This document shows, piece after piece, positions 1-64,000 of a stretch of DNA of 64,000 nucleotides. The notes under the pieces are model-generated. The model ran no database searches and was not told the DNA's origin. It was given only the letters and a program-made list of their open reading frames with translations. Numbering within the stretch: the stretch's first letter is position 1; each line of letters begins with the position of its first letter. The stretch covers positions 434,001-498,000 of the forward strand of contig NZ_JAGKSQ010000003.1 in assembly GCF_017939705.1 (NCBI RefSeq), read 5' to 3'. The DNA is from Halalkalibacter suaedae. Its GTDB lineage: Bacteria; Bacillota; Bacilli; Bacillales; Bacillaceae_D. Position numbers and translations under genes: made by a program.

Positions 1-330
1 CTCGTGTGAAGCGAGACAGCCGACAGGTTATTGGCATTAAAAGAGGAATGTGCGTAAAAAAGTCGCTTCGAACACGCTACCGGGATGGGGGGGCACGCTT
101 TCCGCAGGCGGGCGTGCAACGAGTGGAGCCATTGCAGCTTCCTCGATTCTGCCCAACGGGACTTTTTCAGTGGCCTCACCTAAAAGCCAAAGGTGAGACC
201 CCGCAGTGCGAAGCTCGAGGAGGCTCACCGGCTTCCCGCGGAAAGCGAAGTATATTTCAGGTGCGATTTACGTCCGCCAACCACCATTGTTCGGATTTTC
301 CATTAGTTAAATCACTTTTGTCCCAGCCTC
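1..330. repeat. Composite palindromic repeat A (type I arm + type III core + type II arm)
   Basis: GC-rich, non-coding mosaic downstream of yajC. Bases 8-26 resemble half of the GTCGACA hairpins seen elsewhere. Bases 75-90 (cgctaccgggatgggg) are the 5' arm of the type I repeats at 17.95, 26.43, 33.98 and 62.04 kb. Bases 111-178 match, with few changes, the reverse complement of 7934-8000. Bases 186-330 are the right half of a type II unit, ending in cacttttgtcccagcctc. The open frames across it share a translated string with other copies only because the DNA repeats. The joins between modules suggest recombination between copies. Confidence 0.85.
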
Positions 331-338
331 ATTATTAA

Positions 339-368
339 AAAAAAGCACAGCATATGCTGTGCTTTTTT
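339..368 (-). terminator. Intrinsic terminator after yajC
   Basis: Perfect hairpin AAAGCACAG/CTGTGCTTT around CATATG with T-runs on both sides, 9 bases beyond the yajC stop codon. It should end the ruvA-to-yajC transcript and may also stop reads coming from the left. Confidence 0.85.
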
Positions 369-376
369 ATGTAGGA

Positions 377-640
377 TCAATCTGGATTAACAACTTCGCG
401 AATAGCCGAGCGTTCAAATGTCAGCTTGCGGTTGTCATTAACAAGAATAACAACTATGTTTTCATCGATTGAATCAATTGTACCGTGTAATCCACCGATC
501 GTTACGATCTTGTCCCCACGTTGAAGTGCATTATGCATTTCACGTATTGCTTTTTGCTTCTTTTGTTGTGGTCTGATTAACAGAAAATAAAAAATCGCAA
601 ACATTAAAATCAATGGTAAAAGAGTTCCTATCATCTCCAT
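377..640 (-). CDS. yajC: Preprotein translocase accessory subunit YajC
   Basis: Small single-pass membrane protein of 87 residues that associates with SecDF at the Sec translocon. It has one N-terminal membrane helix (about residues 4-22), the typical IRPQQKKQK junction, and a soluble KOW-like domain containing GDKIVTIGGLHGTI. The ATG at 640 follows a purine-rich AAGGGGGGAAA site. It is the last gene of the ruvA-ruvB-DUF2905-queA-tgt-yajC series, the usual Bacillus order. What follows on the left is a repeat, not secDF, so the partner genes are elsewhere or beyond the edge. Confidence 0.93.
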   Translation of the reverse strand: MEMIGTLLPLILMFAIFYFLLIRPQQKKQKAIREMHNALQRGDKIVTIGGLHGTIDSIDENIVVILVNDNRKLTFERSAIREVVNPD

Positions 641-672
641 TTTATTTCCCCCCTTTCATTAATAAAAAAAAC

Positions 673-1830
<1,158 letters not shown>

Positions 1831-2856
1831 TTATAGAATTAGCATGGCATCACCGAAGCTAAAAAAGCGGTAGCGTTCTTTGATCGCATGATGATACGCA
1901 TTCATCACAAATTCTTTACTCGCAAATGCACTTACTAGCATGACTAGCGTCGATTTAGGTAAGTGGAAATTAGTTAGCAGTCCGTCAATACCCTTGACTT
2001 CGTATCCAGGATAAATAAAGATTGAGGTCCAACCGGAACACTCCTTAAACTCGCCGTATTCACTCATGATCGTCTCAAGAGTCCTTGCAGAGGTCGTGCC
2101 AACAGCAACAATTCGACCGCCTCTTTTTCTAGTGGCCGTTAGTGTCGCAGCGGTTTCTTCACTCATCTGGTAGAATTCTGCATGCATTTCATGGTCTTCA
2201 ACATTTTCAACACTAACAGGTCTAAATGTTCCAAGACCAACATGAAGAGTGATGAATGCAATATGAACTCCTTTATTTCTAATCTCGTCTAAAATTTCAT
2301 TTGTGAAATGAAGTCCAGCTGTAGGTGCAGCTGCAGATCCTCTATTTTTCGAATAAACGGTTTGATATCTTTCTTGATCAGGCAAGGTTTCTTTAATATA
2401 AGGTGGGAGAGGCATTTCCCCTAACTGGTCTAGGACTTCATGAAAGATACCTTCAAAGTTCATTCTTAATATTCTACCACCATGATCAGCCTCACCAACA
2501 CAGGTTGCACTTAGCTGACCTTCTCCGAAAACAATGACTGTCCCCTTTTTAACACGCTTTGCCGGTTTGACGAGTGTCTCCCATTCCTGACCCTCTATTT
2601 GCTTCAGCAATAGTACCTCAATATTTGCACCGGTTCCCTCTTTTGTACCAAAAAGTCTTGCAGGAAGGACGCGACTATCGTTTAGTACGAGACAATCACC
2701 TTCCACAAGGTTATCAACAATATTAGTAAATGTGCTATCCTGAACTTGTCCTGTGCTACGATTTAGAACAAGCAAACGAGACGCCGTCCTGTCAAGAAGA
2801 GGCGTCTGGGCAATTAATTCTTCCGGTAATTGAAAATCAAAATCATCTACGTTCAT
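1831..2856 (-). CDS. queA: S-adenosylmethionine:tRNA ribosyltransferase-isomerase
   Basis: Transfers and isomerises the ribosyl part of AdoMet onto preQ1-modified tRNA to give epoxyqueuosine. It has 341 residues, full length. Family features include the N-terminal [15 protein letters not shown], the [11 protein letters not shown] segment, TAGLHFT in the middle and the C-terminal [19 protein letters not shown]. It sits between the DUF2905 gene and tgt in the same direction, matching the ruvAB-queA-tgt order of Bacillus. No preQ1 riboswitch was recognised upstream. Confidence 0.97.
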
Positions 2857-2923
2857 TCAGCTTCACCTTTATCATTCATATTATACTTTCGTAATCATAC
2901 CTAAACTAAGCTAGCTGTGCAAG

Positions 2924-3139
2924 TTAGCGTATCCTCCCTATTATGAAGAGAAGAAGCGAAATGACAATACTTACAACAATGCTCGTCATAATCGGAAAAT
3001 AAAATGTCGTGTTCTCACGCTTTATTAAAATGTCACCTGGAAGCTTCCCAATTGGGATAAAACGACCAATCACCATCCAAAGCAATCCAATTAAGATGAG
3101 CAGAGCCCCTAAACCTATTAACAATTTCGGAACATTCAC
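2924..3139 (-). CDS. DUF2905 small membrane protein
   Basis: A 71-residue protein with two predicted membrane helices (about 4-26 and 46-68) joined by a loop containing [14 protein letters not shown], the signature of the DUF2905 family. It begins with GTG, and that codon overlaps the TGA stop of ruvB (GTGA), so it is probably translated by coupling. Members of this family often sit beside ruvB in Firmicutes. Its function is not known to me. Confidence 0.88.
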
Positions 3140-4134
3140 TTCGGTACCTCCAAGTTAAAATGCTCATAGCAAGCTATTGTAACAACTCTCCCTCGCGGTG
3201 TCCGTTGAATGAAACCAATTTGCAATAAATAAGGTTCATATACATCTTCAATCGTTTCCGATTCTTCTCCAATTGTTGCTGCTATCGTATCAAGCCCAAC
3301 TGGTCCACCACGAAACTTTTCAATCATTCCGTAAAGTAATTTATGATCGATATGATCTAGTCCTAATTCATCCACCTGCAATTGTTCAAGCGAATGCTTT
3401 GCAATCGTGAGTGTGATGTTCCCATCCCCTTCAACCTGTGCAAAGTCCCTCACCCTTCTTAGGAGGCGGTTAGCAATTCTTGGCGTGCCTCTAGATCGAC
3501 GAGCAATTTCAATTGCGGCCTGGTCTTCAATTTCAGCCTCAAAAATTTCAGCGGTACGCTTAACAATTATCGTTAGCTCAGCTTCTGAATAATATTCTAG
3601 ACGTGAAAGAACACCAAAACGATCTCGAAGTGGGGCAGAGAGCATCCCAGCCCGGGTTGTCGCTCCAACTAATGTAAAGGGAGGAAGCTCTAGGCGAACA
3701 GATCTTGCAGTTGGACCTTTTCCTATGACGATATCTAAGCAAAAATCCTCCATTGCTGGATAAAGAACTTCTTCAACCATTCGATTTAACCGGTGTATTT
3801 CATCAATAAATAAAACATCCCCTGGTTCTAATGAAGACAAAATTGCAGCTAAATCACCTGGACGTTCAATAGCAGGACCTGAAGTGGTTCTCATATTCAC
3901 TCCCATTTCAGCTGCAATAATTCCTGAAAGTGTTGTTTTCCCTAAACCAGGTGGTCCATATAAAAGTACGTGATCAAGGCATTCTTCTCGAAGTTTCGCA
4001 GCCTCCATAAATATAGACAGGTTTTTCTTAACCTTTTCCTGGCCTATATAGTTGTCTAGACTTTGCGGTCGAACTCGTTGATCAAGTGATTCTTCCATTC
4101 CCTGCTCTTCCGCAGATACGACACGTTCATCCAA
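3136..4134 (-). CDS. ruvB: Holliday junction branch-migration helicase RuvB
   Basis: Hexameric AAA+ motor that pulls DNA through RuvA-bound Holliday junctions. Walker [11 protein letters not shown] is at residues 60-69, Walker [10 protein letters not shown] at about 109-117, sensor GATTRAG at about 158-164 and arginine finger PLRDRFG at 169-175. A C-terminal winged helix ends in RTPRGRV. The proposed start is TTG at 4134, because GGAGGTGA lies 9 bases upstream and no ATG lies nearer. The protein has 332 residues, normal length. It is co-transcribed with ruvA, about 20 bases away. Confidence 0.97.
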
Positions 4135-4153
4135 GACAAGTCACCTCCGTTCT

Positions 4154-4753
4154 CTAAACTTTCAACATTAATTTTAGAGCCTTCTTTATGTATCCATCTG
4201 TCGATAATTGCTCTTCCTCTAAATGTGGACGAACACTTTTCAGCTCCTTCTCAACATAACCAAGAGAACGTAAGGCCTCAAATGCTTCTTCTAATGCTTC
4301 ATTCAACTGTCCACTGACACTCTTATTCTCTGGTGTTAGCAGATTAGGAGCAAAATCAGATAACTTCCCTTTTAAGTCGAGGATAATTTGTCTGGCAGTC
4401 TTTTTCCCTACACCAGGAAACTTAACAAGGAATGCTTCATCTTCGTTTTCAATTGCAAAAACGACATTTTCTGGTTCTCCTGTAGCCAAAATCGCTAAGG
4501 CTCCTTTTGGACCTATACCTGAAACGTTTAGTAATTTCTCAAATAAAGCTCTTTCCTGCTTTGTTTGAAATCCGTAAAGCCTCAGAATATCCTCCCTGAC
4601 ATACTGAAACGTGTATATACGAATTGTTTCTTCTATATATTTTTGAAATTTAAAAGGATTAGGACAATGTATCTGGTATCCCATACCATTGTGGTCAATG
4701 ACGACATACTGAATATCAACTTCTATAAGTGTTCCGTTAATATACTCAATCAA
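4154..4753 (-). CDS. ruvA: Holliday junction-binding protein RuvA
   Basis: Tetramer that binds four-way junctions and loads RuvB. The start is taken as TTG at 4753, read as (M)IEYINGTL, because GAGGAAG lies just upstream and this matches the family N-terminus. The longer frame reaching 4777 has no ribosome site. An N-terminal OB fold is followed by two helix-hairpin-helix motifs ([16 protein letters not shown] and [16 protein letters not shown]), then an acidic linker and domain III that contacts RuvB. It has 199 residues. First gene of the ruvAB-queA-tgt-yajC unit. Confidence 0.95.
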
Positions 4754-4831
4754 ACTGTTCTTCCTCTCTCCACACATTTACTTTGTATTTTATCATAGTT
4801 CCTTGACCACAGTCATTTTAATACAAGACTT

Positions 4832-4880
4832 AAAAATAAGATGCTCCTAAAAAAGACATTCGAGTCTTCCTAGGAGCATC
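4832..4880 (-). terminator. Intrinsic terminator after bofC
   Basis: Stem GATGCTCCTA/TAGGAGCATC with an inner AAGAC/GTCTT pairing, followed on the minus strand by TATTTTTA. It lies 25 bases past the bofC stop and separates bofC from ruvA. Confidence 0.85.
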
Positions 4881-4904
4881 TCACTATTGAACCACTTTTA
4901 TTTC

Positions 4905-5435
4905 TTACAACTGGGCTGCTTTATACTGCCCTAGCACTTGTAATACTTCTTCATAATTTTTCAAATTCTGAACCGGAATTCCCTTTTCTAAATCAGAATG
5001 TTGTTTACTTTTCAACTTAGATGTATCCAACCTAAAAAATGACTGTATGACTTTCTCTTGATTCGGGGTGCCTTCATAAATTGACAGCACTCCATCATCA
5101 GTAATTCCAAAATAGCCATTTATCTTTAATAAAGGAGAAATATCCTTTACCTCTTTCCTAAATATCATCTCATTTTTATTCTGATCGATTAGATCCCAAT
5201 CTTGATAAAACGCCCAAAAGTCCTCCATTGAAAGAATGGTCTCTTGAACTCTTTCCTCACTTTTCTCTCCATCCAGATAGACGCGTTCTAAAATAACATT
5301 TATCTTTTGAGGACTCATTACTTCAAATACCTCTGGCTTAGCCTCTTGAATGGCGACTGTTTCCGTCGTGTTGACCATAAAAACAACTGCAATAACACCT
5401 ATTAGCAACAGCTGAAATTTCAAAATACCCTTCAT
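4905..5435 (-). CDS. bofC: Forespore intercompartmental regulator BofC
   Basis: BofC is made in the forespore and restrains the SpoIVB signal that triggers pro-sigma-K processing in the mother cell. The start is ATG 5435, preceded by AGAGGTG; the upstream in-frame codons lack a ribosome site. The protein has 176 residues, with an N-terminal signal/anchor helix (about 5-20) followed by a secreted domain containing LERVYLDGEKSEE and GYFGITDDGVLSIYEG. Its place next to ruvA is the same as in B. subtilis. Identification rests on position, length and sequence character. Confidence 0.9.
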   Translation of the reverse strand: MKGILKFQLLLIGVIAVVFMVNTTETVAIQEAKPEVFEVMSPQKINVILERVYLDGEKSEERVQETILSMEDFWAFYQDWDLIDQNKNEMIFRKEVKDISPLLKINGYFGITDDGVLSIYEGTPNQEKVIQSFFRLDTSKLKSKQHSDLEKGIPVQNLKNYEEVLQVLGQYKAAQL

Positions 5436-5590
5436 CAGCTTTTCACCTCTTATACGTATGAATTTAGTACTTCCTATAGATTCATGTTGCCCATAAATGG
5501 AAATCACCATTCAAATAAATACCAAAAATAAAAACTTGCTCTGTTTCACTGTTCTCTTAAAGGTGGCAGCTTTCAAAAAAACTCCAATAT

Positions 5591-5622
5591 AAAAAAGGCC
5601 TTTGAGAAAATTCTCAAAGGCG
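5591..5622 (-). terminator. Intrinsic terminator after the coxA-position lipoprotein
   Basis: CGCCTTTGAGAA/TTCTCAAAGG hairpin followed by TTTTTT on the minus strand, 14 bases beyond the stop of the 5636-6424 gene. Confidence 0.85.
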
Positions 5623-5635
5623 ATACGAATATATA

Positions 5636-6424
5636 TTACTGGTCTCTATTAGCTACTTCAGCTGCTCTGTTTTTTAACGTTTCATACGTATTATTATTAT
5701 CACCTAAAACAGATGAACGCGTTTCACTATTTTCTAACACTGGGCCTTGACGTGTCATTCGTGGAGTCATGTTCATAGCTCCAGTTCCTTGACGTCGGTT
5801 ACCATTATTATCTGCTGTGTCAACACCATTACGAGCTCGGCCACGTAAATAGCCATCTTCATCAACCATTCCTGGTCTGTTACCACCAGTTATACCAGAG
5901 TGTTCTGTATCAAGATCAACATCTCTTGTTGTGCCATTTAGCCCCGCACGACCCATTCCTGGTCTATTTGTACCTTGCGTATCAAAGATTCCACGATCAT
6001 CACCTGTCATCCCTCTATGCGCTTGCCCTCGTCCTTGAGTTCCACCAATTCCAGCATGATCATCATTGTTACGCATTTGTCCAGTCTGGGTACCCGTTTG
6101 AGCACCAGTCCCATTAACTCCATACGTGCCTCTTTGACCATTTTGACCAGTTATTCCATGATTTCCTGTTCCTGTTCCATAGGTACCGTTATGTCCACGA
6201 TTACCAGCAACACCTTGTCCATTACGATCTGGTGTCATCATATCTGTTAAAGGTCCTTCACCTTGATTTTGATTATCTACACCTGTTGTATACATATCAT
6301 GAGATTGAATGCCTGTACGATTAAAGTTAGCATTCATGTCTGTTGCTTGATTATCTGTCCCACACCCTACAAGACCACCTAAAAGCATAGTAGCTGTTGC
6401 GATTGTCATAGCGAATTTTTTCAT
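5636..6424 (-). CDS. Gly/Asn-rich lipoprotein in the coxA (spore cortex protein) position
   Basis: A 262-residue secreted lipoprotein with a signal peptide ending in the lipobox LVGC (Cys about residue 21). Nearly all the rest is low-complexity sequence rich in Gly, Asn, Thr, Arg and Asp, with repeats of the type GTYGTGTG / GQNGQRGTYG. Only the last 30 residues (ETRSSVLGDNNNTYETLKNR...) look folded. It lies between bofC and safA, where B. subtilis carries coxA, so a role at the spore surface or cortex is likely. I could not see a clear YhcN/YlaJ domain, so homology to CoxA is inferred from place and lipobox only. Confidence 0.65.
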   Translation of the reverse strand: MKKFAMTIATATMLLGGLVGCGTDNQATDMNANFNRTGIQSHDMYTTGVDNQNQGEGPLTDMMTPDRNGQGVAGNRGHNGTYGTGTGNHGITGQNGQRGTYGVNGTGAQTGTQTGQMRNNDDHAGIGGTQGRGQAHRGMTGDDRGIFDTQGTNRPGMGRAGLNGTTRDVDLDTEHSGITGGNRPGMVDEDGYLRGRARNGVDTADNNGNRRQGTGAMNMTPRMTRQGPVLENSETRSSVLGDNNNTYETLKNRAAEVANRDQ

Positions 6425-6510
6425 TTTTGAATTCCCCCTTTCACCATTTATGATGGCTTCAGAAAGGATTCTTTACACTGTTAGTTCTTGGTCAAAGTCC
6501 CAAAACAAAA

Positions 6511-6550
6511 GGGTGTCTTAAGGATCTTTTCTCCTTTTAGACACCCTTTT
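6511..6550 (-). terminator. Intrinsic terminator after safA
   Basis: AAGGGTGTCT.../...AGACACCCTT stem (gggtgtctta at 6511, tagacaccc ending 6545) with T-runs on both sides. It terminates safA before the lipoprotein gene, so the two are separately transcribed. Confidence 0.85.
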
Positions 6551-6566
6551 TTTCATCTCTTACGTT

Positions 6567-7592
6567 TTAATCATCATAGTCATCTGATTCATAATACTGA
6601 TTCATCGGTGGTTGCATCATTTGATTTGGATATAGCTGTGGTTGTGGTTGGGCTGGCATCATTTGGTTTAGATTAGGCTGTGACTGTGGTTGGGCTGGCA
6701 TCATTTGGTTTGGATAAGGTTGTGGCTGTTGTTGGGTTGGCATCATTTGGTTTCCATACATAGGTGTCGGTCCACAACTTTGACAATCATTTGCATATGG
6801 ATAATATGGTTGTGGCTGCGGTTGACTCTGCATTTGCGGATATTGTTGTGGATAATATGGCATCGGATCTTGGTGTACTGGTGGGTACTGATGCACTGGT
6901 TGGGCATACGTTGGTGATTTTGGTGCACACCCAGGCATTACTGGGCTAATAGGAACTGGAGCACAATCTGGTTGGCTAATTGGCTGATACATTGGTTGTG
7001 GTTGTGGCTGCGGTTGATAACTAGGTTGTTGCTGTGGCTTGGGTTGATATGTTGGTTGCTTCGGTTGATAAGTAGGTTTCTTATAATCAGATTTCACAAC
7101 TGTTTTAGGCTTTTCATGTTTCTGCTCTTCCTTCTTGTAGACGGGAGGCTTTTTCATAACTGGTACCTGTTTTGCTTTAGGCTGTTCTTTCTTTGGTGCT
7201 TGTGGCTGATAGAAATTAATATTTGTTTCATACAGATTCTGATTCACATCAACCGTTGATTTCGGCGCCTTTGGTTGCATGATCGGCTGCTGCATTGGTG
7301 GCATTTCCATTTGAGGCATCTTCGGCATTTCCTTCGCCGGAGCTTTGGCCACTTCTTTTGGTTGTTCCTTCTTAGGTTGTTCTTTCTTAGGTTGTTCCTT
7401 CACTTGAGGCATTTTTTGTGCCTCTTTTTTAACAGGGACACTTCCAGTCGGCACTTTAATCTTCATACCAGGCATAATCATGTCTGGGTTAGAAAGTTGG
7501 TTATTAGCAGATTTCAATTGTTCAAAATCAACTCCATATTTCTGTGCCAATTTCCAAAGAGTATCTCCTTTTTGAACGATATGGATTTTCAT
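6567..7592 (-). CDS. safA: Spore coat assembly protein SafA (LysM)
   Basis: SafA is a morphogenetic coat protein placed at the cortex/coat interface. Residues 1-48 are one LysM domain (IVQKGDTLWKLAQKYGV ... MPGMKIKVP) that should bind peptidoglycan. The following 290 residues are a Pro/Gln/Lys then Pro/Gln/Tyr-rich tail with short repeats, including three copies of NQMMPxQ near the end and a hydrophilic Asp-rich terminus. The length of 341 is close to that of known SafA. It lies upstream of the coxA-position gene and near nadA, as in B. subtilis. The long plus-strand frames over the tail are shadows of this low-complexity DNA. Confidence 0.9.
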   Translation of the reverse strand: MKIHIVQKGDTLWKLAQKYGVDFEQLKSANNQLSNPDMIMPGMKIKVPTGSVPVKKEAQKMPQVKEQPKKEQPKKEQPKEVAKAPAKEMPKMPQMEMPPMQQPIMQPKAPKSTVDVNQNLYETNINFYQPQAPKKEQPKAKQVPVMKKPPVYKKEEQKHEKPKTVVKSDYKKPTYQPKQPTYQPKPQQQPSYQPQPQPQPMYQPISQPDCAPVPISPVMPGCAPKSPTYAQPVHQYPPVHQDPMPYYPQQYPQMQSQPQPQPYYPYANDCQSCGPTPMYGNQMMPTQQQPQPYPNQMMPAQPQSQPNLNQMMPAQPQPQLYPNQMMQPPMNQYYESDDYDD

Positions 7593-7780
7593 AATACTAT
7601 TCCCTCCTCATACTTTTCTATACATCCTATGTCATAATAGGCCAATTGACACGAGCAGTTCACCTAAAATGTGTACTCAGTATGTCAAAAAGGCGTTATT
7701 TCTAAGGGTCTCAGCACAGCTTATGTCATATAAAAAAGGTTTATGCCTAAAGAATTATCTCCTTAAACGCTATAAAAAAA

Positions 7781-8107
7781 GAGGCTGGGACAAAAGTGAT
7801 TTAACTAATAGAAAATCCGAACAATAATAGTTAGCGGACATAAACCGCTCCTAAAATATACTTCGCTTTCCGCGGGAAGCCGGTGAGCCTCCTCGTGCTT
7901 CGCACTGCGGGGTCTCAACTTTGGCTTTATCATGAGGCCAATGAAAAAGTACCTTTGTGCATATTCGAGGAAGCAGCAATGGCTCCACACGTTGCACGCC
8001 TTCTATGAGAAACTCACTCATAGCAGGCTTAAGACAATGCAACGGTTTCGCTCATTGCTTAAAGGCCACTGAAGAAAGGTGAAAATCATACCTTTTTCAG
8101 TGGCCTC
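7781..8107. repeat. Composite palindromic repeat B (type II inverted, with type III core)
   Basis: Begins at gaggctgggacaaaagtgat (7781), the type II end read in reverse, and runs through the type II body (cttccgcgggaagccggtgag... at about 7866). It then continues into a segment (7934-8000) that is the reverse complement of bases 111-178 of repeat A, and ends in the hairpin 8061-8107. It fills the gap between safA's start and nadA's end. The remaining stretch, 7593-7780, is AT-rich and presumably holds the safA promoter; I could not assign one. Confidence 0.85.
8061..8107 (-). terminator. Terminator-like hairpin after nadA, supplied by repeat B
   Basis: AAGGCCACTGAA/TTCAGTGGCCT with inner AAAGGTG/TACCTTT pairing. 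It starts 17 bases past the nadA stop. The same hairpin module occurs in repeat H (about 48043-48088), and its 3' arm occurs in repeat A (about 164-177). Confidence 0.7.
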
Positions 8108-8123
8108 TTTACACATATACAAA

Positions 8124-9227
8124 TTATTTTCTTTCCAACATCCGTTTCAAAGCTAACCTTGCCTCTAATGATGTCTTTTGATCTACAGTAATTGGATAGT
8201 GTAATACACCATTTTCTAACTCTTCTAGTGACCATAGTAAATGATCCAGATCTATTCTGTTCATCGTTAAACAAGGACACATAGTTGGGTTTAATGAAAC
8301 AATCTCTTTATCAGGAAATTGACTTCCAAGACGATTCACCAGATTCATCTCCGTCCCGACTGCCCAACTCGTTCCAGGTTTCGCATTTCGAATCGTTTCT
8401 ATAATGAAATGAGTTGACCCATTGAGATCCGCCGCTTGTACAACCTCATGTGGACACTCTGGATGGACGATAATCGTCGTTTCTGGAGCTTCTTTTCGAA
8501 AGGTTTCTATTTGTCCAACCGTAAATTTTTCATGGACAGAACAATGTCCTTTCCATAGAATTACTTTAACTCGATCGACATCACCACTAAATTCAAGTTG
8601 GCGTCCAATTGGATCCCACACAGCCATTTCATCAAGTTCTATTCCTAAATCAAAAGCAGTATTGCGACCCAAGTGCTGATCTGGTAAAAAGAGCAGACGT
8701 TGTTTTTGAGTGAACGCCCATTGAACCATTTTCTTTGCATTTGAAGACGTTACCGTTGCTCCCCCGTAGCGACCACAAAATGCCTTGATTGCAGCTGTAC
8801 TATTGACATAAGTTAGCGGTAGGATCGTATCACCAAACAGTTCCGAAAGCTTCGTCCAGGCATATTCTGTTTGATCAATATCCGCCATGTCTGCCATTGA
8901 ACAGCCTGCTCTCAAATCAGATAGTATGACATGTTGCTTTTCTGTTGTTAACATATCCGCTGTTTCAGCCATAAAATGCACACCACAAAACACAATAAAT
9001 TCAGCATCCTTATTCTCTTCAGAAAGCTGAGCTAGCTGTAAGGAATCTCCAGTTGCATCGGCAAATTCGATCACTTCATCACGCTGATAATGATGTCCAG
9101 GAATAAATAAACGTCGTCCAAGCCGCTCTTTGATTGCATATATTCTTGCTCGCTTCTCATCTGTTGACATCTCTCTATAGTGCTCTGGTAGTCGGTCTAG
9201 TGTTGCGACCTTCTCTAAGAAGTTCAT
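8124..9227 (-). CDS. nadA: Quinolinate synthase NadA
   Basis: Condenses iminoaspartate with dihydroxyacetone phosphate to quinolinate using a [4Fe-4S] cluster. It has 367 residues, the long Bacillus form. Candidate cluster ligands are C109 (AGCSMAD), C229 (KGHCSVH) and C319 (MCPCL), one residue off the 110/230/320 positions known for B. subtilis NadA. The start ATG overlaps the nadC stop (ATGA), so the two are coupled. Last gene of nadB-nadC-nadA, which is expected to be repressed by NiaR. It needs cluster assembly, which explains the cysteine desulfurase gene nearby. Confidence 0.97.
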
Positions 9228-10066
9228 ACTTCTCCCTCCAATAACAAAAAGCTAAGGTCTGTTGCCTTGACTGAATGTGTCAATGCACCCAATGAAATGT
9301 AATCACAGCCACAGCCTCGATAATTTTCAATATTTTCGATATTAATTCCACCAGATACTTCTGTTCTTATATAATGTGGCACCAACTTAACATACTCAAG
9401 CACTTCTGCAGGGCTAGCATTATCAAACATGATGACATCAACCTTTGCCTCAATCGCATCTAGAACTTCCAGCTCGTTTGTAGTCTCGACTTCAATCTTA
9501 ACCATATGACCTATCCTACTTCGAACAGATTCAACAGACTTTAAGATGCCTCCTCCAGCAAGTAAATGGTTCTCCTTCAATAACACCGCATCACTTAACG
9601 TACGTCGATGGTTATATCCTCCACCACAGCGAACGGCATACTTTTCAAATTGTCTTAATCCTGGTGTTGTTTTCCGCGTATCACAAATCCGTATCGTCGG
9701 ATCGTTTAATCGTTTAATAACGGCATTCGTTAATGAAGCAATTCCACTCATACGTTGGAGCAAATTCAAGATGACTCTTTCCCCTGCTAATAACTGACAA
9801 ACAGGACCTTCGATATAGCCTATAACTTCGCCAGCTTTGAAACGATCTCCATCCTTTACTTTTAAATCAACCTTAATTGACCGATCAATAAGCTCATATC
9901 CTAATGTAACGACATTTGACCCAGCCATGATTCCATTTTCCTTCGCAAGTATCATTGCTCTTGCCCTATTCTCTTTTCCAATAATTGATTCGGTCGTCAC
10001 ATCACCCTCAGCAATATCTTCAATAAAAAAATGTTCTAATTGTTTTTTCATCAGTAAGTGATTCAT
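9224..10066 (-). CDS. nadC: Nicotinate-nucleotide pyrophosphorylase NadC
   Basis: Quinolinate phosphoribosyltransferase, making nicotinate mononucleotide from quinolinate and PRPP. Family signatures are visible: EGDVTTESI near the N-terminus, [13 protein letters not shown], the RKTTPGLR motif, [43 protein letters not shown] and the closing [11 protein letters not shown]. The start is put at ATG 10066 after AAAGGGGGATGG; a TTG just upstream is the alternative. About 280 residues. Sits between nadB and nadA. Confidence 0.97.
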
Positions 10067-10092
10067 CAATCCATCCCCCTTTTACTATCTCT

Positions 10093-11637
10093 CTAACCTA
10101 CATTAGCCGAATCGGCAGTTGTCACGTACTTTCCATTTCTTGAAAGCTCAATATAGACATTTAACCAATCATGATCATTGCTTTTCGGATAATCCAATCG
10201 TTTATGTCCGCCACGACTCTCGGTTCTAGTTAGTGCAGCTTCCGTAACTAACCAAGCAGTAATAAGCATATTTTTAATTTCAATTATTGAACGAGTATCA
10301 CCTTCTGATATTGTCAAAGCAGAAAGCATCAAAGGTTCCAACCATTGTTTCATCTTCACTAAACCTACTTCACTTCGGTTGATCCCTACATATCTCGTCA
10401 TTTGTTGTTGGATCGCCAACCTAGACGGAAGCTTATCTGAGACGATTACTTCAACATTGTCATATTGTTGTTGAATGGGTCTGGCAGGGATTTGCGAAAC
10501 AGCATTTGCTACCCCTTCAGCAAATACCATTCCTTCAAGTAACGAATTACTAGCAAGTCGGTTGGATCCATGCACTCCCGTACAAGCAACTTCACCCACT
10601 GCATATAATCCAAAAACAGACGTTTGTCCAGCTGCATCTGTCTTAATTCCCCCACTTATAAAATGAGCTCCCGGTGCAACTGGTAAAGGAGAGGTGGCGA
10701 TATCAATCTTTGCCTTTTCACAGCGTTGAACAAGTCCCGGAAATCGCTCAGCTATATTGGAAATCGCTCGACAATCCAGAAAGACACGCTTCCCATCTTG
10801 CATCTGCTCAAATATTGTTCGGCTTACGACATCTCGAGATGCCAAATCTTTCAGCGGATGCCAATTCATGATTTTTTCGCTTTTTTCATTTACTAAATAG
10901 CCGCCTTCGCCTCTAACGGCTTCACTTATAAGTCCAAAGCTCTCACCATTTTGTATGAATAAGGTTGGGTGAAATTGTATAAATTCCATATCTTTCAACA
11001 CAGCCCCGGCTCTATACGCTAATGCAAATCCGTCTCCAGTTGCTTCCGTCACATTCGAAGTATGAGAATATAACTGACCTAACCCTCCAGTTGCAAGAAC
11101 AGTCGCTCTTGCAAAAATATAATCATTCTCTGTTTGTACACCGACCACTTTCCCTTTTAGTAATAATAATCTTTTGACCATCGTCTCTTCTAAAAGAGTC
11201 ACTCGATCTTGAACAGCTTCTATTAGGGCTTTTGTGAAGGCCTGCCCTGTCTTATCCCCATTTGAATGTACAATTCTTCGCTGACTATGTGCCCCTTCCA
11301 TTCCAAGAAGAATTGACCCGTCGTCCTTGTGGTCAAATTGAACACCTAAATCTTCTAATAATTTAACTACAGCAGGTGCTTTTTTCACTAATATTTCAAC
11401 ATGGTGTTCATTATGGTGATTGACACCAGCAAGGATCGTATCCTTAAAATGCTGTTTCCAATCATCATTTTCACCGAGGGCTGCTGCCATACCGCCTTGG
11501 GCCCAACTTGAATTGCTCGACTCAACATTTGACTTTGTGATAAGAATCACATTCATTTCGTCAGCTAATAAATGAGCGGTCATTAAACCCGCTACCCCAC
11601 TACCAATGATAACGACATCTGCTCTCTTTTTCGCCAT
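10093..11637 (-). CDS. nadB: L-aspartate oxidase NadB
   Basis: FAD enzyme that oxidises L-aspartate to iminoaspartate for NadA. It starts at ATG 11637 behind GGAGGTGGGG; the longer open frame begins inside a NiaR-like operator and is not used. Dinucleotide motif VVIIGSGVAGLMTAHLL is near the N-terminus, followed by SSNSSWAQGGMAAALGEND, the GGLGQLY segment and GEVACTGVHGSNRLASNSLLEG. About 514 residues. First gene of nadBCA, divergent from the nifS-like gene. Confidence 0.97.
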   Translation of the reverse strand: MAKKRADVVIIGSGVAGLMTAHLLADEMNVILITKSNVESSNSSWAQGGMAAALGENDDWKQHFKDTILAGVNHHNEHHVEILVKKAPAVVKLLEDLGVQFDHKDDGSILLGMEGAHSQRRIVHSNGDKTGQAFTKALIEAVQDRVTLLEETMVKRLLLLKGKVVGVQTENDYIFARATVLATGGLGQLYSHTSNVTEATGDGFALAYRAGAVLKDMEFIQFHPTLFIQNGESFGLISEAVRGEGGYLVNEKSEKIMNWHPLKDLASRDVVSRTIFEQMQDGKRVFLDCRAISNIAERFPGLVQRCEKAKIDIATSPLPVAPGAHFISGGIKTDAAGQTSVFGLYAVGEVACTGVHGSNRLASNSLLEGMVFAEGVANAVSQIPARPIQQQYDNVEVIVSDKLPSRLAIQQQMTRYVGINRSEVGLVKMKQWLEPLMLSALTISEGDTRSIIEIKNMLITAWLVTEAALTRTESRGGHKRLDYPKSNDHDWLNVYIELSRNGKYVTTADSANVG

Positions 11638-11657
11638 GACCCCACCTCCGTCAATTA

Positions 11658-11672
11658 ACACTTGTCTTGTCA
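11658..11672. promoter_or_regulatory. Candidate NiaR (YrxA) operator 1
   Basis: ACACTTGTCTTGTCA lies just upstream of the nadB ribosome site. It resembles the niacin-responsive NiaR operator of Bacillus (TGTCTTGTCA-type core). Its CTTGTCAC is the inverted partner of GTGACAAG at 11698-11705. Confidence 0.7.
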
Positions 11673-11695
11673 CCTATCTTTACATAAAATATAGA

Positions 11696-11708
11696 AAGTG
11701 ACAAGAAA
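11696..11708. promoter_or_regulatory. Candidate NiaR operator 2, overlapping the nadB -35
   Basis: AAGTGACAAGAAA, the reverse complement of operator 1's core, 25 bases away. Read on the minus strand it contains TTGTCA, a likely -35 element for nadB, with AT-rich sequence including TAAAGAT about 16-17 bases later. Binding here should block the nadB promoter when nicotinate is plentiful. Confidence 0.6.
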
Positions 11709-11781
11709 TTTCTTTGAAGCATTATTAAACAAAAACAAATTATAGATTTACAACTTAGTAGTTCAAAAAGGAGGACTGGCT

Positions 11782-12903
11782 TTGATTTATTTAGATTATA
11801 GTGCGACAACACCCATGTCCCCCGTTGCAATCGAAACCTATACTCATGTAGCTTCGGAATACTTCGCGAACAGTCGTAGCATTCATACAAATGGTCAAGA
11901 AAGTGAAGATGTTTTGGAACTTAGTCGACATACAATTGCTCAAGCCCTAAATTGCAATAAACACGAGGTCTATTTTACAGGTTCAGGATCTGAGGCTACC
12001 TTTCTTGCATTAGTTGGTCTTGCACTTGCTCATAGTGAAAAAGGAAAAACGATTATAACAACAAAGGGAGAGCATCATTCAGTTCATCAGGCATTAGCTT
12101 ATCTTCGTGATCATCATGACTTCACTATTTTATATGTACCGGTTAATGAATTTGGAGAAGTGACCGTTGCTTCCCTCCTATCTACATTAACTGCTGATAC
12201 CATTTTGGTTTCAATTGGACATGCAAATAGTGAAATCGGAACAGTACAAGATATAAGGGCAATTGGACAAGTTTTAATGGAGAAGAATATCCTTTTTCAC
12301 TGCGATTGTGTTCAAAGCTTTACTAAATTGCCAATACCGATAGATTTCTTAACGAGCGTAACAGTATCTGCCCATAAATGTTATGGTCCAAAGGGAGTTG
12401 GAGCTGCATTTATTAGAAACCAAGTCGCATGGCATCCTTTTCTACACGGTACGACACATGAACGTGGGTTCAGAGCTGGGACTGTTGATGTACCTGCAAT
12501 TGCTTCCTTTGCAGCTGCAACTGAAGAATCGTCCTCTCAGAAGGATGCTGAAATGACCCGACTCCAATCATTACGTCAACAGTTTGTGAACGCATTTAGC
12601 GGGGAGGATCGTCTTGTATTAGAGGGGCATCCGATTAATCGTTTGCCATTCCATTTAGCAATTAGGGTTAAAGGCATTGAAGGGCAATTGATGATGCTTG
12701 AATGTAGTAGGAGAGGGTTTTCAATTTCAACTGGAACAGCCTGCCGTGTCGGTGACACAAACCCCTCATCAACTCTCCTTAGTCTTGGTCGGACTAAGGA
12801 GCAGGCATATGAACTTATTCGTATTACATTCGGAAGATGGACAACGAACGAAGATGTCGATAAACTAATTAAGTGTATCCGTGACATTATGGCAGTTTAC
12901 TAA
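11782..12903 (+). CDS. nifS: NadA-associated cysteine desulfurase (NifS/NadS type)
   Basis: PLP enzyme that takes sulfur from cysteine, in this context for the NadA iron-sulfur cluster. It starts at TTG 11782 after AAAGGAGGACTGG. PLP lysine K199 is in VSAHKCYGPKG, the cofactor-binding HANSEIGT lies at 147-154 and the catalytic cysteine C321 is in STGTACRVGD. It has 373 residues. It is divergent from nadBCA across the NiaR-like sites and followed directly by niaR, the arrangement seen in B. subtilis. A general IscS/SufS role is less likely, given the neighbours. Confidence 0.95.
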   Translation: MIYLDYSATTPMSPVAIETYTHVASEYFANSRSIHTNGQESEDVLELSRHTIAQALNCNKHEVYFTGSGSEATFLALVGLALAHSEKGKTIITTKGEHHSVHQALAYLRDHHDFTILYVPVNEFGEVTVASLLSTLTADTILVSIGHANSEIGTVQDIRAIGQVLMEKNILFHCDCVQSFTKLPIPIDFLTSVTVSAHKCYGPKGVGAAFIRNQVAWHPFLHGTTHERGFRAGTVDVPAIASFAAATEESSSQKDAEMTRLQSLRQQFVNAFSGEDRLVLEGHPINRLPFHLAIRVKGIEGQLMMLECSRRGFSISTGTACRVGDTNPSSTLLSLGRTKEQAYELIRITFGRWTTNEDVDKLIKCIRDIMAVY

Positions 12904-12916
12904 AGGGGTTAATAAT

Positions 12917-13453
12917 ATGAGTAATGGAAAGAAAATACTTGGTGATGCCAGAAGGAAATTACTGATTGAGTGGCTTACATTGAGTGCAACTCCGCTAACC
13001 GGAACAGAGCTCTCTAAGCGAACAAACGTTAGTAGACAAGTGATTGTTCAAGATATATCAATACTAAAGGCACAAAAGCATCCAATTATCGCAACAGCAC
13101 AAGGCTATATCTATAATCAACTCTCGCCCAAAACTCGAATTTCTCGAATGATTGCATGCCAACATTCCCCTGATCAAACTAGGGAAGAATTATATATTTT
13201 AGTTGACCATGGTATTACGGTTTCTCAGGTAATTGTAGAACATGCTATTTACGGAGAAATTACTGCATCATTAATGGTTTCAACTAGGGTTGAGGCAGAT
13301 CATTTTTGTAATAAGGTGGAACAAACGAACTCCTCACTATTATCCGAACTCACAAATGGCGTTCATCTACATTTAATCGAGGCTGACACTAACGAACAAA
13401 TCGAAAACGCGATTCAAGAATTAAGAATAAAAGGATTTATTCTTGAGGATTAA
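12917..13453 (+). CDS. niaR: Niacin-responsive transcriptional repressor NiaR (YrxA)
   Basis: Represses NAD synthesis genes when nicotinate is available. Residues about 8-60 form an HTH_11-type winged helix (LTGTELSKRTNVSRQVIVQDISIL). The rest is the 3H domain, with conserved histidines in LVDHGITVSQVIVEHAIYGE and GVHLHLIEA that bind metal and ligand. The start is ATG 12917 after AAAGGGG; earlier in-frame codons lie within nifS. It has 178 residues. It follows nifS by 13 bases and presumably regulates itself through the two sites at 11658-11708. Confidence 0.93.
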   Translation: MSNGKKILGDARRKLLIEWLTLSATPLTGTELSKRTNVSRQVIVQDISILKAQKHPIIATAQGYIYNQLSPKTRISRMIACQHSPDQTREELYILVDHGITVSQVIVEHAIYGEITASLMVSTRVEADHFCNKVEQTNSSLLSELTNGVHLHLIEADTNEQIENAIQELRIKGFILED

Positions 13454-13473
13454 GAAGTAAGTAAGTGCAAAGG

Positions 13474-13500
13474 AAGGCATGGATGAATACATCCATGCCT
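13474..13500. terminator. Hairpin between convergent niaR and pheA
   Basis: GGCATGGATG/CATCCATGCC with a 4-base loop. The following T-run is weak on both sides, so it is likely a bidirectional terminator of modest strength. Confidence 0.6.
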
Positions 13501-13510
13501 CTATTAAGTA

Positions 13511-14377
13511 TTATGCGTTCGCTTTTGAATAGGCAAGTGAGAAGCAAGGATAGCTACCCAAAATATCAACACCGCACCCTAATGCCTCGAGTTCAGATAT
13601 TACTCCTGGGATCAATACCTCATCCATTGTACCCTGAACATCAATGATGAAAAAGTAGTTGCCAAGTCCTGTTTTAGTTGGCCTTGACTCGATTTTAGTT
13701 AAATTAAGTTTGCGCCAAGCAAACGCTGATAGAACCTGGTGAAGGGCTCCAGAGAAATCAGATGGCAGTGTCACCATTAACGTTGTTTTATCCTCAACAT
13801 GTGTGGGACCATCAATCTTCATTTGATACGCCTGCTTCCTTAAAACGACGAAGCTTGTTCTATTATGTGAATAATCATGAATATCTGAGTGGTTAATTTG
13901 CAATCCATATTCCTTAGCTGCTAGCTCATTTGCAATTGCCGCAACTGAGAGATCAGGGTGTTCGGCAACATATTCTGCCGCGGCGGCTGTTGAATTCATG
14001 TACTCCCACTCAGCTTCAGGCAGTTGTGTTTGCAGGAAGTCATGGCACTGAGCAATGGCATGTGGATGCGAAACGACCTTTTCAATGTTTTTTAGCTGCT
14101 CATTTGATGGATGTACTAACAAATGCTGGACAATAGGAACTGTGATCCCAGCAACAATTGGTAATCTCTGCTTATGAATAAGGTAATCTAAAGTAAGATT
14201 AACAGTTCCTTCAATTGCATTTTCTATCGGAACAATCGCCAAGTCAATTTCTTCTGTTGCAACTGCATCCATACAAGATGGGATCGTTCGGTAAGGAAGG
14301 AATTCCCCCTTTTGATACAGACCACGGGCAGCCATTTCCGTAAACGTCCCCTTTGGTCCCAAATATCCAATTTTCAT
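13511..14377 (-). CDS. pheA: Prephenate dehydratase PheA
   Basis: Turns prephenate into phenylpyruvate for phenylalanine synthesis. The N-terminal catalytic domain begins KIGYLGPKGTFTEMAA. The C-terminal ACT domain carries ESRPTKTGLGNYFFIID, where phenylalanine binds for feedback control. It has 288 residues, full length. The usual catalytic TRF motif reads T-S-F here (HNRTSFVVL; codons ACA AGC TTC), an Arg to Ser change that deserves checking. It follows pheB by 13 bases, as in Bacillus. Confidence 0.95.
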   Translation of the reverse strand: MKIGYLGPKGTFTEMAARGLYQKGEFLPYRTIPSCMDAVATEEIDLAIVPIENAIEGTVNLTLDYLIHKQRLPIVAGITVPIVQHLLVHPSNEQLKNIEKVVSHPHAIAQCHDFLQTQLPEAEWEYMNSTAAAAEYVAEHPDLSVAAIANELAAKEYGLQINHSDIHDYSHNRTSFVVLRKQAYQMKIDGPTHVEDKTTLMVTLPSDFSGALHQVLSAFAWRKLNLTKIESRPTKTGLGNYFFIIDVQGTMDEVLIPGVISELEALGCGVDILGSYPCFSLAYSKANA

Positions 14378-14390
14378 TACTAACTCTCCT

Positions 14391-14837
14391 TTATGAACCT
14401 GTTCCGACTATTTCAATTTTCTCAACAGCTTCTAGCTGCTCAATCCAATTCATTAGCTCATCTAGATCTAGTTGCATTGGTGAAGTATCTATTGTAATTG
14501 TCATATGTGCTCTTCCTTGCAAGGGAATGGTCTGATTAATCGTTATCACATTCGCTCCTGTTTCAGCTACTTTCCCTAGCAATTGAGAAAGAGAGCCCGA
14601 ACGATCAACTAGCATAATTGAGAGTGTAACAATTTTTTCTCTAACCATTGTATGAAAAGGAAAAATCCCATCCTTATATTTATAAAAAGCACTTCGACTA
14701 ATTCCAACCTTATGAACAGCCTCATTGATTTTTTTCACTTTGCCAGAATGAAGTAATTCCTTCGCTGCTAACGTTTTTTCCATTGCTTCTGTAAGCATAT
14801 CTTCTCGGACAAGGTAAAAAACTTTTCGAGATGTCAT
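14391..14837 (-). CDS. pheB: PheB, ACT-domain protein (UPF0735)
   Basis: About 148 residues. It starts at ATG 14837 (MTSRKVFYLV) behind AAGAAGGTG; the open frame extends further but without a ribosome site. An N-terminal helix-turn-helix-like segment (INEAVHKVGISRSAFYKYKDG) precedes a C-terminal ACT domain (IVTLSIMLVDRSGSLSQLLG...). The family always sits before pheA in Bacillus and probably senses an amino acid, but its exact job is unsettled. Confidence 0.9.
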   Translation of the reverse strand: MTSRKVFYLVREDMLTEAMEKTLAAKELLHSGKVKKINEAVHKVGISRSAFYKYKDGIFPFHTMVREKIVTLSIMLVDRSGSLSQLLGKVAETGANVITINQTIPLQGRAHMTITIDTSPMQLDLDELMNWIEQLEAVEKIEIVGTGS

Positions 14838-15003
14838 GCTGCCACACCTTCTTTCAACATAGACATTATCTTTCCCATTATAAAATTGCCGAAACTTTTT
14901 GACAACAACTATTAACAAAACAGCTTAATTCTCTCTTGAACAACAAACTAATTGGAACGTAACATTTTAAGATGCTAAGAAAACAGAAAAGCAAGTGATT
15001 ACT

Positions 15004-15037
15004 TAAAAGCCTACTATGAATGTTTCATAGTAGGCTT
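15004..15037 (-). terminator. Intrinsic terminator after obg
   Basis: AAGCCTACTATGAA/TTCATAGTAGGCTT hairpin followed by TTAAGT on the minus strand, 18 bases past the obg stop. Confidence 0.8.
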
Positions 15038-15054
15038 GCATTGAGACGATTAAA

Positions 15055-16338
15055 TTAATCAACAAATTCAAATTCGAATTTCATTAAACGAACAATATCT
15101 CCGTCTTTGGCACCACGTTCCCTTAGTGCATCATCAATACCCATCCCTCGCATTTGTCTCGAGAAACGTTTAATTGATTCTTCACGGGTCACGTCTGTCA
15201 TTTTGAATAATTTCTCAATTTGAGCACCTGAAATAACAAATGTACCATCATCATCTCGGCTAATAACGAATGGAACCTCATCCTTTTCATGCTTATAAAG
15301 AACACGAGTGGATTCTTCTGTCTGCTCATGTAAAGGAAATTCTGGAGTTTGCTCGATCTTATCAGCAACAGTCAATAATAAATCACGAACCCCTTGTCTA
15401 GTAATAGCAGAAATCGGGAAGACTGGATGGTCATCTGTAAGTTTCCCCTTGAATTCCTCTAGATTTTCCTCAGAACCAGGCATATCCATCTTATTTGCGA
15501 CAATAATTTGCGGTCTCTCTAACAAACGCATATTGTATTGCTTTAACTCGTCATTAATAAGGAGGTAATCTTCATACGGGTCACGACCTTCAAGTGCGGA
15601 CATATCAATCACATGAACAATTACACGTGTTCTCTCAATATGTCTCAAAAACTGATGGCCAAGACCAACTCCTTCATGAGCTCCTTCAATTAGACCTGGT
15701 AAATCAGCCATAACAAAGCTCCGACTATCCTCTGTTTCAACAACCCCTAAGTTAGGTACGATCGTTGTAAAATGGTAATCAGCAATCTTCGGTTTTGCAG
15801 CCGAAACAACTGATAATAACGTCGATTTCCCTACACTTGGAAAACCAACTAAACCAACATCAGCTAGCACCTTTAACTCAAGAATAATATCTCGTTCTTG
15901 CCCTGGCTCACCATTTTCGGCAATTTCTGGGGCAGGGTTAACAGGAGTTGCAAAACGTGTATTCCCTCTTCCACCACGACCACCTTTAGCAATAACTGCT
16001 TTTTGGCCATGTTTTGTTAAATCAGCAATGACCTGTCCCGTTTCATCATCAATAACAGTTGTACCTGGAGGAACCTTAACGATCATATCATCAGCATTTT
16101 TACCGTGCTGATTTTTAGGACGACCGTGCTCCCCTCTAGGTGCTTTAAAATGACGTTGATATCTAAAATCCATCAACGTTCGTAAACCTTCCTCTACTTC
16201 AAAAACAACACTTGAACCTCTTCCACCGTCGCCACCAGCTGGGCCACCATCAGGAACATACTTCTCTCTGCGGAATGAAACTTGTCCATTTCCACCGTCG
16301 CCACCTTTTACATATACCTTGACTTTATCTACAAACAT
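15055..16338 (-). CDS. obg: Essential GTPase Obg (CgtA)
   Basis: Ribosome-associated GTPase linked to 50S assembly, the stringent response and, in Bacillus, sporulation phosphorelay and stress activation. The N-terminal glycine-rich Obg fold (about 1-157) contains [15 protein letters not shown] and GGRGGRGN. The G domain has G1 [12 protein letters not shown]3 DLPGLIEGA and G4 NKMD. The C-terminal OCT domain ends acidic. It has 427 residues, full length. It is just downstream of spo0B, as in B. subtilis. Confidence 0.97.
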
Positions 16339-16349
16339 CTTTCCTCACC

Positions 16350-16880
16350 TCAACTTCTTATGAAACTTGCTGTTATTACACATTCGTGCTCACTTAATTC
16401 CTCTAACTTTGCTGCTAGTCCATCATCTGTTACTACCTCACTCCAATCCTCCAGAGACATATTTAATGAGCCTTGAAAATCAAAGGTCAACTCACATACG
16501 TCTTTCTTAAACAGGAATGAAAGTAACAAGTTATTTTCAGCATCCTTCGTGCACGCATCATTTAGTTTCTCCGTAACTGCTCTGCATAACCGTAAAAGGC
16601 GCTCTTCTTCCTTGAAAAGTGAAAAAACATCACCAGCTAAATCCATATCAAGCTTTGTCGGATGATTTGCCCAATTATATGTTAATAGAAAGTATTCAAC
16701 ACTAGTTGCCTCTATCGCCGATAACTTGCTTTCAGAAAATGATTGCTGGGTTACTTGCTCAATGATTTCCTCTATTCGGTCATACCTATTTAATGCTAGA
16801 TTTCCTTTTATTAACTGAATTACGTTCAACCAATCATGACGCGTTTGACGAAGCGCCTTTAGGATATCTGATTGTGTCAT
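16350..16880 (-). CDS. spo0B: Sporulation phosphotransferase Spo0B
   Basis: Relays phosphate from Spo0F to Spo0A. It has 176 residues. The N-terminal helical hairpin carries the phosphorylatable His in LRQTRHDWLNVIQLIKGNL (about H14). The C-terminal half resembles a degenerate kinase ATP domain without the ATP motifs, as expected. It lies 11 bases upstream of obg. In B. subtilis rpmA, ysxB and rplU come before spo0B; here that side is replaced by the microprotein locus. Confidence 0.9.
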   Translation of the reverse strand: MTQSDILKALRQTRHDWLNVIQLIKGNLALNRYDRIEEIIEQVTQQSFSESKLSAIEATSVEYFLLTYNWANHPTKLDMDLAGDVFSLFKEEERLLRLCRAVTEKLNDACTKDAENNLLLSFLFKKDVCELTFDFQGSLNMSLEDWSEVVTDDGLAAKLEELSEHECVITASFIRS

Positions 16881-17177
16881 TGGCTTCCTCGTCCCTTCAC
16901 GAGTATTTGTTTCGATCAGTCAAGTTCCCATCGCTTATCTTACCACATATTAGCAAGCACTTGGAATGCCGTTCTTTCAATACCTTATATACGTTATTTT
17001 TTTCAATCAGGTTTCATGGTTGCAAACACATATTTAATGAAGGAGTAGGTCTACTTTTGCTTCCTACAATACAACTGTTTTAGGGAATATCTTTTTACTA
17101 CAATAACTTTAGTCAAAGATTAAAACTATTCTGTCAACACCTTTTCTTAAATTGATGAAAAAAATTCACATTTGACC

Positions 17178-17206
17178 TTTACAAAGCCTTTTTAATTGGA
17201 TATAAT
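17178..17206 (+). promoter_or_regulatory. Strong sigma-A promoter for the microprotein locus
   Basis: TTTACA (17178-17183), a 17-base spacer and TATAAT (17201-17206). Transcription would begin near 17213, about 35 bases before the leader ORF. The DNA from 16881 to this point is AT-rich and shows no gene I can support. Confidence 0.8.
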
Positions 17207-17246
17207 TTCCTAGTACTCAAAAAAAGCACAAAGGAGGCTGAAGAAA

Positions 17247-17330
17247 ATGTTGCTATGTATTGACAAACTAAATCCAATTTCATATTTCAACAGTTCACTT
17301 CGAGCCGACTTTAATCATTCATTTATATAA
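17247..17330 (+). CDS. Candidate 27-residue leader peptide
   Basis: Tiny ORF with a near-perfect ribosome site (AAAGGAGGCTGAAGAAA ATG) directly behind a consensus promoter. It begins MLLCIDKLNPISYF and ends with FNHSFI. It is neither a membrane helix nor a known toxin type. Its stop codon is 17 bases before the first of three alternative RNA helices that end in a terminator, which is the layout of a leader peptide whose translation decides whether that terminator forms. It could equally be a functional peptide. I know of no homologue. Confidence 0.6.
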   Translation: MLLCIDKLNPISYFNSSLRADFNHSFI

Positions 17331-17347
17331 TTAAATCGAATGTAGTT

Positions 17348-17431
17348 CTAAGTCGCAGGTGAATTTGTTTCCCTGTGCTTAGCTATATTTATTGTTATTA
17401 GAGCCACAGGGACATTTCTCTGTGGCTTTTT
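17348..17431 (+). promoter_or_regulatory. Candidate transcription attenuator (three alternative helices)
   Basis: Helix P1 pairs CTAAG-CGCAGG (17348-17359, one bulged T) with CCTGTGCTTAG (17372-17382). Helix P2 pairs CCCTGTGCT (17371-17379) with AG-CACAGGG (17402-17411, one bulged C). Helix P3 pairs AGCCACAGGGA (17402-17412) with the 3' arm TTCTCTGTGGCT (17416-17427) and is followed by TTTTTG, an intrinsic terminator. P2 excludes both P1 and P3, so P1 is an anti-antiterminator, P2 an antiterminator and P3 the terminator. The leader ORF just upstream and small genes just downstream fit transcription attenuation. Confidence 0.65.
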
Positions 17432-17486
17432 GTGTGCTTAAAATCTTAATTTAACTAATTAAAGAACATTGAAAGGTGGTGATATT

Positions 17487-17621
17487 ATGACATTCTCATT
17501 CCTATTATTTACAGTCTCGATCAAAAAAAGATATTTAAGTGGTCCTGAGTTAGAAGAAGTTATTCGTCAAAAGAAATACGAACGTGAAGTTCAACAACAT
17601 TTGACTCGCTATTACCGTTAG
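17487..17621 (+). CDS. YrzI-like small protein 1
   Basis: A 44-residue protein starting after GAAAGGTGGTGATATT. The first half reads MTFSFLLFTVSIKKRYLSG, followed by an acidic then basic amphipathic helix (ELEEVIRQKKYEREVQQHL) and a TRYYR tail. This pattern (MT-hydrophobic-TISIKKR, then about 25 charged residues) fits the Bacillus YrzI family, which is often missed by gene finders. It is very similar in plan to the protein at 17754, so the two are probably tandem duplicates. Function is unproven; possible roles are a membrane-associated regulatory peptide or a toxin. Confidence 0.7.
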   Translation: MTFSFLLFTVSIKKRYLSGPELEEVIRQKKYEREVQQHLTRYYR

Positions 17622-17655
17622 GCATTCAAACAATAAAAAAAAGGAGGTAATGTAA

Positions 17656-17718
17656 ATGATTTTTCTAAAAGGTGGATTAATTCAAGATTGGTATGAACAG
17701 GTGAAAGGCCTCACCTGA
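17656..17718 (+). CDS. Candidate 20-residue peptide between the YrzI-like genes
   Basis: Starts at ATG 17656 behind AAGGAGGTAATGTAA, an excellent ribosome site. The peptide is MIFLKGGLIQDWYEQVKGLT. Its last codons lie inside a small hairpin (CAGGTGA 17698-17704 with TCACCTG 17711-17717) that has no T-run, so it is not a terminator. Translating this ORF would melt the hairpin, which could tie its translation to stability or expression of the next gene. The ribosome site is the only evidence that it is real. Confidence 0.45.
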   Translation: MIFLKGGLIQDWYEQVKGLT

Positions 17719-17753
17719 ATACGCTCATTACATGTGAGATAGGGGGACCAAAT

Positions 17754-17885
17754 ATGACTTTATATTTTATTTTGTTTACCATTTCAATTAAACGTCGCCA
17801 TCGAACAGGAGACGAGATTGAACGGTTAGTAAGACGACAACATAATCAAAGACAACATGAGAAACGAATGTCACGATTTTATTAA
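17754..17885 (+). CDS. YrzI-like small protein 2
   Basis: A 43-residue protein behind AGGGGGACCAAAT. The N-terminus MTLYFILFTISIKRRHRTG parallels the first YrzI-like protein (FLLFTVSIKKR against FILFTISIKRR). The rest is strongly basic (EIERLVRRQHNQRQHEKRMSRFY). The hydrophobic start and cationic tail suggest membrane or nucleic-acid contact. Last gene of the tiny-gene operon; the next downstream feature is repeat C. Confidence 0.7.
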   Translation: MTLYFILFTISIKRRHRTGDEIERLVRRQHNQRQHEKRMSRFY

Positions 17886-17906
17886 AATTATCATAAGTAG
17901 ACACGT

Positions 17907-18080
17907 GGTTGGGACAAAAGTGTCCTAACTAGTAGAAAATCCGAACAGTTGCTTCGACTCCGCTACCGGGATGGGGGGCAGCACCCGCCGGAGGGCATGG
18001 AACTAACCGGCTTCGCCGGTGGATTTCCATCTGCCCTTCTTTCCTGCAGGAGTCGGCCCTCCCATCCCGTCCGCTTTGAT
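17907..18080 (+). repeat. Type I palindromic repeat C with a type II end
   Basis: Opens with ggttgggacaaaagtg and aaaatccgaaca, which are the type II end, then passes into a type I unit. The outer stem GGGATGGG/CCCATCCC (17968-17975 with 18059-18066) encloses the nested hairpin 17993-18036: GGGCA-TGGAA...ACCGGC-TTC-GCCGGT...TTCCA-TC-TGCCC. This is the reference structure for the family. Confidence 0.88.
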
Positions 18081-18084
18081 AGAG

Positions 18085-18325
18085 GAGGAAAATGGAATCA
18101 ACATTCTTTTTTACATCCTCTATTGTGATTTTACGAAACCAGGTAATAGGTATTTTTTATAATATCGTTGAAAAAGAGTGAAGAGTATGGCAATGATGTC
18201 GACATTTGGTAGATAAGAGGTTGCAAATAGAAAAGACTTAGATTGAAAAGTTAGTTCAGTCTAAAATAGACAAAATTACGTGAAAACGCCTTTGAGAATT
18301 ATCTCTCAAAGGCGTTTCTACAGTT
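18085..18325 (+). pseudogene. IS1182-family relic 1 (mostly deleted)
   Basis: Bases 18160-18250 align by eye with the start of the larger IS1182 relic at about 62235-62330: gatgtc..., then a conceptual L-V-D-K-R-L-Q-I-E against L-E-D-K-R-M-Q-M-E there, with a stop shortly after in both. The sequence then jumps to aaaattacgtgaaaacgcc and the hairpin 18283-18317, which is also the 3' end of the larger relic. Only the two ends of a transposase gene remain, separated by roughly 50 bases. Confidence 0.6.
18283..18317. terminator. IS-derived terminator hairpin
   Basis: AAAACGCCTTTGAGA/TCTCAAAGGCGTTT. Almost the same hairpin ends the relic at 62807-62844. Confidence 0.75.
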
Positions 18326-18329
18326 TATT

Positions 18330-18523
18330 GAGGCTGGACATCACTAAAGTGTCTAACTGAGATTCCGAACAAAGCAATCATATAGCGGATGAAATATACG
18401 AAGACTCCTGCGGGATGTAAAGCCAAAGGTGAGACCCCGTAGTGCAAGGCACAAGGAGGCTCACCGGCTTCCCGCGGAAAGCGTAGTGTATTTCAGGAGC
18501 GGTTTACGTCCACCAACTCACCT
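18330..18523 (+). repeat. Type II palindromic repeat D
   Basis: Starts gaggctggacatcactaaagtg and contains the body with tgaaatata, gactcctgcgggatg, ggtgagacc, ggctcaccggcttcccgcgg and tatttcaggagcgg. The right end (cacttttgtcccagcc in other copies) is lost. Stems are GGTGAG/CTCACC and TCCTGCGGGA against TCCCGCGGAA. Confidence 0.85.
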
Positions 18524-18540
18524 TATCATGGCATTTTCTA

Positions 18541-18588
18541 AAAAAGCTTGTCAACTGTCTCATTATAGAGACTGTGTCAACAGGCTGA
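18541..18588 (-). terminator. Intrinsic terminator after hemY
   Basis: AGCCTGTTGACACAGTCTC/GAGACAGTTGACAAGCT stem followed by TTTT on the minus strand, 6 bases beyond the hemY stop. It is related to the GTCGACA hairpins at 48168 and 61948. Confidence 0.85.
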
Positions 18589-18593
18589 ATTTA

Positions 18594-20024
18594 TCATACG
18601 GTTTCAGTCACATCACGTAGAATATCATTTGCCGCAGCTTGACCTTGGTCTATGCAGTCTGGTAAGCCAATGCCTTCATACGCCCCGCCAACAAGATAGA
18701 GACCATGTAAATGTTTAGTCACATCTTCTTTGATTTTCGCAATTTTAAAAGAATGTCCTACATGATATTGTGGCATAGCCTCTTTCCATCTTGTTACAAT
18801 GGAGAATTCTGGCTGCCCTTTAATTTTGATAATCTGCTTTAAATCATTAAGTGCCGCACTCACAATATCTTCATCGGATTGATGAACAATGGCAGAGTCA
18901 TTTGGTCTTCCGACATATGCACGCAACAAAGCAAACCCTTCTGGAGCCGTATGCTTCCACTTTTTATGTGTCCACGTGCATGCAGTAATGACATGGTCCC
19001 CTTTTTTTGACACCACAAATCCTGTACCGTCATAAGGCAGTTCGACTTGTTCTTCTTTATAAGCCATTGCCACGGTAGCGACAGATGTTGCCTCTATTTG
19101 ACTTAGATAATCAAAATAAGGGTAGCTAGACAGTAATTTAGCCGTCACATGTGGAGGTGTTGCCATAATAACTGAGTCATAATGCTTTGATTCACCATTA
19201 GAAAACTCAATAATAAAATGCTGATCAACTTTGTTGATATTTATTATATCTGCTTGTCTATGAACTGACTTTTTGTTTAGCTTTCTCTCAATTGCATCAA
19301 CAAAAGATTCTAGTCCCTTTTCAAATGATAGGAACATTCCCTGCTTTTTAGGCTGATCGTCGGGCTTCGCTCCAGTTGATGGTTGTTGTTTTCTTGATCT
19401 CGTGATTCCTTTAATTAAACTACCATGTTCGGCTTCCATTTCCTGATATTGTGGAAACGTTGCTCTCAAGCTTAGCTTATCAAGATCACCAGCATAAATT
19501 CCCGAAAGCAGTGGTTCAATCATATGATCAACAACTTCATCACCAAGCCTCCGACGGAAAAAATGCCCCAAAGAGATATCTTCATCACTTGACGTGAATG
19601 CTGGTAAAAAAAGATCTCTAGTTGCTCTTAATTTTCCTAACGGTGAAACCAAATCGGTCTTAATAAATGGCTTCATCTCCGTTGGGATCCCCATGACAGC
19701 ACCTTTTGGTATTGGATGCAGCGTACCTGTTTTTAAAATAAAGGCCTGGCCAGTGTCATTATGTAGCATTTCGTGGTCGATACCAACTTCTTTCGCTAGT
19801 ATAGACATACTCTTTTTTCTAGCTAAGAAAGAGTCCGGACCTCTTTCAATAATAAAACCATCTCTTTGTTCAGTTTGGATCTTTCCACCTAATCGATCTG
19901 TCTTTTCATACAGATCATAATGGATCTGACTTCCATTCTTTATTGCCTTTTCCAAAGTAAAAGCAGCAGCTAACCCAGTAATGCCTCCACCAATTATCGC
20001 TACACGCTTCTTATTCGTTTCCAC
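18594..20024 (-). CDS. hemY: Coproporphyrinogen III oxidase (HemY, formerly protoporphyrinogen oxidase)
   Basis: FAD enzyme. In Gram-positive bacteria HemY oxidises coproporphyrinogen III to coproporphyrin III in the coproporphyrin-dependent heme pathway. The N-terminal dinucleotide motif is VAIIGGGITGLAAAFTLE. A later segment reads LGGKIQTEQRDGFIIERGPDSFLARK, and the C-terminal FAD motif is GLYLVGGAYEGIGLPDCIDQG. It has 476 residues. The start is GTG 20024, with only a weak ribosome site (GAGAAAG), 6 bases past the hemH stop, so coupling is likely. Third gene of hemE-hemH-hemY. Confidence 0.94.
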   Translation of the reverse strand: METNKKRVAIIGGGITGLAAAFTLEKAIKNGSQIHYDLYEKTDRLGGKIQTEQRDGFIIERGPDSFLARKKSMSILAKEVGIDHEMLHNDTGQAFILKTGTLHPIPKGAVMGIPTEMKPFIKTDLVSPLGKLRATRDLFLPAFTSSDEDISLGHFFRRRLGDEVVDHMIEPLLSGIYAGDLDKLSLRATFPQYQEMEAEHGSLIKGITRSRKQQPSTGAKPDDQPKKQGMFLSFEKGLESFVDAIERKLNKKSVHRQADIININKVDQHFIIEFSNGESKHYDSVIMATPPHVTAKLLSSYPYFDYLSQIEATSVATVAMAYKEEQVELPYDGTGFVVSKKGDHVITACTWTHKKWKHTAPEGFALLRAYVGRPNDSAIVHQSDEDIVSAALNDLKQIIKIKGQPEFSIVTRWKEAMPQYHVGHSFKIAKIKEDVTKHLHGLYLVGGAYEGIGLPDCIDQGQAAANDILRDVTETV

Positions 20025-20030
20025 AATGAA

Positions 20031-20963
20031 TCACGCTTTCTCAGCTAGCTTCTTTTGAACAACAGCAGCTAGACATTCAAGAAACTCTGGTTTTGCATTT
20101 GGCATCTCTGGTCGGTAGTAATTGATTCCTAATTCATCTGTTACTACTTTACACTCGTAATCATTATCATATAGAACCTCTAAATGGTCCGCTATAAAAC
20201 CGACTGGACAGTAGACCATTGACGTATAGCCTTCCTTTTCATATAACTCACGAGTTAAATCTTGTACATCTGGTCCAATCCATGGATCAGGTGTATTACC
20301 CTCGCTTTGCCAGCCGATTTCATAGGTTGAAATCCCTGCCTTTTCAGCGATTAGATCAGCTGTTTCTTGAAGTTGTTGTGGATATGGATCGCCGTTTGCA
20401 ATGATCTTCTCTGGCAAACTATGTGCTGAGAAGATCACACAGGCCTTATCTTCATCTTCAATTTTCGCCATTGTCTCCTTTACTTGCTTTGCCCAATAAT
20501 CAATAAATAACGGCTCATCATACCAGCTTTCTATCGTTGTGATTTCGGGTCCATCAATCTTCGCCGATTCCTCTAGTGCTCGTCCATTATAGGATTTAAC
20601 ACTATATGTCGAGAAATGCGGGGCAAGGACAATACTGACTGCTTCTTCAATGCCATCTTCCTTCATTTGCTTAACTGCATCTTCAACAAATGGATCAATA
20701 TGCTTTAAACCAAGATAGGCCTTAAATTCAATATCGTCGTACATTTCGTTCAGTTTCACTTCCAAGCCAAATGCTTGATCCTCGGTAATCTTAGCGAGTG
20801 GACTAATCCCACCTATTGCTTCATAACGCTCAGTTAGGTCATCGAGTGCTTCCTGAGAAGGCTTACGACCATAGCGGATATGTGTGTAATATGGTTCAAT
20901 TTCTTCTTTACTTCTGGGCGTGCCATACGCCATAACTAGTAGACCCATTCTCTTTTTAGACAT
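20031..20963 (-). CDS. hemH: Coproporphyrin ferrochelatase HemH (CpfC)
   Basis: Inserts iron into coproporphyrin III in the Firmicute pathway. It has 310 residues, the short soluble monomer type. It begins [20 protein letters not shown]. The catalytic His region is [19 protein letters not shown] and the second metal-site segment is [33 protein letters not shown] carries the conserved Glu. No Fe-S cysteine cluster is present, as expected for Bacillus. Middle gene of hemEHY. Confidence 0.96.
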
Positions 20964-20977
20964 CTTTATACTCTCCT

Positions 20978-22012
20978 TTAAACTCTATTCTTTGTATAGT
21001 CATGTACAAATGCTGTCAGACGTTTTAGTGTGGCAGGATTTACTTCTGGGAACACACCATGTCCTAAATTAAATATATAATTTGGGTTCTTTAACCCTTG
21101 ATCTAAAATGGCTTTCGTACGTTCTTCTATTACATTCCAAGGAGCGAGTAGAATTGCAGGATCTAAGTTTCCTTGTACTGTTTTAATTACACCGAGATCT
21201 CTTGCTTCTTGAATAGAAAGACGCCAATCAAGTCCAACGACATCTAACGGAAGATCATCCCATTCATTCACTAAATGACTTGCTCCAACTCCAAACATAA
21301 TTAAAGGAACATTGTGCTCTTTAAGAGCAGTAAATATCTTTGTCATGATTGGCTTTACAAACGTACGATAGTCGGCGACGTTTAGAGCCCCTACCCATGA
21401 ATCGAAAATCTGGATCGCCTGAGCACCAGCTGCGATTTGGGATTTTACATATGTAATCGTCATCTCACCAAGCTTCTCCATTAGCAAATACCAAGCTTCT
21501 GGTTGGGAGTACATAAATGCTTTTGTCTTGTTGTAGTTTTTTGAAGGACCACCTTCAATCATATAGCTTGCAAGTGTAAATGGTGCCCCCCCAAAGCTAA
21601 TTAAAGGCACAGAAAGTTGTGTCCGAAGTAGTTTAATCGTTTCTAACACATAAGGGACGTCCTTTTCTGGTTCAATTGTTCCAAGCTTCTCAACATCGTG
21701 CATTGTTCGAATAGGATTGTCGATAACCGGACCTATTCCAGATTTAATTTCAACATCAACCCCTAATGCTGGCAGTGGTGTCATTATATCCTTATAAAGA
21801 ATAGCTGCATCATTATTATATTGATCAACTGGTAGCTTGGTTACATATGCACAAAGCTCAGGATCATGGGTAATCTCAAATAATGAATATTTCTCTTTTA
21901 TCTCTCTATACTCTGGTTGCGAGCGACCCGCTTGACGCATATACCATACTGGCACATGATCATGCTGCTCACCTTTACACGCCTTCAAAAAGGTATCATT
22001 AAATTGATTCAT
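20978..22012 (-). CDS. hemE: Uroporphyrinogen decarboxylase HemE
   Basis: Decarboxylates uroporphyrinogen III to coproporphyrinogen III. The signature [15 protein letters not shown] is at about residues 21-35. The central [16 protein letters not shown] segment and the C-terminal [10 protein letters not shown] are present. It has 344 residues and starts at ATG 22012 after GAAGGAG. First gene of hemEHY. In B. subtilis this operon lies beside pbpF and hmoB; here an EAL gene has come between hemE and the PBP. Confidence 0.97.
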
Positions 22013-22292
22013 CTTGACACTCCTTCATTTAGTTAACTTTCATTACTATACTTTAATCCGCACAAAAATGCATTTTCTACACATTACTATAATGACCTAT
22101 CTTAACTATGTATAGACAAATACTCTAAATGTCAAAAAATCGATAAATCTTAAATTATAGGTTTCTCAACAGATTTGGCTGAGAGATTTCCTCACAAAGT
22201 TTTTCAACGCTAAGAATATCCTGTTAGTATATATACAAATGCATAAAATAGGACAACCATTTGAAGATCTAAAACATTAAGGAGGAAAGGAA

Positions 22293-23513
22293 ATGTTCAC
22301 GACCAACTCAACACTAGATATACAAAACATTCTCCCTTACTTCCAACCGATTATAGGAGCTGATCAACAATCAATTGTCGGCTATGAAATATTAGGGCGC
22401 TATCAATTGAATAATAAAATTATCAGCCTTGGCCCTTATTTTCATTCAGATTCTATTAATCTTTCTGATAAGAAAATAGCTGATTATTGGGTGCGTATGA
22501 AAGCAATTGAAGTCATTACTATCACAAACTCCCCTAACAAATCATACTTTTTCAATATAAATCTTGACTTCTTTGATTCAAGTTACGATGATTTCTTTGA
22601 GAAACTTGTCATTTTATTTAACGATCATATTTGTCATCCATCACAAATTGTACTAGAAATCACTGAAAATGATTTTAACGCAAACGAAACCCAACTCATC
22701 CATCAGCTAAAGAAGTATCGTCAGTTAGGCTGTAGAATCGCAGTTGATGATTTAGGAAAAGCATTCAGTAATTTAGAGAGAGTCGCTTTGCTCAATCCCC
22801 ACATCATGAAAGTTGACTTAAATCTAGTTCAAAAAAGCAAGAATAGCCAGTCCCATCGAGATGTCCTACATGCATTATCGATCCTATCACAACGACTGGG
22901 GGCTCAGCTACTTTTTGAGGGGATAGAAACAATTGATTTACTTGAGAATGCATGGAAAAACGGGGCCCAATATTACCAGGGCTATCTATTCGCCAAACCG
23001 CAGCCTTCTCCAATTGATCGAACAGAGTTTGTCGGAGAATTCGACGACCAACTTGAACGCATGATACAAAGAGAAATTAATCGCCTTCAAATACGTTATA
23101 ACTATGAAAAAGAATTGAACACCCTTCTCAAATCAACGCTATCATCAGTATCCTTTACGTTTGATTATGATCAATACTTGACCCATCTTTGCTCTAGATT
23201 ACCTAGAGAGTGTTTTCGGGTATATATCTGTAACAGATTAGGCTACCAGCTATCAGGCAATCATTACAGAAAGACAAACTCTAATTGGATTATTCAAAAT
23301 CATTACCGTAATAAAAATTGGAGCTGGCGTCCTTTTTTCTTGCAGAATATCGTCAATATGGAGTTAAACCAAAAAGGCTTCTTATCTGATCTATATACAG
23401 ATATAGACACAAATGAACTAATTGAAACCTTCTCATTTCCTGTACACAAAAACACTTATTTATTTGTTGATTTGATCTTACCTAAAAATGAAGAGAACTG
23501 TGTTGGTCTTTAA
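22293..23513 (+). CDS. ykuI: YkuI-like EAL-domain cyclic-di-GMP binding protein
   Basis: A 406-residue soluble protein starting after AAGGAGGAAAGG. Residues about 10-245 form an EAL domain. The namesake motif is YEILGR, and other sites are NINLDF, LEITEND, VDDLGKAFSN, KVDL, LFEGIET and YYQGYLFAKP. Residues about 270-400 match the YkuI C-terminal PAS-like domain (NWSWRPFF, KGFLSDLYTD, TFSFPVHKN). Most metal ligands are kept, but the loop normally DDFGTG reads DDLGKA, as is similar in YkuI. It may sense rather than degrade c-di-GMP. It is transcribed alone and convergent with the PBP gene. Confidence 0.88.
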   Translation: MFTTNSTLDIQNILPYFQPIIGADQQSIVGYEILGRYQLNNKIISLGPYFHSDSINLSDKKIADYWVRMKAIEVITITNSPNKSYFFNINLDFFDSSYDDFFEKLVILFNDHICHPSQIVLEITENDFNANETQLIHQLKKYRQLGCRIAVDDLGKAFSNLERVALLNPHIMKVDLNLVQKSKNSQSHRDVLHALSILSQRLGAQLLFEGIETIDLLENAWKNGAQYYQGYLFAKPQPSPIDRTEFVGEFDDQLERMIQREINRLQIRYNYEKELNTLLKSTLSSVSFTFDYDQYLTHLCSRLPRECFRVYICNRLGYQLSGNHYRKTNSNWIIQNHYRNKNWSWRPFFLQNIVNMELNQKGFLSDLYTDIDTNELIETFSFPVHKNTYLFVDLILPKNEENCVGL

Positions 23514-23526
23514 CACAGTTCTCTTC
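23491..23526. terminator. Bidirectional terminator between the EAL and PBP genes
   Basis: AAGAGAACTGTGTT/AACACAGTTCTCTT with a short loop. The EAL gene's TAA stop lies inside the 3' arm, and the convergent PBP gene ends 8 bases beyond. Confidence 0.85.
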
Positions 23527-23533
23527 ATCTATA

Positions 23534-25681
23534 TTAATGAAAGCCTAGCTGAAACTTGACCGTTGCTTGATTCGAGGTGACTCCTTCTCTATCAATTTGC
23601 GTATTATATGGAACAATTTCATATGTTTTCTGGGAAAACGGATTTAGACTTGGAATAAAATATTCATTCGCTCCAACAACGGTTGCAATTTCTTTTCTAC
23701 CTGATTTTCCAACTTCATAAATTGTGTAATGAATTCGATCGTCATCAGATCCTGTCCAATTAAGACGAATACTCATCAATCCCCGCCCACCTATCGCGAG
23801 CGTTGCCGTCAAGTCATTAATCTCAGTGAGAGCAATTGGTGTTTCTAATTCTTTTACATTATTAGGTTTAGTAAAGCTAGTTGCAGTTAAGTTAGACGGA
23901 AGATCGTTGATAATATCCTTGAATAAAATGGTAGGATAACTACTCCCTCCGTGGAAATAGTTCGATTCATTTGTCGTATCATATCCCATCCATACACCTC
24001 CAACGACTGTAGGGGTGTATCCAACAAACCATGCATCCCTTGTCGCACCACTTACCTCAGTGTATGAAGTTGTCCCTGTTTTACCTGCCAGAGCACTTTG
24101 AACCTCTCCACTTTTCCCTGTTCCTTCTTGCACAACTGCTTCAAGCATTCTTGTTATATCCCATGCCGTTTGAGGCTTAATGACATTTTCTTCACTAGTG
24201 TTTGCTTCTCCAATCCGGTCTCCTGAACGAGAGTAGATGGCAGTGATAAAGTATGGATCAGTTTTCTTTCCTTCATTAGCAAATACACGATATGAAGAAA
24301 CGATCTCAAATGGACTAAGACCTTCCGTTAAGCCTCCAAGGGCAATCGCTAACCCTCGATCAGAGACATCTAATCCAAAACGCTCCAAGCTATTAATAGA
24401 TTCCTGTACACCAATTTCATTTAAGAGCCACACCGCAGGAGCATTGGCAGAATAAGTGAGTGCATCATACATTGTCATTTCACCTGTATATTCGCCATTA
24501 TAATTACGAGGGGTATAGCCGTCATACTCAATTAACTCGTCGGTTAATAATGAGTAGGGATGGTAACCTTTCTCTAAGGCAGGTGCATACACAGCAAGTG
24601 GCTTCAATGTTGATCCAGGCTGTCTTTTTACGTTAACACGATTCAGTCCTCTTCTAACATATTCTCTCCCCCCGTGCACAGCCAGGACTCCGCCTGTATG
24701 ATTATCCATTAAGACAAAAGCTGCCTCCGCTTGTTGATCCTCAGCAGGAAAGTAACTAGATTGTGCCATTTTCTCAAAGGAATCAACCTGGATTGACGGA
24801 CTCATCGGAACGACGATTTCATAGCCACCTGTTAGTAATTCTTCGTTGCTAAGATGATAACGTTGCTCGGCTTCGTCGATGACCATATCAATATAAGTTA
24901 GATACGGTTCTATATCCTGCTGCTCTGCTCGTTCAATCGCAACGGTCTTTCCTTGTAACCGAACCATTTCCTCCGCATTTAAATATCCCTGTCTTTGCAT
25001 AACTGTCAAAACTAGATCACGTCGCTGCTTGCTTTTATTAAGATCATTAAAAGGCGAGTAAGAGTTAGGTGCTTTTGGAAGGCCCGCTAATAGAGCTCCT
25101 TCTTCAATCGACAATTCACTTACATCCTTATTAAAATAGAGCTCTGCCGCAGCTTGAATACCATATGCTCCGTGACCGAAGTAAATTTGATTTAAATACA
25201 TTTCTAAAATCTCATCTTTGCTATAGCGTCTTTCTAGATTCATTGCGATTGCTACTTCTTTTGTTTTGCGTAATAACGTCTTCTCATTGGTTAAGAAAAC
25301 ATTCTTAGCTAACTGCTGTGTGATCGTACTTCCACCTTCTACAGCTTGGCGAGCAACAATATCTCTGTATAAGGCCCTTCCAATTGAACGAATATCTATC
25401 CCTTGATGCTCCCGAAAACGAGAATCCTCAATAGCTACGAACGCCTCCTGGACATGTGACGGAATAGATTGAATTGAAACGAGCTCACGATTTTCCTCAA
25501 ACAGTTGGGTAATTAAGACACCATCCTCACTAACCAGAGAGGTTGTTGTCTTCATTACTAGCTTTTCTTCATCAATCACATATTGGCCTGTTAATAAAAT
25601 AATAAAATAAAAAAGTAGTCCTAATAATATGAGGGCTAAACCAACAACGATGCCAAGTAAAATTTTCTTTTTAGTTTTTAT
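23534..25681 (-). CDS. pbpF: Class A penicillin-binding protein (PbpF-like), probable AUA start
   Basis: Bifunctional murein synthase with a short basic cytoplasmic tail, one membrane helix and a glycosyltransferase domain (EDSRFREHQGID, GGSTITQQLAKN, RKTKEVAIAMNLE). The transpeptidase motifs are STLK within RQPGSTLKPL, SAN and KTGT, and the C-terminus is FN3-like. It lies next to hmoB, as pbpF does in B. subtilis. The start is unusual. AAGGAGGGG lies 8 bases before ATA at 25681, directly ahead of KTKKKILLGIVVGLALILL, and no ATG, GTG or TTG occurs between that site and the membrane helix. The only in-frame alternative is TTG at 25789, without a ribosome site. Confidence 0.9.
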   Translation of the reverse strand: MKTKKKILLGIVVGLALILLGLLFYFIILLTGQYVIDEEKLVMKTTTSLVSEDGVLITQLFEENRELVSIQSIPSHVQEAFVAIEDSRFREHQGIDIRSIGRALYRDIVARQAVEGGSTITQQLAKNVFLTNEKTLLRKTKEVAIAMNLERRYSKDEILEMYLNQIYFGHGAYGIQAAAELYFNKDVSELSIEEGALLAGLPKAPNSYSPFNDLNKSKQRRDLVLTVMQRQGYLNAEEMVRLQGKTVAIERAEQQDIEPYLTYIDMVIDEAEQRYHLSNEELLTGGYEIVVPMSPSIQVDSFEKMAQSSYFPAEDQQAEAAFVLMDNHTGGVLAVHGGREYVRRGLNRVNVKRQPGSTLKPLAVYAPALEKGYHPYSLLTDELIEYDGYTPRNYNGEYTGEMTMYDALTYSANAPAVWLLNEIGVQESINSLERFGLDVSDRGLAIALGGLTEGLSPFEIVSSYRVFANEGKKTDPYFITAIYSRSGDRIGEANTSEENVIKPQTAWDITRMLEAVVQEGTGKSGEVQSALAGKTGTTSYTEVSGATRDAWFVGYTPTVVGGVWMGYDTTNESNYFHGGSSYPTILFKDIINDLPSNLTATSFTKPNNVKELETPIALTEINDLTATLAIGGRGLMSIRLNWTGSDDDRIHYTIYEVGKSGRKEIATVVGANEYFIPSLNPFSQKTYEIVPYNTQIDREGVTSNQATVKFQLGFH

Positions 25682-25814
25682 GTAAAACCCCTCCTTTTTA
25701 AAACAAAAACCGTGCTTCAGATTTGCAACTAATCTTTTAGATACGATAAACTCTAAATACGAACGAGACGAGCTAAACGTTTCAACCAAAATTTTAACAT
25801 AGGGGGATTAAAGA

Positions 25815-26273
25815 ATGAAGCAAGCAACAATTCTAGAAGAGCACGCGTCACTCGATGAAGGCATCTTGATGAAGAATAATGATGACATATTGGTTTATGT
25901 AGAAGCTATTATTGAACATCCAACTGCAAAGAACTATGAGATCTTCAGTTCGACTGGGGAACTTCCGGCTAGTGGCTATGTGGTCATGAATAATATCCCC
26001 GTTACAGAAGAGGGACGAGCTACATTTGAAGAACGTTTCAAAAATCGGGCAGGTCTTGTTGAAACAGAACCAGGCTTTCAAACGATTCGAATCCTACGAC
26101 CGTTAGATGATGACACTTATGTTGTTGTTACGATTTGGGATGATGAGCAATCATTTAAAAACTGGCAAGAGTCTAACTCTTACAAGAATGCTCACAAAAA
26201 TCGTGGGACTTCTGCTGGGTTACAAACGTCTATTTTCCCGCGTCCGTCATTTGTCACAACGTATTCTTTTTAA
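25815..26273 (+). CDS. hmoB: Heme-degrading monooxygenase HmoB
   Basis: A 152-residue protein. The C-terminal antibiotic-biosynthesis-monooxygenase (ABM) fold contains VVMNNIPVTEEGRATFEERF, ETEPGFQTIRILRP and VVVTIWDDEQSFKNW. The N-terminal 60 residues form the extra domain seen in B. subtilis HmoB (YhgC). Such enzymes open the heme ring to free iron. It is divergent from the PBP gene and close to hemEHY, as in B. subtilis. The start at ATG 25815 follows GGGGGATTAAAGA. Confidence 0.88.
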   Translation: MKQATILEEHASLDEGILMKNNDDILVYVEAIIEHPTAKNYEIFSSTGELPASGYVVMNNIPVTEEGRATFEERFKNRAGLVETEPGFQTIRILRPLDDDTYVVVTIWDDEQSFKNWQESNSYKNAHKNRGTSAGLQTSIFPRPSFVTTYSF

Positions 26274-26344
26274 TTATATGTTGAACTAACCCTAAACCTG
26301 AACATAAACAGTTAGCGGTGAAAAGTTGGGTATCATCAAACTTT

Positions 26345-26639
26345 CAGCCTGTCGACCAAGTTTCGTGAAGCGAGGCGGCCGACAGGTTATTGGCATTTAA
26401 AGAGTGGCCGTAAAAGTCGCTTCGAACACGCTACCGGGATGGGGGGCACGCTTTCCGCAGGCGGGCGTTGAACTAACCGGCTATGCCGGTGGATTTCAAC
26501 CTGCCCTTCCCTCCTGCAGGAGTCGGCCCGCCCATCCCGTCCGCTTTGATGAAAGGTGAAAGGTAAGATAGATTTTCTCCGCTCTTTACAGTGAATTTCA
26601 AGAGAATAATAAAACTTTCTGGGTGAAAAGAAGTAGTCT
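26345..26639 (+). repeat. Extended type I palindromic repeat E
   Basis: Left part has a GTCGAC/GCCGACAGG hairpin and ggttattggcatttaaagag. The core has cgctaccgggatgggg, then GGGCG-TTGAA...ACCGGC-TAT-GCCGGT...TTCAA-CC-TGCCC, and ctcctgcaggagtcgg. The right part (gatgaaagg ... tcaagagaataataaaactttctgg) matches repeat F along about 100 bases. Relative to copy C one stem pair has changed G-C to T-A. The rest of the gap, 26640-26945, is AT-rich and I see no gene in it. Confidence 0.88.
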
Positions 26640-26945
26640 GCAATGCCTCTGGTCAAGACTCGTTTGATTTTAACGCGACTGAACAAGTAGACGTTTTTGT
26701 GATGAAAATTCAATAAAGAAAAATGGCTTATACTTGCATTCAGAAGAATTTAATAGACTAGATGCCTGACTCCCTATTTTTCACTCCAAACAAAGACTCA
26801 AAAATAACGTTTATCAGTGGTCTCCTCCACTCTTTGTGGTCTCGCCTTTTGCTTTTTGATCCCACATTCTTCTATTTATAAATAAATGCTTTATTCGGAA
26901 AGTCAGACACTTTAGTTCTGTAAGGGACCTCTTTTTATTAATAAA

Positions 26946-26977
26946 TTAAAACACCATGCGGTTTCACGCATGGTGTT
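26946..26977 (-). terminator. Intrinsic terminator after liaR
   Basis: AACACCATGCG/CGCATGGTGTT with a 6-base loop and TTTAATTTAT on the minus strand; its arm overlaps the liaR stop codon. Confidence 0.85.
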
Positions 26978-27608
26978 ACTCAACTAATCCAGATCTATGT
27001 GCATACACAGCCATTTGAGTCCGATCATCCATGTGTAGCTTTTGAAGGATATGACTGACGTGTGTCTTTACTGTTTTGATTCCTATGTAGAGTTGATCTG
27101 CAATTTCTTGGTTGCTCTTTCCTTCTCCTATTAAGAGTAATACTTCGAACTCACGAGGTGTCAGGCAATCGTGTAAAGGCTTCTCTATTTGACCTCTCAT
27201 ACGTGCCATCATTTTATTGGTGACCTTCGCTTCTAAGACCGGTTCACCGTTAGCTGCACTTCTGATCGCCTCAGCAATCTCGGTCGCAGAGGATGTCTTT
27301 AATAAATAACTAAAAGCACCTGCTTCAATGACTGGGTACACTTTTTCATCATCAATGAAGCTTGTTAACACAATTATTTTCACATCAGTTACCTGTTGCA
27401 TAATCTTAGAGGTTGCAGCAATTCCATCCATCTTTTCCATCACCAAATCCATCAACACGACATCTGGTTTTTGCTCAACTACTATCCTAACGCCTGCCTC
27501 ACCGTCGCTTGCCTGACCAACGACTTCCATATCTGGTTGTGTCGACAAAAATGCCGATAATCCAAGTCTTACCATTTCATGATCATCAACGAGTACTATT
27601 CGGATCAT
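26976..27608 (-). CDS. liaR: Cell-envelope stress response regulator LiaR
   Basis: NarL/FixJ-type response regulator of 210 residues. The receiver domain has the phosphorylatable Asp in VLMDLVMEKMDG (about D54) and the DDHEM acidic pair. The C-terminal LuxR-type helix-turn-helix is LTPREFEVLLLIGEGKSNQEIADQLYI. It should be phosphorylated by LiaS and activate liaIH when lipid II cycle inhibitors are present. It overlaps the end of liaS by 23 bases, so translation is coupled. Confidence 0.94.
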   Translation of the reverse strand: MIRIVLVDDHEMVRLGLSAFLSTQPDMEVVGQASDGEAGVRIVVEQKPDVVLMDLVMEKMDGIAATSKIMQQVTDVKIIVLTSFIDDEKVYPVIEAGAFSYLLKTSSATEIAEAIRSAANGEPVLEAKVTNKMMARMRGQIEKPLHDCLTPREFEVLLLIGEGKSNQEIADQLYIGIKTVKTHVSHILQKLHMDDRTQMAVYAHRSGLVE

Positions 27609-28656
27609 TATTTTTCCCCCAAGTGATTGGAATATTTGCCTCTATTTGCGTTCCTTTGTTCGGAACCGACACAATATGTAACGTTCCACCTATTTCATTC
27701 ATTCTCTCTCGCATCGTCTCTAACCCGTAAGAGCTCTGACTAAGATCATTCTCATGAAACCCAATACCATCATCGATTACTTTCACCTTTAGCTCTTGAG
27801 GTGTTTGCTTTAATTGGAACTCTAGCTGAGTTGCCTTTGCATGTCGTAACACATTCGAAATCGCTTCCTGTACCATACGAAATAATTGGTCTTCAATCCC
27901 TTTTGGAATGAATACATCTTCCTCATAATGAATCTGGACCGATATATCATATTTCTTATGCATTTCGTTAAACAAATGCTGTAAACCCTCTTTTAAATTC
28001 TTTCCTTCTAGATGAGCAGGTCTAAGATGTAGTAGGAGTGCCCTCATCTCGGCTTGGGCCAGATTTGCCATATTTTCAACCATAGCCATCTGTTCAGTAG
28101 CCGGGTCTTTTCTTTCTTCCAATTGAAGCTTCGTTGCAGCCGTCATCATTGAAATCGCAAATAATTGCTGACTAACAGCATCATGTAAATCTCTCGCCAA
28201 GCGCTGGCGCTCCTCCGTAACAGCTGCCTTCCTAACGGTATCCTGCATTTCTGCTCTTTCAGCAGAAAGTCTTTGTAAAGAAGCCACTTGTTCCTCAATA
28301 TTCTTAGCCATTCGGTTCATTCGTTCAGCTAATTCAGTTACCTCATCATCACCTTCAATCACAACATGATGTGAAAAGGAGCCTCTCTCAAAGCGGGCAG
28401 CAGCATGCACCAATTGCTCAATTCTTCTTCTAAGTGGGACCGCTTGAATATAGCCACTGATCATCCCAGTAATGATAATGACGCCAAGGAACCAAAAAAG
28501 TAATGGGATTCCTGCAAGTTTTAGGTCAATAACCAATAACAGACCACGTTTATCTTGATAAGTGATTAAGAATAGGATAAAAAACGAAATGAGGAATGTT
28601 GCAACTACATTATGACGAATAAACTGCCACTGCAAACGAGCTAGACGCTTCTTCAT
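27586..28656 (-). CDS. liaS: Cell-envelope stress sensor kinase LiaS
   Basis: NarX-type intramembrane-sensing histidine kinase of 356 residues. Two membrane helices (about 13-32 and 46-70) are joined by a very short loop and followed by a HAMP domain. The phospho-acceptor His lies in RQRLARDLHDAVSQQLFAISM, and the HATPase has DDGIGFHE and SYGLETMRERM. Its partner LiaF normally keeps it off. Its ATG overlaps the liaF stop (ATGA). Confidence 0.94.
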   Translation of the reverse strand: MKKRLARLQWQFIRHNVVATFLISFFILFLITYQDKRGLLLVIDLKLAGIPLLFWFLGVIIITGMISGYIQAVPLRRRIEQLVHAAARFERGSFSHHVVIEGDDEVTELAERMNRMAKNIEEQVASLQRLSAERAEMQDTVRKAAVTEERQRLARDLHDAVSQQLFAISMMTAATKLQLEERKDPATEQMAMVENMANLAQAEMRALLLHLRPAHLEGKNLKEGLQHLFNEMHKKYDISVQIHYEEDVFIPKGIEDQLFRMVQEAISNVLRHAKATQLEFQLKQTPQELKVKVIDDGIGFHENDLSQSSYGLETMRERMNEIGGTLHIVSVPNKGTQIEANIPITWGKNNDPNSTR

Positions 28657-29396
28657 AATGCACGTACCTTTACTTCACCAATCGCCATCGATAGAACTAA
28701 CTTTACCCTGCGGGGAGCTTCCTTATAGCCTTTTGTTGTAATGCTAAGCTGTTGATTAATTCCTCCGTGCTTTTCATGAAGCAATGCTACCTCTCCAACC
28801 ATAGTTGAAGCTTGAATAGAAACAGCGAGGTCATCGGGAATAAAAAAGTGAATTTCACCAATTAGTCCCTGAGCAATGATAACAGTCTCTCCCTCTGAAA
28901 TAATTGCTCTAGATAGGTCTATGCGAACTTCGCCTATACCGTTCCATATAGTCATATCTTTTAATTCAAATGATTTACTGTAATTGACTTCTCCTATTAA
29001 ACTCTTACGAACAATTGGCGTATCATTATCAAAGGAAGTCGAATAATCTTGATGCTCTTCTTGATCTAGCTGATCATTTCGTGACTGCTTTCGCTCTTCA
29101 ATCGTTTCTTCTTTGTTTTTGCTTGATTTAAGTAGCCGAACACCAAAGTAGATAACTACCGCAGAAATAAGAATAGAAAAAAAGTTCAGATTAAGAACCA
29201 TATCAAAAAGAATGCTCGCACTAATAATAAAAAATATCAGGCTCAAAAATGTATGTTTTCTTTGATAGAAAAACATGGCTAAAACAAAAAAAATGAGCGG
29301 TGCAACAAAGGATCCAACGGAGAGATTGATTGAGTTAAATAAGATATTGAGTCCAATGATGCCTAGGATTATTCCAAATAATGTCTGCTTTCTCAT
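28653..29396 (-). CDS. liaF: LiaF, inhibitor of the LiaRS system
   Basis: A 247-residue membrane protein. Four hydrophobic segments occupy the first 90 residues, followed by a charged linker and a cytoplasmic beta-rich domain (DMTIWNGIGEVRIDLSRAI, LIGEIHFFIPDDLAVSIQAS, AIGEVKVRAL) typical of LiaF/DUF2154. In B. subtilis LiaF silences LiaS in the absence of cell-wall stress. It is directly upstream of and overlapping liaS. Confidence 0.92.
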   Translation of the reverse strand: MRKQTLFGIILGIIGLNILFNSINLSVGSFVAPLIFFVLAMFFYQRKHTFLSLIFFIISASILFDMVLNLNFFSILISAVVIYFGVRLLKSSKNKEETIEERKQSRNDQLDQEEHQDYSTSFDNDTPIVRKSLIGEVNYSKSFELKDMTIWNGIGEVRIDLSRAIISEGETVIIAQGLIGEIHFFIPDDLAVSIQASTMVGEVALLHEKHGGINQQLSITTKGYKEAPRRVKLVLSMAIGEVKVRAL

Positions 29397-29418
29397 GTGC
29401 CCGCTCCTTTCCCCTGTA

Positions 29419-30297
29419 TTATCTGATTATGATATCTCCTGAAGTTGTTGAGATTTGTAAGGCGTAATCGCCCTTCCCTATCATACCCGATATTCGCTTA
29501 TTTTGAATATCTTGATTTTTCATATCCTGCGAAACACGTAAATCCCCTGATACTGTTTTAAGAGTCAAATTAGCATTAGCAGAGGGAATCATTACGTCCA
29601 CCTCACCAGAAACGGTCTTTATCTTCATTTCTTTGTTTTCATGTGCCAATCCAATAAGGAGGTCACCAGATACTGAATACAGATCTAATTTGCCTGTTAT
29701 CTGCTCGATCTTCATCTCTCCTGACACACTTTCTGCTTTAATTACCTTCGCATCAATTTCGTCTATAGAGAGATCACCAGAAGTTGTATTCACGATGTAG
29801 TCCTCTTTTACTATTAGCTTTTTTGCTTCCATATCTCCTGATACAGTTCTAGCTTTCATTGATGTTACTTGATTTAGTTGTTTGAAATCTATATCTCCTG
29901 ATACAGTTGTAATTTCAACCTTTCCCTTGTAGCTTTTCGGTACTCGTACAATAGCTTTTGTTCTACTAGGTGAAAAGTCAAAAGAAAACCAACGAGATTT
30001 CTCTTTTATTTCAATTTTTAACTGTTGGTTATTTTTTAATGAATTTACATTGATTTTATCAGTAGGATTAACTAACTCGACTTCAAGATTCTCATCACCA
30101 TCTTCAAACACCCAATCAACAGATGTGCTTGATAAGTTGATTTCATTTATACCCTCCATATCTTCAGAAACTAAGCGATCGGTCGTTTTAGTCGAAGTCA
30201 AGATAGAGATAGGTGCATTCCAAAAGAAAATGACGACACCGACAACAATTAAAAGAATTCCTAATAGAACTTTCACATACATTCTCCTCTTAGACAA
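29419..30297 (-). CDS. liaG: LiaG, DUF4097 membrane-anchored protein
   Basis: A 292-residue protein with one N-terminal membrane helix (about 8-28) and a right-handed beta-helix domain made of repeats around TVSGD/TTSGD (eight or more occurrences of SGD or SGE, spaced about 18-20 residues). This is the DUF4097 pattern. It is the first gene after the liaIH segment, as in B. subtilis, where liaGFSR has a weak constitutive promoter. Its molecular role is not established. Confidence 0.9.
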   Translation of the reverse strand: MSKRRMYVKVLLGILLIVVGVVIFFWNAPISILTSTKTTDRLVSEDMEGINEINLSSTSVDWVFEDGDENLEVELVNPTDKINVNSLKNNQQLKIEIKEKSRWFSFDFSPSRTKAIVRVPKSYKGKVEITTVSGDIDFKQLNQVTSMKARTVSGDMEAKKLIVKEDYIVNTTSGDLSIDEIDAKVIKAESVSGEMKIEQITGKLDLYSVSGDLLIGLAHENKEMKIKTVSGEVDVMIPSANANLTLKTVSGDLRVSQDMKNQDIQNKRISGMIGKGDYALQISTTSGDIIIR

Positions 30298-30330
30298 AGT
30301 AGGTTAACGTTAAATTACGTTAACCTACTT
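30297..30330 (-). terminator. Leaky terminator between liaH and liaG
   Basis: AAGTAGGTTAACGT/ACGTTAACCTACTT hairpin with only a short TTTGT on the minus strand. Placed between liaH and liaG, it would keep strong stress-induced transcription mostly on liaIH with partial read-through. Confidence 0.75.
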
Positions 30331-30335
30331 CCTTA

Positions 30336-30983
30336 TTAATTGGCTTTTTTTAATTCTTCTTTTAATCGAGTTAATTCTTCCTCAACCTTCTCATCTACTT
30401 GTAATTCTTTTTCAGGGTCTGCTGATTTCCCCCACTTGCCTTCAAGATCATTAACCAAATCTTCCCATTTATCAAATTCACTCTCAACTGTTGTTTTCAT
30501 TAGTGAACCGTTACTTACTGTTTGCTTTTCTAGTTTCTGGACTGATTTAATTGCTTCAAGCCTCATAACCAATTCAAGTTTTCGATCCTTAAGACGATTG
30601 TACTTTTGTTGCAGTTGGTCTAATTCGACTTTCTTCACTTTAAGCTGTTCTTCGTTCCTTTGCAGCAATTCCTTGTAACGTATCTTTTGGGCAATGGCTT
30701 CATTCTTATTAGAAATAATTTTCTTTGCTAATAAATCGTTGTCATTTTCAACTGCAATTTTTGCCTGCTGGTCTCGTCGATGAATTTGCTCATCTGTCAA
30801 ATCAAGATTTGATTTTAAAGTAAGCGAAAGAGCCTCTTGTTTCTTAATTTGTTCTACTGACTTATGGATCGCTTCCTGCATGTCACGCATATATTGCTTC
30901 ACCATTATAACAGGATCTTCCAGCTTTTCTAGTCCTTCATTCACATACGCTTTCACAAATTGATTAACTCTTTTCATTATCAT
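30336..30983 (-). CDS. liaH: LiaH, PspA/IM30-type phage shock protein
   Basis: A 215-residue, almost wholly coiled-coil protein beginning KRVNQFVKAYVNEGLEKLEDPVIMVKQYM, the PspA/IM30 signature. Heptad-rich, charged helices fill residues 25-200. The family forms large oligomers (ESCRT-III-like) that bind stressed membranes. LiaI is its membrane anchor. The start is ATG 30983 after GAGGAGG. Expected to be the main output of LiaR activation. Confidence 0.94.
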   Translation of the reverse strand: MIMKRVNQFVKAYVNEGLEKLEDPVIMVKQYMRDMQEAIHKSVEQIKKQEALSLTLKSNLDLTDEQIHRRDQQAKIAVENDNDLLAKKIISNKNEAIAQKIRYKELLQRNEEQLKVKKVELDQLQQKYNRLKDRKLELVMRLEAIKSVQKLEKQTVSNGSLMKTTVESEFDKWEDLVNDLEGKWGKSADPEKELQVDEKVEEELTRLKEELKKAN

Positions 30984-30998
30984 TAATTGTTCCTCCTC

Positions 30999-31385
30999 TT
31001 ATTTATTCCCAAGTAGTTTTTCAATCTCATCATCTAGAACATCATATGTGGACAAAGATCCATGCTGACTTTGCTCGTCAATTAATTGACTACTCTCCGG
31101 CTTAATTAACTTGTACCCAGCATAGACAAGCAAGATACCGAATAGTAGACTTGCGACACCACCTAATCCTCCAAAAATGATCAAGGCTCCAACTGCTACT
31201 AGTACGATACTAGATAATGTCCACCTTTCTTTTTCTTGAGATCTTGAGTACCCCCAATAAAGTAACCAAGATCCAATCGCCAAGCCAACAATACTTCCGA
31301 GATGAATGCCGATCAGCCCTAACAAAACAGTTACACCAATTAGAATGAATAAAAATCCACCTAATTTTTTTACAGGTTGTTTCAT
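30999..31385 (-). CDS. liaI: LiaI, membrane anchor for LiaH
   Basis: A 128-residue protein with three or four hydrophobic segments in the first 95 residues, then an acidic cytoplasmic tail (LIDEQSQHGSLSTYDVLDDEIEKLLGNK). First gene of liaIH-liaGFSR, placed 15 bases before liaH. It starts after AAGAAGGAGG. B. subtilis LiaI recruits LiaH to the membrane under envelope stress. Confidence 0.9.
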   Translation of the reverse strand: MKQPVKKLGGFLFILIGVTVLLGLIGIHLGSIVGLAIGSWLLYWGYSRSQEKERWTLSSIVLVAVGALIIFGGLGGVASLLFGILLVYAGYKLIKPESSQLIDEQSQHGSLSTYDVLDDEIEKLLGNK

Positions 31386-31413
31386 ACTATTTCCTCCTTC
31401 TTTAATTATCTTT

Positions 31414-31496
31414 ATTGTAATGGCTAGATTATTTCTTGAAGAGGCACCTAAGATTGGTTTTCACTCCTCCTTAAGACTGAGAACCATCTAAGTCTT
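31414..31496 (-). promoter_or_regulatory. liaI promoter with candidate LiaR operator
   Basis: Minus strand. An inverted repeat AAGACT-N12-AGTCTT (31473-31496) lies about 55-80 bases upstream of a TACAAT -10-like box (31414-31419). No good -35 is present, as expected for a promoter that needs an activator. Position and symmetry suggest the LiaR site; the assignment is inferred. Confidence 0.5.
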
Positions 31497-31652
31497 ATGA
31501 CCTTTCCGTGAACAATAACTAGAGATACTTCTTATTTAACGAGGATCAGCTATAATAGAATGGACTACATAAAAATTGATTCATACAATCAAGTTGTTCT
31601 AGAATAGACTAGAATGATTGTCCGAATATAACGAGCAAGGGAGGTATTCATT

Positions 31653-32366
31653 ATGGAAGTCACGATTTGGTTGGCTTTTTTTGCTGGTGTTGTTTCATTT
31701 TTATCGCCATGTATCTTTCCATTAGTTCCAGCGTATTTAGCTCAACTAACTGGTACCAATATCGCCAATAACCAAGTAAATGCTGATCGAAAGTTGATCT
31801 TATCGAGAAGTATTGGTTTTGTTATTGGCTTCACTCTTATTTTTCTCTTACTAGGTGTTTCATCGACTTTCATTGGACAATTATATTGGGGAAATCGACA
31901 GCTTATTGAACAAATTGGTGGAATTATCATTGCCGTGTTTGGACTTCAAATGATGGGTGTCATCTCCATCCGTATGTTAATGAGCGAAAAGCGTCTATCG
32001 GTTAAACCAAAAAAAACGACCAGTTTTACTAACTCTGTTCTCGTTGGTTTTCTATTTGGAACTGGATGGTCTCCTTGCATTGGTCTTGCCCTTTCTTCCA
32101 TTCTTCTTCTCGCTGGTCGTGCTGAAACGATGTGGTCTGGAATCTTCCTACTACTCATTTATTCAATTGGACTTGGCATTCCTTTTGTTTTAGTCGCCCT
32201 GCTATGGTCAAGGTCTCTTGATAAAATGAGGAAGATTAATAAATGGTTACCAACGATTCAAAAAGGCAGTGGAGTCGTTATGGTCATATTAGGGGTTATG
32301 CTTTTCACAGGATATTTCAATCTAATAACGGCCTACCTCGTCCGCTATGTCCCGTTCAATATATAA
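31653..32366 (+). CDS. ccdA: CcdA/DsbD-type thiol-disulfide transmembrane protein
   Basis: A 237-residue membrane protein with six hydrophobic segments. Two conserved proline-flanked cysteines occur, in SPCIFPLVPAYLAQLTG (about C22) and GWSPCIGLALSSI, as in CcdA. Such proteins carry reducing power across the membrane for cytochrome c maturation and, in sporulating bacilli, spore cortex synthesis (with StoA). No cytochrome c gene is adjacent. Transcribed alone. Confidence 0.9.
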   Translation: MEVTIWLAFFAGVVSFLSPCIFPLVPAYLAQLTGTNIANNQVNADRKLILSRSIGFVIGFTLIFLLLGVSSTFIGQLYWGNRQLIEQIGGIIIAVFGLQMMGVISIRMLMSEKRLSVKPKKTTSFTNSVLVGFLFGTGWSPCIGLALSSILLLAGRAETMWSGIFLLLIYSIGLGIPFVLVALLWSRSLDKMRKINKWLPTIQKGSGVVMVILGVMLFTGYFNLITAYLVRYVPFNI

Positions 32367-32435
32367 TAAAGTCAAAGGCTGTTTTTCGAATAAGTAGGTC
32401 TCCTAACTTGTAACAAAAACAGTTCATCTATCTTT

Positions 32436-32470
32436 AGTCCACTGAAAAAGATATTCTTTTCTAGTGGACT
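32436..32470 (+). terminator. Intrinsic terminator after ccdA
   Basis: AGTCCACT...AGTGGACT stem (32436-32443 with 32463-32470), with a possible inner AAAAGA/TCTTTT pairing and CTCTTC after it. It lies about 70 bases downstream of ccdA and 40 before modA. Confidence 0.6.
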
Positions 32471-32509
32471 CTCTTCATATTTTAGAGAAGATACAGGAGG
32501 CAATTTAGT

Positions 32510-33262
32510 ATGCAATGGAAACACTTTTTAGGATTACTTGTTTTTTTCATCCTGATCAGCGGGTGTGAGAGTACTAATGAGGAACAAACTCTCTATGTCG
32601 CAGCTGCTTCAGACCTATTCAATGCACTAACTGAAATCGGGGATGAATTTACAAAAGAGACTGGAATCCAGATTGAATATACATTCGGTTCAACAGGGCT
32701 TTTAACACAGCAAATTCAAGAGGGGGCCCCTTTCGACTTATTTACGGCAGCACATGAATCATACATAGATAAATTAATAGAAGTAGATGCGGTTGACGCG
32801 AACTCAAAGGAATATTATGCAATTGGGAGAATGGTGCTTGTGGCCGCGGATTCAAATGAACAAAAAATAGATTCGTCTTTTCTGTTAGATCCTAACACTA
32901 AGACGATCACCATCGCTAATCCTGAACATGCTCCATATGGAAAAGCAGCAAAAGAAACATTAGAGTCATGGGGAATTTGGGAAGAGATTCAACCAAAGCT
33001 TGTCTTTGCTGAGAATATCCGACAAGCTTATCAATTTGTTGAGTCCGAAAATGCTGATGTTGGGTTTATTGCGTTGTCGCTAATGAATGAAGCAGAATTT
33101 AACTATGAGCTAATTGATGAAGCGAACCACAAACCAATCCTTCAAGCACTAGCAATCCCGAAGCAATCGGAACAACCTGAGCTAAGTAAACAACTAGCTG
33201 ATTTCATTATTAGCTCTAAAGGCCAAGAAATCTTAAAATCGTATGGGTTTGATACACCATAA
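32510..33262 (+). CDS. modA: Molybdate ABC transporter substrate-binding lipoprotein ModA
   Basis: A 250-residue lipoprotein with signal peptide and lipobox LISGC (Cys about 19). The mature part has the ModA pattern LYVAAASDLFNALTEIGDEF, YTFGSTGLLTQQIQEGAPFDLF, NPEHAPYGKAAKETLESWG and ESENADVGFIALSL. It binds molybdate (or tungstate) outside the membrane and hands it to ModB. Its TAA shares a base with the modB ATG (TAATG), so translation is coupled. Confidence 0.93.
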   Translation: MQWKHFLGLLVFFILISGCESTNEEQTLYVAAASDLFNALTEIGDEFTKETGIQIEYTFGSTGLLTQQIQEGAPFDLFTAAHESYIDKLIEVDAVDANSKEYYAIGRMVLVAADSNEQKIDSSFLLDPNTKTITIANPEHAPYGKAAKETLESWGIWEEIQPKLVFAENIRQAYQFVESENADVGFIALSLMNEAEFNYELIDEANHKPILQALAIPKQSEQPELSKQLADFIISSKGQEILKSYGFDTP

Positions 33263-33921
33263 TGGATACAATTATTCCACCACTACTCATATCACTTAGA
33301 GTTGCAACAATCGCAACCTTTATTGCATTTATACTAGGTATTCTTTTTTCATGGTGGTTTGCATTTAAGAAAAATGCATTAACAGACTTTCTTTCGATCA
33401 TCATTACAATCCCACTGATCCTACCTCCAACTGTATTAGGTTATTACTTGCTTTTACTTATTGGTAGAAATAGTCCTTTAGGAGATTGGATCGAAAACTT
33501 AACAGGACAACCGATTATCTTCACTTGGAAGGCGGCTGTCATTGCTGCAACGATTGCTTCTTTACCGTTATTAATCAGACCCATCCAGGCTTCGTTCGAA
33601 TCGATAAGCCGCAAAACAATAGACGCTGCACAATTAGACGGGGCAAGTCCGTTTCAGGTGTTTGTACATATCATAATCCCTTTATCCTATAAAGGGGTAC
33701 TAGCAGGAGTCATACTGGGCTTTGCCAGAGCAATGGGGGAATTCGGAGCCACCTTAATGGTTGCAGGAAATATCCCTGGTAAGACACAAACACTTTCGAT
33801 TGCTATTTATGATGCTGTTCAGGCTGACCGAATGATGGACGCTCATATAATGGTGATCATCTTAACTCTTTCAACTGTATTATTTCTTTACGCAATTCAT
33901 AGATGGTTTAATAAAGGATAA
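33262..33921 (+). CDS. modB: Molybdate ABC transporter permease ModB
   Basis: A 219-residue permease with five or six membrane helices and the inner-membrane-component loop AAQLDGASPFQVFVHIIIPLSYKGVLAGVILGFARAMGEFG, of which the EAA-like motif is the ATPase contact. No modC ATPase follows; repeat F comes next. B. subtilis also has modAB without an adjacent modC, so a shared ATPase elsewhere is likely. Confidence 0.93.
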   Translation: MDTIIPPLLISLRVATIATFIAFILGILFSWWFAFKKNALTDFLSIIITIPLILPPTVLGYYLLLLIGRNSPLGDWIENLTGQPIIFTWKAAVIAATIASLPLLIRPIQASFESISRKTIDAAQLDGASPFQVFVHIIIPLSYKGVLAGVILGFARAMGEFGATLMVAGNIPGKTQTLSIAIYDAVQADRMMDAHIMVIILTLSTVLFLYAIHRWFNKG

Positions 33922-33930
33922 ACAAAAGAT

Positions 33931-34181
33931 AGGCGGTTATTGGCATTTATAGAGAAAGGCTGTACAAATCCGCTTCGAACGCGCTACCGGGATGGGGGGC
34001 ACAAACCCGCCGGAGGGCGTTGAACTAACCGGCTCTGCCGGTGGATTTCAACCTGCCCTTTCTTCCAGCAGGAGTCGGCCCACCCATCCCGTCCGCTTTG
34101 ATGAAAGGAAAGATCGAATTCTCTGCTCTTCACAGTAAATATCAAGAGAATAGTAAAACTTTTTGGATAAAAAAAGTAGTC
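33931..34181 (+). repeat. Extended type I palindromic repeat F
   Basis: ggttattggcatttatagag at the left, cgctaccgggatgggg, the nested hairpin with TTGAA/TTCAA and ACCGGC/GCCGGT, and ggagtcggcccacccatccc. The right-hand 100 bases parallel repeat E (tcaagagaatagtaaaac). It lies between the convergent modB and ecsC. Confidence 0.88.
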
Positions 34182-34242
34182 AACTATAAACCGTCTTTTT
34201 CTTTATTAAATTCTTAGCACAAAAAATTTACTTCGAACCTCA

Positions 34243-34269
34243 AAAAAAACGCCCTTAGGCGTTTTTTGT
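34243..34269. terminator. Bidirectional terminator after ecsC
   Basis: AAAACGCC-CTTA-GGCGTTTT with A/T-runs on both flanks, 5 bases beyond the ecsC stop. Confidence 0.85.
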
Positions 34270-34272
34270 TTA

Positions 34273-35034
34273 TTATCCTTTTAGATCTGTTTCCCTCATG
34301 TATGAAGAAAGCCAACGAATTCGATATCCATTCATCGCTGTTTCCCCTAGTATTTCTAGAAATCGGTAATTAGCTGTCGCTCCAACAATAGCTCCAATAC
34401 CAGGGATTAATTGAAACATTTTTGCCAGATCAATATAATCACGATAATCAAGTTGGAATGTCTTCCAATCAATTTCAGCCAAATAGACTTCTTTTTCAGG
34501 AAGCAATTCTTTCTCTTGTTCCCAATGTTCCAAGCGTTCAATTAACTCTAGTCTCTTTTCATCCCTTGCAAATGCTAACTGAAATAGATACAGGACAAAT
34601 AATCTCTCGCGGTAGTCGCGAACATCATACCCATAAGCAGAGGCTGTATCAAAGAGAAACTTCATTTTGATACTGAGGAGTAATGGAAAATCAACCATTC
34701 CGAGCAATAAACCTCCTGCCCCAGTTCCTGCACCTTCAATAGCAGCCGTCCGCTTATAGGACTTTAACAAAGTCTTTGCTTTTTCATCTCGCTCTTCTAA
34801 ACTTTTAGCGACATCAGGCTGCTTTTTCATTGTGTATTCTGAACCAAGTAAGGTCGCGTGAACCATTTTCTTAATACTCGCAGTAACCACAGTATGCATC
34901 TTCTCAGGTATAAGGTGATTCATTTTTGATTGCAGTCCATTAGCATACCTGCCTACCATTGACCTGCGTTTCGTCACTTTTCTTTTCCAACGGATAACCT
35001 GTTCTCTTGCTTGATCTTCATACATACGTTCCAC
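34273..35034 (-). CDS. ecsC: EcsC family protein
   Basis: A 253-residue protein. The central hydrophobic, glycine-rich segment (AIEGAGTGAGGLLLGMVDFPLLLSIKMK) and the C-terminal MFQLIPGIGAIVGATANYRFLE are EcsC landmarks. It probably associates with membranes. Third gene of ecsABC, 12 bases after ecsB. In B. subtilis EcsC is dispensable and its function is unclear. Confidence 0.9.
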   Translation of the reverse strand: MERMYEDQAREQVIRWKRKVTKRRSMVGRYANGLQSKMNHLIPEKMHTVVTASIKKMVHATLLGSEYTMKKQPDVAKSLEERDEKAKTLLKSYKRTAAIEGAGTGAGGLLLGMVDFPLLLSIKMKFLFDTASAYGYDVRDYRERLFVLYLFQLAFARDEKRLELIERLEHWEQEKELLPEKEVYLAEIDWKTFQLDYRDYIDLAKMFQLIPGIGAIVGATANYRFLEILGETAMNGYRIRWLSSYMRETDLKG

Positions 35035-35046
35035 TCCTTAAGCCAC

Positions 35047-36255
35047 TCACTTTCTTCTTTTATGAATGAGAGTATGACTACCAACGTAGCTATAGAACAC
35101 TCCAATGATAAGTGTTAAGGCAGCAATTATCCAAGTTGAAGTAACAAGTAACACTCCGAATTGAAGAGCCATTGTGATAAGCAATAATCTAAAACTTAAC
35201 TGTGTCAATGCATCAATCTTCACTTGTTGATCAACTGGATAAATATCAATTAATCCATGAGTGTCATAATGATACCAAATTGTAGAAAGCTGACCAACAA
35301 TCATATGCATAAATAATAAGAAAACAGCAAGTTGTAGCCAACCGCTTGGCAAAGCAATTAAAATAACAGCAGAAATCAAAGTGAGCCTTAGGTAAATTCC
35401 TGCATAATCATTCGCACGTATAAATGTCCGAGCAAATAAATAGTGATAAACGGTTGGACTTGGCTTTGTTGACTGTAAGAACCAATTCAAATATCTTCTC
35501 TCTCTTACTTTGTTTCTAAGCTGTGGAACATCAGTGAAAGCATTCGCAATTCGGTAAAAGAATAAAAGCATCCCGCGTTCGACATCCAACAAATGCTCCC
35601 ATTTCAACGTAAACTTCTTAGCTATTTTTGAATAGTAGAAGATGAAGAGGAGCACCTTCAGTATAAATATCGATAAAATCAAGAGAATATGTGCACCTGA
35701 AAATAGTAAAAAGGTAAAAACAAGGTTGATGAACGCTCGTAAAAGGAAATGCGATTGTCTTTCAGCCGGATGCTGGAAGCGCTGTTCTTCCCAACTAGCA
35801 AACACATTCCACACCTTTGAAATGATTATCATCAGCAGCACGTATAAAATCGGCCCAGCTTCTTCAGTTAAATATTGATTAAAGAAGGGTGAGAGGACAA
35901 CTAGAACAAGAACTAAAACCCCACTTTGTAATGCAATTGAGTACCATTTAGAGGCACGAAAATAATCGCCTAATTTAGATTCGTATGGCAATAAAAAAAC
36001 GACATCCCCTTGCTTAACAAAAGTCCTAACCCCACTTCTCGTTAAGAAATGTCCGAAAACAAATACGAAAATCCAGAGTGCTGGGAACGTTGGTGGCAGC
36101 CAATCCAATAACAAACTATAATAATAACTACCAATTATAATAAGAACGTACACAGTAAAAAGAAATCCACTATTACCAATTAATCTTAAATAGCGGATCG
36201 CTTCATTCCAGTAAGCACTAACTCTTGTACGCCATAATGTCATACCGTCCTTCAT
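35047..36255 (-). CDS. ecsB: ABC transporter permease EcsB
   Basis: A 402-residue membrane protein with about ten hydrophobic segments in the pattern of EcsB. Together with EcsA it forms an exporter-type ABC complex. Loss in B. subtilis lowers protein secretion, competence and sporulation through effects on intramembrane protease activity. The ATG overlaps the end of ecsA by 4 bases. Confidence 0.9.
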   Translation of the reverse strand: MKDGMTLWRTRVSAYWNEAIRYLRLIGNSGFLFTVYVLIIIGSYYYSLLLDWLPPTFPALWIFVFVFGHFLTRSGVRTFVKQGDVVFLLPYESKLGDYFRASKWYSIALQSGVLVLVLVVLSPFFNQYLTEEAGPILYVLLMIIISKVWNVFASWEEQRFQHPAERQSHFLLRAFINLVFTFLLFSGAHILLILSIFILKVLLFIFYYSKIAKKFTLKWEHLLDVERGMLLFFYRIANAFTDVPQLRNKVRERRYLNWFLQSTKPSPTVYHYLFARTFIRANDYAGIYLRLTLISAVILIALPSGWLQLAVFLLFMHMIVGQLSTIWYHYDTHGLIDIYPVDQQVKIDALTQLSFRLLLITMALQFGVLLVTSTWIIAALTLIIGVFYSYVGSHTLIHKRRK

Positions 36256-36995
36256 ACGCGTTCTTCCTTTGTCATTTCGATATAGATGTCGTCAAGTGTC
36301 GCATTAGCCATATTAAGCTTTGCTCGCATCTCGGCTAAGGTCCCTTCTAATACGATCTTACCTTCATGTAAAATAATAAAGCGATCACAATGTCTTTCTG
36401 CAGTTGCTAGGATATGTGTAGACATAAGTACTGCCGCACCACTTTTCTTCATTTTCTCAAGTAAATTAAGAAAAGACTGAATACCAATCGGATCAAGTCC
36501 GACAATAGGTTCATCAACTATGTAGAGAGGTGGTTCTACTAAAAAAGCACTCATAATCATAACCTTTTGTCGCATTCCTTTTGAAAAGTGACTAGGAAAC
36601 CACCGTTTCATCTTTTGCATTCTAAATTCAGTTAATAGCACATCTGCTCGTTTCTCGAATGTATCGATATCAATACCATAAGCAAGTGCTGTTAGCTCTA
36701 AATGTTCCCACAATGTTAATTCATCGTATAGTATTGGTGTTTCTGGAATATAAGCAAATGATCGTCGATATGTATGTAAGTCATCCTGCAATGTTATATC
36801 ATTAATCCGTACTTGACCTTTTTCTGGTTGTAATAAACCAAGAACATGCTTAATTGTTGTACTTTTCCCTGCACCGTTTAGGCCAATTAACCCTACTATC
36901 TCCGCCTTATTAACAGAGAAGTTCACACTATGTAGAACAGGCTTTTTCGGTTGATAACCACCGGTCAGCTCTTCAATACTTAATACTTTTGTCAT
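36252..36995 (-). CDS. ecsA: ABC transporter ATP-binding protein EcsA
   Basis: A 247-residue ATPase. Walker A is GLNGAGKSTTIKH, the Q-loop is AYIPETP, the signature region is SKGMRQKVMIM (in place of LSGGQ), Walker B is LYIVDEPIVGLDP and the switch His is in STHILATAERH. The family is known for this relaxed signature. It starts at ATG 36995 after AGAAGGAG. First gene of ecsABC and divergent from hit. Confidence 0.94.
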   Translation of the reverse strand: MTKVLSIEELTGGYQPKKPVLHSVNFSVNKAEIVGLIGLNGAGKSTTIKHVLGLLQPEKGQVRINDITLQDDLHTYRRSFAYIPETPILYDELTLWEHLELTALAYGIDIDTFEKRADVLLTEFRMQKMKRWFPSHFSKGMRQKVMIMSAFLVEPPLYIVDEPIVGLDPIGIQSFLNLLEKMKKSGAAVLMSTHILATAERHCDRFIILHEGKIVLEGTLAEMRAKLNMANATLDDIYIEMTKEERV

Positions 36996-37126
36996 TTTAT
37001 TTTACAACTCCTTCTTTTGTTTATCTTACCAAAAAGTTCGGCTATTTCTCTACTCTCCCGACAAAGCCTATCTATGTTCGACAGAAAAAGCCGTTTTGTT
37101 GCAAACAACAGAAAACGGCTTTTCAT
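36992..37126 (-). CDS. Possible 44-residue ORF overlapping the ecsA start (ATGA)
   Basis: Open frame from ATG 37126 to a TGA that overlaps the ecsA ATG. It begins MKSRFLLFATKRLFLS and ends KRRSCKIK, and is very basic. The ribosome site is poor (GAAGGG only 3 bases from ATG), and the start lies in the arm of the hairpin at 37084-37124. The ATGA overlap suggests possible coupling with ecsA, but chance is a fair alternative. Confidence 0.25.
   Translation of the reverse strand: MKSRFLLFATKRLFLSNIDRLCRESREIAELFGKINKRRSCKIK
37084..37124. terminator. Terminator-like hairpin in the ecsA/hit divergent gap
   Basis: AAAAAGCCGTTTT / GAAAACGGCTTTT with a loop around GTTGCAAACAAC and T-runs on both strands. 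Because the flanking genes diverge, no ordinary gene end needs it. It may be a leader attenuator of ecsA or the end of a small RNA. Confidence 0.7.
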
Positions 37127-37247
37127 ATACCCTTCAATTCTTCATTCAAATGTTAGCTCGTTATTCTTTCAAAATTGCACGTCAATAAAGTCAGTATATC
37201 ATGTTAATCCTTGCACGGAATCAACGATCTTGTGAATTCCCAACAAC

Positions 37248-37276
37248 TTGCATCTCCATTATTTACTCGGTATAGT
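37248..37276 (+). promoter_or_regulatory. Sigma-A promoter of hit
   Basis: TTGCAT, a 17-base spacer and TATAGT, 41 bases before the hit ATG. Confidence 0.7.
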
Positions 37277-37316
37277 GAGGGAAGAAAAATATGGGAAAAG
37301 AAAGGATGATTTCATT

Positions 37317-37751
37317 ATGGTACATGATTCAAATTGTATTTTCTGTAAAATTATCAAAGAGGAAATTCCATCAGCAAAGGTTTACGAAGACGACCACGTT
37401 CTTGCCTTCCTCGATATTAGTCAAGTAACAAAAGGTCATACGCTAGTCATTCCTAAAAATCATCATAAAGACATTTTTGAGTTACCGTCATTAGAGACAA
37501 GTCAACTATTTTCAGTCGTACCCAAGATCGCAAAAGGGCTTAAGAAGGCTTATCAGCCAATTGGATTGAACATGGTTAATAACAATGGTGAAGATGCCGG
37601 ACAAACGGTCTTCCATTATCATATCCATTTAATACCAAGGTACGGAAAAGGAGACGGTTACGGAGCTGTTTGGAAAGAGCACGGTTCTGACTATACCCAA
37701 GAAGAATTACAAGAGTCAGCAAAGGCTATTTCATCATTTATTAAAGATTAA
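37317..37751 (+). CDS. hit: HIT family nucleotide-binding protein
   Basis: A 144-residue histidine-triad protein. The active site HYHIHLIP (H-x-H-x-H) is at about residues 98-105. The N-terminal NCIFCKIIKEEIPSAKVYEDD, with a CxxC-like pair, is typical. HinT-type enzymes hydrolyse adenosine phosphoramidates. The start is ATG 37317 after GAAAGGATG; the frame continues upstream without a ribosome site. The place between ecs and serC matches B. subtilis. Confidence 0.93.
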   Translation: MVHDSNCIFCKIIKEEIPSAKVYEDDHVLAFLDISQVTKGHTLVIPKNHHKDIFELPSLETSQLFSVVPKIAKGLKKAYQPIGLNMVNNNGEDAGQTVFHYHIHLIPRYGKGDGYGAVWKEHGSDYTQEELQESAKAISSFIKD

Positions 37752-37891
37752 AAACAGCTACCATTCCAAAAAAATAAAACTTTCTGAAAAAACAAAAAAA
37801 CAACGGCAATTATCTTCTAATTTATGGTACGATATTCTCATTAAAAATTGCCCTCTGATGAGTTATAGAGAGAAAAAGGAGACGAGAGACT

Positions 37892-38968
37892 ATGAAAGCT
37901 GTTTATAATTTTAATGCTGGACCTTCTGCTTTACCAAAAATTGCACTTGAACGAGCACAAGAGGAATTTTTGAACTTTGCTAATACTGGCATGTCTGTAA
38001 TGGAATTAAGTCATCGAAGCAAGGAATATGAGGCTGTTCACCAAGAGGCGATTGATAGTCTGAAGGAATTACTAAAGATTCCAGATAACTATAAAGTCCT
38101 TTTCCTACAAGGAGGAGCTAGTCTTCAGTTTTCGATGATTCCTATTCAATTTCTTAAAGAGAACAAGGTTGGAAATTATCTTTTAACTGGGTCTTGGTCT
38201 GAGAAAGCATTAAAAGAAGCTAAGTTAATCGGGGAAACAACCATTGGTGGCTCAACAAAAGAAAATGGCTACCGTTCGATTCCTGATCTATCATCACTTC
38301 AGATGAATGAGCATGATGCCTATGTCCATTTAACATCGAATAATACCATTTACGGAACACAATGGTCCCACTTTCCTGACATCTCACACGCACCTTTAAT
38401 TGCTGATATGTCAAGTGATATTCTCTGTCGCCCAATCGACGTTGAGCAATTTGGGATCATCTATGCTGGTGCTCAAAAGAATCTAGGGCCTTCTGGAGTA
38501 ACAGTCGTCATCATTAGAGAAGATTTACTTAATGAAGACGTCTCACATGTACCAACAATGCTTAAATACCAAACACATGCAGAATCTAATTCTCTATATC
38601 ATACGCCTCCGACATTTTCTATCTATATGCTTAACCAAGTATTAAGATGGGTAAAGGAACAAGGTGGGGTTAACGCAATTGAAAAGCAGAATATCGAAAA
38701 GGCAAAACTAATCTATGACGCAATCGATGAAAGTAACGGCTTCTATACCGGACATGCTGATAAGGAAGCTCGTTCTTTAATGAACATTACGTTCAATCTA
38801 CCGACTGAAGAAGACAATAAGAAATTCCTTGCACAAGCGAAGGAATTTGGCTTCGTCGGATTGAATGGTCATCGCTCTGTTGGCGGATGTCGTGCATCTA
38901 CTTATAATGCCGTACCCGTTGAAGCTTGTTTACAACTTCGTGAATTTATGAATGCTTATCGAAAGTAA
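37892..38968 (+). CDS. serC: Phosphoserine aminotransferase SerC
   Basis: Makes 3-phosphoserine from phosphohydroxypyruvate and glutamate, and serves a parallel reaction in pyridoxal phosphate synthesis in some bacteria. It has 358 residues. It begins YNFNAGPSALPKIALERAQEE. The PLP-binding lysine is in GAQKNLGPSG, and GLNGHRSVGGCRASTYNAV closes the family pattern. It is behind AAAAGGAG and transcribed alone, with its own terminator. Confidence 0.97.
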   Translation: MKAVYNFNAGPSALPKIALERAQEEFLNFANTGMSVMELSHRSKEYEAVHQEAIDSLKELLKIPDNYKVLFLQGGASLQFSMIPIQFLKENKVGNYLLTGSWSEKALKEAKLIGETTIGGSTKENGYRSIPDLSSLQMNEHDAYVHLTSNNTIYGTQWSHFPDISHAPLIADMSSDILCRPIDVEQFGIIYAGAQKNLGPSGVTVVIIREDLLNEDVSHVPTMLKYQTHAESNSLYHTPPTFSIYMLNQVLRWVKEQGGVNAIEKQNIEKAKLIYDAIDESNGFYTGHADKEARSLMNITFNLPTEEDNKKFLAQAKEFGFVGLNGHRSVGGCRASTYNAVPVEACLQLREFMNAYRK

Positions 38969-38974
38969 GTCATT

Positions 38975-39008
38975 AAGTGGTTAGGACTTTAGCTCCTAAC
39001 CACTTTTA
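38975..39008. terminator. Bidirectional terminator after serC
   Basis: AAGTGGTTAGGA/TCCTAACCACTT, then TTATG. It serves serC and the convergent small gene. Confidence 0.8.
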
Positions 39009-39197
39009 TGAATAAATGATAAGAACAGCTGCACATGAACCACTAGCGACTAAAATAGCCAAAAACAGCAAGGATATACGATAAAAAGGATCGTTAAGCT
39101 CTTTCCTTCTTTCTTTAATTAAACGAGACGCAACATAAATCAAACCATACGTCGTTAACAAGCAAATAGAAATCAAGAATAAAATGAGCGCCTCCAT
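39006..39197 (-). CDS. Small two-helix membrane protein, unknown
   Basis: 63 residues with two hydrophobic helices (about 4-25 and 40-62) and a basic loop KERRKELNDP between them. Its start follows GGGGGGAAGCTGA on the minus strand. It is convergent with serC and divergent from yhaH. I do not recognise the family. Confidence 0.6.
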   Translation of the reverse strand: MEALILFLISICLLTTYGLIYVASRLIKERRKELNDPFYRISLLFLAILVASGSCAAVLIIYS

Positions 39198-39272
39198 TCA
39201 GCTTCCCCCCTTATCCTTAATCTATATGGTTTACTAAGGAAATATAGAACAATAATGAAAGGATGGTTCAAC

Positions 39273-39617
39273 ATGAAAAAATCCCTAGTTACAGGATTCA
39301 TTACTGGCTCAATTATTTCTGGTGCACTTACTTTATTAACAACACCTACCTCCGGAAAAGACATTCAATATCGCTTTCGTAAAAATATGACTAATCTTAG
39401 TCAATTAATCGACCAATTCCATCAATCAACATTGACTACGTCAGATCAATTTAAAGCAACACTAACTGTTAGCAAGGATCAATTTAAAGCTGTCGGAAAG
39501 GAAACTAGTCAATCCATTCATAAATGGAAGCAAGATATTGAACCAAACCTTTCTCAACTCAAAGCTGATTTGAACGCACTTCAAGAAAACATTGAAAAAT
39601 CAAAGGATGCATTATAA
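39273..39617 (+). CDS. yhaH: YhaH, YtxH-domain protein
   Basis: A 114-residue protein. The N-terminal hydrophobic segment with glycines (LVTGFITGSIISGALTLL) is followed by TTPTSGKDIQYRFRKN, the YtxH signature, and a long amphipathic helix. It starts at ATG 39273 after GAAAGGATGG. Such proteins are often stress or sporulation associated, without a known reaction. It lies between serC and hpr, near its B. subtilis place. Confidence 0.85.
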   Translation: MKKSLVTGFITGSIISGALTLLTTPTSGKDIQYRFRKNMTNLSQLIDQFHQSTLTTSDQFKATLTVSKDQFKAVGKETSQSIHKWKQDIEPNLSQLKADLNALQENIEKSKDAL

Positions 39618-39771
39618 AAAAATAAATATTCTAAAATTTTAAAATATGGGCATTTTTCTCTTTCCTTTTTACTGTTTTCTTGTCATAATATAGAAGAGAA
39701 AAAATATTCGAAAATAATATTTCATTTAAGTACGAATAAGAAAGAGAGAACGTATCGATAGGGGGAGAAAA

Positions 39772-40362
39772 ATGGATCAGCCTTTAAACTCTTTAAAACA
39801 ATCTGTAATGTTCAGCCATAAAGTAGCGCAATTAAGTAAGGCCTTGTGGAAATCAGTTGAAAAAGATTGGCAAACCTGGATTAAACCTTTTGACTTAAAC
39901 ATTAACGAACATCATATCCTTTGGATTGCCTATCACTTAGACGGAGCTTCAATTTCAGATATTGCTAAATATGGAGTGATGCATGTTTCAACAGCGTTTA
40001 ACTTTTCAAAAAAGCTCGAAGATAGAGGTCTTCTTCTATTTTCAAAAAAGGAAAATGACAAACGAAACACGTATGTGAAATTGACAGCTGACGGAGAATC
40101 GTTATTCCTACAAACGCTTGAAGCCTACCACCCTGATACATATGGTGTTTTCAAGGGGGCTCTCCCTATCAAAGATCTCTACGGGAAATTCCCAGAGTTC
40201 TCAGAAATCACCAGTATGCTTCGTCATATTTATGGCTCAGATTTTATTGATATGTTTGAAGAAACTCTTTTAAAATTTGACGATGATTTCCAAGAAGAAA
40301 ATGGACAGCTGAAGAAGCTTCAGTCTATTCCGAAAGAAGACTATTCAAGTGAAGGAGCCTAG
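39772..40362 (+). CDS. hpr: Transition-state regulator Hpr (ScoC), MarR family
   Basis: A 196-residue MarR-type repressor of protease and sporulation genes. The winged helix covers about residues 45-110 ([40 protein letters not shown] then the wing [19 protein letters not shown]). A longer C-terminal helical part is family-specific. The start follows GGGGGAGAA. Near prsA and yhaH, as in B. subtilis. Confidence 0.94.
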
Positions 40363-40382
40363 GTAAACTAGGCTCTTTTTTA
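40355..40382 (+). terminator. Intrinsic terminator of hpr
   Basis: GAGCCTAG-GTAAA-CTAGGCTC followed by TTTTTTA; the hpr stop codon TAG is inside the 5' arm. Confidence 0.9.
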
Positions 40383-40541
40383 TTTTTATTTTCGTAAGGA
40401 AACTGTCAAAACCCTTTTTAGAATACAAATTTTTAGGTTGTCAAGAATTTTACTATTTATCGAATCATTTTATTTTTGTAAAACCTATTGCATTCTTCTC
40501 AAAATGAGAGTAAATTTATCAATTGTTGAGGAGGTGCCGTC

Positions 40542-41081
40542 ATGAATTGTTGGAAAACAATCAGAATTTCACGTGACTACGGAACATTGCGCCTAATAAT
40601 TTATTCTGGCTGTACAATATTATTTTCATTTCTTTTTTATTACCTAGTCATTAGCAGTATTATTAAAACACCGAAATTAATTGAAATTAGCTTTCACTCT
40701 ATTTTGCTTAGTATTATTTTATTAGTTTTTTCTCATAAACTACTTCACCTGCTTCCACTATGGATCTGTGGAAAAAAGGCAATTTTAAAAATAGACCGGA
40801 GTTATTTCTTCCCATTACTAACAATTAAAATAAAGGGACCATTATCCAAAAGCCTTTATCTAGCTACATTATTTATGCCTGGACTTATCATTACCTCGGC
40901 TAGTGCATTGGCTTCAACAATGTATCCAATGTATATTGCCTATATTTCAATTTTAACTTCAATTCATTTTGGCTTGGTCTTTTTTGATATTGTCTATATT
41001 TCTTATATACTTAAAGCACCGAAACGATGTTTAGTTGAAAAGCATTCAGAAGGCTTTAACATCCTTCTAAGAAAAATATAA
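40542..41081 (+). CDS. DUF3267-like membrane protein
   Basis: A 179-residue protein with four hydrophobic segments. After the second comes HKLLHLLP, a possible degenerate zinc motif (H-x3-H) of the DUF3267 'putative zincin peptidase' group. A typical HExxH glutamate is missing, so peptidase activity is doubtful. It starts after TGAGGAGGTG. The place next to hpr suggests a housekeeping role in transition-phase cells. Confidence 0.65.
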   Translation: MNCWKTIRISRDYGTLRLIIYSGCTILFSFLFYYLVISSIIKTPKLIEISFHSILLSIILLVFSHKLLHLLPLWICGKKAILKIDRSYFFPLLTIKIKGPLSKSLYLATLFMPGLIITSASALASTMYPMYIAYISILTSIHFGLVFFDIVYISYILKAPKRCLVEKHSEGFNILLRKI

Positions 41082-41087
41082 CAGACG

Positions 41088-41123
41088 AAAGGTCCAAGAC
41101 ATGAATCTGTCTTGGACCTTTTA
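41088..41123. terminator. Bidirectional terminator, DUF3267 gene / ypmS
   Basis: AAAGGTCCAAGACA-TGAATC-TGTCTTGGACCTTTT between convergent genes. Confidence 0.9.
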
Positions 41124-41714
41124 TTATTCAAGAATCATTTCTAATTCAATAACATCATTCTCAAGATCAAATGTTTGGAAACGAACAAACATTGTATCCT
41201 TCTCATTTATTTGAATATCAGTGACCCTTATAATTACCGCTTCTTCAGAAGGCAGAATCTCAATCCAATCTTCAAGACTTAAATACTCGTTCATAATCAT
41301 CAATACTCTGTCAACGGGCAGCTGAAGAAAGCCTAACGTAAATGACTGAACAGAAAGTAATAAGTCACCATTTTGTTCAACTTCAGGGTTGAAATTAATT
41401 GTGACGGGAATATTTTGTCCGAGAATGGAAAAGGTTGAACGGAACTGGACGTCTTCTTCCATGAGCTCAACCATATAAGGCACCTCACTTGGAGCTTGCT
41501 CAATCCTACTAGCAATTAACTGATTTAGCTTGTCTTTATCTGTTTGAATGAGAAATGATGCCTCTTTCTCTATTGGTTCCCTAGAAATAAAGGACTCCTC
41601 TTCTACATTTGGAAGAAAATTTCTAACAAGAAGAAAAATAAGAACCAGTAACAATACAATGAATGAAACTAAACTAAAAAAGGCAATCTTCCACTTATTT
41701 TGTTTACTCTTCAT
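41124..41714 (-). CDS. ypmS: YpmS-like DUF2140 protein
   Basis: A 196-residue protein with one N-terminal membrane helix (about 9-32) and an external domain matching YpmS. It includes FLIQTDKDKLNQLI, the VQFRSTFSILGQNIPVTINF strand pair, QSFTLGFLQLPVDRVL and the acidic end DLENDVIELEMILE. Starts after AGAGGTGTAAA. Function unknown. Confidence 0.82.
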   Translation of the reverse strand: MKSKQNKWKIAFFSLVSFIVLLLVLIFLLVRNFLPNVEEESFISREPIEKEASFLIQTDKDKLNQLIASRIEQAPSEVPYMVELMEEDVQFRSTFSILGQNIPVTINFNPEVEQNGDLLLSVQSFTLGFLQLPVDRVLMIMNEYLSLEDWIEILPSEEAVIIRVTDIQINEKDTMFVRFQTFDLENDVIELEMILE

Positions 41715-41851
41715 TTTACACCTCTATTCCATTACAAACTATTTTAATTGGAAAGGGACAATTTAACAAACAAAACATTGAGCATAGTTCTATCTTTTTT
41801 TGTTAAATTTTGATAAAGTTTAACTATCATTGCTCGTCAGGAGGCAAGTGC

Positions 41852-42031
41852 ATGGTCTTCTTCACCATATTATTTGCGATATTTATATTGTATGTTATTA
41901 ATTCGATGACGGATGCACTCTGTAATAAGCGTGATATCCCGTCGGATAAACAACCAAAGCTTTTTAGAACGATTAACATTCTAATTACGATCTTACTTAC
42001 ATCCACTTATGTAAAAATTCTTTTTACATAA
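41852..42031 (+). CDS. Small membrane protein, unknown
   Basis: 59 residues with two hydrophobic helices (about 2-18 and 40-57) around a charged middle (NKRDIPSDKQPK). ATG 41852 is chosen because CAGGAGG lies 7 bases before it. The next feature is repeat G, whose T-rich end probably terminates it. Not recognised. Confidence 0.6.
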   Translation: MVFFTILFAIFILYVINSMTDALCNKRDIPSDKQPKLFRTINILITILLTSTYVKILFT

Positions 42032-42036
42032 TAAAA

Positions 42037-42281
42037 GAGGCTGGGACATAACTAAAGTGACTAACTGAAATACCGAACAAGGCAATTGCGTAGCGGATGA
42101 AATATACGTAGACTCCTGCGGGATGATAAAGCCAAAGGTGAGACCCCCGAGTAGCAAGCACGAGGAGGCTCACCGGCTTCCCGCGGAAAGCGAAGTATAT
42201 TTCAGGAGCGGTTTATGTCCGCTAACTATCATTGTTCGGATTTTCTATTAGTTAAATCACTTTTGTCCCAGCCTTTTTTTT
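42037..42281 (+). repeat. Complete type II palindromic repeat G (MITE-like)
   Basis: Best-preserved type II unit, about 245 bases. The left end AGGCTGGGACA...AAAGTGA..TAACT...CCGAACAA is matched in inverted form by the right end TTGTTCGG...AGTTA..TCACTTT..TGTCCCAGCCT. Inside are further palindromic pairs: AGCGGAT/GTCCGCT, GAAATATAC/GTATATTTC, TCCTGCGGGA/TCCCGCGGAA and GGTGAG/CTCACC. It ends in T8, so its RNA would also terminate transcription between the small gene and the YjcZ-like genes. Confidence 0.88.
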
Positions 42282-42294
42282 CAAGTACAGTGCG

Positions 42295-42378
42295 TTACAT
42301 CCAAGTTGCCCCGATAATTACTAAAAGGATAAATAACACAACTAACAAAGCGAAACCATTTGAATACGTGTGAGACAT
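42295..42378 (-). CDS. YjcZ-type sporulation microprotein 1
   Basis: 27 residues, MSHTYSNGFALLVVLFILL then VIIGATWM. This is the N-terminal polar cap plus single membrane helix of the YjcZ/SscA-like sporulation family, which ends in a short G-A-x-W tail. The ribosome site GGGAGGTAACTATT precedes ATG 42378. It is paired with a near copy 180 bases away. Confidence 0.8.
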   Translation of the reverse strand: MSHTYSNGFALLVVLFILLVIIGATWM

Positions 42379-42472
42379 AATAGTTACCTCCCTTTATTGA
42401 TGCCAAGGAAAAAGACGGTGTTCGTCTCTTCCCTTGGCTTCTTATCATTAAGAAATGTTGATCAGCTATCCA

Positions 42473-42559
42473 TTATAGCCACGCAGCACCTACAATGACT
42501 AATAAAATGAACAACACAACAATTAACGAAAATCCACCACCGTGAAATGTGTGAGACAT
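42473..42559 (-). CDS. YjcZ-type sporulation microprotein 2
   Basis: 28 residues, MSHTFHGGGFSLIVVLFILL then VIVGAAWL. The GGGF box and hydrophobic helix are classic YjcZ-family features. AGGAGGTGTTCTT precedes ATG 42559. It is probably a tandem duplicate of the 42295-42378 gene; family members are made in the mother cell or forespore late in sporulation. Confidence 0.83.
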   Translation of the reverse strand: MSHTFHGGGFSLIVVLFILLVIVGAAWL

Positions 42560-42737
42560 AAGAACACCTCCTCTTACAATTGTTAAGATATCCTATGCGT
42601 TTTTACTAGTTACGTTCTAGGCAAATCCCCAGTTCTTTGTGATATATACAAAATTTGTGAAAGACTTTCTCTCATTATTAAAAATGTGGTATAGTAATCA
42701 AGGTAAACATGAGCTAGATAGCTGAGGAGTGAACTAA

Positions 42738-43739
42738 ATGAAAAAACGTATGATAGCTGCAATTGGTTTAGCTTGTCTAACTGCACTTGCTGCATGTAAC
42801 AATGAAGATGGAGCAAAAGACGACACTGAAGTAATTGCAACTGTAAATGGGACAAGCATAACAGAAGCCGAATTTGTTGAAGAATTAAAAGCTCAAGGAG
42901 GAAGTAACATACTCAGTAATATGGTTCAACGTCGCGTTTTAGATGAGGCGATTGAAACTGTAGAAATTTCTGAAGAAGAAATTGAAGCTGAACTAGAAGT
43001 TTTCCGAACTGAGTTTCAGACTAATTTCGGTACTGAAAATGATGAGGATATTTTAGAAGTACTTAAAACAGAATACCAATTAGAGTTTGAATCAATGGAT
43101 GAATTTGTTGACGAATACGTTCTTCCTCCATTAGCGCTAAAGAAATTAGGCTCTGAAGGTGTAGAAGTAACCGATGAAAATGTTCAAACATACTATGATG
43201 AAAATACGGACGAGTTTATTGAATTAGAAGCTAGTCACATTCTTGTAGAGGACGAAGCAGCTGCACAAGCTGTCTTAGACCGACTTGAAGCAGGAGAAGA
43301 CTTTGCTGCACTAGCAGAAGAACTTTCAACAGACCCTGGATCTGCAGCCAATGGAGGCGATCTTGGTGCATTTAAAAAAGGTGCTATGGTCGAACCATTC
43401 TTTAACGCAGCAGTAGCTTTAGAAGTTGGTGAAATCAGTGAACCTGTTGAATCTCAATACGGATTTCACGTTATTAAGTTAAACAAGCGTACTGAACAAG
43501 CTTTCGAAGATGTTCAAGAAGAAATTAGAGAGAAGCTTGTTCAAGAACAATCAAAAACTCAAGAACAAATTCTTGCTGAGTTAATGAAAGAAGCAGATAT
43601 TGAAATTAAAGATGAACAATTCTCTGATCTATTCAAAACAGAAACACCTGCCGCTGAAGGTGAAACACCAGCGACTGAGGGTGACGCTCCAGCGACTGAA
43701 ACGGAGACGGAGACCGAAGTTGAAACGGAAAATGAATAA
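42738..43739 (+). CDS. prsA: Extracytoplasmic foldase PrsA
   Basis: Lipoprotein peptidyl-prolyl isomerase that folds secreted proteins outside the membrane. Signal peptide with lipobox LAAC (Cys about 20). The parvulin domain (about 150-245) has ASHILVEDEAAAQAVLDRL, STDPGSAANGGDLGAFKKG and VESQYGFHVIKL. The N- and C-terminal chaperone parts flank it. An unusual acidic Thr/Glu/Pro-rich tail (ATETETETEVETENE) ends the 333-residue chain. Same neighbourhood as in B. subtilis. Confidence 0.96.
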   Translation: MKKRMIAAIGLACLTALAACNNEDGAKDDTEVIATVNGTSITEAEFVEELKAQGGSNILSNMVQRRVLDEAIETVEISEEEIEAELEVFRTEFQTNFGTENDEDILEVLKTEYQLEFESMDEFVDEYVLPPLALKKLGSEGVEVTDENVQTYYDENTDEFIELEASHILVEDEAAAQAVLDRLEAGEDFAALAEELSTDPGSAANGGDLGAFKKGAMVEPFFNAAVALEVGEISEPVESQYGFHVIKLNKRTEQAFEDVQEEIREKLVQEQSKTQEQILAELMKEADIEIKDEQFSDLFKTETPAAEGETPATEGDAPATETETETEVETENE

Positions 43740-43741
43740 CC

Positions 43742-43776
43742 AAAAAAAAGAAGCCTAACCAAAGGCTTCTTTTTTG
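43742..43776. terminator. Bidirectional terminator, prsA / yhaL
   Basis: AAAAAGAAGCCT-AACCAA-AGGCTTCTTTTTT between convergent prsA and yhaL. Confidence 0.9.
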
Positions 43777-44055
43777 TTAGCTTCGTTCAACATGTCTTTG
43801 TTGTCTTTCTTTCTCAAGACGTTCCATATACACATTTCCTTCTTGTTCGATCCACTCTTGCTCACTTTCATGGTCTTCAAGAGTATATTTGACTGCTAAA
43901 TAACCACTTGCGACAATTCCAGCAAGGACAAAGTAAACCCACCACGGACTTGAGATTAGTAGAGAGCCAAGAGAGGTTTGCGTCACAATAAATCCTAAAA
44001 CAAGAATCATTAATAATCCCAAAGCTAACTTTTTATTCTTATATCCACGTTTCAT
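43777..44055 (-). CDS. yhaL: YhaL-family sporulation membrane protein
   Basis: 92 residues with two hydrophobic helices (about 9-27 and 35-58). A charged C-terminal tail reads HESEQEWIEQEGNVYMERLEKERQQR, matching the YhaL family. It is between prsA and yhaM, exactly as in B. subtilis. The start ATG follows GGAGGGATATT. Role in sporulation is known only at the level of annotation. Confidence 0.83.
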   Translation of the reverse strand: MKRGYKNKKLALGLLMILVLGFIVTQTSLGSLLISSPWWVYFVLAGIVASGYLAVKYTLEDHESEQEWIEQEGNVYMERLEKERQQRHVERS

Positions 44056-44114
44056 AATATCCCTCCATGCTTGTTCTGATACTTAACTATATGTACAAGC
44101 ATCTCAAAATAGAA

Positions 44115-45074
44115 CTAAACATCTAAAGGAGGTTCATGAAAGCTCGGTTTGTAAAAACTCCTTTGATCCATTGCCATGATACGTTCTGAAAATTCACCAG
44201 GCTGAACTCGCTCCAATGCACGATCCATCATATTCATCTTTGCATCAATATTATCAATCATGTGTAACATCTCAGCTTCACGAATGACAGGTACTTTTGG
44301 ACTTCCCCATTCTCCCTTACCATGATGGCTAAGAATCAAATGCTGGAGCATCAGGACCTCTTCTCCTTCAATTTTCAACTCACTAGCTGCTGCTGTAAGT
44401 TCATTCACCATGATTGAGATATGGCCTAATAATTTCCCTTCTAATGTATACGATGTATCTATAGGACCAGATAGTTCTCGAACTTTCCCTAGATCATGAA
44501 GGATAACCCCAGCATAAAGTAAATCAGTATCTAATGAAGGATACAGTTCGCTTAAGCTTCTAGCAATCTTTAGCATGCTTACAACATGATAAGCTAAACC
44601 AGAGACAAATTCATGATGATTTTTTGTCGCAGCCGGTGATTCTAGAAAAGCCTTTTGATGTTTCTTTACTAAATGACGCGTAATTCGTTGAATATTTGCG
44701 TTTTCCATTTCAAAAATATAATGAGTTATCTCCTCAAGCATATCATCTGGAGATATTGGTGCTGAACGGATAAAATCAGCTACCTTCACTTGATCCATTG
44801 CTGTCGTTGGACGGATACTATTGATTTTCATTTGTAAACGCCCACGGTATTCAGATATCTCTCCTTGAAGATGGACAATGACTTGACTACAAAAAGCGAG
44901 CTCATCATCAGGAGAGCATCCCCAGAGCTTAGCCTCAATATCACCCGTATGATCACATAGGATTAATGTTAAAAAAGGCTTGCCATTACTTGCAACTCCT
45001 TTTGTCGCTGTTTTAATTAAGTAATACGTCTCAACACGATCTCCCACTTGTTGAAAACGAATGCCTTTTCCCAT
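44115..45074 (-). CDS. yhaM: 3'-5' exoribonuclease YhaM
   Basis: A 319-residue Mn-dependent exoribonuclease. The N-terminal OB fold (about 15-95; [31 protein letters not shown]) is followed by an HD domain with [46 protein letters not shown] and [17 protein letters not shown], whose His and Asp residues hold the metal. Begins [15 protein letters not shown]. Gene order prsA-yhaL-yhaM is conserved. Confidence 0.95.
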
Positions 45075-45183
45075 TTTACCGCCACCTCACTATTAATCTA
45101 TCATTAATTATAACATAGGATCATTTTGAGAGAGTATCATTGCATCAGCAGAAAAAAGGCGTGCAACAGTTTTTAGACCATCG

Positions 45184-46578
45184 CTACACCTTTTTACTTG
45201 ATTGCCTCTTTCTCCTAATGCCCTCACCTTTAGAATCCTTATTAGGTAAAGTTATAATAAACTTTACTCCCTTTTCGGTATTTTCGATCTGTGGAATCGC
45301 TCCATGAAGTTCAGCTATACGTTTAACAATCGCTAGACCTAAACCAAACTTACCTTTATTTCCTTTGTAGAAAGGGTTAAATAGCTGTGGCAAATCTTGT
45401 TTTGGTATCGATTCACCATTATTTTCAACTGAGATTGTAACAATATCATTTTCCTTTTGGGCGGTAATCCAAATGGCATCTATCGCATAACGAAGGGCAT
45501 TTTCAACTAAGTTCTCTAATAGAACCTCCAACTGTTCACGATCACCTTGTAGCTTGATCTCCGCACCTTTGATGAAGATCTTTACATCTTCCCTTTGCAC
45601 TCGAAAGCGTTCTTCAATTTGAAACGCAATCTCGCCAAATATGATGTCCTCATACTTTGGTGTTTCTTCTTTTAATGAATCTAATTTAGTGTAATAGAGC
45701 ATGTCAATGACTCGACGCTCCATCCGATTAGCTTCTTCAATAATGACATCCATTGTACTTCCTAGGTCGTTTTTAGGTAGTATGCCATCCTTAACAGAAT
45801 GTGCATAGCTTTTTATGACCATTATCGGCGTTTTTAATTCATGGGAGGCATGTTGAATAAATGTTTTTTGGGAACGATCATATAAATTCAAATTTTGTCT
45901 CATTTTCTCAAATTGACTTGCTAACCGTTCAAAGTCTTTATCACCCTTCCAGACTAATGGCTCTTTCCAATCTCTATTAGCAATTTGTTCAAGGTGATTA
46001 CCTAGAACAAACAAAGGTTGACTCAGATAATGCTTTAGCCACATCGCAGGCAATAGACTTAACGCACATGTTAAAAGCAGAATATAAATAAGTCTCTCCC
46101 ATAAACGATTAACCATTTGATCACGATACGTATCCCACATATAAGAAATATGAAAGATATCAGATGACTTTGATTTGAGAATCACATAAAACACAGTTGC
46201 CCCACCATATTGAATTTCATACCTACCCCGAACTTCCTGTTGGGAATAGGCATTTTCAGCCATCTCTGTGAATACTTCTGGAGGTGGTGGTGACGGACCC
46301 CCTTCCGCCGTTTGACCGAAAGTATCAATGAAAAAATGACCAACTGAACGTTCCGCTTCACGCCTTTCGATAAAATCAAGCTCATTTCGAGGTGGATCAA
46401 TCAGATCAATTAGTGGGTAAGCATATCTTCTTTGCTCCTGTTCAATGATTCGGTATGTCTCTTCAGTGAGTGTCCCCTCTATCCAAATTGGATAAATAAT
46501 AATGATAGACAGACCTACAAGGAAAATTAAAGAGATAAACGCAAGCCAGATTCGTTGCGTTAAATTCACCTTAATCAT
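45184..46578 (-). CDS. cssS: Secretion-stress sensor kinase CssS
   Basis: A 464-residue OmpR-partner histidine kinase. Two membrane helices (about 10-30 and 165-187) enclose an extracellular sensor. HAMP follows, then HASHELKTPIMVIKSYAHSVKDGILP with the phospho-His, and the ATP domain has NLVENALRYA, NNGESIP and GLGLAIVKRI. The juxtamembrane LLPAMWLKHYLSQPL and YRDQM segments resemble CssS. Translationally coupled to cssR (ATGA overlap). In B. subtilis CssRS answers misfolded secreted protein, which fits the nearby prsA. Confidence 0.85.
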   Translation of the reverse strand: MIKVNLTQRIWLAFISLIFLVGLSIIIIYPIWIEGTLTEETYRIIEQEQRRYAYPLIDLIDPPRNELDFIERREAERSVGHFFIDTFGQTAEGGPSPPPPEVFTEMAENAYSQQEVRGRYEIQYGGATVFYVILKSKSSDIFHISYMWDTYRDQMVNRLWERLIYILLLTCALSLLPAMWLKHYLSQPLFVLGNHLEQIANRDWKEPLVWKGDKDFERLASQFEKMRQNLNLYDRSQKTFIQHASHELKTPIMVIKSYAHSVKDGILPKNDLGSTMDVIIEEANRMERRVIDMLYYTKLDSLKEETPKYEDIIFGEIAFQIEERFRVQREDVKIFIKGAEIKLQGDREQLEVLLENLVENALRYAIDAIWITAQKENDIVTISVENNGESIPKQDLPQLFNPFYKGNKGKFGLGLAIVKRIAELHGAIPQIENTEKGVKFIITLPNKDSKGEGIRRKRQSSKKV

Positions 46579-47261
46579 GAAGATAAAATCCTATAGCCAT
46601 ATCCATATAATGTTTCAAGATGAATACGTGGCATTTTCTTCCGTACTCGTCTCACTACATCATCGACAGCTCTTTCCGAACCAAAGTAATTATCTCCCCA
46701 TACGTGCTCAATAATCTTTTCCCTTGAAAAAGCTTTACCTACATCTGCCGTTAACAATAGAATTAAATCCATTTCTTTCGTAGTTAAGTCAATAATCGCT
46801 TCATCATTTGTTACCTCATCGTCAGTGACAATTCTTGCCATAGGATCAATTGAATAACGATTTAATTCGATTTTCTTAAGTTCCTGTGATGTAACACCAT
46901 ACACTCGATTAAGTAATTTCTTAGTACGTATAATTAATTCTTGAGGCAGAAATGGTTTAGCCAAATAATCATCACTTCCCATTTCAAGTCCAAGTACTCG
47001 ATCTAAATCTTGATCACGTGCTGAAATGAAAATAACAGGTGTGTCAGACTCTTCCTTTATCGCTTTTAAAAGCTGGTACCCATCCGTTCCAGGTAACATA
47101 ATATCCAATATCCATAAATGGGGCTTGTCCTTAATCGATTCTTTAGCTTGATCCCCATCATTAAATACTTTGATTTTCCAGCCTTCTTTTTCTAAATAGG
47201 CTTTTAAAACTTCAGAAAGATTTTCTTCATCCTCTACTAAATAGACAAGATAATCATTCAT
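46575..47261 (-). CDS. cssR: Secretion-stress response regulator CssR
   Basis: A 228-residue OmpR-type regulator. Receiver domain: YLVEDEENLSEVLKAYLEKEGW and PHLWILDIMLPGTDGYQL (phospho-Asp about 54), then VIFISARDQDLDRVLGLEMG and KPFLPQELIIR. DNA-binding domain: LTTKEMDLILLLTADVG, the HVWGDNYFGSERAVDDVVRR recognition region and YGYGYRILSS. These strings closely follow B. subtilis CssR. First gene of the pair. Confidence 0.9.
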   Translation of the reverse strand: MNDYLVYLVEDEENLSEVLKAYLEKEGWKIKVFNDGDQAKESIKDKPHLWILDIMLPGTDGYQLLKAIKEESDTPVIFISARDQDLDRVLGLEMGSDDYLAKPFLPQELIIRTKKLLNRVYGVTSQELKKIELNRYSIDPMARIVTDDEVTNDEAIIDLTTKEMDLILLLTADVGKAFSREKIIEHVWGDNYFGSERAVDDVVRRVRKKMPRIHLETLYGYGYRILSS

Positions 47262-47469
47262 CTTTTTTGCCTCCCTTTACCGATCATATGTATTTTAATA
47301 TATTGTATCTTATTTTGCGGATAGACACGAGACAGATGACAAACTTCACTCTAAATACCATGATAATTACATGCTTTAACATATTTTATCTATTGGAACA
47401 ACAATTCCTTTTTTCATTGCCTTATTCGAGTTATTTCCCGGTGAATATGTCGAACTTATTGGTTAATAC

Positions 47470-47510
47470 AAAAAAAGATCCTGCTTGTTAATTGAACAAT
47501 AAGGATCTTC
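47470..47510 (-). terminator. Intrinsic terminator after the 47527 gene
   Basis: AAGATCCT...AGGATCTT with inner TTGTT/AACAA pairing and TTTTTTTG on the minus strand. Confidence 0.85.
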
Positions 47511-47526
47511 CCCTTTAAAAGAAGAG

Positions 47527-47946
47527 TTATAGTGCTGCTATCGCTGTTAAAGCTGCCAAAGGTAAGATGAGTCTTCCCCATCCTCTTGGTCGTGGAGGGA
47601 AATAACCATAAGGGTATGGAGGATAAAAAGGATATGGTTGAAAAGTTGGGTATGGATAATAACCAGGGTATGCAAAACGTTCATCATTTCCCCTTGCTAA
47701 TGTAGGTTGAGGGAATTGGTAATAAGCATCAGAATATGAGGAATGATGTTGTTGGTCTAATGTCGTATTTTGATTTAGGTCAAATTGTTGCCCTGTGTCA
47801 TCGAGTGGCATGATGATATAAACATTCTCGTCATCAACATGCTCAATAATCCCTTGATAGTCAAACTGTCCATTCACTTTCAAATGTACCGGTTTATTTA
47901 AGTGCTGCTGACATTGGTGTTTCATCGAATCATGATGAGATAACAT
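47527..47946 (-). CDS. Sm-like N-domain, Pro/Tyr-rich protein, unknown
   Basis: 139 residues starting after AAGGAGGAGA. Residues 12-50 (LNKPVHLKVNGQFDYQGIIEHVDDENVYIIMP) look like an Sm/Hfq-type small barrel. Residues 60-120 are rich in Pro, Tyr, Phe and Gln (YPYPTFQPYPFYPPYPYG). The end is a hydrophobic segment (GRLILPLAALTAIAAL). Similar low-complexity proteins occur on spore surfaces, but that is only a guess. The preceding gap 47262-47526 holds no other gene. Confidence 0.6.
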   Translation of the reverse strand: MLSHHDSMKHQCQQHLNKPVHLKVNGQFDYQGIIEHVDDENVYIIMPLDDTGQQFDLNQNTTLDQQHHSSYSDAYYQFPQPTLARGNDERFAYPGYYPYPTFQPYPFYPPYPYGYFPPRPRGWGRLILPLAALTAIAAL

Positions 47947-48019
47947 TGTAGTCTCCTCCTTCTTTTTCGTTGCATTTTATGCAGCGAAACGTCTATAGGT
48001 GAATGTCTACAAAAAAATA

Positions 48020-48165
48020 TAGGCTGGGACAAAAGTGATTTCAAGGCCACTAAAAAAAGTAAAAATCACACCTTTTTCAGTGGCCTCATTTCCACGCCCG
48101 CCGGAGGGTGCGTGCCCTCATCCCGGTAGCGAATTCGAATCGACATCACGGCCTTTCTATTAACT
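48020..48165. repeat. Chimeric palindromic repeat H
   Basis: Starts with the type II end aggctgggacaaaagtgatt. It passes at about 48042 into the AAGGCCACT/CAGTGGCCT hairpin module (also in B), then into an inverted, truncated type I arm (gtgccctcatcccggtagcg, 48111-48130). The type I inner hairpin is missing. It lies between the start of the 47527 gene and the end of the insertase gene. Confidence 0.8.
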
Positions 48166-48167
48166 AC

Positions 48168-48219
48168 AAAAAAGCCTGTCGACTGTCTCGCCTTTGCGAG
48201 TCTGTGTCGACAGACTGAG
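48168..48219 (-). terminator. GTCGACA-type terminator after the YidC-family gene
   Basis: AAGCCTGTCGACTGTCTCGC.../...GCGAGTCTGTGTCGACAGACT stem, T-run on the minus strand, 27 bases past the stop. Same hairpin family as 61948-61998 and 18541-18588. Confidence 0.85.
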
Positions 48220-48246
48220 ACTTTCTAATAAGAGAGTCTACTCTGA

Positions 48247-49017
48247 CTAAATATGTTGATTAGTCATTATTTCTTGTTTTTGCTTAAAGCGTGTAACAAA
48301 GAAATATGTCTGGATAATCATGAACAAATTACCAATAACCCAGTATAACGATAATGCTGATGGTAAATTCACACCTGCGATAATAATCATTACAGGCATA
48401 ATATACATTAGTACCTTCATTTGATCATTGCCTTCAACTGCGGACATTCTTACTTGTAGAAACGTTGTCATACCAGCAACAAGTGGAATGATATAAAAAG
48501 GATCTGGTTGCCCTAAATCCATCCAAAGGAAAGTATGAAGTGCAATTTCCTCTGTTCTCATAATCGCGTAGTAAAAGGCCATTAGGATTGGCAATTGTAC
48601 AAACATTGGCATACAACCAGCTAGTGGATTCACACCGTTCTTTTGATACAAGCCCATTAATTCCTTCTGCATTTCCTGCTGTTTCTGAGGATCTGCTTTC
48701 CCAGCAGCAGTTTTGTACTTCTTTTGAAGCTCTTCCATTTGCGGACGCAATGCTTGCATCGCTCTTGTACTCTTTTGTTGCTTAAGCATCAGTGGTAACA
48801 AAAGTGAGCGAATTGCAATTGTCACAATGACAATCGATAAACCATAACTTCCTGAGAGATGCTCAGCAACGAAGATAAGTAGCCAAGACAGCGGGTACAC
48901 AAAAAAGTGATTCCAAACACCTGCTGATTCAGAGTTAATAGGCGTTTGTTCAACACCACATGCTGATAGTAAGCAAACAAGTAAAGCAATCAAAACAAAA
49001 ATATACTTTTTTTTCAA
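48247..49017 (-). CDS. yidC: YidC/Oxa1-family membrane protein insertase (lipoprotein form)
   Basis: 256 residues with signal peptide, lipobox LLSAC (Cys about 20) and five membrane helices. The first conserved cytoplasmic region reads [20 protein letters not shown], followed by [23 protein letters not shown] and [21 protein letters not shown]. It starts at TTG 49017 after GGGGAGGATAT. Bacilli have two paralogues, SpoIIIJ and YqjG; this one is not next to rpmH/rnpA, so it is probably the second copy. Substrates: membrane proteins with small extracellular domains. Confidence 0.92.
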
Positions 49018-49043
49018 TTTTATATCCTCCCCATTTGTTGTTA

Positions 49044-49313
49044 TTACATTTGTATAACAAACGGGCGAGGCTTCTCATCATCATTACAATGATCTGAACG
49101 GGATGGAATCTTCGGTTTAAACCATGTAATCAGATGATGGATAAGATGAGGCTTGTTCTCAGACATATGAGATTGCTGACGGTTATTATGCTGCCATTCT
49201 GCTCTAAGATCCCACTCAGTCACTAGCATAGCCGTTGTAAAGGCCGCTACTAGTAAAACAGTCAAACTCACACTAAGCCAAAGAGCCGTCATATCAAAAA
49301 GAATTTCAACCAA
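49044..49313 (-). CDS. Small single-pass membrane protein, unknown
   Basis: About 89 residues if TTG 49313 is used (GAGGGGGTGGATAAG precedes it). One hydrophobic helix (about residues 8-30) is followed by a polar tail rich in His, Asn, Lys and Pro ([25 protein letters not shown]). It is located just upstream of the insertase gene on the same strand. Not recognised; start and coding status are both uncertain. Confidence 0.45.
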
Positions 49314-49394
49314 ACTTATCCACCCCCTCAATTCCATTCGATAGTGCAATCATTGTATCATACCGCTATATAAATTCAAATGGGATCTATTGCA

Positions 49395-49438
49395 TAAAAA
49401 AGTGCCCTTAAGATCCTTTCTGACCTTAGAGCACTTCT
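49395..49438 (-). terminator. Intrinsic terminator after the LTA synthase-like gene
   Basis: AAGTGCTCTAAGG.../...CTTAAGGGCACTT followed by TTTT on the minus strand, starting 7 bases past the stop. Confidence 0.85.
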
Positions 49439-49444
49439 TTGATT

Positions 49445-51295
49445 TTACCGATCATAGAAACGAAGTAAGTCGCCAAATACAATTTGGTCTGAGTAACGTA
49501 AATCTAATGTCGCTCTTTCAAAATAAGGCTCACATTGACTACTTTCTGTTTCTAATCCACTATCTTTGTCGTAACAGATTCCTTTTGTATACACAGTATC
49601 ATCAGATATAAAACTTCCATCGCGAAGAACTGCAAAAGAATCCCGTTCAGGCGAAAGTAAATCGGAACCTAATTCAATATTCTCCTTAGTATTAATTCCA
49701 AGTAAATGAAGTATGGTCGGCTTTAAATCAATTTGACCCGATACTGTTTCAATTGTTTGTGGATCAGTACCTGGAATATGAATAATCAACGGAACTTTTT
49801 GTAATTGAATAGAGTCAAAATTAGTAATCTCTTCTTTTCCTAAATACATAGCCATTGCTTTATTATGATAATCTGAAATTCCATAATGGTCGCCGTAAAG
49901 AATAAAAACTGAGTTTTCATACATTCCTTCTTCTTTCATTTGCTTAAAGAATTGTTCAACCGCATAATCCATATAGCGTACTGTTGGGAAGTAACGATTT
50001 ACAGTACCGCTGCTTGAATTGAATTCATCAATAAAACGATCTTCTTCTCCTAATTCAAATGGAAAGTGATTTGTTAATGTAATGAATTTTGTATAATACG
50101 GTTGTGGCTGTTGTTTCAGTAGATCAATAGATTGCTCAAAGAAATCAGCATCCTTTAAGCCCCATCCAATGGAATTCTCTTCTGTTACCTCATATGAATT
50201 GATATCAAAAAATTGATCATAGCCTAGTGATTGATACATCAAATCACGATTCCAAAAGCTCTTGTTATTAGCATGCATGACCGATGTGTAATAGCCTTTT
50301 TCCCTCAATTCTTCTGGTAATGCTTGATATTCATTACCGGAATGTGTAAAAAAGACAGCCCCACTGTCACGCCCAAATAACGAGTTATCAACCAAAAACT
50401 CAGAGTCAGATGTTTTCCCTTGAGCTGTTTGATGATAGAAGTTCTCAAAATAAAGACTTTCATCAATTAAGTCATTAAGGAAAGGAGTGATTTCTTTTCC
50501 GTTCACTTTCTCATTTATCACAAAGTCCTGCAGTGACTCTAATGAAAGAACAATAATATTCTTCCCTTCAATTGAACCATAAAAACCCATATCTGGTTTT
50601 TTGTATTGTTCTCGGCGATAATGAACAATTTCATTTATTTCTGATCCATCTGCAAATACGCGCTGTGCTTTCGTTTGTGATTGGATGACCGCATCATACA
50701 CATGAAAATTTAAGATCCCGATATTCTTAACTAATAGTTCCCGGTCAAAGGATCTTGTCAACAATTGTGGTCTCTCAATTTGGGCAAGACCGAGATTTAG
50801 TACAAAGATTCCAACTGATAAAGCCATCACTACTAGTGCTGGACGTTTATAAATTTTCATTCCACTAATCGAATGTTTAGTAAGGAGATAAACGATTAAA
50901 ACGATATCAACCATTAAGAAAAGATCAGTAAACTTAATTAACTCTGTTATTCCTCCCTGGACATCCTGTGCATTGCTCGTTTGGAAGAAAACAGGTAGTG
51001 TTAGAAAATCATTAAAGAAGCGAAAAAATAATACATTAATGTACAGAATAGTCGTTCCCAAAATGCTTAAGGCAACGATCATTATTTTTCTTAGTTTATC
51101 TTTGAAGAAGAATGAAATACCAATCAAAAACAAAGTTGAGCTAAGTGGATTTATAAATAGTAACAGTTCCTGAAAAATGCTTTCTGAACGTATATTAAAG
51201 TACAGTTTATAAACAAGGTAAGTCTTTATCCACAAAAAAAATACGACTAACCAAGTCATTCTTTCTTCGGCAAAGAATCGTTTAATGTTAGTCAC
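49445..51295 (-). CDS. Lipoteichoic acid synthase-type sulfatase protein (LtaS/YfnI/YqgS family)
   Basis: A 616-residue polytopic enzyme. Five membrane helices fill the first 190 residues, then the extracellular sulfatase-fold domain. Active-site strings are LSLESLQDF (metal Glu), QGKTSDSEFLVDNSLFG (catalytic Thr) and YGDHYGISDYHN (metal Asp-His). It polymerises glycerol phosphate from phosphatidylglycerol onto a lipid anchor, or primes that reaction. Bacillus has four paralogues and the sequence alone does not tell me which this is. Confidence 0.9.
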   Translation of the reverse strand: MTNIKRFFAEERMTWLVVFFLWIKTYLVYKLYFNIRSESIFQELLLFINPLSSTLFLIGISFFFKDKLRKIMIVALSILGTTILYINVLFFRFFNDFLTLPVFFQTSNAQDVQGGITELIKFTDLFLMVDIVLIVYLLTKHSISGMKIYKRPALVVMALSVGIFVLNLGLAQIERPQLLTRSFDRELLVKNIGILNFHVYDAVIQSQTKAQRVFADGSEINEIVHYRREQYKKPDMGFYGSIEGKNIIVLSLESLQDFVINEKVNGKEITPFLNDLIDESLYFENFYHQTAQGKTSDSEFLVDNSLFGRDSGAVFFTHSGNEYQALPEELREKGYYTSVMHANNKSFWNRDLMYQSLGYDQFFDINSYEVTEENSIGWGLKDADFFEQSIDLLKQQPQPYYTKFITLTNHFPFELGEEDRFIDEFNSSSGTVNRYFPTVRYMDYAVEQFFKQMKEEGMYENSVFILYGDHYGISDYHNKAMAMYLGKEEITNFDSIQLQKVPLIIHIPGTDPQTIETVSGQIDLKPTILHLLGINTKENIELGSDLLSPERDSFAVLRDGSFISDDTVYTKGICYDKDSGLETESSQCEPYFERATLDLRYSDQIVFGDLLRFYDR

Positions 51296-51391
51296 ATTCT
51301 AACCCCTTTCGTTCTTTAAATATTCTTAATTAATCTTAATCCTTTCTTTATATAAGTCAACAGATTCACATAGTTTTACAAAAAAAACACA

Positions 51392-51430
51392 AAGAAAAAT
51401 GACCACAAGAATATACCTTTGTGATCATTA
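51392..51430 (-). terminator. Intrinsic terminator after the HAD gene
   Basis: AATGATCACAA/TTGTGGTCATT (one mismatch) followed by TTTCTTTG on the minus strand. Confidence 0.7.
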
Positions 51431-51503
51431 AAATATTAACTCATTTATATATTTTTCGTCTATGTTTATAAGTAATTAATTGAATGAACATATTTCCTAT
51501 TTT

Positions 51504-52346
51504 CTATATATTTACACGCAGTTGCTTGCGAAACACTTCCTTAATCATATAAGACACTCCATTTTGCTCAGTAGATCTAGTTAACCAATCTGCAGCTTCC
51601 TTAACAGATAAAGATGCGTTCCCCATCGCTACTCCAAGTCCTACTTGATTAATCATTTCAACGTCATTGTCTTGTGCACCGATTGCAACCATCTGGTCAG
51701 CCGCTATGCCTAGATTCTGTCCTAACACTTGTAAACCTCTTGCCTTAGAGACACCTGTTCTAACTATATCAATTCGACCGTTAGCTGATGGGAGAAATCT
51801 AACGCCAACTATGATCTTTGCTAAATGCTCCATTGCTTTCTTCTGTTCCTGTTCATTAAAGAATTGAACTTGAATTTTTGATGGAGCAATCGGTTCTTCA
51901 ATCATTTGCTCACTAATTGAATCGACAAAATTGATCGGATAAAAGAGTGGATCCCCAACCCCAATTGTCATCTTGGCGATAAGGTGATTTCTTTGTCTCA
52001 CTTTATTGCCAATTGAATAAGATTCGTTCATGACTCTAATATGGCATTCGTACTGCTCGAGTAAATCGACGATTTGTAAGGCTTTTTCTTCTTTAATTCT
52101 TCTGACAAAGATCGGATTTTCTGCATCCGCGGCAATAAAAGCTCCATCACTTGTGATTAAACAGTCATCAACCTTTAACGTTTTTGCGATTTTTTGTGCG
52201 GATTGAAAAGGTCTTGAAGTTGCTAATGTTACATAAACTCCCTTACTCTTCACATATTCAATAGCATCCTTCGTTTGTTTCGTTATTCTAGCGTTAGACT
52301 TAGGTATGATTCCATCAATGTTCAGGGCTAATAGTTTGTATGACAT
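51504..52346 (-). CDS. Cof-type HAD hydrolase
   Basis: A 280-residue HAD-IIB phosphatase. Motif I is modified, reading LLALNIDGIIPKSNARI. The usual DxD aspartates appear as N-I-D, so the nucleophile position holds Asn, which is odd for a phosphatase. Motif II is TLATSRPF. Motif IV is VAIGAQDNDVEMINQVGLGVAMGNAS. The cap domain lies between about 80 and 195. Similar to the YhaX/YitU group. The Asn at the nucleophile site makes a catalytic role doubtful. Confidence 0.85.
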   Translation of the reverse strand: MSYKLLALNIDGIIPKSNARITKQTKDAIEYVKSKGVYVTLATSRPFQSAQKIAKTLKVDDCLITSDGAFIAADAENPIFVRRIKEEKALQIVDLLEQYECHIRVMNESYSIGNKVRQRNHLIAKMTIGVGDPLFYPINFVDSISEQMIEEPIAPSKIQVQFFNEQEQKKAMEHLAKIIVGVRFLPSANGRIDIVRTGVSKARGLQVLGQNLGIAADQMVAIGAQDNDVEMINQVGLGVAMGNASLSVKEAADWLTRSTEQNGVSYMIKEVFRKQLRVNI

Positions 52347-52502
52347 TCTTGTAAGTCCCCCTTCTCAGTTGTCCATCTGAGCAGCTTTTTAACATAGGCT
52401 TGCTCTTTCTTCTCATCTTATGAAAGATGCTCACTTAATAGAACTAGACGTTGCCTTGAAGTTTCTTTATACTTTTGTCATACAGTGAATAAGGAGTAAA
52501 TT

Positions 52503-52688
52503 ATGAAAAAAACACTGAATTATTATATGTTACCAATTGCATTTTTCATCCTATTGTCCTCGGTCGAATTTGTAAACAAAGATGGCCATACGATTATGAT
52601 GAGTTTACTTGGAGCAACCTTACTTGGATTAGTTGTTGGTCTTATCTTTCATCTAGCTATGGTCATTAAGAAGAAGGTTTCAAGCTAA
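52503..52688 (+). CDS. Small two-helix membrane protein, unknown
   Basis: 61 residues: a basic start, helix about 6-23, charged turn FVNKDGHT, helix about 32-56, and a basic end KKKVSS. Positive-inside signals place both ends in the cytoplasm. The start ATG follows AAGGAGTAAATT. Not recognised. Confidence 0.6.
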   Translation: MKKTLNYYMLPIAFFILLSSVEFVNKDGHTIMMSLLGATLLGLVVGLIFHLAMVIKKKVSS

Positions 52689-52783
52689 TCGTTATATTTA
52701 CCTACCACGGTATAAGACAATACGGTTTTTAGCCAACACACATCCCCCGTAGGCTGAGTCGTAGCGTCCTTACATGACTTAAT

Positions 52784-52823
52784 AACAAAGAGCTTGTCGA
52801 CACAGTCGACAAGCTCTTTGTTA
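52784..52823. terminator. Bidirectional terminator after yheA
   Basis: AACAAAGAGCTTGTCGAC/GTCGACAAGCTCTTTGTT, nearly perfect, with the GTCGAC core shared by several hairpins in the window. Confidence 0.88.
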
Positions 52824-52829
52824 TTAGTA

Positions 52830-53183
52830 CTATTGTTGATCAGGGTTACCGTAAATTTCTTCCAATGGTTCTGTAATGATTTTGTTTACATCGCCAATGA
52901 TTACACTCAAACGTTGCTCTGCTTCCATCAGCTTAGAAATTAAATCATGTTGCTGTACAAGCTCAAACTGTTGTTGTGCTTTTTGTGCTTCTTCCTCAGT
53001 AATTTGGATACCTTGCATTTGTTTTTGCTGTAAGTCTAATTGTAATTGTCTGAAATTCTCTAGCATCTTGTTCGCAACTTCATCCGCAGCAATTTGTTCA
53101 TGGAGTGATTTTAATGTAGAGAATTCCTCACTCTCTGCTAGAGTACGTTTTAATTCTTGTGCCTTATCATGAATATTTGACAT
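52830..53183 (-). CDS. yheA: YheA, YlbF/YmcA-family protein
   Basis: 117 residues, all helical. It contains ADEVANKMLENFRQLQLDLQQKQMQG, VQQHDLISKLMEAEQRLSVIIGDVNKII and PLEEIYG, matching YheA (UPF0342). ATG 53183 is used because GGGGGAC lies 9 bases upstream and the length then equals that of YheA. Relatives YlbF and YmcA act with YaaT in RNA turnover and phosphorelay control; YheA itself is uncharacterised. Confidence 0.9.
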   Translation of the reverse strand: MSNIHDKAQELKRTLAESEEFSTLKSLHEQIAADEVANKMLENFRQLQLDLQQKQMQGIQITEEEAQKAQQQFELVQQHDLISKLMEAEQRLSVIIGDVNKIITEPLEEIYGNPDQQ

Positions 53184-53273
53184 TATGTATGTCCCCCTCA
53201 ATTAAGTATCCTAACGACTATAACATGTTCACTACTACATTTCATCTTTTGCAAACACATCCTAATTAATATA

Positions 53274-54416
53274 CTACCCTAATAAGATCACAATAAAACC
53301 TTGGAATAATCCAATAACCCCGCCGAGAAGGGCACCTAAATAAGTAATCATTTTAAATTCTTTTTTTGATATTGATAGAACTAGTTCTTCTAATCGTTCA
53401 ACCGAAAATGTTTGGACTTGTTCTTGAACAATTTCATCTAAGTGAATATGCTTAAGCAGAGCTTCTAAATTTTTAGATAAAAAGGAAACAAGAAAGGACA
53501 CGCCTTTTGGAATCACCTTATTAATTACATCATTCTCGTATGTTCCAGCCCAATCTCGAATCGGTTGATCTAACCAATCAAAAACAGATAAATTTCCCTC
53601 AATCGTATTTGTCAGAATTGTAATCACTTCTTCTTCATTTAGATGTTTCTCTATCTCAGAAAATTTGATTTGTTTTAATTTATTCCATTCTTTCTCTAGA
53701 AGCTGTTGTACGAGTTTGTTTGTTTCCTCATCATGCAAAAATTTGACCAATGCTGGTTGAACCTTGTCCACTAATCGATCATTCCCTAAAAACATTGAAA
53801 CCATATTACCGATTGTTCCTTTTTGCATAAGAAAACGATCAATCATTACACTCAAACGTTCTTTTCCTTCCTCACTTTTCAGAAAGACTTCACCACGTTC
53901 TAGTACATAAGTAGTAATAGATGGAATTTGGGCAACTGCTTTTTGCTGTAAAGACATAGGGATCAATTGTTCCATTGTTTTTTCACGGTTAGTAAGGATA
54001 AAGTTTCGATAACTACTCGTAATTAGTTTCGTTGATTTTTCTTGTAGCAATGCTTTGGGATTAGCGAGTCCAAATTCTTTTTCGATTAACTCCCCACCAG
54101 TTAACTCACTTTTCATCAGTGATCTAACTTGATTTTCAATCCACTCGCTCATTCCTGTCACAAATGTGTGACTTTGTATCTTTTTCCCTAAACCTTCTGC
54201 CGTTACTAAATAGTCGATAACCATCTTTCCAAGCTGCATTGCTAACTCGTCGTGTCGCTTTGGAATTAAACCAGGCGTAAACGGAACACGCCATTTTCCA
54301 ATTCTTCGTTCCGTATAAGGTCTAAAAAGCATTTTAATAGCGAGAGAGTTAGTCACTCCGCCAATGGCTGCTCCAATAACTACCATAAAAGTTATCATTA
54401 GTATTGTTGTTTGCAT
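53274..54416 (-). CDS. yheB: YheB, DUF445 membrane protein
   Basis: 380 residues starting at ATG 54416 after AAGGAGTGAC. An N-terminal membrane helix (about 4-22) is followed by the DUF445 signature GGVTNSLAIKMLFRPY and FTPGLIPKRHDELA. A long helical body and a C-terminal membrane helix (about 357-378; YLGALLGGVIGLFQGFIVILL) complete it. Paired with yheA, as in B. subtilis. Function unknown. Confidence 0.9.
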   Translation of the reverse strand: MQTTILMITFMVVIGAAIGGVTNSLAIKMLFRPYTERRIGKWRVPFTPGLIPKRHDELAMQLGKMVIDYLVTAEGLGKKIQSHTFVTGMSEWIENQVRSLMKSELTGGELIEKEFGLANPKALLQEKSTKLITSSYRNFILTNREKTMEQLIPMSLQQKAVAQIPSITTYVLERGEVFLKSEEGKERLSVMIDRFLMQKGTIGNMVSMFLGNDRLVDKVQPALVKFLHDEETNKLVQQLLEKEWNKLKQIKFSEIEKHLNEEEVITILTNTIEGNLSVFDWLDQPIRDWAGTYENDVINKVIPKGVSFLVSFLSKNLEALLKHIHLDEIVQEQVQTFSVERLEELVLSISKKEFKMITYLGALLGGVIGLFQGFIVILLG

Positions 54417-54529
54417 TTTTGTCACTCCTTGATTTCCCATTCACAAAATAGGCATTTATCACATAGTATACGATACGTCCTTTTTCCTCGCTAGTTTCAG
54501 TTCTAACATATATGAAGGAGGTCTTTTAA

Positions 54530-54997
54530 ATGAAATTATTTTCACTTTCAAATGATCAATGGGAAAAATACCGAAGACCACTACTCCAATTCGTAAAACG
54601 TTACGATAGTTGTCAGAAGCGTTCCACACATAAATGGCTATTTCATTTAAAAGGACAGGATCTCACTCAGCCAGGTACAAGTATACAGTTAGCCCTTTGG
54701 GAAGGGAAAATTGTTGCAGTTGCTGCCGTATCAGATTATGGTACAACCTACTCTTCTATCTTAGTCTCCCCGAGATACGCCCATACACAAATTCAAACAA
54801 GACTATTTATTTCATTACTTGATGAATTAGGCGTTTGTTATACAAAGATTAGGTATGATCAAGAACAGAAAATCAAAGTTGCATTAGAAGCAGGTCTAGT
54901 TTGCTTCGCTTATGTGCAAGGTGCAGACGGAGATGCCTATCTTTGGTTTGGAGGCGGGCACTGGGATACACGTGATGTGATTGAGCAAGAAGCTTAG
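54530..54997 (+). CDS. Possible GNAT-fold protein, unknown
   Basis: 155 residues after AAGGAGG. The segments IQLALWEGKIVAVAAVSDYG, SSILVSPRYAHTQIQTRLFISLLDELG and KVALEAGLVCFAYV resemble the strands and the V-x-P..R/Q motif A of N-acetyltransferases. The pyrophosphate loop (usually Q/R-x-x-G-x-G/A) is degenerate. It may be a catalytically weak GNAT. It is divergent from yheB. Confidence 0.55.
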   Translation: MKLFSLSNDQWEKYRRPLLQFVKRYDSCQKRSTHKWLFHLKGQDLTQPGTSIQLALWEGKIVAVAAVSDYGTTYSSILVSPRYAHTQIQTRLFISLLDELGVCYTKIRYDQEQKIKVALEAGLVCFAYVQGADGDAYLWFGGGHWDTRDVIEQEA

Positions 54998-55070
54998 TCT
55001 TTGCATAATACAGCCATTATTGAGTTAAGCTAATATTATATAAAATGAGTAAAAGGACGTGAACTCGAAT

Positions 55071-55247
55071 ATGGCTAAACCAAGTAAAGGACCCGACCAA
55101 GATTCTAGAGCAAAAGCATTTGTTGATGTTGATCGCATGATCAATGAAGGATTAGGCGGTGGCACGGTTCATGAATATGATGCAGGTCTCATTGAAGAGT
55201 CCAGAGGAAAACTAGAACAAGAAGACCCACCACGAGAACAGAAGTAA
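55071..55247 (+). CDS. Small hydrophilic protein, unknown
   Basis: 58 residues from ATG 55071; GTG 55059 is an alternative, but AAAAGGAC sits too close to it. Sequence is polar and likely disordered: it begins MAKPSKGPDQDSRAKAF, has a glycine-rich centre (GLGGGTVHEY) and ends KLEQEDPPREQK. Composition resembles small sporulation or stress proteins. Own terminator at 55291. Confidence 0.6.
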   Translation: MAKPSKGPDQDSRAKAFVDVDRMINEGLGGGTVHEYDAGLIEESRGKLEQEDPPREQK

Positions 55248-55290
55248 TTAAGATCAAACTAAGAACTAAAAAAGTTACTTTCTTCTATAG

Positions 55291-55325
55291 AAAGGCACCT
55301 TTGAAAATCAAAGGTGCCTTTTCGT
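55291..55325 (+). terminator. Intrinsic terminator after the small hydrophilic gene
   Basis: AAAGGCACCTTTGA-AAA-TCAAAGGTGCCTTTT perfect stem. Confidence 0.9.
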
Positions 55326-55444
55326 AAGGTTTGGTAACCTCTTAATTCTTTGACAGCATAACTATAGCGAAACGTATCATCTATACTATGAAGAAGCTAT
55401 CAGCTCTGTCATATAGGTGGAGAAAGTTTTAAATAGGCCTAACT

Positions 55445-55570
55445 AGCGGACGGGATGGGTGGGCCGACTCCTGCAGGAAATAAGGGCAAATGGAAATCCA
55501 CTGGCAGAGCCAGTTAGTTCCATGCCCTCCTGCGGAAAGCGTGCCCCCCCATCCCGGTAGCGAAATCGAA
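55445..55570 (-). repeat. Type I palindromic repeat I (inverted orientation)
   Basis: Reads gcggacgggatgggtgggcc then gactcctgcagg and the nested hairpin, in reverse to copy C. On the minus strand the inner helix is ACTGGC/GCCAGT in place of ACCGGC/GCCGGT, a compensated pair change. The surrounding gap (55326-55713) also contains the promoter of the next gene, not precisely assignable. Confidence 0.87.
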
Positions 55571-55713
55571 GCACCTCACCTAGGAACCATTACTACTACA
55601 AAGAAAGCTTTCATCCTCATTAAACTTAATTTTAGTTACTCTCTTTTTATACGGTTCCATTCCTACATTTGCTATAATATCTCTAATAGCTTAAGCATAA
55701 GGAGAAGTTTACT

Positions 55714-56601
55714 TTGAATGAAAATCTAATAAAACAATTTGAAGATGTCATTGTAAAAGAAACAGATCATAGCAAAGATGACGAAATTCTGTGGTTAGAA
55801 GATGAGCATCATAATCCAATAGGCTTTCTAAAGGCAAAGTTAACAAAGAAAGAAATGATATTACTTGAGATGCTTTTTAATCCATATGAATCGATTCAAA
55901 GACCGAAACTAGCTAGCGAAAAGAAATGGGCAGATTACTTGTTCGCACAAGGAAACCAACCAAATGATCCTAAATGGGTCCAGTTCATCCACTTTTCTCT
56001 TGAAAAGCGAATTGAAGATTATAATTCTTTCCGCGATGTATGGGAAAGCATATTTAGTTCCCCAATAATGATGCTATGGACAACACCGACAAGAGGCATG
56101 ATTATTGTCGATGTAAGCATAGAAGAGGAACTCCCTGATTTTCATAGTATAAACCAAGCGATTTCATCAGATTTTTATGTTGATATTACATTACTAGTTG
56201 GTACTAAACATGTAGCCACTCAATCTCTAAGTCAATTTTCATGGGAAAATGCTTGTCTAGAAGCTATTATCGATAGTAAAGTCATACGTCGCGTCTTTTT
56301 TGAACATGAAGCGGTACCCTATTTTCTGTTGCAATCTATTCCAACGGACCAACGCAAACTATTTCTGTCACGTCTGATTGATGACGACCTTCGTGATGAT
56401 AAGGAGTTTTTGAAAAGCATTGCGGTTTACTTTGAACACAATTTAAATATTTCTGCTGCCGCGAAAACACTTCATATGCATCGTAACAGTTTGCAATACC
56501 GGATTGATAAATACATGGAAAGGACAACTTTTGATTTAAGACAATTCCCACAAGCCACGCTGATGTACATAGCTCTTTTATTACTTGACCAACGATCCTA
56601 G
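55714..56601 (+). CDS. PucR/CdaR-type helix-turn-helix regulator (YxkF-like)
   Basis: 295 residues from TTG 55714, chosen because AAGGAGAAG stands 6-7 bases before it. The C-terminal 60 residues (YFEHNLNISAAAKTLHMHRNSLQYRIDKYME) are the HTH_30 domain of PucR/CdaR regulators. The rest lacks a recognisable sensor. It lies directly upstream of msmX, an arrangement also known for B. subtilis yxkF-msmX, so control of sugar import is a reasonable inference. Confidence 0.8.
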   Translation: MNENLIKQFEDVIVKETDHSKDDEILWLEDEHHNPIGFLKAKLTKKEMILLEMLFNPYESIQRPKLASEKKWADYLFAQGNQPNDPKWVQFIHFSLEKRIEDYNSFRDVWESIFSSPIMMLWTTPTRGMIIVDVSIEEELPDFHSINQAISSDFYVDITLLVGTKHVATQSLSQFSWENACLEAIIDSKVIRRVFFEHEAVPYFLLQSIPTDQRKLFLSRLIDDDLRDDKEFLKSIAVYFEHNLNISAAAKTLHMHRNSLQYRIDKYMERTTFDLRQFPQATLMYIALLLLDQRS

Positions 56602-56605
56602 TAAT

Positions 56606-56639
56606 CTTGCACAAAAACGCTTACATTTTTTTGTGCAAG
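56606..56639 (+). terminator. Intrinsic terminator after the PucR-type gene
   Basis: CTTGCACAAAAA...TTTTTTGTGCAAG stem 5 bases past the stop, so msmX probably has its own promoter between 56640 and 56690. Confidence 0.75.
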
Positions 56640-56705
56640 CTTGCCATATCCTTATTTAATGAAAAGGGTTACAATTTCATTAATTACTAAGAGGAGGTTT
56701 TACAA

Positions 56706-57806
56706 ATGGCAGACATTAGTTTAAAGAATATTTATAAGATATATGATGGTGATGTTACAGCTGTTACAGACTTCAATCTTGACATTAAAGACAAAGAATT
56801 TATCGTTTTCGTAGGTCCATCTGGTTGTGGTAAGTCAACAACACTTCGTATGATCGCAGGACTTGAAGACATCTCTAAAGGTGACTTATACATTGGCGAA
56901 AAGCGTATGAATGAAGTTGCTCCTAAAGACCGTGATATTGCGATGGTTTTCCAGAACTATGCACTTTACCCACATATGAATGTGTATGATAATATGGCGT
57001 TTGGTTTAAAGCTTCGTAAATTCAAAAAGGATGAGATTAACCGTCGTGTAACTGAAGCGGCTAAGATTCTTGGCCTTGAAGAAATGCTTGATCGTAAGCC
57101 TAAGGCTATGTCAGGTGGTCAGCGTCAGCGTGTTGCTTTAGGTCGTGCAATCGTTCGTGATCCACAAGTATTCTTAATGGATGAGCCTTTATCTAACCTT
57201 GATGCTAAATTACGTGTACAAATGCGTTCTGAAATCATTAAGCTTCATAAGCGTTTACAAGCAACAACGATCTATGTAACACATGACCAAACAGAAGCAA
57301 TGACGATGGCAACTCGTATCGTTATCATGAAAGCAGGACTTGTTCAACAAGTTGGTACACCGAAAGATGTGTATGACAACCCTGCTAACGTATTCGTTGG
57401 TGGCTTCATCGGTTCACCATCAATGAACTTCTTACAAGGAACTCTTCAAGGAGAATTCTTCAATATCGGTGACGTAAAGGTTAAGGTTCCTGCTGGTAAG
57501 CTTTCTTTCTTGAAGTCTAAGGGCTATGACGGCAAAGAGCTAATTCTTGGTATTCGTCCAGAGTCAGTTCATGATGAATTGATTTTCTTAGAAGGTTCAC
57601 CAGAAACTAAAATAACAGCTAAAATTGACGTAGCTGAATTAATGGGTGCAGAAACAATTATCTATTCTAGCGTTGCTGGTCAAGATCTTGTTGCACGAAT
57701 TGATTCTCGTACAGACATCGACAGTGGTCAAACTGTTGAATTAGCTCTTGATATGAATAAAGCTCATTTCTTTGATAAAGATTCAGAGCTTGTTATTACA
57801 AAATAA
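56706..57806 (+). CDS. msmX: Multiple-sugar ABC importer ATPase MsmX
   Basis: 366-residue MalK-type ATPase that energises several oligosaccharide importers lacking their own ATPase. Walker [14 protein letters not shown]-loop [10 protein letters not shown], signature [13 protein letters not shown], Walker [17 protein letters not shown] and H-loop THDQTEAM. The C-terminal part (about 235-366) is the OB/TOBE regulatory domain. Codons here are more uniform than in neighbours (many CGT, GGT, CTT), suggesting high expression. Start after AGAGGAGG. Confidence 0.95.
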
Positions 57807-57811
57807 TTTAT

Positions 57812-57840
57812 AAAAGCGCCTATTCTTGGGCGCTTTTTTC
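57812..57840. terminator. Bidirectional terminator after msmX
   Basis: AAAAGCGCC-TATTCTT-GGGCGCTTTT with T-run, between msmX and the convergent small gene. Confidence 0.9.
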
Positions 57841-58084
57841 ATTGCTCATTTATCAAGTAGATTGACGTTTGTTGACAATTCGTACAGGTTACATAATGTG
57901 GACATTGTTCATTAATTAGGTCATCTGGAATACTATCATTTTCCTTTTTTAAATCAATGGGCAGATAGGCATCATATTTTTCACCATAGTCCATCGTTCG
58001 ACCATAATCAATTAATGGTTGCTGACATTGTTGACAATGGACATCTATCTGAGCCATACCATTACAAACAGGACACATCCCCAT
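57839..58084 (-). CDS. Small zinc-ribbon-like protein, unknown
   Basis: 81 residues from ATG 58084 (GGGGGCG precedes it). Three Cys pairs are visible: MCPVCNG, HCQQCQQ and CPHYVTCTNCQQ. They suggest one or two zinc ribbons. Between them is a hydrophilic, Asp-rich segment. Convergent with msmX and followed upstream by the SASP gene. Not recognised. Confidence 0.65.
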   Translation of the reverse strand: MGMCPVCNGMAQIDVHCQQCQQPLIDYGRTMDYGEKYDAYLPIDLKKENDSIPDDLINEQCPHYVTCTNCQQTSIYLINEQ

Positions 58085-58110
58085 GCTTACGCCCCCTATT
58101 AGATCATTTA

Positions 58111-58141
58111 AAAAGAAGGGGTGAGCAGTACTCACCCCTTC
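58111..58141 (-). terminator. Intrinsic terminator after the SASP gene
   Basis: GAAGGGGTGAG-N5-CTCACCCCTTC with TTTTTAAA on the minus strand. Confidence 0.9.
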
Positions 58142-58156
58142 ATTCCAGTTATATAA

Positions 58157-58366
58157 TTATTGTTGTGTTCCACCCATTTGTTGTTCAGCCATCTGAACAA
58201 GACGCTTAGTGATTTCTCCACCTACAGACCCGTTTGCACGAGAAGTAGCATCGGCACCAAGTTGTACACCAAATTCAGAAGCAATTTCATACTTCATTTG
58301 ATCTAAAGCTTGTTGTACACCAGGTACAAGAAGTTGGTTTGAGTTACCGCTGTTGTTGCTTGCCAT
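58157..58366 (-). CDS. Alpha/beta-type small acid-soluble spore protein
   Basis: 69 residues. It coats and protects DNA in the dormant spore and is later cut by the Gpr protease. The protease site region is [10 protein letters not shown]. The DNA-binding blocks [18 protein letters not shown] and [15 protein letters not shown], with the RANGSVGG turn, are diagnostic. The ribosome site is strong (AAGGAGGTGAG). Made in the forespore, with a sigma-G-like promoter upstream. Confidence 0.97.
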
Positions 58367-58391
58367 GTTGTCTCACCTCCTTGTGTACTTA

Positions 58392-58423
58392 TAGTGTGGT
58401 TAGTTTCACTTTAATTATGTGCA
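58392..58423 (-). promoter_or_regulatory. Sigma-G-like promoter of the SASP gene
   Basis: Minus strand: TGCACA (58418-58423), 19 bases, CACACTA (58392-58398), close to the sigma-G pattern (TGMATA / CATACTA). It lies about 26 bases before the ATG. Confidence 0.55.
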
Positions 58424-58459
58424 AAAGATTATTGGTAAAATATGAAAATCAAGTACTTC

Positions 58460-59632
58460 TTATGTTTCAAATGTTCCTTTTACAACCGCTCGTCCCTTAT
58501 CAATCATGACGTTCCCTTTTGCGATTACTGTCTCAATTGATAACTCTTTCTCATCCAATAACACTAAATCTGCATCTTTCCCAACAACTATTTCTCCTTT
58601 ATTTTTTAAATTTAATATCTTTGCTGGGTTTTTCGTAATTACCTGAAGAGCTTTCTCCAAGGGGATTCCTTCTACCATGACAGCTTCTCGTACTTCATTA
58701 AATAAGGTACCAATCTCTCCAATTTTCAAACCAATCAAATGCCCTGATTCATCAAAATGAGGTAAACTCCCCTGTGCATCAGAAGTAAAGGTAATCTGAT
58801 CTATCAACACTCCTTCTTCAAGCATTACTTTTAATCCAGAGCTACATTTTGTTTCGCCCTCTTCAAGAAACTTTGGAATGGTACTTGTTGTGAAGTCGAC
58901 AAAGCCACCTTGCTTGGCAAACTTTACTCCCTCCCAAAATAATTCTGAATTCCGATTAATATGTGTTGGTACAAATTGCGTAATTGGAATATCACTTGTT
59001 TTGACAATTTCATTTAATATATGTAAATGACTACGACCATCACCAACATGTATATTTACAATCCCTGCTTTCCCAGAAAGCATCCCACCTACACGAGCTT
59101 CTGCCGCAATTCGTTTGATTTCCTGCAATGTCGGCTGAGAGGAACGATGATCAGCAATTGCAATTTCACCTATTCCAATAATTTCTTCTATTAAGATAAA
59201 ATCGCTTTGAATGGTTCCTGTTAAAGTATTGATGGGGAGCTGATATGAACCTAAATGGACGTAACAGCTAATTCCTTCTTCCTTTAGTGCTTTTGCTTTT
59301 GCAATTAAATCAGGCATCGTTCTCGTTGTACCGTCTGTTCCGATCACACCAACAATTGTTGTGACTCCAGCTTTTGTAGCTTGACTAAGCATTAGTTCAG
59401 GCGTTCGAGTCTTGTAACTCCCTTCTCCTCCACCTCCAATAATATGGACATGACTATCAATGAAACCTGGGACAATAATCTTATCAGTTGCATCAATGAC
59501 TAGATGATTTACTGACGTCGTTAACTCAATCACATCGTCAATTGCAATGATTTTTTCTCCAGAGAGAAGAATATCCTTTTTTCCAATATACGTTGGTGAA
59601 TAAACCTTACCATTTTTTATTAACGTCAACAT
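58460..59632 (-). CDS. iadA: Isoaspartyl dipeptidase (beta-aspartyl peptidase)
   Basis: 390-residue amidohydrolase that cleaves isoaspartyl dipeptides from damaged proteins. Motifs are VPGFIDSHVHIIGGGGEG (metal His pair), TTIVGVIGTDGTTR, a carboxylated-Lys region around GKAGIVNIHVGDGRSHL, PTHINRNSELF and TFTSDAQGSLPHF (metal Asp). The C-terminus GKDADLVLLDEKELSIETVIAKG is standard. Transcribed alone. Confidence 0.93.
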   Translation of the reverse strand: MLTLIKNGKVYSPTYIGKKDILLSGEKIIAIDDVIELTTSVNHLVIDATDKIIVPGFIDSHVHIIGGGGEGSYKTRTPELMLSQATKAGVTTIVGVIGTDGTTRTMPDLIAKAKALKEEGISCYVHLGSYQLPINTLTGTIQSDFILIEEIIGIGEIAIADHRSSQPTLQEIKRIAAEARVGGMLSGKAGIVNIHVGDGRSHLHILNEIVKTSDIPITQFVPTHINRNSELFWEGVKFAKQGGFVDFTTSTIPKFLEEGETKCSSGLKVMLEEGVLIDQITFTSDAQGSLPHFDESGHLIGLKIGEIGTLFNEVREAVMVEGIPLEKALQVITKNPAKILNLKNKGEIVVGKDADLVLLDEKELSIETVIAKGNVMIDKGRAVVKGTFET

Positions 59633-59729
59633 GTTAGACCCTCCATAGCTTACCTTTAATTTATTTAATAATTATTTTTAGAATGCTAAAATAGAAAAAC
59701 ATCCATAAAGAAAGGACAGAAGAATTGAT

Positions 59730-60035
59730 ATGTTTATTGTACACTCTACGTTTCGTGTTCCAAAAGAAAAAGCCAATGAAGTAATTGAAATCTACAGAAA
59801 CCGCTCAAAACTTGTTGACCAAGCTCAAGGATTTCGGCAGTTCCGACTATTACAGAATTCCAAAAAGCTAGGCGAATTAACCGTTCAAATTGAATGGGAT
59901 AGCAAACAAGATTATCTGAGGTGGATTCGGAGCGAGCAATTCAAACAAATTCATGAGCTTGAAAAGAATTATCCAGATCAAGAATTAGCTAACATCATTC
60001 CAGAAGTTCATCAATACGAGGTTGTTGCCCAATGA
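59730..60035 (+). CDS. HmoA/IsdG-like heme monooxygenase
   Basis: 101 residues of ABM fold: FIVHSTFRVPKEKANEVIEIYRNR, VDQAQGFRQFRLLQN, LTVQIEWDSKQDYLRWIRSEQFKQIH. It resembles B. subtilis HmoA, which degrades heme to release iron. The start follows AAAGGACAGAAGAATTGAT. Its stop overlaps the ATG of the next gene (ATGA), so both products are probably made in fixed ratio. Confidence 0.82.
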   Translation: MFIVHSTFRVPKEKANEVIEIYRNRSKLVDQAQGFRQFRLLQNSKKLGELTVQIEWDSKQDYLRWIRSEQFKQIHELEKNYPDQELANIIPEVHQYEVVAQ

Positions 60036-60409
60036 CCTTTAATGCCGAACGATATCATAGCATCATTGATAAGGTAGTCATACAAATATACAATAAATAT
60101 CCTGAAATTGAAGAAGTTTTCGGTGATCGAGGAAAAATCAAATGTAAAGAAGACAATGTCCATCATTTTCATTATCTTGAAACAGCAGACCATCTGAATC
60201 AACCTCGAATTTTCACCGATTATGCACTATGGCTAAATAATATATTAGTAAAAAGAGGAATGAGTTCTGAGCACCTCATCGATAACTTTAGGTTTATCCA
60301 AATAGCAATCAAAGGAAATTTGGAAGAGGAAACTGTTGAACGCTTTTCTCAATATTTAGATGCTGCTATTGATTTGATAAATAGCCCCAAGGGAGAAAAT
60401 ACAGATTAA
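60032..60409 (+). CDS. Unknown helical protein coupled to the heme monooxygenase
   Basis: 125 residues, all helical. A conserved-looking core runs YNKYPEIEEVFGDRGKIKC then KEDNVHHFHYLETA, followed by FTDYALWLNNILVKRGM. It has one Cys and four His clustered at about 42-55, which could bind metal or heme. No signal peptide or membrane helix. Start overlaps the upstream stop (ATGA). I recall similar helical cores as N-terminal parts of larger sensor proteins, but cannot name the family. Confidence 0.7.
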   Translation: MTFNAERYHSIIDKVVIQIYNKYPEIEEVFGDRGKIKCKEDNVHHFHYLETADHLNQPRIFTDYALWLNNILVKRGMSSEHLIDNFRFIQIAIKGNLEEETVERFSQYLDAAIDLINSPKGENTD

Positions 60410-60552
60410 CTTGTACAACTCATCGATACAATTAGTGGCTCATTTACAGGCTTTATTTTTTCGAATTGTTAGAAAATATATACTATTCACTACTCAACAA
60501 ATAGTAAATATGATATATTAGACCGTGAAACTATTTTAAAGGGGGAAACGAT

Positions 60553-61932
60553 ATGGCTTTAAAACAAGAACCAGGTCGTGAGCAATGGGCTTCCAGAGTT
60601 GGGTTTATTTTAGCAGCAATGGGCTCAGCAGTTGGACTGGGGAACGTTTGGCGATTTTCTTATGTCGCGGGTGAGAACGGCGGTGCAGCTTTTCTTATTG
60701 TGTATATTGCAATGATTATCCTTATCGGTTTACCAGTTGTAATGGCTGAATTCACAATCGGTCGCAAAGCACAAAGTGATGCCGTTGGTTCATTTGAAAA
60801 ACTCTCGACAGGAGTAGGAAAATTAGGACCAGGTCAACCATGGAAAATAGCAGGACTCATGGGTGTTGCTGCTGCATTTATGATTTTATCTTTTTATGCT
60901 GTTATTGCAGGTTGGATTTTATATTACTTCGTTAATTATTTAACTGGTAACTTTTGGACAGCACCTGAAGAAGGGTATGAAGCATTCTTTGGTGGATTTA
61001 TCTCAAATAATTCTTTCCCACTCTTATGGCAAGCTATTTTCATGGTCTTAACAGTAGCAATTGTCTATGTAGGGGTCAAAAAAGGAATTGAACGTGCAAA
61101 CAAAATTTTAATGCCATTATTAGGTATATTACTTATTGTTCTTTCAATTTATGGTTTAACATTAGGTGGAGCAAGTCAAGGCTTAGCATTTTTATTTTCA
61201 CCAGACTGGTCTGCATTAGCCGATCCTAACATTTATCTCGCAGCCCTAGGGCAAGCATTTTTCTCATTAAGCTTGGGTATGGGTGCACTTATTACGTACG
61301 GTAGTTATTTATCAGATAAAGAAAAGCTCCCAGGGGCAGCGGCAAGCGTAGCTACACTTGATACTCTTTTTGCAATCATTGCTGGTATCATGATCTTCCC
61401 TGCTGTCTTTGCTTTTGGAATTGATCCAGCTTCTGGTCCAGGTTTAGTATTCGTGGTTATGCCGGATGTATTTGATAGCTTTACTGGCGGTGGTATTTTC
61501 GGTCTTTTATTCTTCTTCTTATTGGCAGCTGCTGCTTTAACATCAGCTGTATCGTTACTAGAAGTTGCCGTAGCCTATTTTATGCGGAAATTCGAGTGGT
61601 CTCGTAGAAAGGCAGCTGTCATCATTGGTGGAATTATCTTTTTACTTGGAATCCCATCGTCATTAAGCAATGGGGTTTGGGCTGATTTCAAGATTATTGG
61701 AGACAGAGGCTTCCTTGATTCAGTTGACTTTATCGCATCTAATATCTTCCTTCCACTTGGAGGATTAATCATTGCTCTATTCATGGGTTGGGGTATTAAG
61801 AAAGCCGATGCATTACGTGATTCAGATTTTGGTCATACAGGACTTGGCCTCACATGGCTTTTCCTTTTACGCTACCTCGCACCTATTGCAATTGTCTTAG
61901 TATTCTTAAGCTCTATTGGATTATTTGGTTAA
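60553..61932 (+). CDS. Sodium:neurotransmitter symporter family protein
   Basis: 459 residues, about eleven membrane helices. The N-terminal WASRVGFILAAMGSAVGLGNVWRFSYVAGENGGAAF is the NSS signature that builds the Na1/Na2 and substrate sites (LeuT family). It probably imports an amino acid with sodium; the substrate is not readable here. Start after AAAGGGGGAAACG. Sodium-coupled uptake would suit a salt or alkaline habitat. Confidence 0.93.
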   Translation: MALKQEPGREQWASRVGFILAAMGSAVGLGNVWRFSYVAGENGGAAFLIVYIAMIILIGLPVVMAEFTIGRKAQSDAVGSFEKLSTGVGKLGPGQPWKIAGLMGVAAAFMILSFYAVIAGWILYYFVNYLTGNFWTAPEEGYEAFFGGFISNNSFPLLWQAIFMVLTVAIVYVGVKKGIERANKILMPLLGILLIVLSIYGLTLGGASQGLAFLFSPDWSALADPNIYLAALGQAFFSLSLGMGALITYGSYLSDKEKLPGAAASVATLDTLFAIIAGIMIFPAVFAFGIDPASGPGLVFVVMPDVFDSFTGGGIFGLLFFFLLAAAALTSAVSLLEVAVAYFMRKFEWSRRKAAVIIGGIIFLLGIPSSLSNGVWADFKIIGDRGFLDSVDFIASNIFLPLGGLIIALFMGWGIKKADALRDSDFGHTGLGLTWLFLLRYLAPIAIVLVFLSSIGLFG

Positions 61933-61947
61933 TAGACGACCAAGAAG

Positions 61948-61998
61948 CAGCCTGTCGACAAAGTCTCGCAAAAGCGAGACAGTCGACAGGCTTTTTTG
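61948..61998 (+). terminator. GTCGACA-type terminator after the symporter
   Basis: AGCCTGTCGACAAAGTCTCGC.../GCGAGACAGTCGACAGGCT then TTTTTTG, 16 bases past the stop. Confidence 0.92.
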
Positions 61999-62024
61999 TA
62001 GTTGAAAGGAATGGCCAAGATAAG

Positions 62025-62152
62025 TCGCTTTGAATCCGCTACCGGGATGGGGGCACGCACCCTCCGGCGGGCGTGGAACTAACCGGCTCCGCCGGTGGAT
62101 TTCCACCTGCCCTCCCCTCCTGCAGGAGTCGGCCCCCATCCCGTCCGCTTTT
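62025..62152 (+). repeat. Type I palindromic repeat J
   Basis: ccgctaccgggatgggggc, nested hairpin GGGCG-TGGAA...ACCGGC-TCC-GCCGGT...TTCCA-CC-TGCCC (62078-62121), ctcctgcaggagtcgg and ggcccccatcccgtccgc. Compared with other copies the 5' G-run lost a base and the 3' C-run lost its interrupting base, keeping the outer stem paired (GATGGGGGC/GCCCCCATC). Confidence 0.88.
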
Positions 62153-62234
62153 TTAGAGGAGACATGGGAATCTACTTCCTCTTGAACGATCCCTTATACG
62201 AAGTAAATTGGGGACAATTTATAGTTTTTTTTCT

Positions 62235-62844
62235 ATAATTATGATTGAAAATAAGACTATGGTGAATGGGTTATGATGTCCAAAAAAAATTGGAAGATAA
62301 ACGGATGCAAATGGAGATGGTTTGGATTTAAAAACTATTCCCCGACGACCATCTTGTTCGTAAATTAGATCACTCTATGGAATTTGATTTCATCTATGAT
62401 TTGGTAAAAGATCTTTATCCTCCTACAAAGGACATCCTAGTATCGATCCAGTTGTTTTAGTGAAAATGCTCTTTATTCAATATGTCTTTGGTATTCGGTC
62501 GATGGGTCAAGCCATTAAAAAAATTGAAACCAATGTGGCTTATCGATGGTTTTTAGGATTTGGATCCGAGAATAAAATCCCTCACTTCTCAACCTTTGGA
62601 AAGAATTATGCTCACAGATTTCGGGAAAGTGATGTGTTTGAACAGATCTTTTACCGCATTCTTCGAAATGCGTTGGACCAACCTAAAAGGGTTGGAAAAA
62701 ATTCAATGCAGGCGATGCTTGTTTTCGCTGTCATGTACTTAGCCAACTGGCACTGGAGGAACACCCATCCTCAAGTGCCACCAACTGAAAATAGAAGGAA
62801 TTACGTAAAAACGCCTTTGAGAGGCATTTTCTCAAAGGCGTTTT
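62235..62844 (+). pseudogene. IS1182-family transposase relic 2
   Basis: Conceptual translation gives EDKRMQMEMV-stop, FPDDHLVRKLDHSMEFDFIY, a frameshift near 62425, then PSIDPVVLVKMLFIQYVFGIRSM, VAYRWFLGFG and KIPHFSTFGKNYAHRF, all IS1182-type N-terminal motifs. At about 62670 it jumps (in another frame) to RWTNLKGLEK and then NSMQAML, the C-terminus. The middle of the transposase, including the catalytic core, is deleted, with at least one stop and two frameshifts. It cannot be active. It ends with the hairpin at 62807. Confidence 0.88.
62807..62844. terminator. IS-derived terminator hairpin
   Basis: AAAACGCCTTTGAGA...TCTCAAAGGCGTTTT at the 3' end of the IS relic; twin of 18283-18317. Confidence 0.8.
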
Positions 62845-62858
62845 GTCTACGGTCTGAA

Positions 62859-63091
62859 GAGGCTGGGACATAACTAAAGTGTTTAACTGAAATGCCGAAC
62901 AAAGCAGTCATGTAGCGGATGAAATATACGTAGACTCCTGCGGGATGCAAAAGCCAAGGGTGAGACCCCACAGGCGTAGCCGAGGAGGCTCACCGGCTTC
63001 CCGCGGAAAGCGAAGTATATTTCAGGAGCGGCTTACGTCTGTCAACTATCATTGTTCGGATTTTGTATTAGTTAAATCACTTTTGTCTCAC
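62859..63091 (+). repeat. Type II palindromic repeat K
   Basis: gaggctgggacataactaaagtg ... cacttttgtctcac. Nearly full length, very close to D and G through the body (tagcggatgaaatatacg, gactcctgcgggatg, ggctcaccggcttcccgcgg). It directly follows the IS relic, as D follows relic 1. Confidence 0.87.
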
Positions 63092-63169
63092 TTTCTTCTT
63101 TGTTATATAGAAAAATCAAAATCTAAAAAAGGATATCTGTCACCACTTACAGATACCCTTTCTCCTAAA

Positions 63170-64000
63170 TTACTTCACTGCCTGTTTTGCCATAACTTCC
63201 TTTAGCAGTTCCCCCAAAAGGGTGATCCCTTTCTCGATTTTCTCAGGAGTAGCATGTGTGAAATTCAAACGCATTGTATTCTTCTTTGGTTTCCCAGCAT
63301 AAAATGGTTCGCCCGGGACAAATGCAACCCCACGTGAAACTGCATCTGGTAATAATTTAGCCATGTCTAACGATTCATCTACCTCCAACCAAAGAAACAT
63401 ACCGCCTTTTGGCTTGACAAACTTTAACCCAGGTACATTGGCTTCTTCAAGACACTTCACCATTATTTCCATACGCCCTTTATACACTTCAATAAGGTGA
63501 TCAATATGACCATCTAAGTCAAAATGGCGACACAGCTGATATAGGGCTTGCTGTGCTAGTGAATTAGAATGAAGATCATTCGCTTGTTTTGCTTGAGACA
63601 TCATTCGAATCACTTGGTATGGACCTACAATCCAACCTGTCCGGAGAGCAGGTACCGCTGTTTTAGAAAATGTACTTGTATATAACACATGCGTACCATC
63701 ATCTAACGCAGCTAATGGAGTATACGTTTCGTTTTCAAGAAACTGAAGTTCACCATATGGATCATCCTCAAACACGACAACATTATGCTTATGGACCAAA
63801 TCGATAAGCGTCTTTCTTCGTTCTAATGACCAGACTCTCCCAGCTGGATTAGAGAACGTCGGGACAACATAGACACATTTAGGTTTGTATTGTTTTAACT
63901 TTTGTTCTAGATCATCTGGAAGCATCCCATCGTCATCTGAATCAACTGCAATCACTTTCGCCTCGTATGATTTGAACACTTGTAAGGCAGCTAAGTACGT
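63170..64000 (-). CDS. PLP-dependent aminotransferase, class I/II (partial)
   Basis: C-terminal 276 residues; the start is beyond the window. Motifs are VVPTFSNPAGRVWSLERR, VFEDDPYGELQF (PLP-ring Asp), the cofactor lysine in STFSKTAVPALRTGWIVG and MRLNFTHATPEKIEKGI. The pattern fits the 2-aminoadipate/aromatic (LysN/AroH-like) group. Whether a MocR-type DNA-binding domain precedes it cannot be seen. A GTG at 63979 is internal, because the frame continues upstream to the edge. Confidence 0.88.
   Translation of the reverse strand, partial: TYLAALQVFKSYEAKVIAVDSDDDGMLPDDLEQKLKQYKPKCVYVVPTFSNPAGRVWSLERRKTLIDLVHKHNVVVFEDDPYGELQFLENETYTPLAALDDGTHVLYTSTFSKTAVPALRTGWIVGPYQVIRMMSQAKQANDLHSNSLAQQALYQLCRHFDLDGHIDHLIEVYKGRMEIMVKCLEEANVPGLKFVKPKGGMFLWLEVDESLDMAKLLPDAVSRGVAFVPGEPFYAGKPKKNTMRLNFTHATPEKIEKGITLLGELLKEVMAKQAVK

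What the first reader, a model, noticed from the sequence alone, without database searches (positions are those of the whole stretch)
17178..17885. Attenuator-controlled operon of YrzI-like microproteins
A consensus promoter, a 27-codon ORF with an ideal ribosome site, three mutually exclusive RNA helices ending in an intrinsic terminator, and then three tiny ORFs each with its own ribosome site follow one another within 710 bases. Two of the three encode YrzI-like proteins. P1 (17348-17382), P2 (17371-17411) and P3 (17402-17427) share sequence so that only P1+P3 or P2 can form. A ribosome halted at or near the leader stop (17330) would abut P1 and favour P2, giving read-through. The design resembles leader-peptide attenuation of inducible resistance or biosynthetic genes, but the output would be microproteins. 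I know of no description of such control for YrzI-type genes.
Basis: partly seen in the sequence, partly recalled or inferred. Interest (0 to 1): 0.86.

Follow-up and report, generated by a model that had tools for sequence, protein, structure and literature searches.

The report
Ribosome-sensing switch before microprotein operon
A short RNA leader with its own tiny reading frame appears to let a struggling ribosome switch on an operon of very small proteins in soda-loving relatives of Bacillus, and a similar leader is recognisable in many related bacteria, apparently including Bacillus subtilis.

Summary
The operon is a yrzI operon in a Halalkalibacter genome. Relatives show more. A segment X in the 3' part of the leader ORF (17289-17311) can pair with the leader's own ribosome-site region R (helix P0) or with the 5' arm and loop of P1 (T1a). 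This gives R:X, T1a:T1b, T2a:T2b (off) or X:T1a, T1b:T2a (on). Own partners R:X and X:T1a pair better than swapped ones across 21 genera (p 0.0005, the floor of 2000 permutations), while R:T1a shows nothing. Leader plus terminator precede 66 of 96 yrzI units against 1 of 350 control segments. In folding forecasts a ribosome at codons 1-4 frees X and forms the antiterminator; one at the stop does not. It works like vmlR and bmrB attenuation. The YrzI output and the link to the Rae1-cleaved yrzI operon are unusual. Nothing was tested at the bench, and equilibrium folding of the whole leader always favours the terminator.

The parts
17178..17206 (+). sigma-70/A type promoter TTTACA-17-TATAAT
   Evidence: 11 of 12 matches; a TATAAT-like element (4 to 6 of 6) lies upstream of most leaders picked in relatives
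17236..17243 (+). segment R (end of Shine-Dalgarno plus spacer of the leader ORF), 5' arm of P0
   Evidence: pairs with 17298-17306, P0 probability 0.96 without ribosome; coevolves with X
17247..17330 (+). leader ORF, 27 aa MLLCIDKLNPISYFNSSLRADFNHSFI
   Evidence: leader ORFs of 21-38 aa at the same place in relatives
17289..17311 (+). segment X inside the leader ORF: pairs with R (17298-17306) or with T1a (17289-17292, 17294-17298, 17306-17311)
   Evidence: native pairing better than swapped, p 0.0005 (floor)
17348..17382 (+).
   Evidence: no U-tract in the window, U-tract in 35 of 51 leaders by a simple rule
17371..17411 (+). P2 = T1b:T2a, second antiterminator helix
   Evidence: 7 pairs; 0.93 with a ribosome at codons 1-6 and RNA ending at 17413; swap test weaker, median p 0.0085, maximum 0.18
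17400..17431 (+).
   Evidence: -19.8 kcal/mol, z -6.3; a second terminator in 26 of 51 leaders by a simple rule (one search shows some that the rule misses)
17487..17621 (+). YrzI-1, 44 aa
   Evidence: PF09501 39.7 bits, cut-off 23
17656..17718 (+). 20-aa ORF MIFLKGGLIQDWYEQVKGLT; S1025-like by position and size; the best conserved DNA of the operon
   Evidence: 31-33 bases at 97% identity in two other genera
17754..17885 (+). YrzI-2, 43 aa
   Evidence: PF09501 22.7 bits, just under the cut-off

Best explanation
A ribosome-mediated transcription attenuator controls a yrzI microprotein operon. Without a ribosome, or with one that translates the leader freely, leader segment X is tied up by R (helix P0, the anti-antiterminator, which also covers the leader's own ribosome site) or is covered by the passing ribosome. 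T1 and T2 then form and transcription ends at about 17431. When a ribosome is held at the start or first codons of the leader ORF (translation inhibitor, ribosome or tRNA defect), R is covered and X is free. X pairs with T1a, T1b is released and pairs with T2a, T2 is delayed, and RNA polymerase reads on into YrzI-1, the S1025-like ORF and YrzI-2. Shown computationally: the segments, their exclusive pairings, the coevolution of R:X and X:T1a, and the recurrence of the layout. Inferred: translation of the leader, the stall site, the read-through, the inducing stress, and Rae1 cleavage of the S1025-like ORF as an off-switch at the mRNA level.
For: Coevolution: R:X native -19.1 against swapped -13.7 kcal/mol, X:T1a -16.4 against -12.8, both p 0.0005 (floor of 2000 permutations) with one leader per genus (51 leaders, 21 genera); control R:T1a -8.3 against -8.1, p 0.32; within 7 Halalkalibacter p 0.004 and 0.008, control 0.86. 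Same result in the 34 loci with a single eligible ORF, 16 genera. Recurrence: 66 of 96 yrzI units against 1 of 350 control segments. Ribosome masking: window X:T1a 0.68-0.93 for codons 1-4, 0.00 without ribosome and at the stop, RNA to 17394. In 51 leaders with RNA ending in the T1 loop, T1a pairs with the leader above 0.5 in 37 with a ribosome at codon 1, 22 without, 13 at the stop; an early ribosome raises it by more than 0.2 in 30 and lowers it so in 0. In G012 the ATG-started leader reads X in another frame while X is kept as RNA. External, B. subtilis: ncr2184 (2779115-2779348, PMC3574147) runs from leader segment R to within 2 nt of the end of T2's 3' arm in genome G721; yrzI and bmrCD mRNAs rise on RNase P or Z depletion (PMC10100781); yrzI and bmrBCD rise together in a whiA mutant (PMC10714963). 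In B. licheniformis yrzI is listed with a 301-nt 5' UTR (PMC3871023, table row).
Against: Equilibrium folding of the complete leader favours T2 wherever the ribosome sits (0.93-0.95), so the on state must be kinetic. With RNA ending after T1b, only 10 of 51 leaders show the early-ribosome switch at equilibrium. With RNA ending in the T1 loop, 21 of 51 gain 0.2 or less. In the window P2 is also high with a ribosome at codons 10 and 11 (0.87, 0.76), although X:T1a is not. X:T1a beats shuffles of its own X at p<=0.05 in 23 of 51 leaders only (R:X in 38 of 51). T1b:T2a coevolution is weaker (38 leaders). Two terminators in a row are found by rule in 17 of 51, neither in 7. 30 of 96 units fail the strict test, some because my rules are strict, some because no leader was found (G063, G060, G064, G006p, G079, G118, G147, G610, G205, G181, G126). 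In the B. subtilis-like leader the forecast is less clear: X:T1a wins even without a ribosome while the RNA ends in the T1 loop. yrzI mRNA levels in the cited papers can reflect stability as well as attenuation, and the ncr2184 peak stops just short of the U-tract.
Confidence: 0.7

Rival explanations
1. One reading: a ribosome stalled at or near the leader stop blocks P1 and lets P2 form.
For: The stop codon ends 17 nt before P1, and P2 does exclude P1 and P3.
Against: A masked ribosome at the stop leaves T1 at 0.98 and P2 at 0.21. In 51 leaders the stop position is the least favourable of those tried for pairing T1a with the leader (13 of 51). The distance from stop to T1 varies between relatives, while R:X and X:T1a pairing is kept.
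Confidence: 0.06
2. The leader is mainly a stable regulatory RNA (ncr2184-like) that acts in trans; the terminators make its 3' end and the alternative helices are incidental.
For: ncr2184/ncr60 was catalogued as an sRNA candidate enriched with Hfq in B. subtilis (PMC3574147), the yrzI-yrhG transcript of B. amyloliquefaciens was suggested to have dual functions (PMC4634765), and the leader is highly structured (z -6.1).
Against: X:T1a and R:X coevolve as if competing for X. A leader ORF with Shine-Dalgarno recurs. The authors of PMC3574147 themselves note that terminated leaders resemble sRNAs (passage). No target search was made here.
Confidence: 0.1
3. P0 is a thermosensor or protein site that gates leader translation or termination without ribosome stalling.
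For: P0 covers the leader ribosome site and often its start codon.
Against: The X:T1a partner is hard to explain without a competing occupant of R. No Rfam family reaches its gathering score in the window; the only hit at E<=1 in 17150-17900 is Spot_42 at 24.3 bits against 80 needed.
Confidence: 0.08
4. Chance: terminators with accidental complementarity to a spurious ORF.
For: Terminator arms of similar sequence pair with each other anyway, and promoter-like sites are common here.
Against: 1 of 350 control segments against 66 of 96 yrzI units; coevolution with a clean negative control.
Confidence: 0.04

Closest known systems
vmlR leader of B. subtilis (PMC9226507: outline with abstract, and section 18 read)
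   Same: uORF inside an anti-antiterminator hairpin, overlapping antiterminator, intrinsic terminator; stalling on the uORF lets the antiterminator form
   Different: vmlR uORF is three codons with a single-stranded SD and the output is a resistance ABC-F. Here the leader is 21-38 codons, its own SD region is an arm of the anti-antiterminator, some relatives have two terminators in a row, and the output is microproteins
bmrB leader of bmrCD, B. subtilis (PMC4191407: abstract and passages read)
   Same: leader peptide, three alternative stem-loops, induction by 50S inhibitors shown; [quoted passage not shown]
   Different: 53-codon leader with the terminator inside its coding sequence, drug-pump output, AbrB control; no homology tested
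yrzI operon of B. subtilis (S1024, S1025, S1026, yrzI; Rae1 target)
   Same: YrzI gene behind a leader ORF, T1 and T2; small ORF in the operon; Rae1-family protein present in relatives of the window
   Different: One YrzI followed by the small ORF there, YrzI / 20-aa ORF / YrzI here. The small peptide ends WYEQVKGLT here and TMEKDQV in G721 (read by eye from the DNA; that this is S1025 is recalled); attenuation of the operon not found described
toiL uORF of E. coli topAI-yjhQ (PMC12121999: abstract and section list read)
   Same: one uORF senses at least five classes of ribosome-targeting antibiotic by stalling at different positions, the start codon among them (section heading)
   Different: occludes the next ribosome site and uses Rho, not intrinsic terminators; different output

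Membership tests
ribosome-mediated transcription attenuator (vmlR/bmrB kind) | short ORF with ribosome site upstream of the terminator | tested here: met
ribosome-mediated transcription attenuator (vmlR/bmrB kind) | intrinsic terminator before the structural genes | tested here: met
   sequence criteria only
ribosome-mediated transcription attenuator (vmlR/bmrB kind) | antiterminator that excludes the terminator, and anti-antiterminator that excludes the antiterminator | tested here: met
   X:T1a and T1b:T2a; R:X; computation only, T1b:T2a the weakest
ribosome-mediated transcription attenuator (vmlR/bmrB kind) | leader is translated and its translation is needed for induced read-through | not testable with these tools
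   needs reporters or ribosome profiling
YrzI family PF09501 | first protein (17487-17621) over Pfam gathering cut-off | tested here: met
   39.7 bits against 23
YrzI family PF09501 | second protein (17754-17885) over the cut-off | tested here: not met
   22.7 bits against 23, 20.6; equivalents in G001, G006, G009, G010 and G012 score over it
S1025 / Rae1 cleavage target | small ORF of the yrzI operon with the S1025 peptide | tested here: inconclusive
   same operon and size, but different peptide end; the S1025 peptide and its cleavage codons are known to me only from recall
S1025 / Rae1 cleavage target | Rae1 (YacP, PF05991) present | tested here: met
   41 of 41 genomes of the family, own genome included
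known Rfam leader, riboswitch or T-box | match at gathering score | tested here: not met
   0 matches in the window; best weak hit in 17150-17900 is Spot_42, 24.3 of 80 bits

The most novel reading that the evidence does not exclude
An old, general translation-stress sensor of Bacilli gates one microprotein operon twice with the ribosome: first at transcription, where a ribosome held at the leader start opens the terminator or terminators by a domino of alternative helices, and again at mRNA decay, where Rae1 cuts inside a ribosome on the S1025-like ORF. The leader's ribosome site is its own anti-antiterminator arm, so the switch reads initiation and first-codon progress rather than any peptide sequence, and YrzI proteins are effectors of the response.
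Probability: 0.35. Interest if true: 0.85.

Novelty: new variant of a known kind. Interest (0 to 1): 0.72.

Why it matters
yrzI is conserved in many Bacilli, its peptides are still described as of unknown function (PMC10100781), and its best-described feature is that Rae1 cuts its operon mRNA. A conserved ribosome-sensing attenuator in front of it, of the same logic as that of vmlR, says when the operon is meant to be on: when ribosomes hang at the first codons. That makes its function testable in B. subtilis 168 with ordinary reporters and translation inhibitors, would explain why a leader RNA (ncr2184) was catalogued as an sRNA, and may explain why yrzI and bmrCD rise together in some strains with disturbed translation.

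Tried and rejected
Rfam at gathering score and at E<=1: nothing usable. MAFFT column alignments of 11 leaders (A1) and 26 leaders (A2): the pairing register shifts between species (the window's P0 is shifted against its relatives, and the columns laid on A1 break several X:T1a pairs), so column pair counts are not informative; I used alignment-free swap tests and did not call fold_alignment, the count of structure pairs or build_rna_model. A conserved arrest peptide was considered because leaders share RS or SLWKSSCPS motifs. I rejected it as the main signal because the shared residues lie in X, which is kept as RNA even where the frame differs (G012); a peptide effect is not excluded. The ribosome-masking script had wrong coordinates for P2 and T2; those columns are void and were redone. 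In some searches some loci were read on the wrong strand; orientation was redone. Eight of the 23 places (L033, L037, L041-L046) were judged chance and dropped.

Rows dropped or set by hand: of the leaders picked, G033, G009p, G025 and G642 were dropped as not credible. Six leaders were overridden by hand (G000, G001, G021, G023, G026, G029) and G006, G009, G028, G031 and G068 were set by hand, giving 56. Five without a T1 core by my rule (G030, G061, G018, G074, G130) were left out, so 51 remain; 38 had a T2 core. Leaders were chosen by best R:X energy where several ORFs qualified, which favours R:X; one search repeats the test on 34 loci without such a choice (G031 there is hand-set). The 96 units are not independent: 31 come from one genus, and two are paralogues.

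Full report
What is there. Between spo0B (16350-16880) and the hemY-type oxidase and ferrochelatase genes (18594-20963), all on the minus strand (gene names by family and recall), a plus-strand unit runs from 17178 to 17885. It holds a promoter, a 27-codon leader ORF, three overlapping helices, a terminator and three small ORFs. ORFs 1 and 3 are YrzI-type (PF09501, 39.7 and 22.7 bits, cut-off 23). The middle ORF (20 aa, ending WYEQVKGLT) matches no family, but its DNA is the best conserved stretch of the operon (31-33 bases at 97% in two other genera).

Relatives. A DNA search hit 15 of 60 related genomes. The motif of the middle ORF is in 7 of 13 genomes of the genus, 12 of 41 of the family and, in a looser form, 21 of 397 sampled from the order, where 8 of the 23 places were judged chance. 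YrzI is in 31 of 41 genomes of the family, 40 of 299 sampled from the class and 44 of 44 of the genus of G250. Upstream of many of these genes the same layout returns: TATAAT-like element, AAGGAGG-type site, a leader of about 21-38 codons, hairpins often built on CCGCAGG / CCTGTGG, then the small genes. With strict rules (SD of 5 or more, 15-45 codons, R:X at or below -14 kcal/mol, terminator within 170 nt) 66 of 96 yrzI units pass, against 1 of 350 control segments of the window. By a simple rule T1 is a hairpin in 42 of 51 leaders and carries a U-tract in 35, a second terminator follows in 26, both occur in 17 and neither in 7; one search shows second terminators that the rule misses.

The switch. 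In one search I saw that the region between the leader's Shine-Dalgarno and its start (R) is complementary to a stretch X in the 3' part of the leader ORF. In the window GGCTGAAG pairs with CTTCGAGCC; in other groups GGTCGAATG pairs with CATTCGACC, or GAACGAA with TTTCGTTC. X is also complementary to T1a, the 5' arm and loop of T1; in the window CGACTT/AAGTCG and TTCAC/GTGAA. So R:X, T1a:T1b and T2a:T2b form one set and X:T1a with T1b:T2a the other. The test needs no alignment: if the pairs matter, each genome's own partners should pair better than partners swapped from other genera. They do. R:X -19.1 against -13.7 and X:T1a -16.4 against -12.8 kcal/mol, p 0.0005 (the floor of 2000 permutations) with one leader per genus (51 leaders, 21 genera); the pair that should not form, R:T1a, shows nothing (-8.3 against -8.1, p 0.32). 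Within seven Halalkalibacter p is 0.004 and 0.008, control 0.86. Because leaders had been chosen by R:X energy where more than one ORF qualified, I repeated the test on 34 loci with one eligible ORF (16 genera): p 0.0005 for both, control 0.60. T1b:T2a is weaker (median p 0.0085, maximum 0.18; 38 leaders, 15 genera). Shuffling X within a leader gives p<=0.05 in 38 of 51 for R:X and 23 of 51 for X:T1a.

Where the ribosome must sit. Masking a 31-nt ribosome on the window leader: without a ribosome P0 0.96 and T1 0.95; at codons 1-4 X:T1a 0.68-0.93, then P2 0.93 as T2a emerges; from codon 16 to the stop T1 0.93-0.98. P2 is also high at codons 5-7 (0.92-0.93), 10 and 11 (0.87, 0.76), where X:T1a before T2a is low. 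So a ribosome held early, not at the stop (P2 0.21), should open the switch. In 51 leaders, with the RNA ending in the T1 loop, T1a is paired with the leader above 0.5 in 37 with a ribosome at codon 1, in 22 without a ribosome and in 13 with one at the stop; an early ribosome raises the pairing by more than 0.2 in 30 and lowers it so in none. Once T2 is complete, equilibrium favours T2 at every ribosome position tried, and with T1b present only 10 of 51 leaders switch at equilibrium, so the model depends on folding during transcription, which I did not simulate.

Peptide or RNA. Leader C-termini look conserved within groups (RS..AS in this family, FRSVSEA in another, SLWKSSCPS in the genus of G250), but these residues are coded by X or lie next to it. 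In G012 the ATG-started ORF reads X in a different frame while X itself is kept. This argues for RNA pairing as the conserved feature and for a sensor of general translation progress. A role for the peptide is not excluded.

Bacillus subtilis. Genome G721 has yrzI at 2778941-2779072 on the minus strand, next to a formate/nitrite transporter gene. PMC3574147 lists ncr2184/ncr60, 234 nt, 2779115-2779348, in the yrzI-yrhG gap (table row). In G721 these coordinates run from the first base of the leader's R segment (2779348) to within 2 nt of the end of T2's 3' arm (2779113). I read ncr2184 as the terminated leader; that is an inference. PMC4634765 (passage) notes that the yrzI-yrhG transcript of B. 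amyloliquefaciens codes a small protein and was earlier listed as an sRNA. PMC3871023 (table row) lists a 301-nt 5' UTR for yrzI of B. licheniformis. S1026 is listed as lying upstream of yrzI (PMC3498285, table row). PMC10100781 (section 5 and passages) reports yrzI and bmrCD mRNAs up on RNase P or Z depletion; PMC10714963 (table rows) reports yrzI 5-fold and bmrBCD 4- to 14-fold up in a whiA mutant. PMC10632193 and PMC11780869 (passages) name S1024, S1025, S1026 and yrzI among the RNAs up in a rae1 mutant and S1025 as the first characterised Rae1 substrate. The primary Rae1 papers were not held. The masked-ribosome forecast for the G721 leader is less clear than for the window.

Comparison. 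The logic (anti-antiterminator holding a uORF, antiterminator, intrinsic terminator) is that of vmlR (PMC9226507, abstract and section 18) and resembles bmrB (PMC4191407, abstract and passages). It works like them; membership in the functional sense, stall-dependent read-through, could not be tested. Differences: the leader's own ribosome site is an arm of the anti-antiterminator, some relatives have two terminators that would be undone in a chain, and the product is microproteins. Rae1 is present in 41 of 41 genomes of the family, so a second, decay-level control through the S1025-like ORF is possible, but the peptide differs from that of G721 and cleavage is untested.

Verdict. Its trigger is probably wrong in position and its helix set incomplete. 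I found no earlier description of such attenuation in the papers searched, which cover open-licence papers only.

Noticed in passing
window 17915-18110: A G+C-rich dispersed repeat of about 125-195 bases lies just downstream of the operon; all 40 candidates scored (of 172) in the same genome match at 84-100% identity, the window copy included.
   Followed up: partly
window 18355-18520: A second G+C-rich stretch near the hemY-type gene looks by eye like another intergenic repeat; not searched.
   Followed up: no
window 17680-17718 and L001-L015: The end of the middle ORF (CAGGTGAAAGGCCTCACCTGA) is kept even at silent positions in several genera and can pair with itself; in genus g7 a variant ends VPG[CFS]T. 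It may be a recognition element of its own, for instance for Rae1.
   Followed up: partly
L070, L073: G009 and G006 carry a further YrzI gene elsewhere; no leader of this type was found there by rule.
   Followed up: no
L104: Genome G068 has four tandem YrzI genes behind one leader.
   Followed up: no
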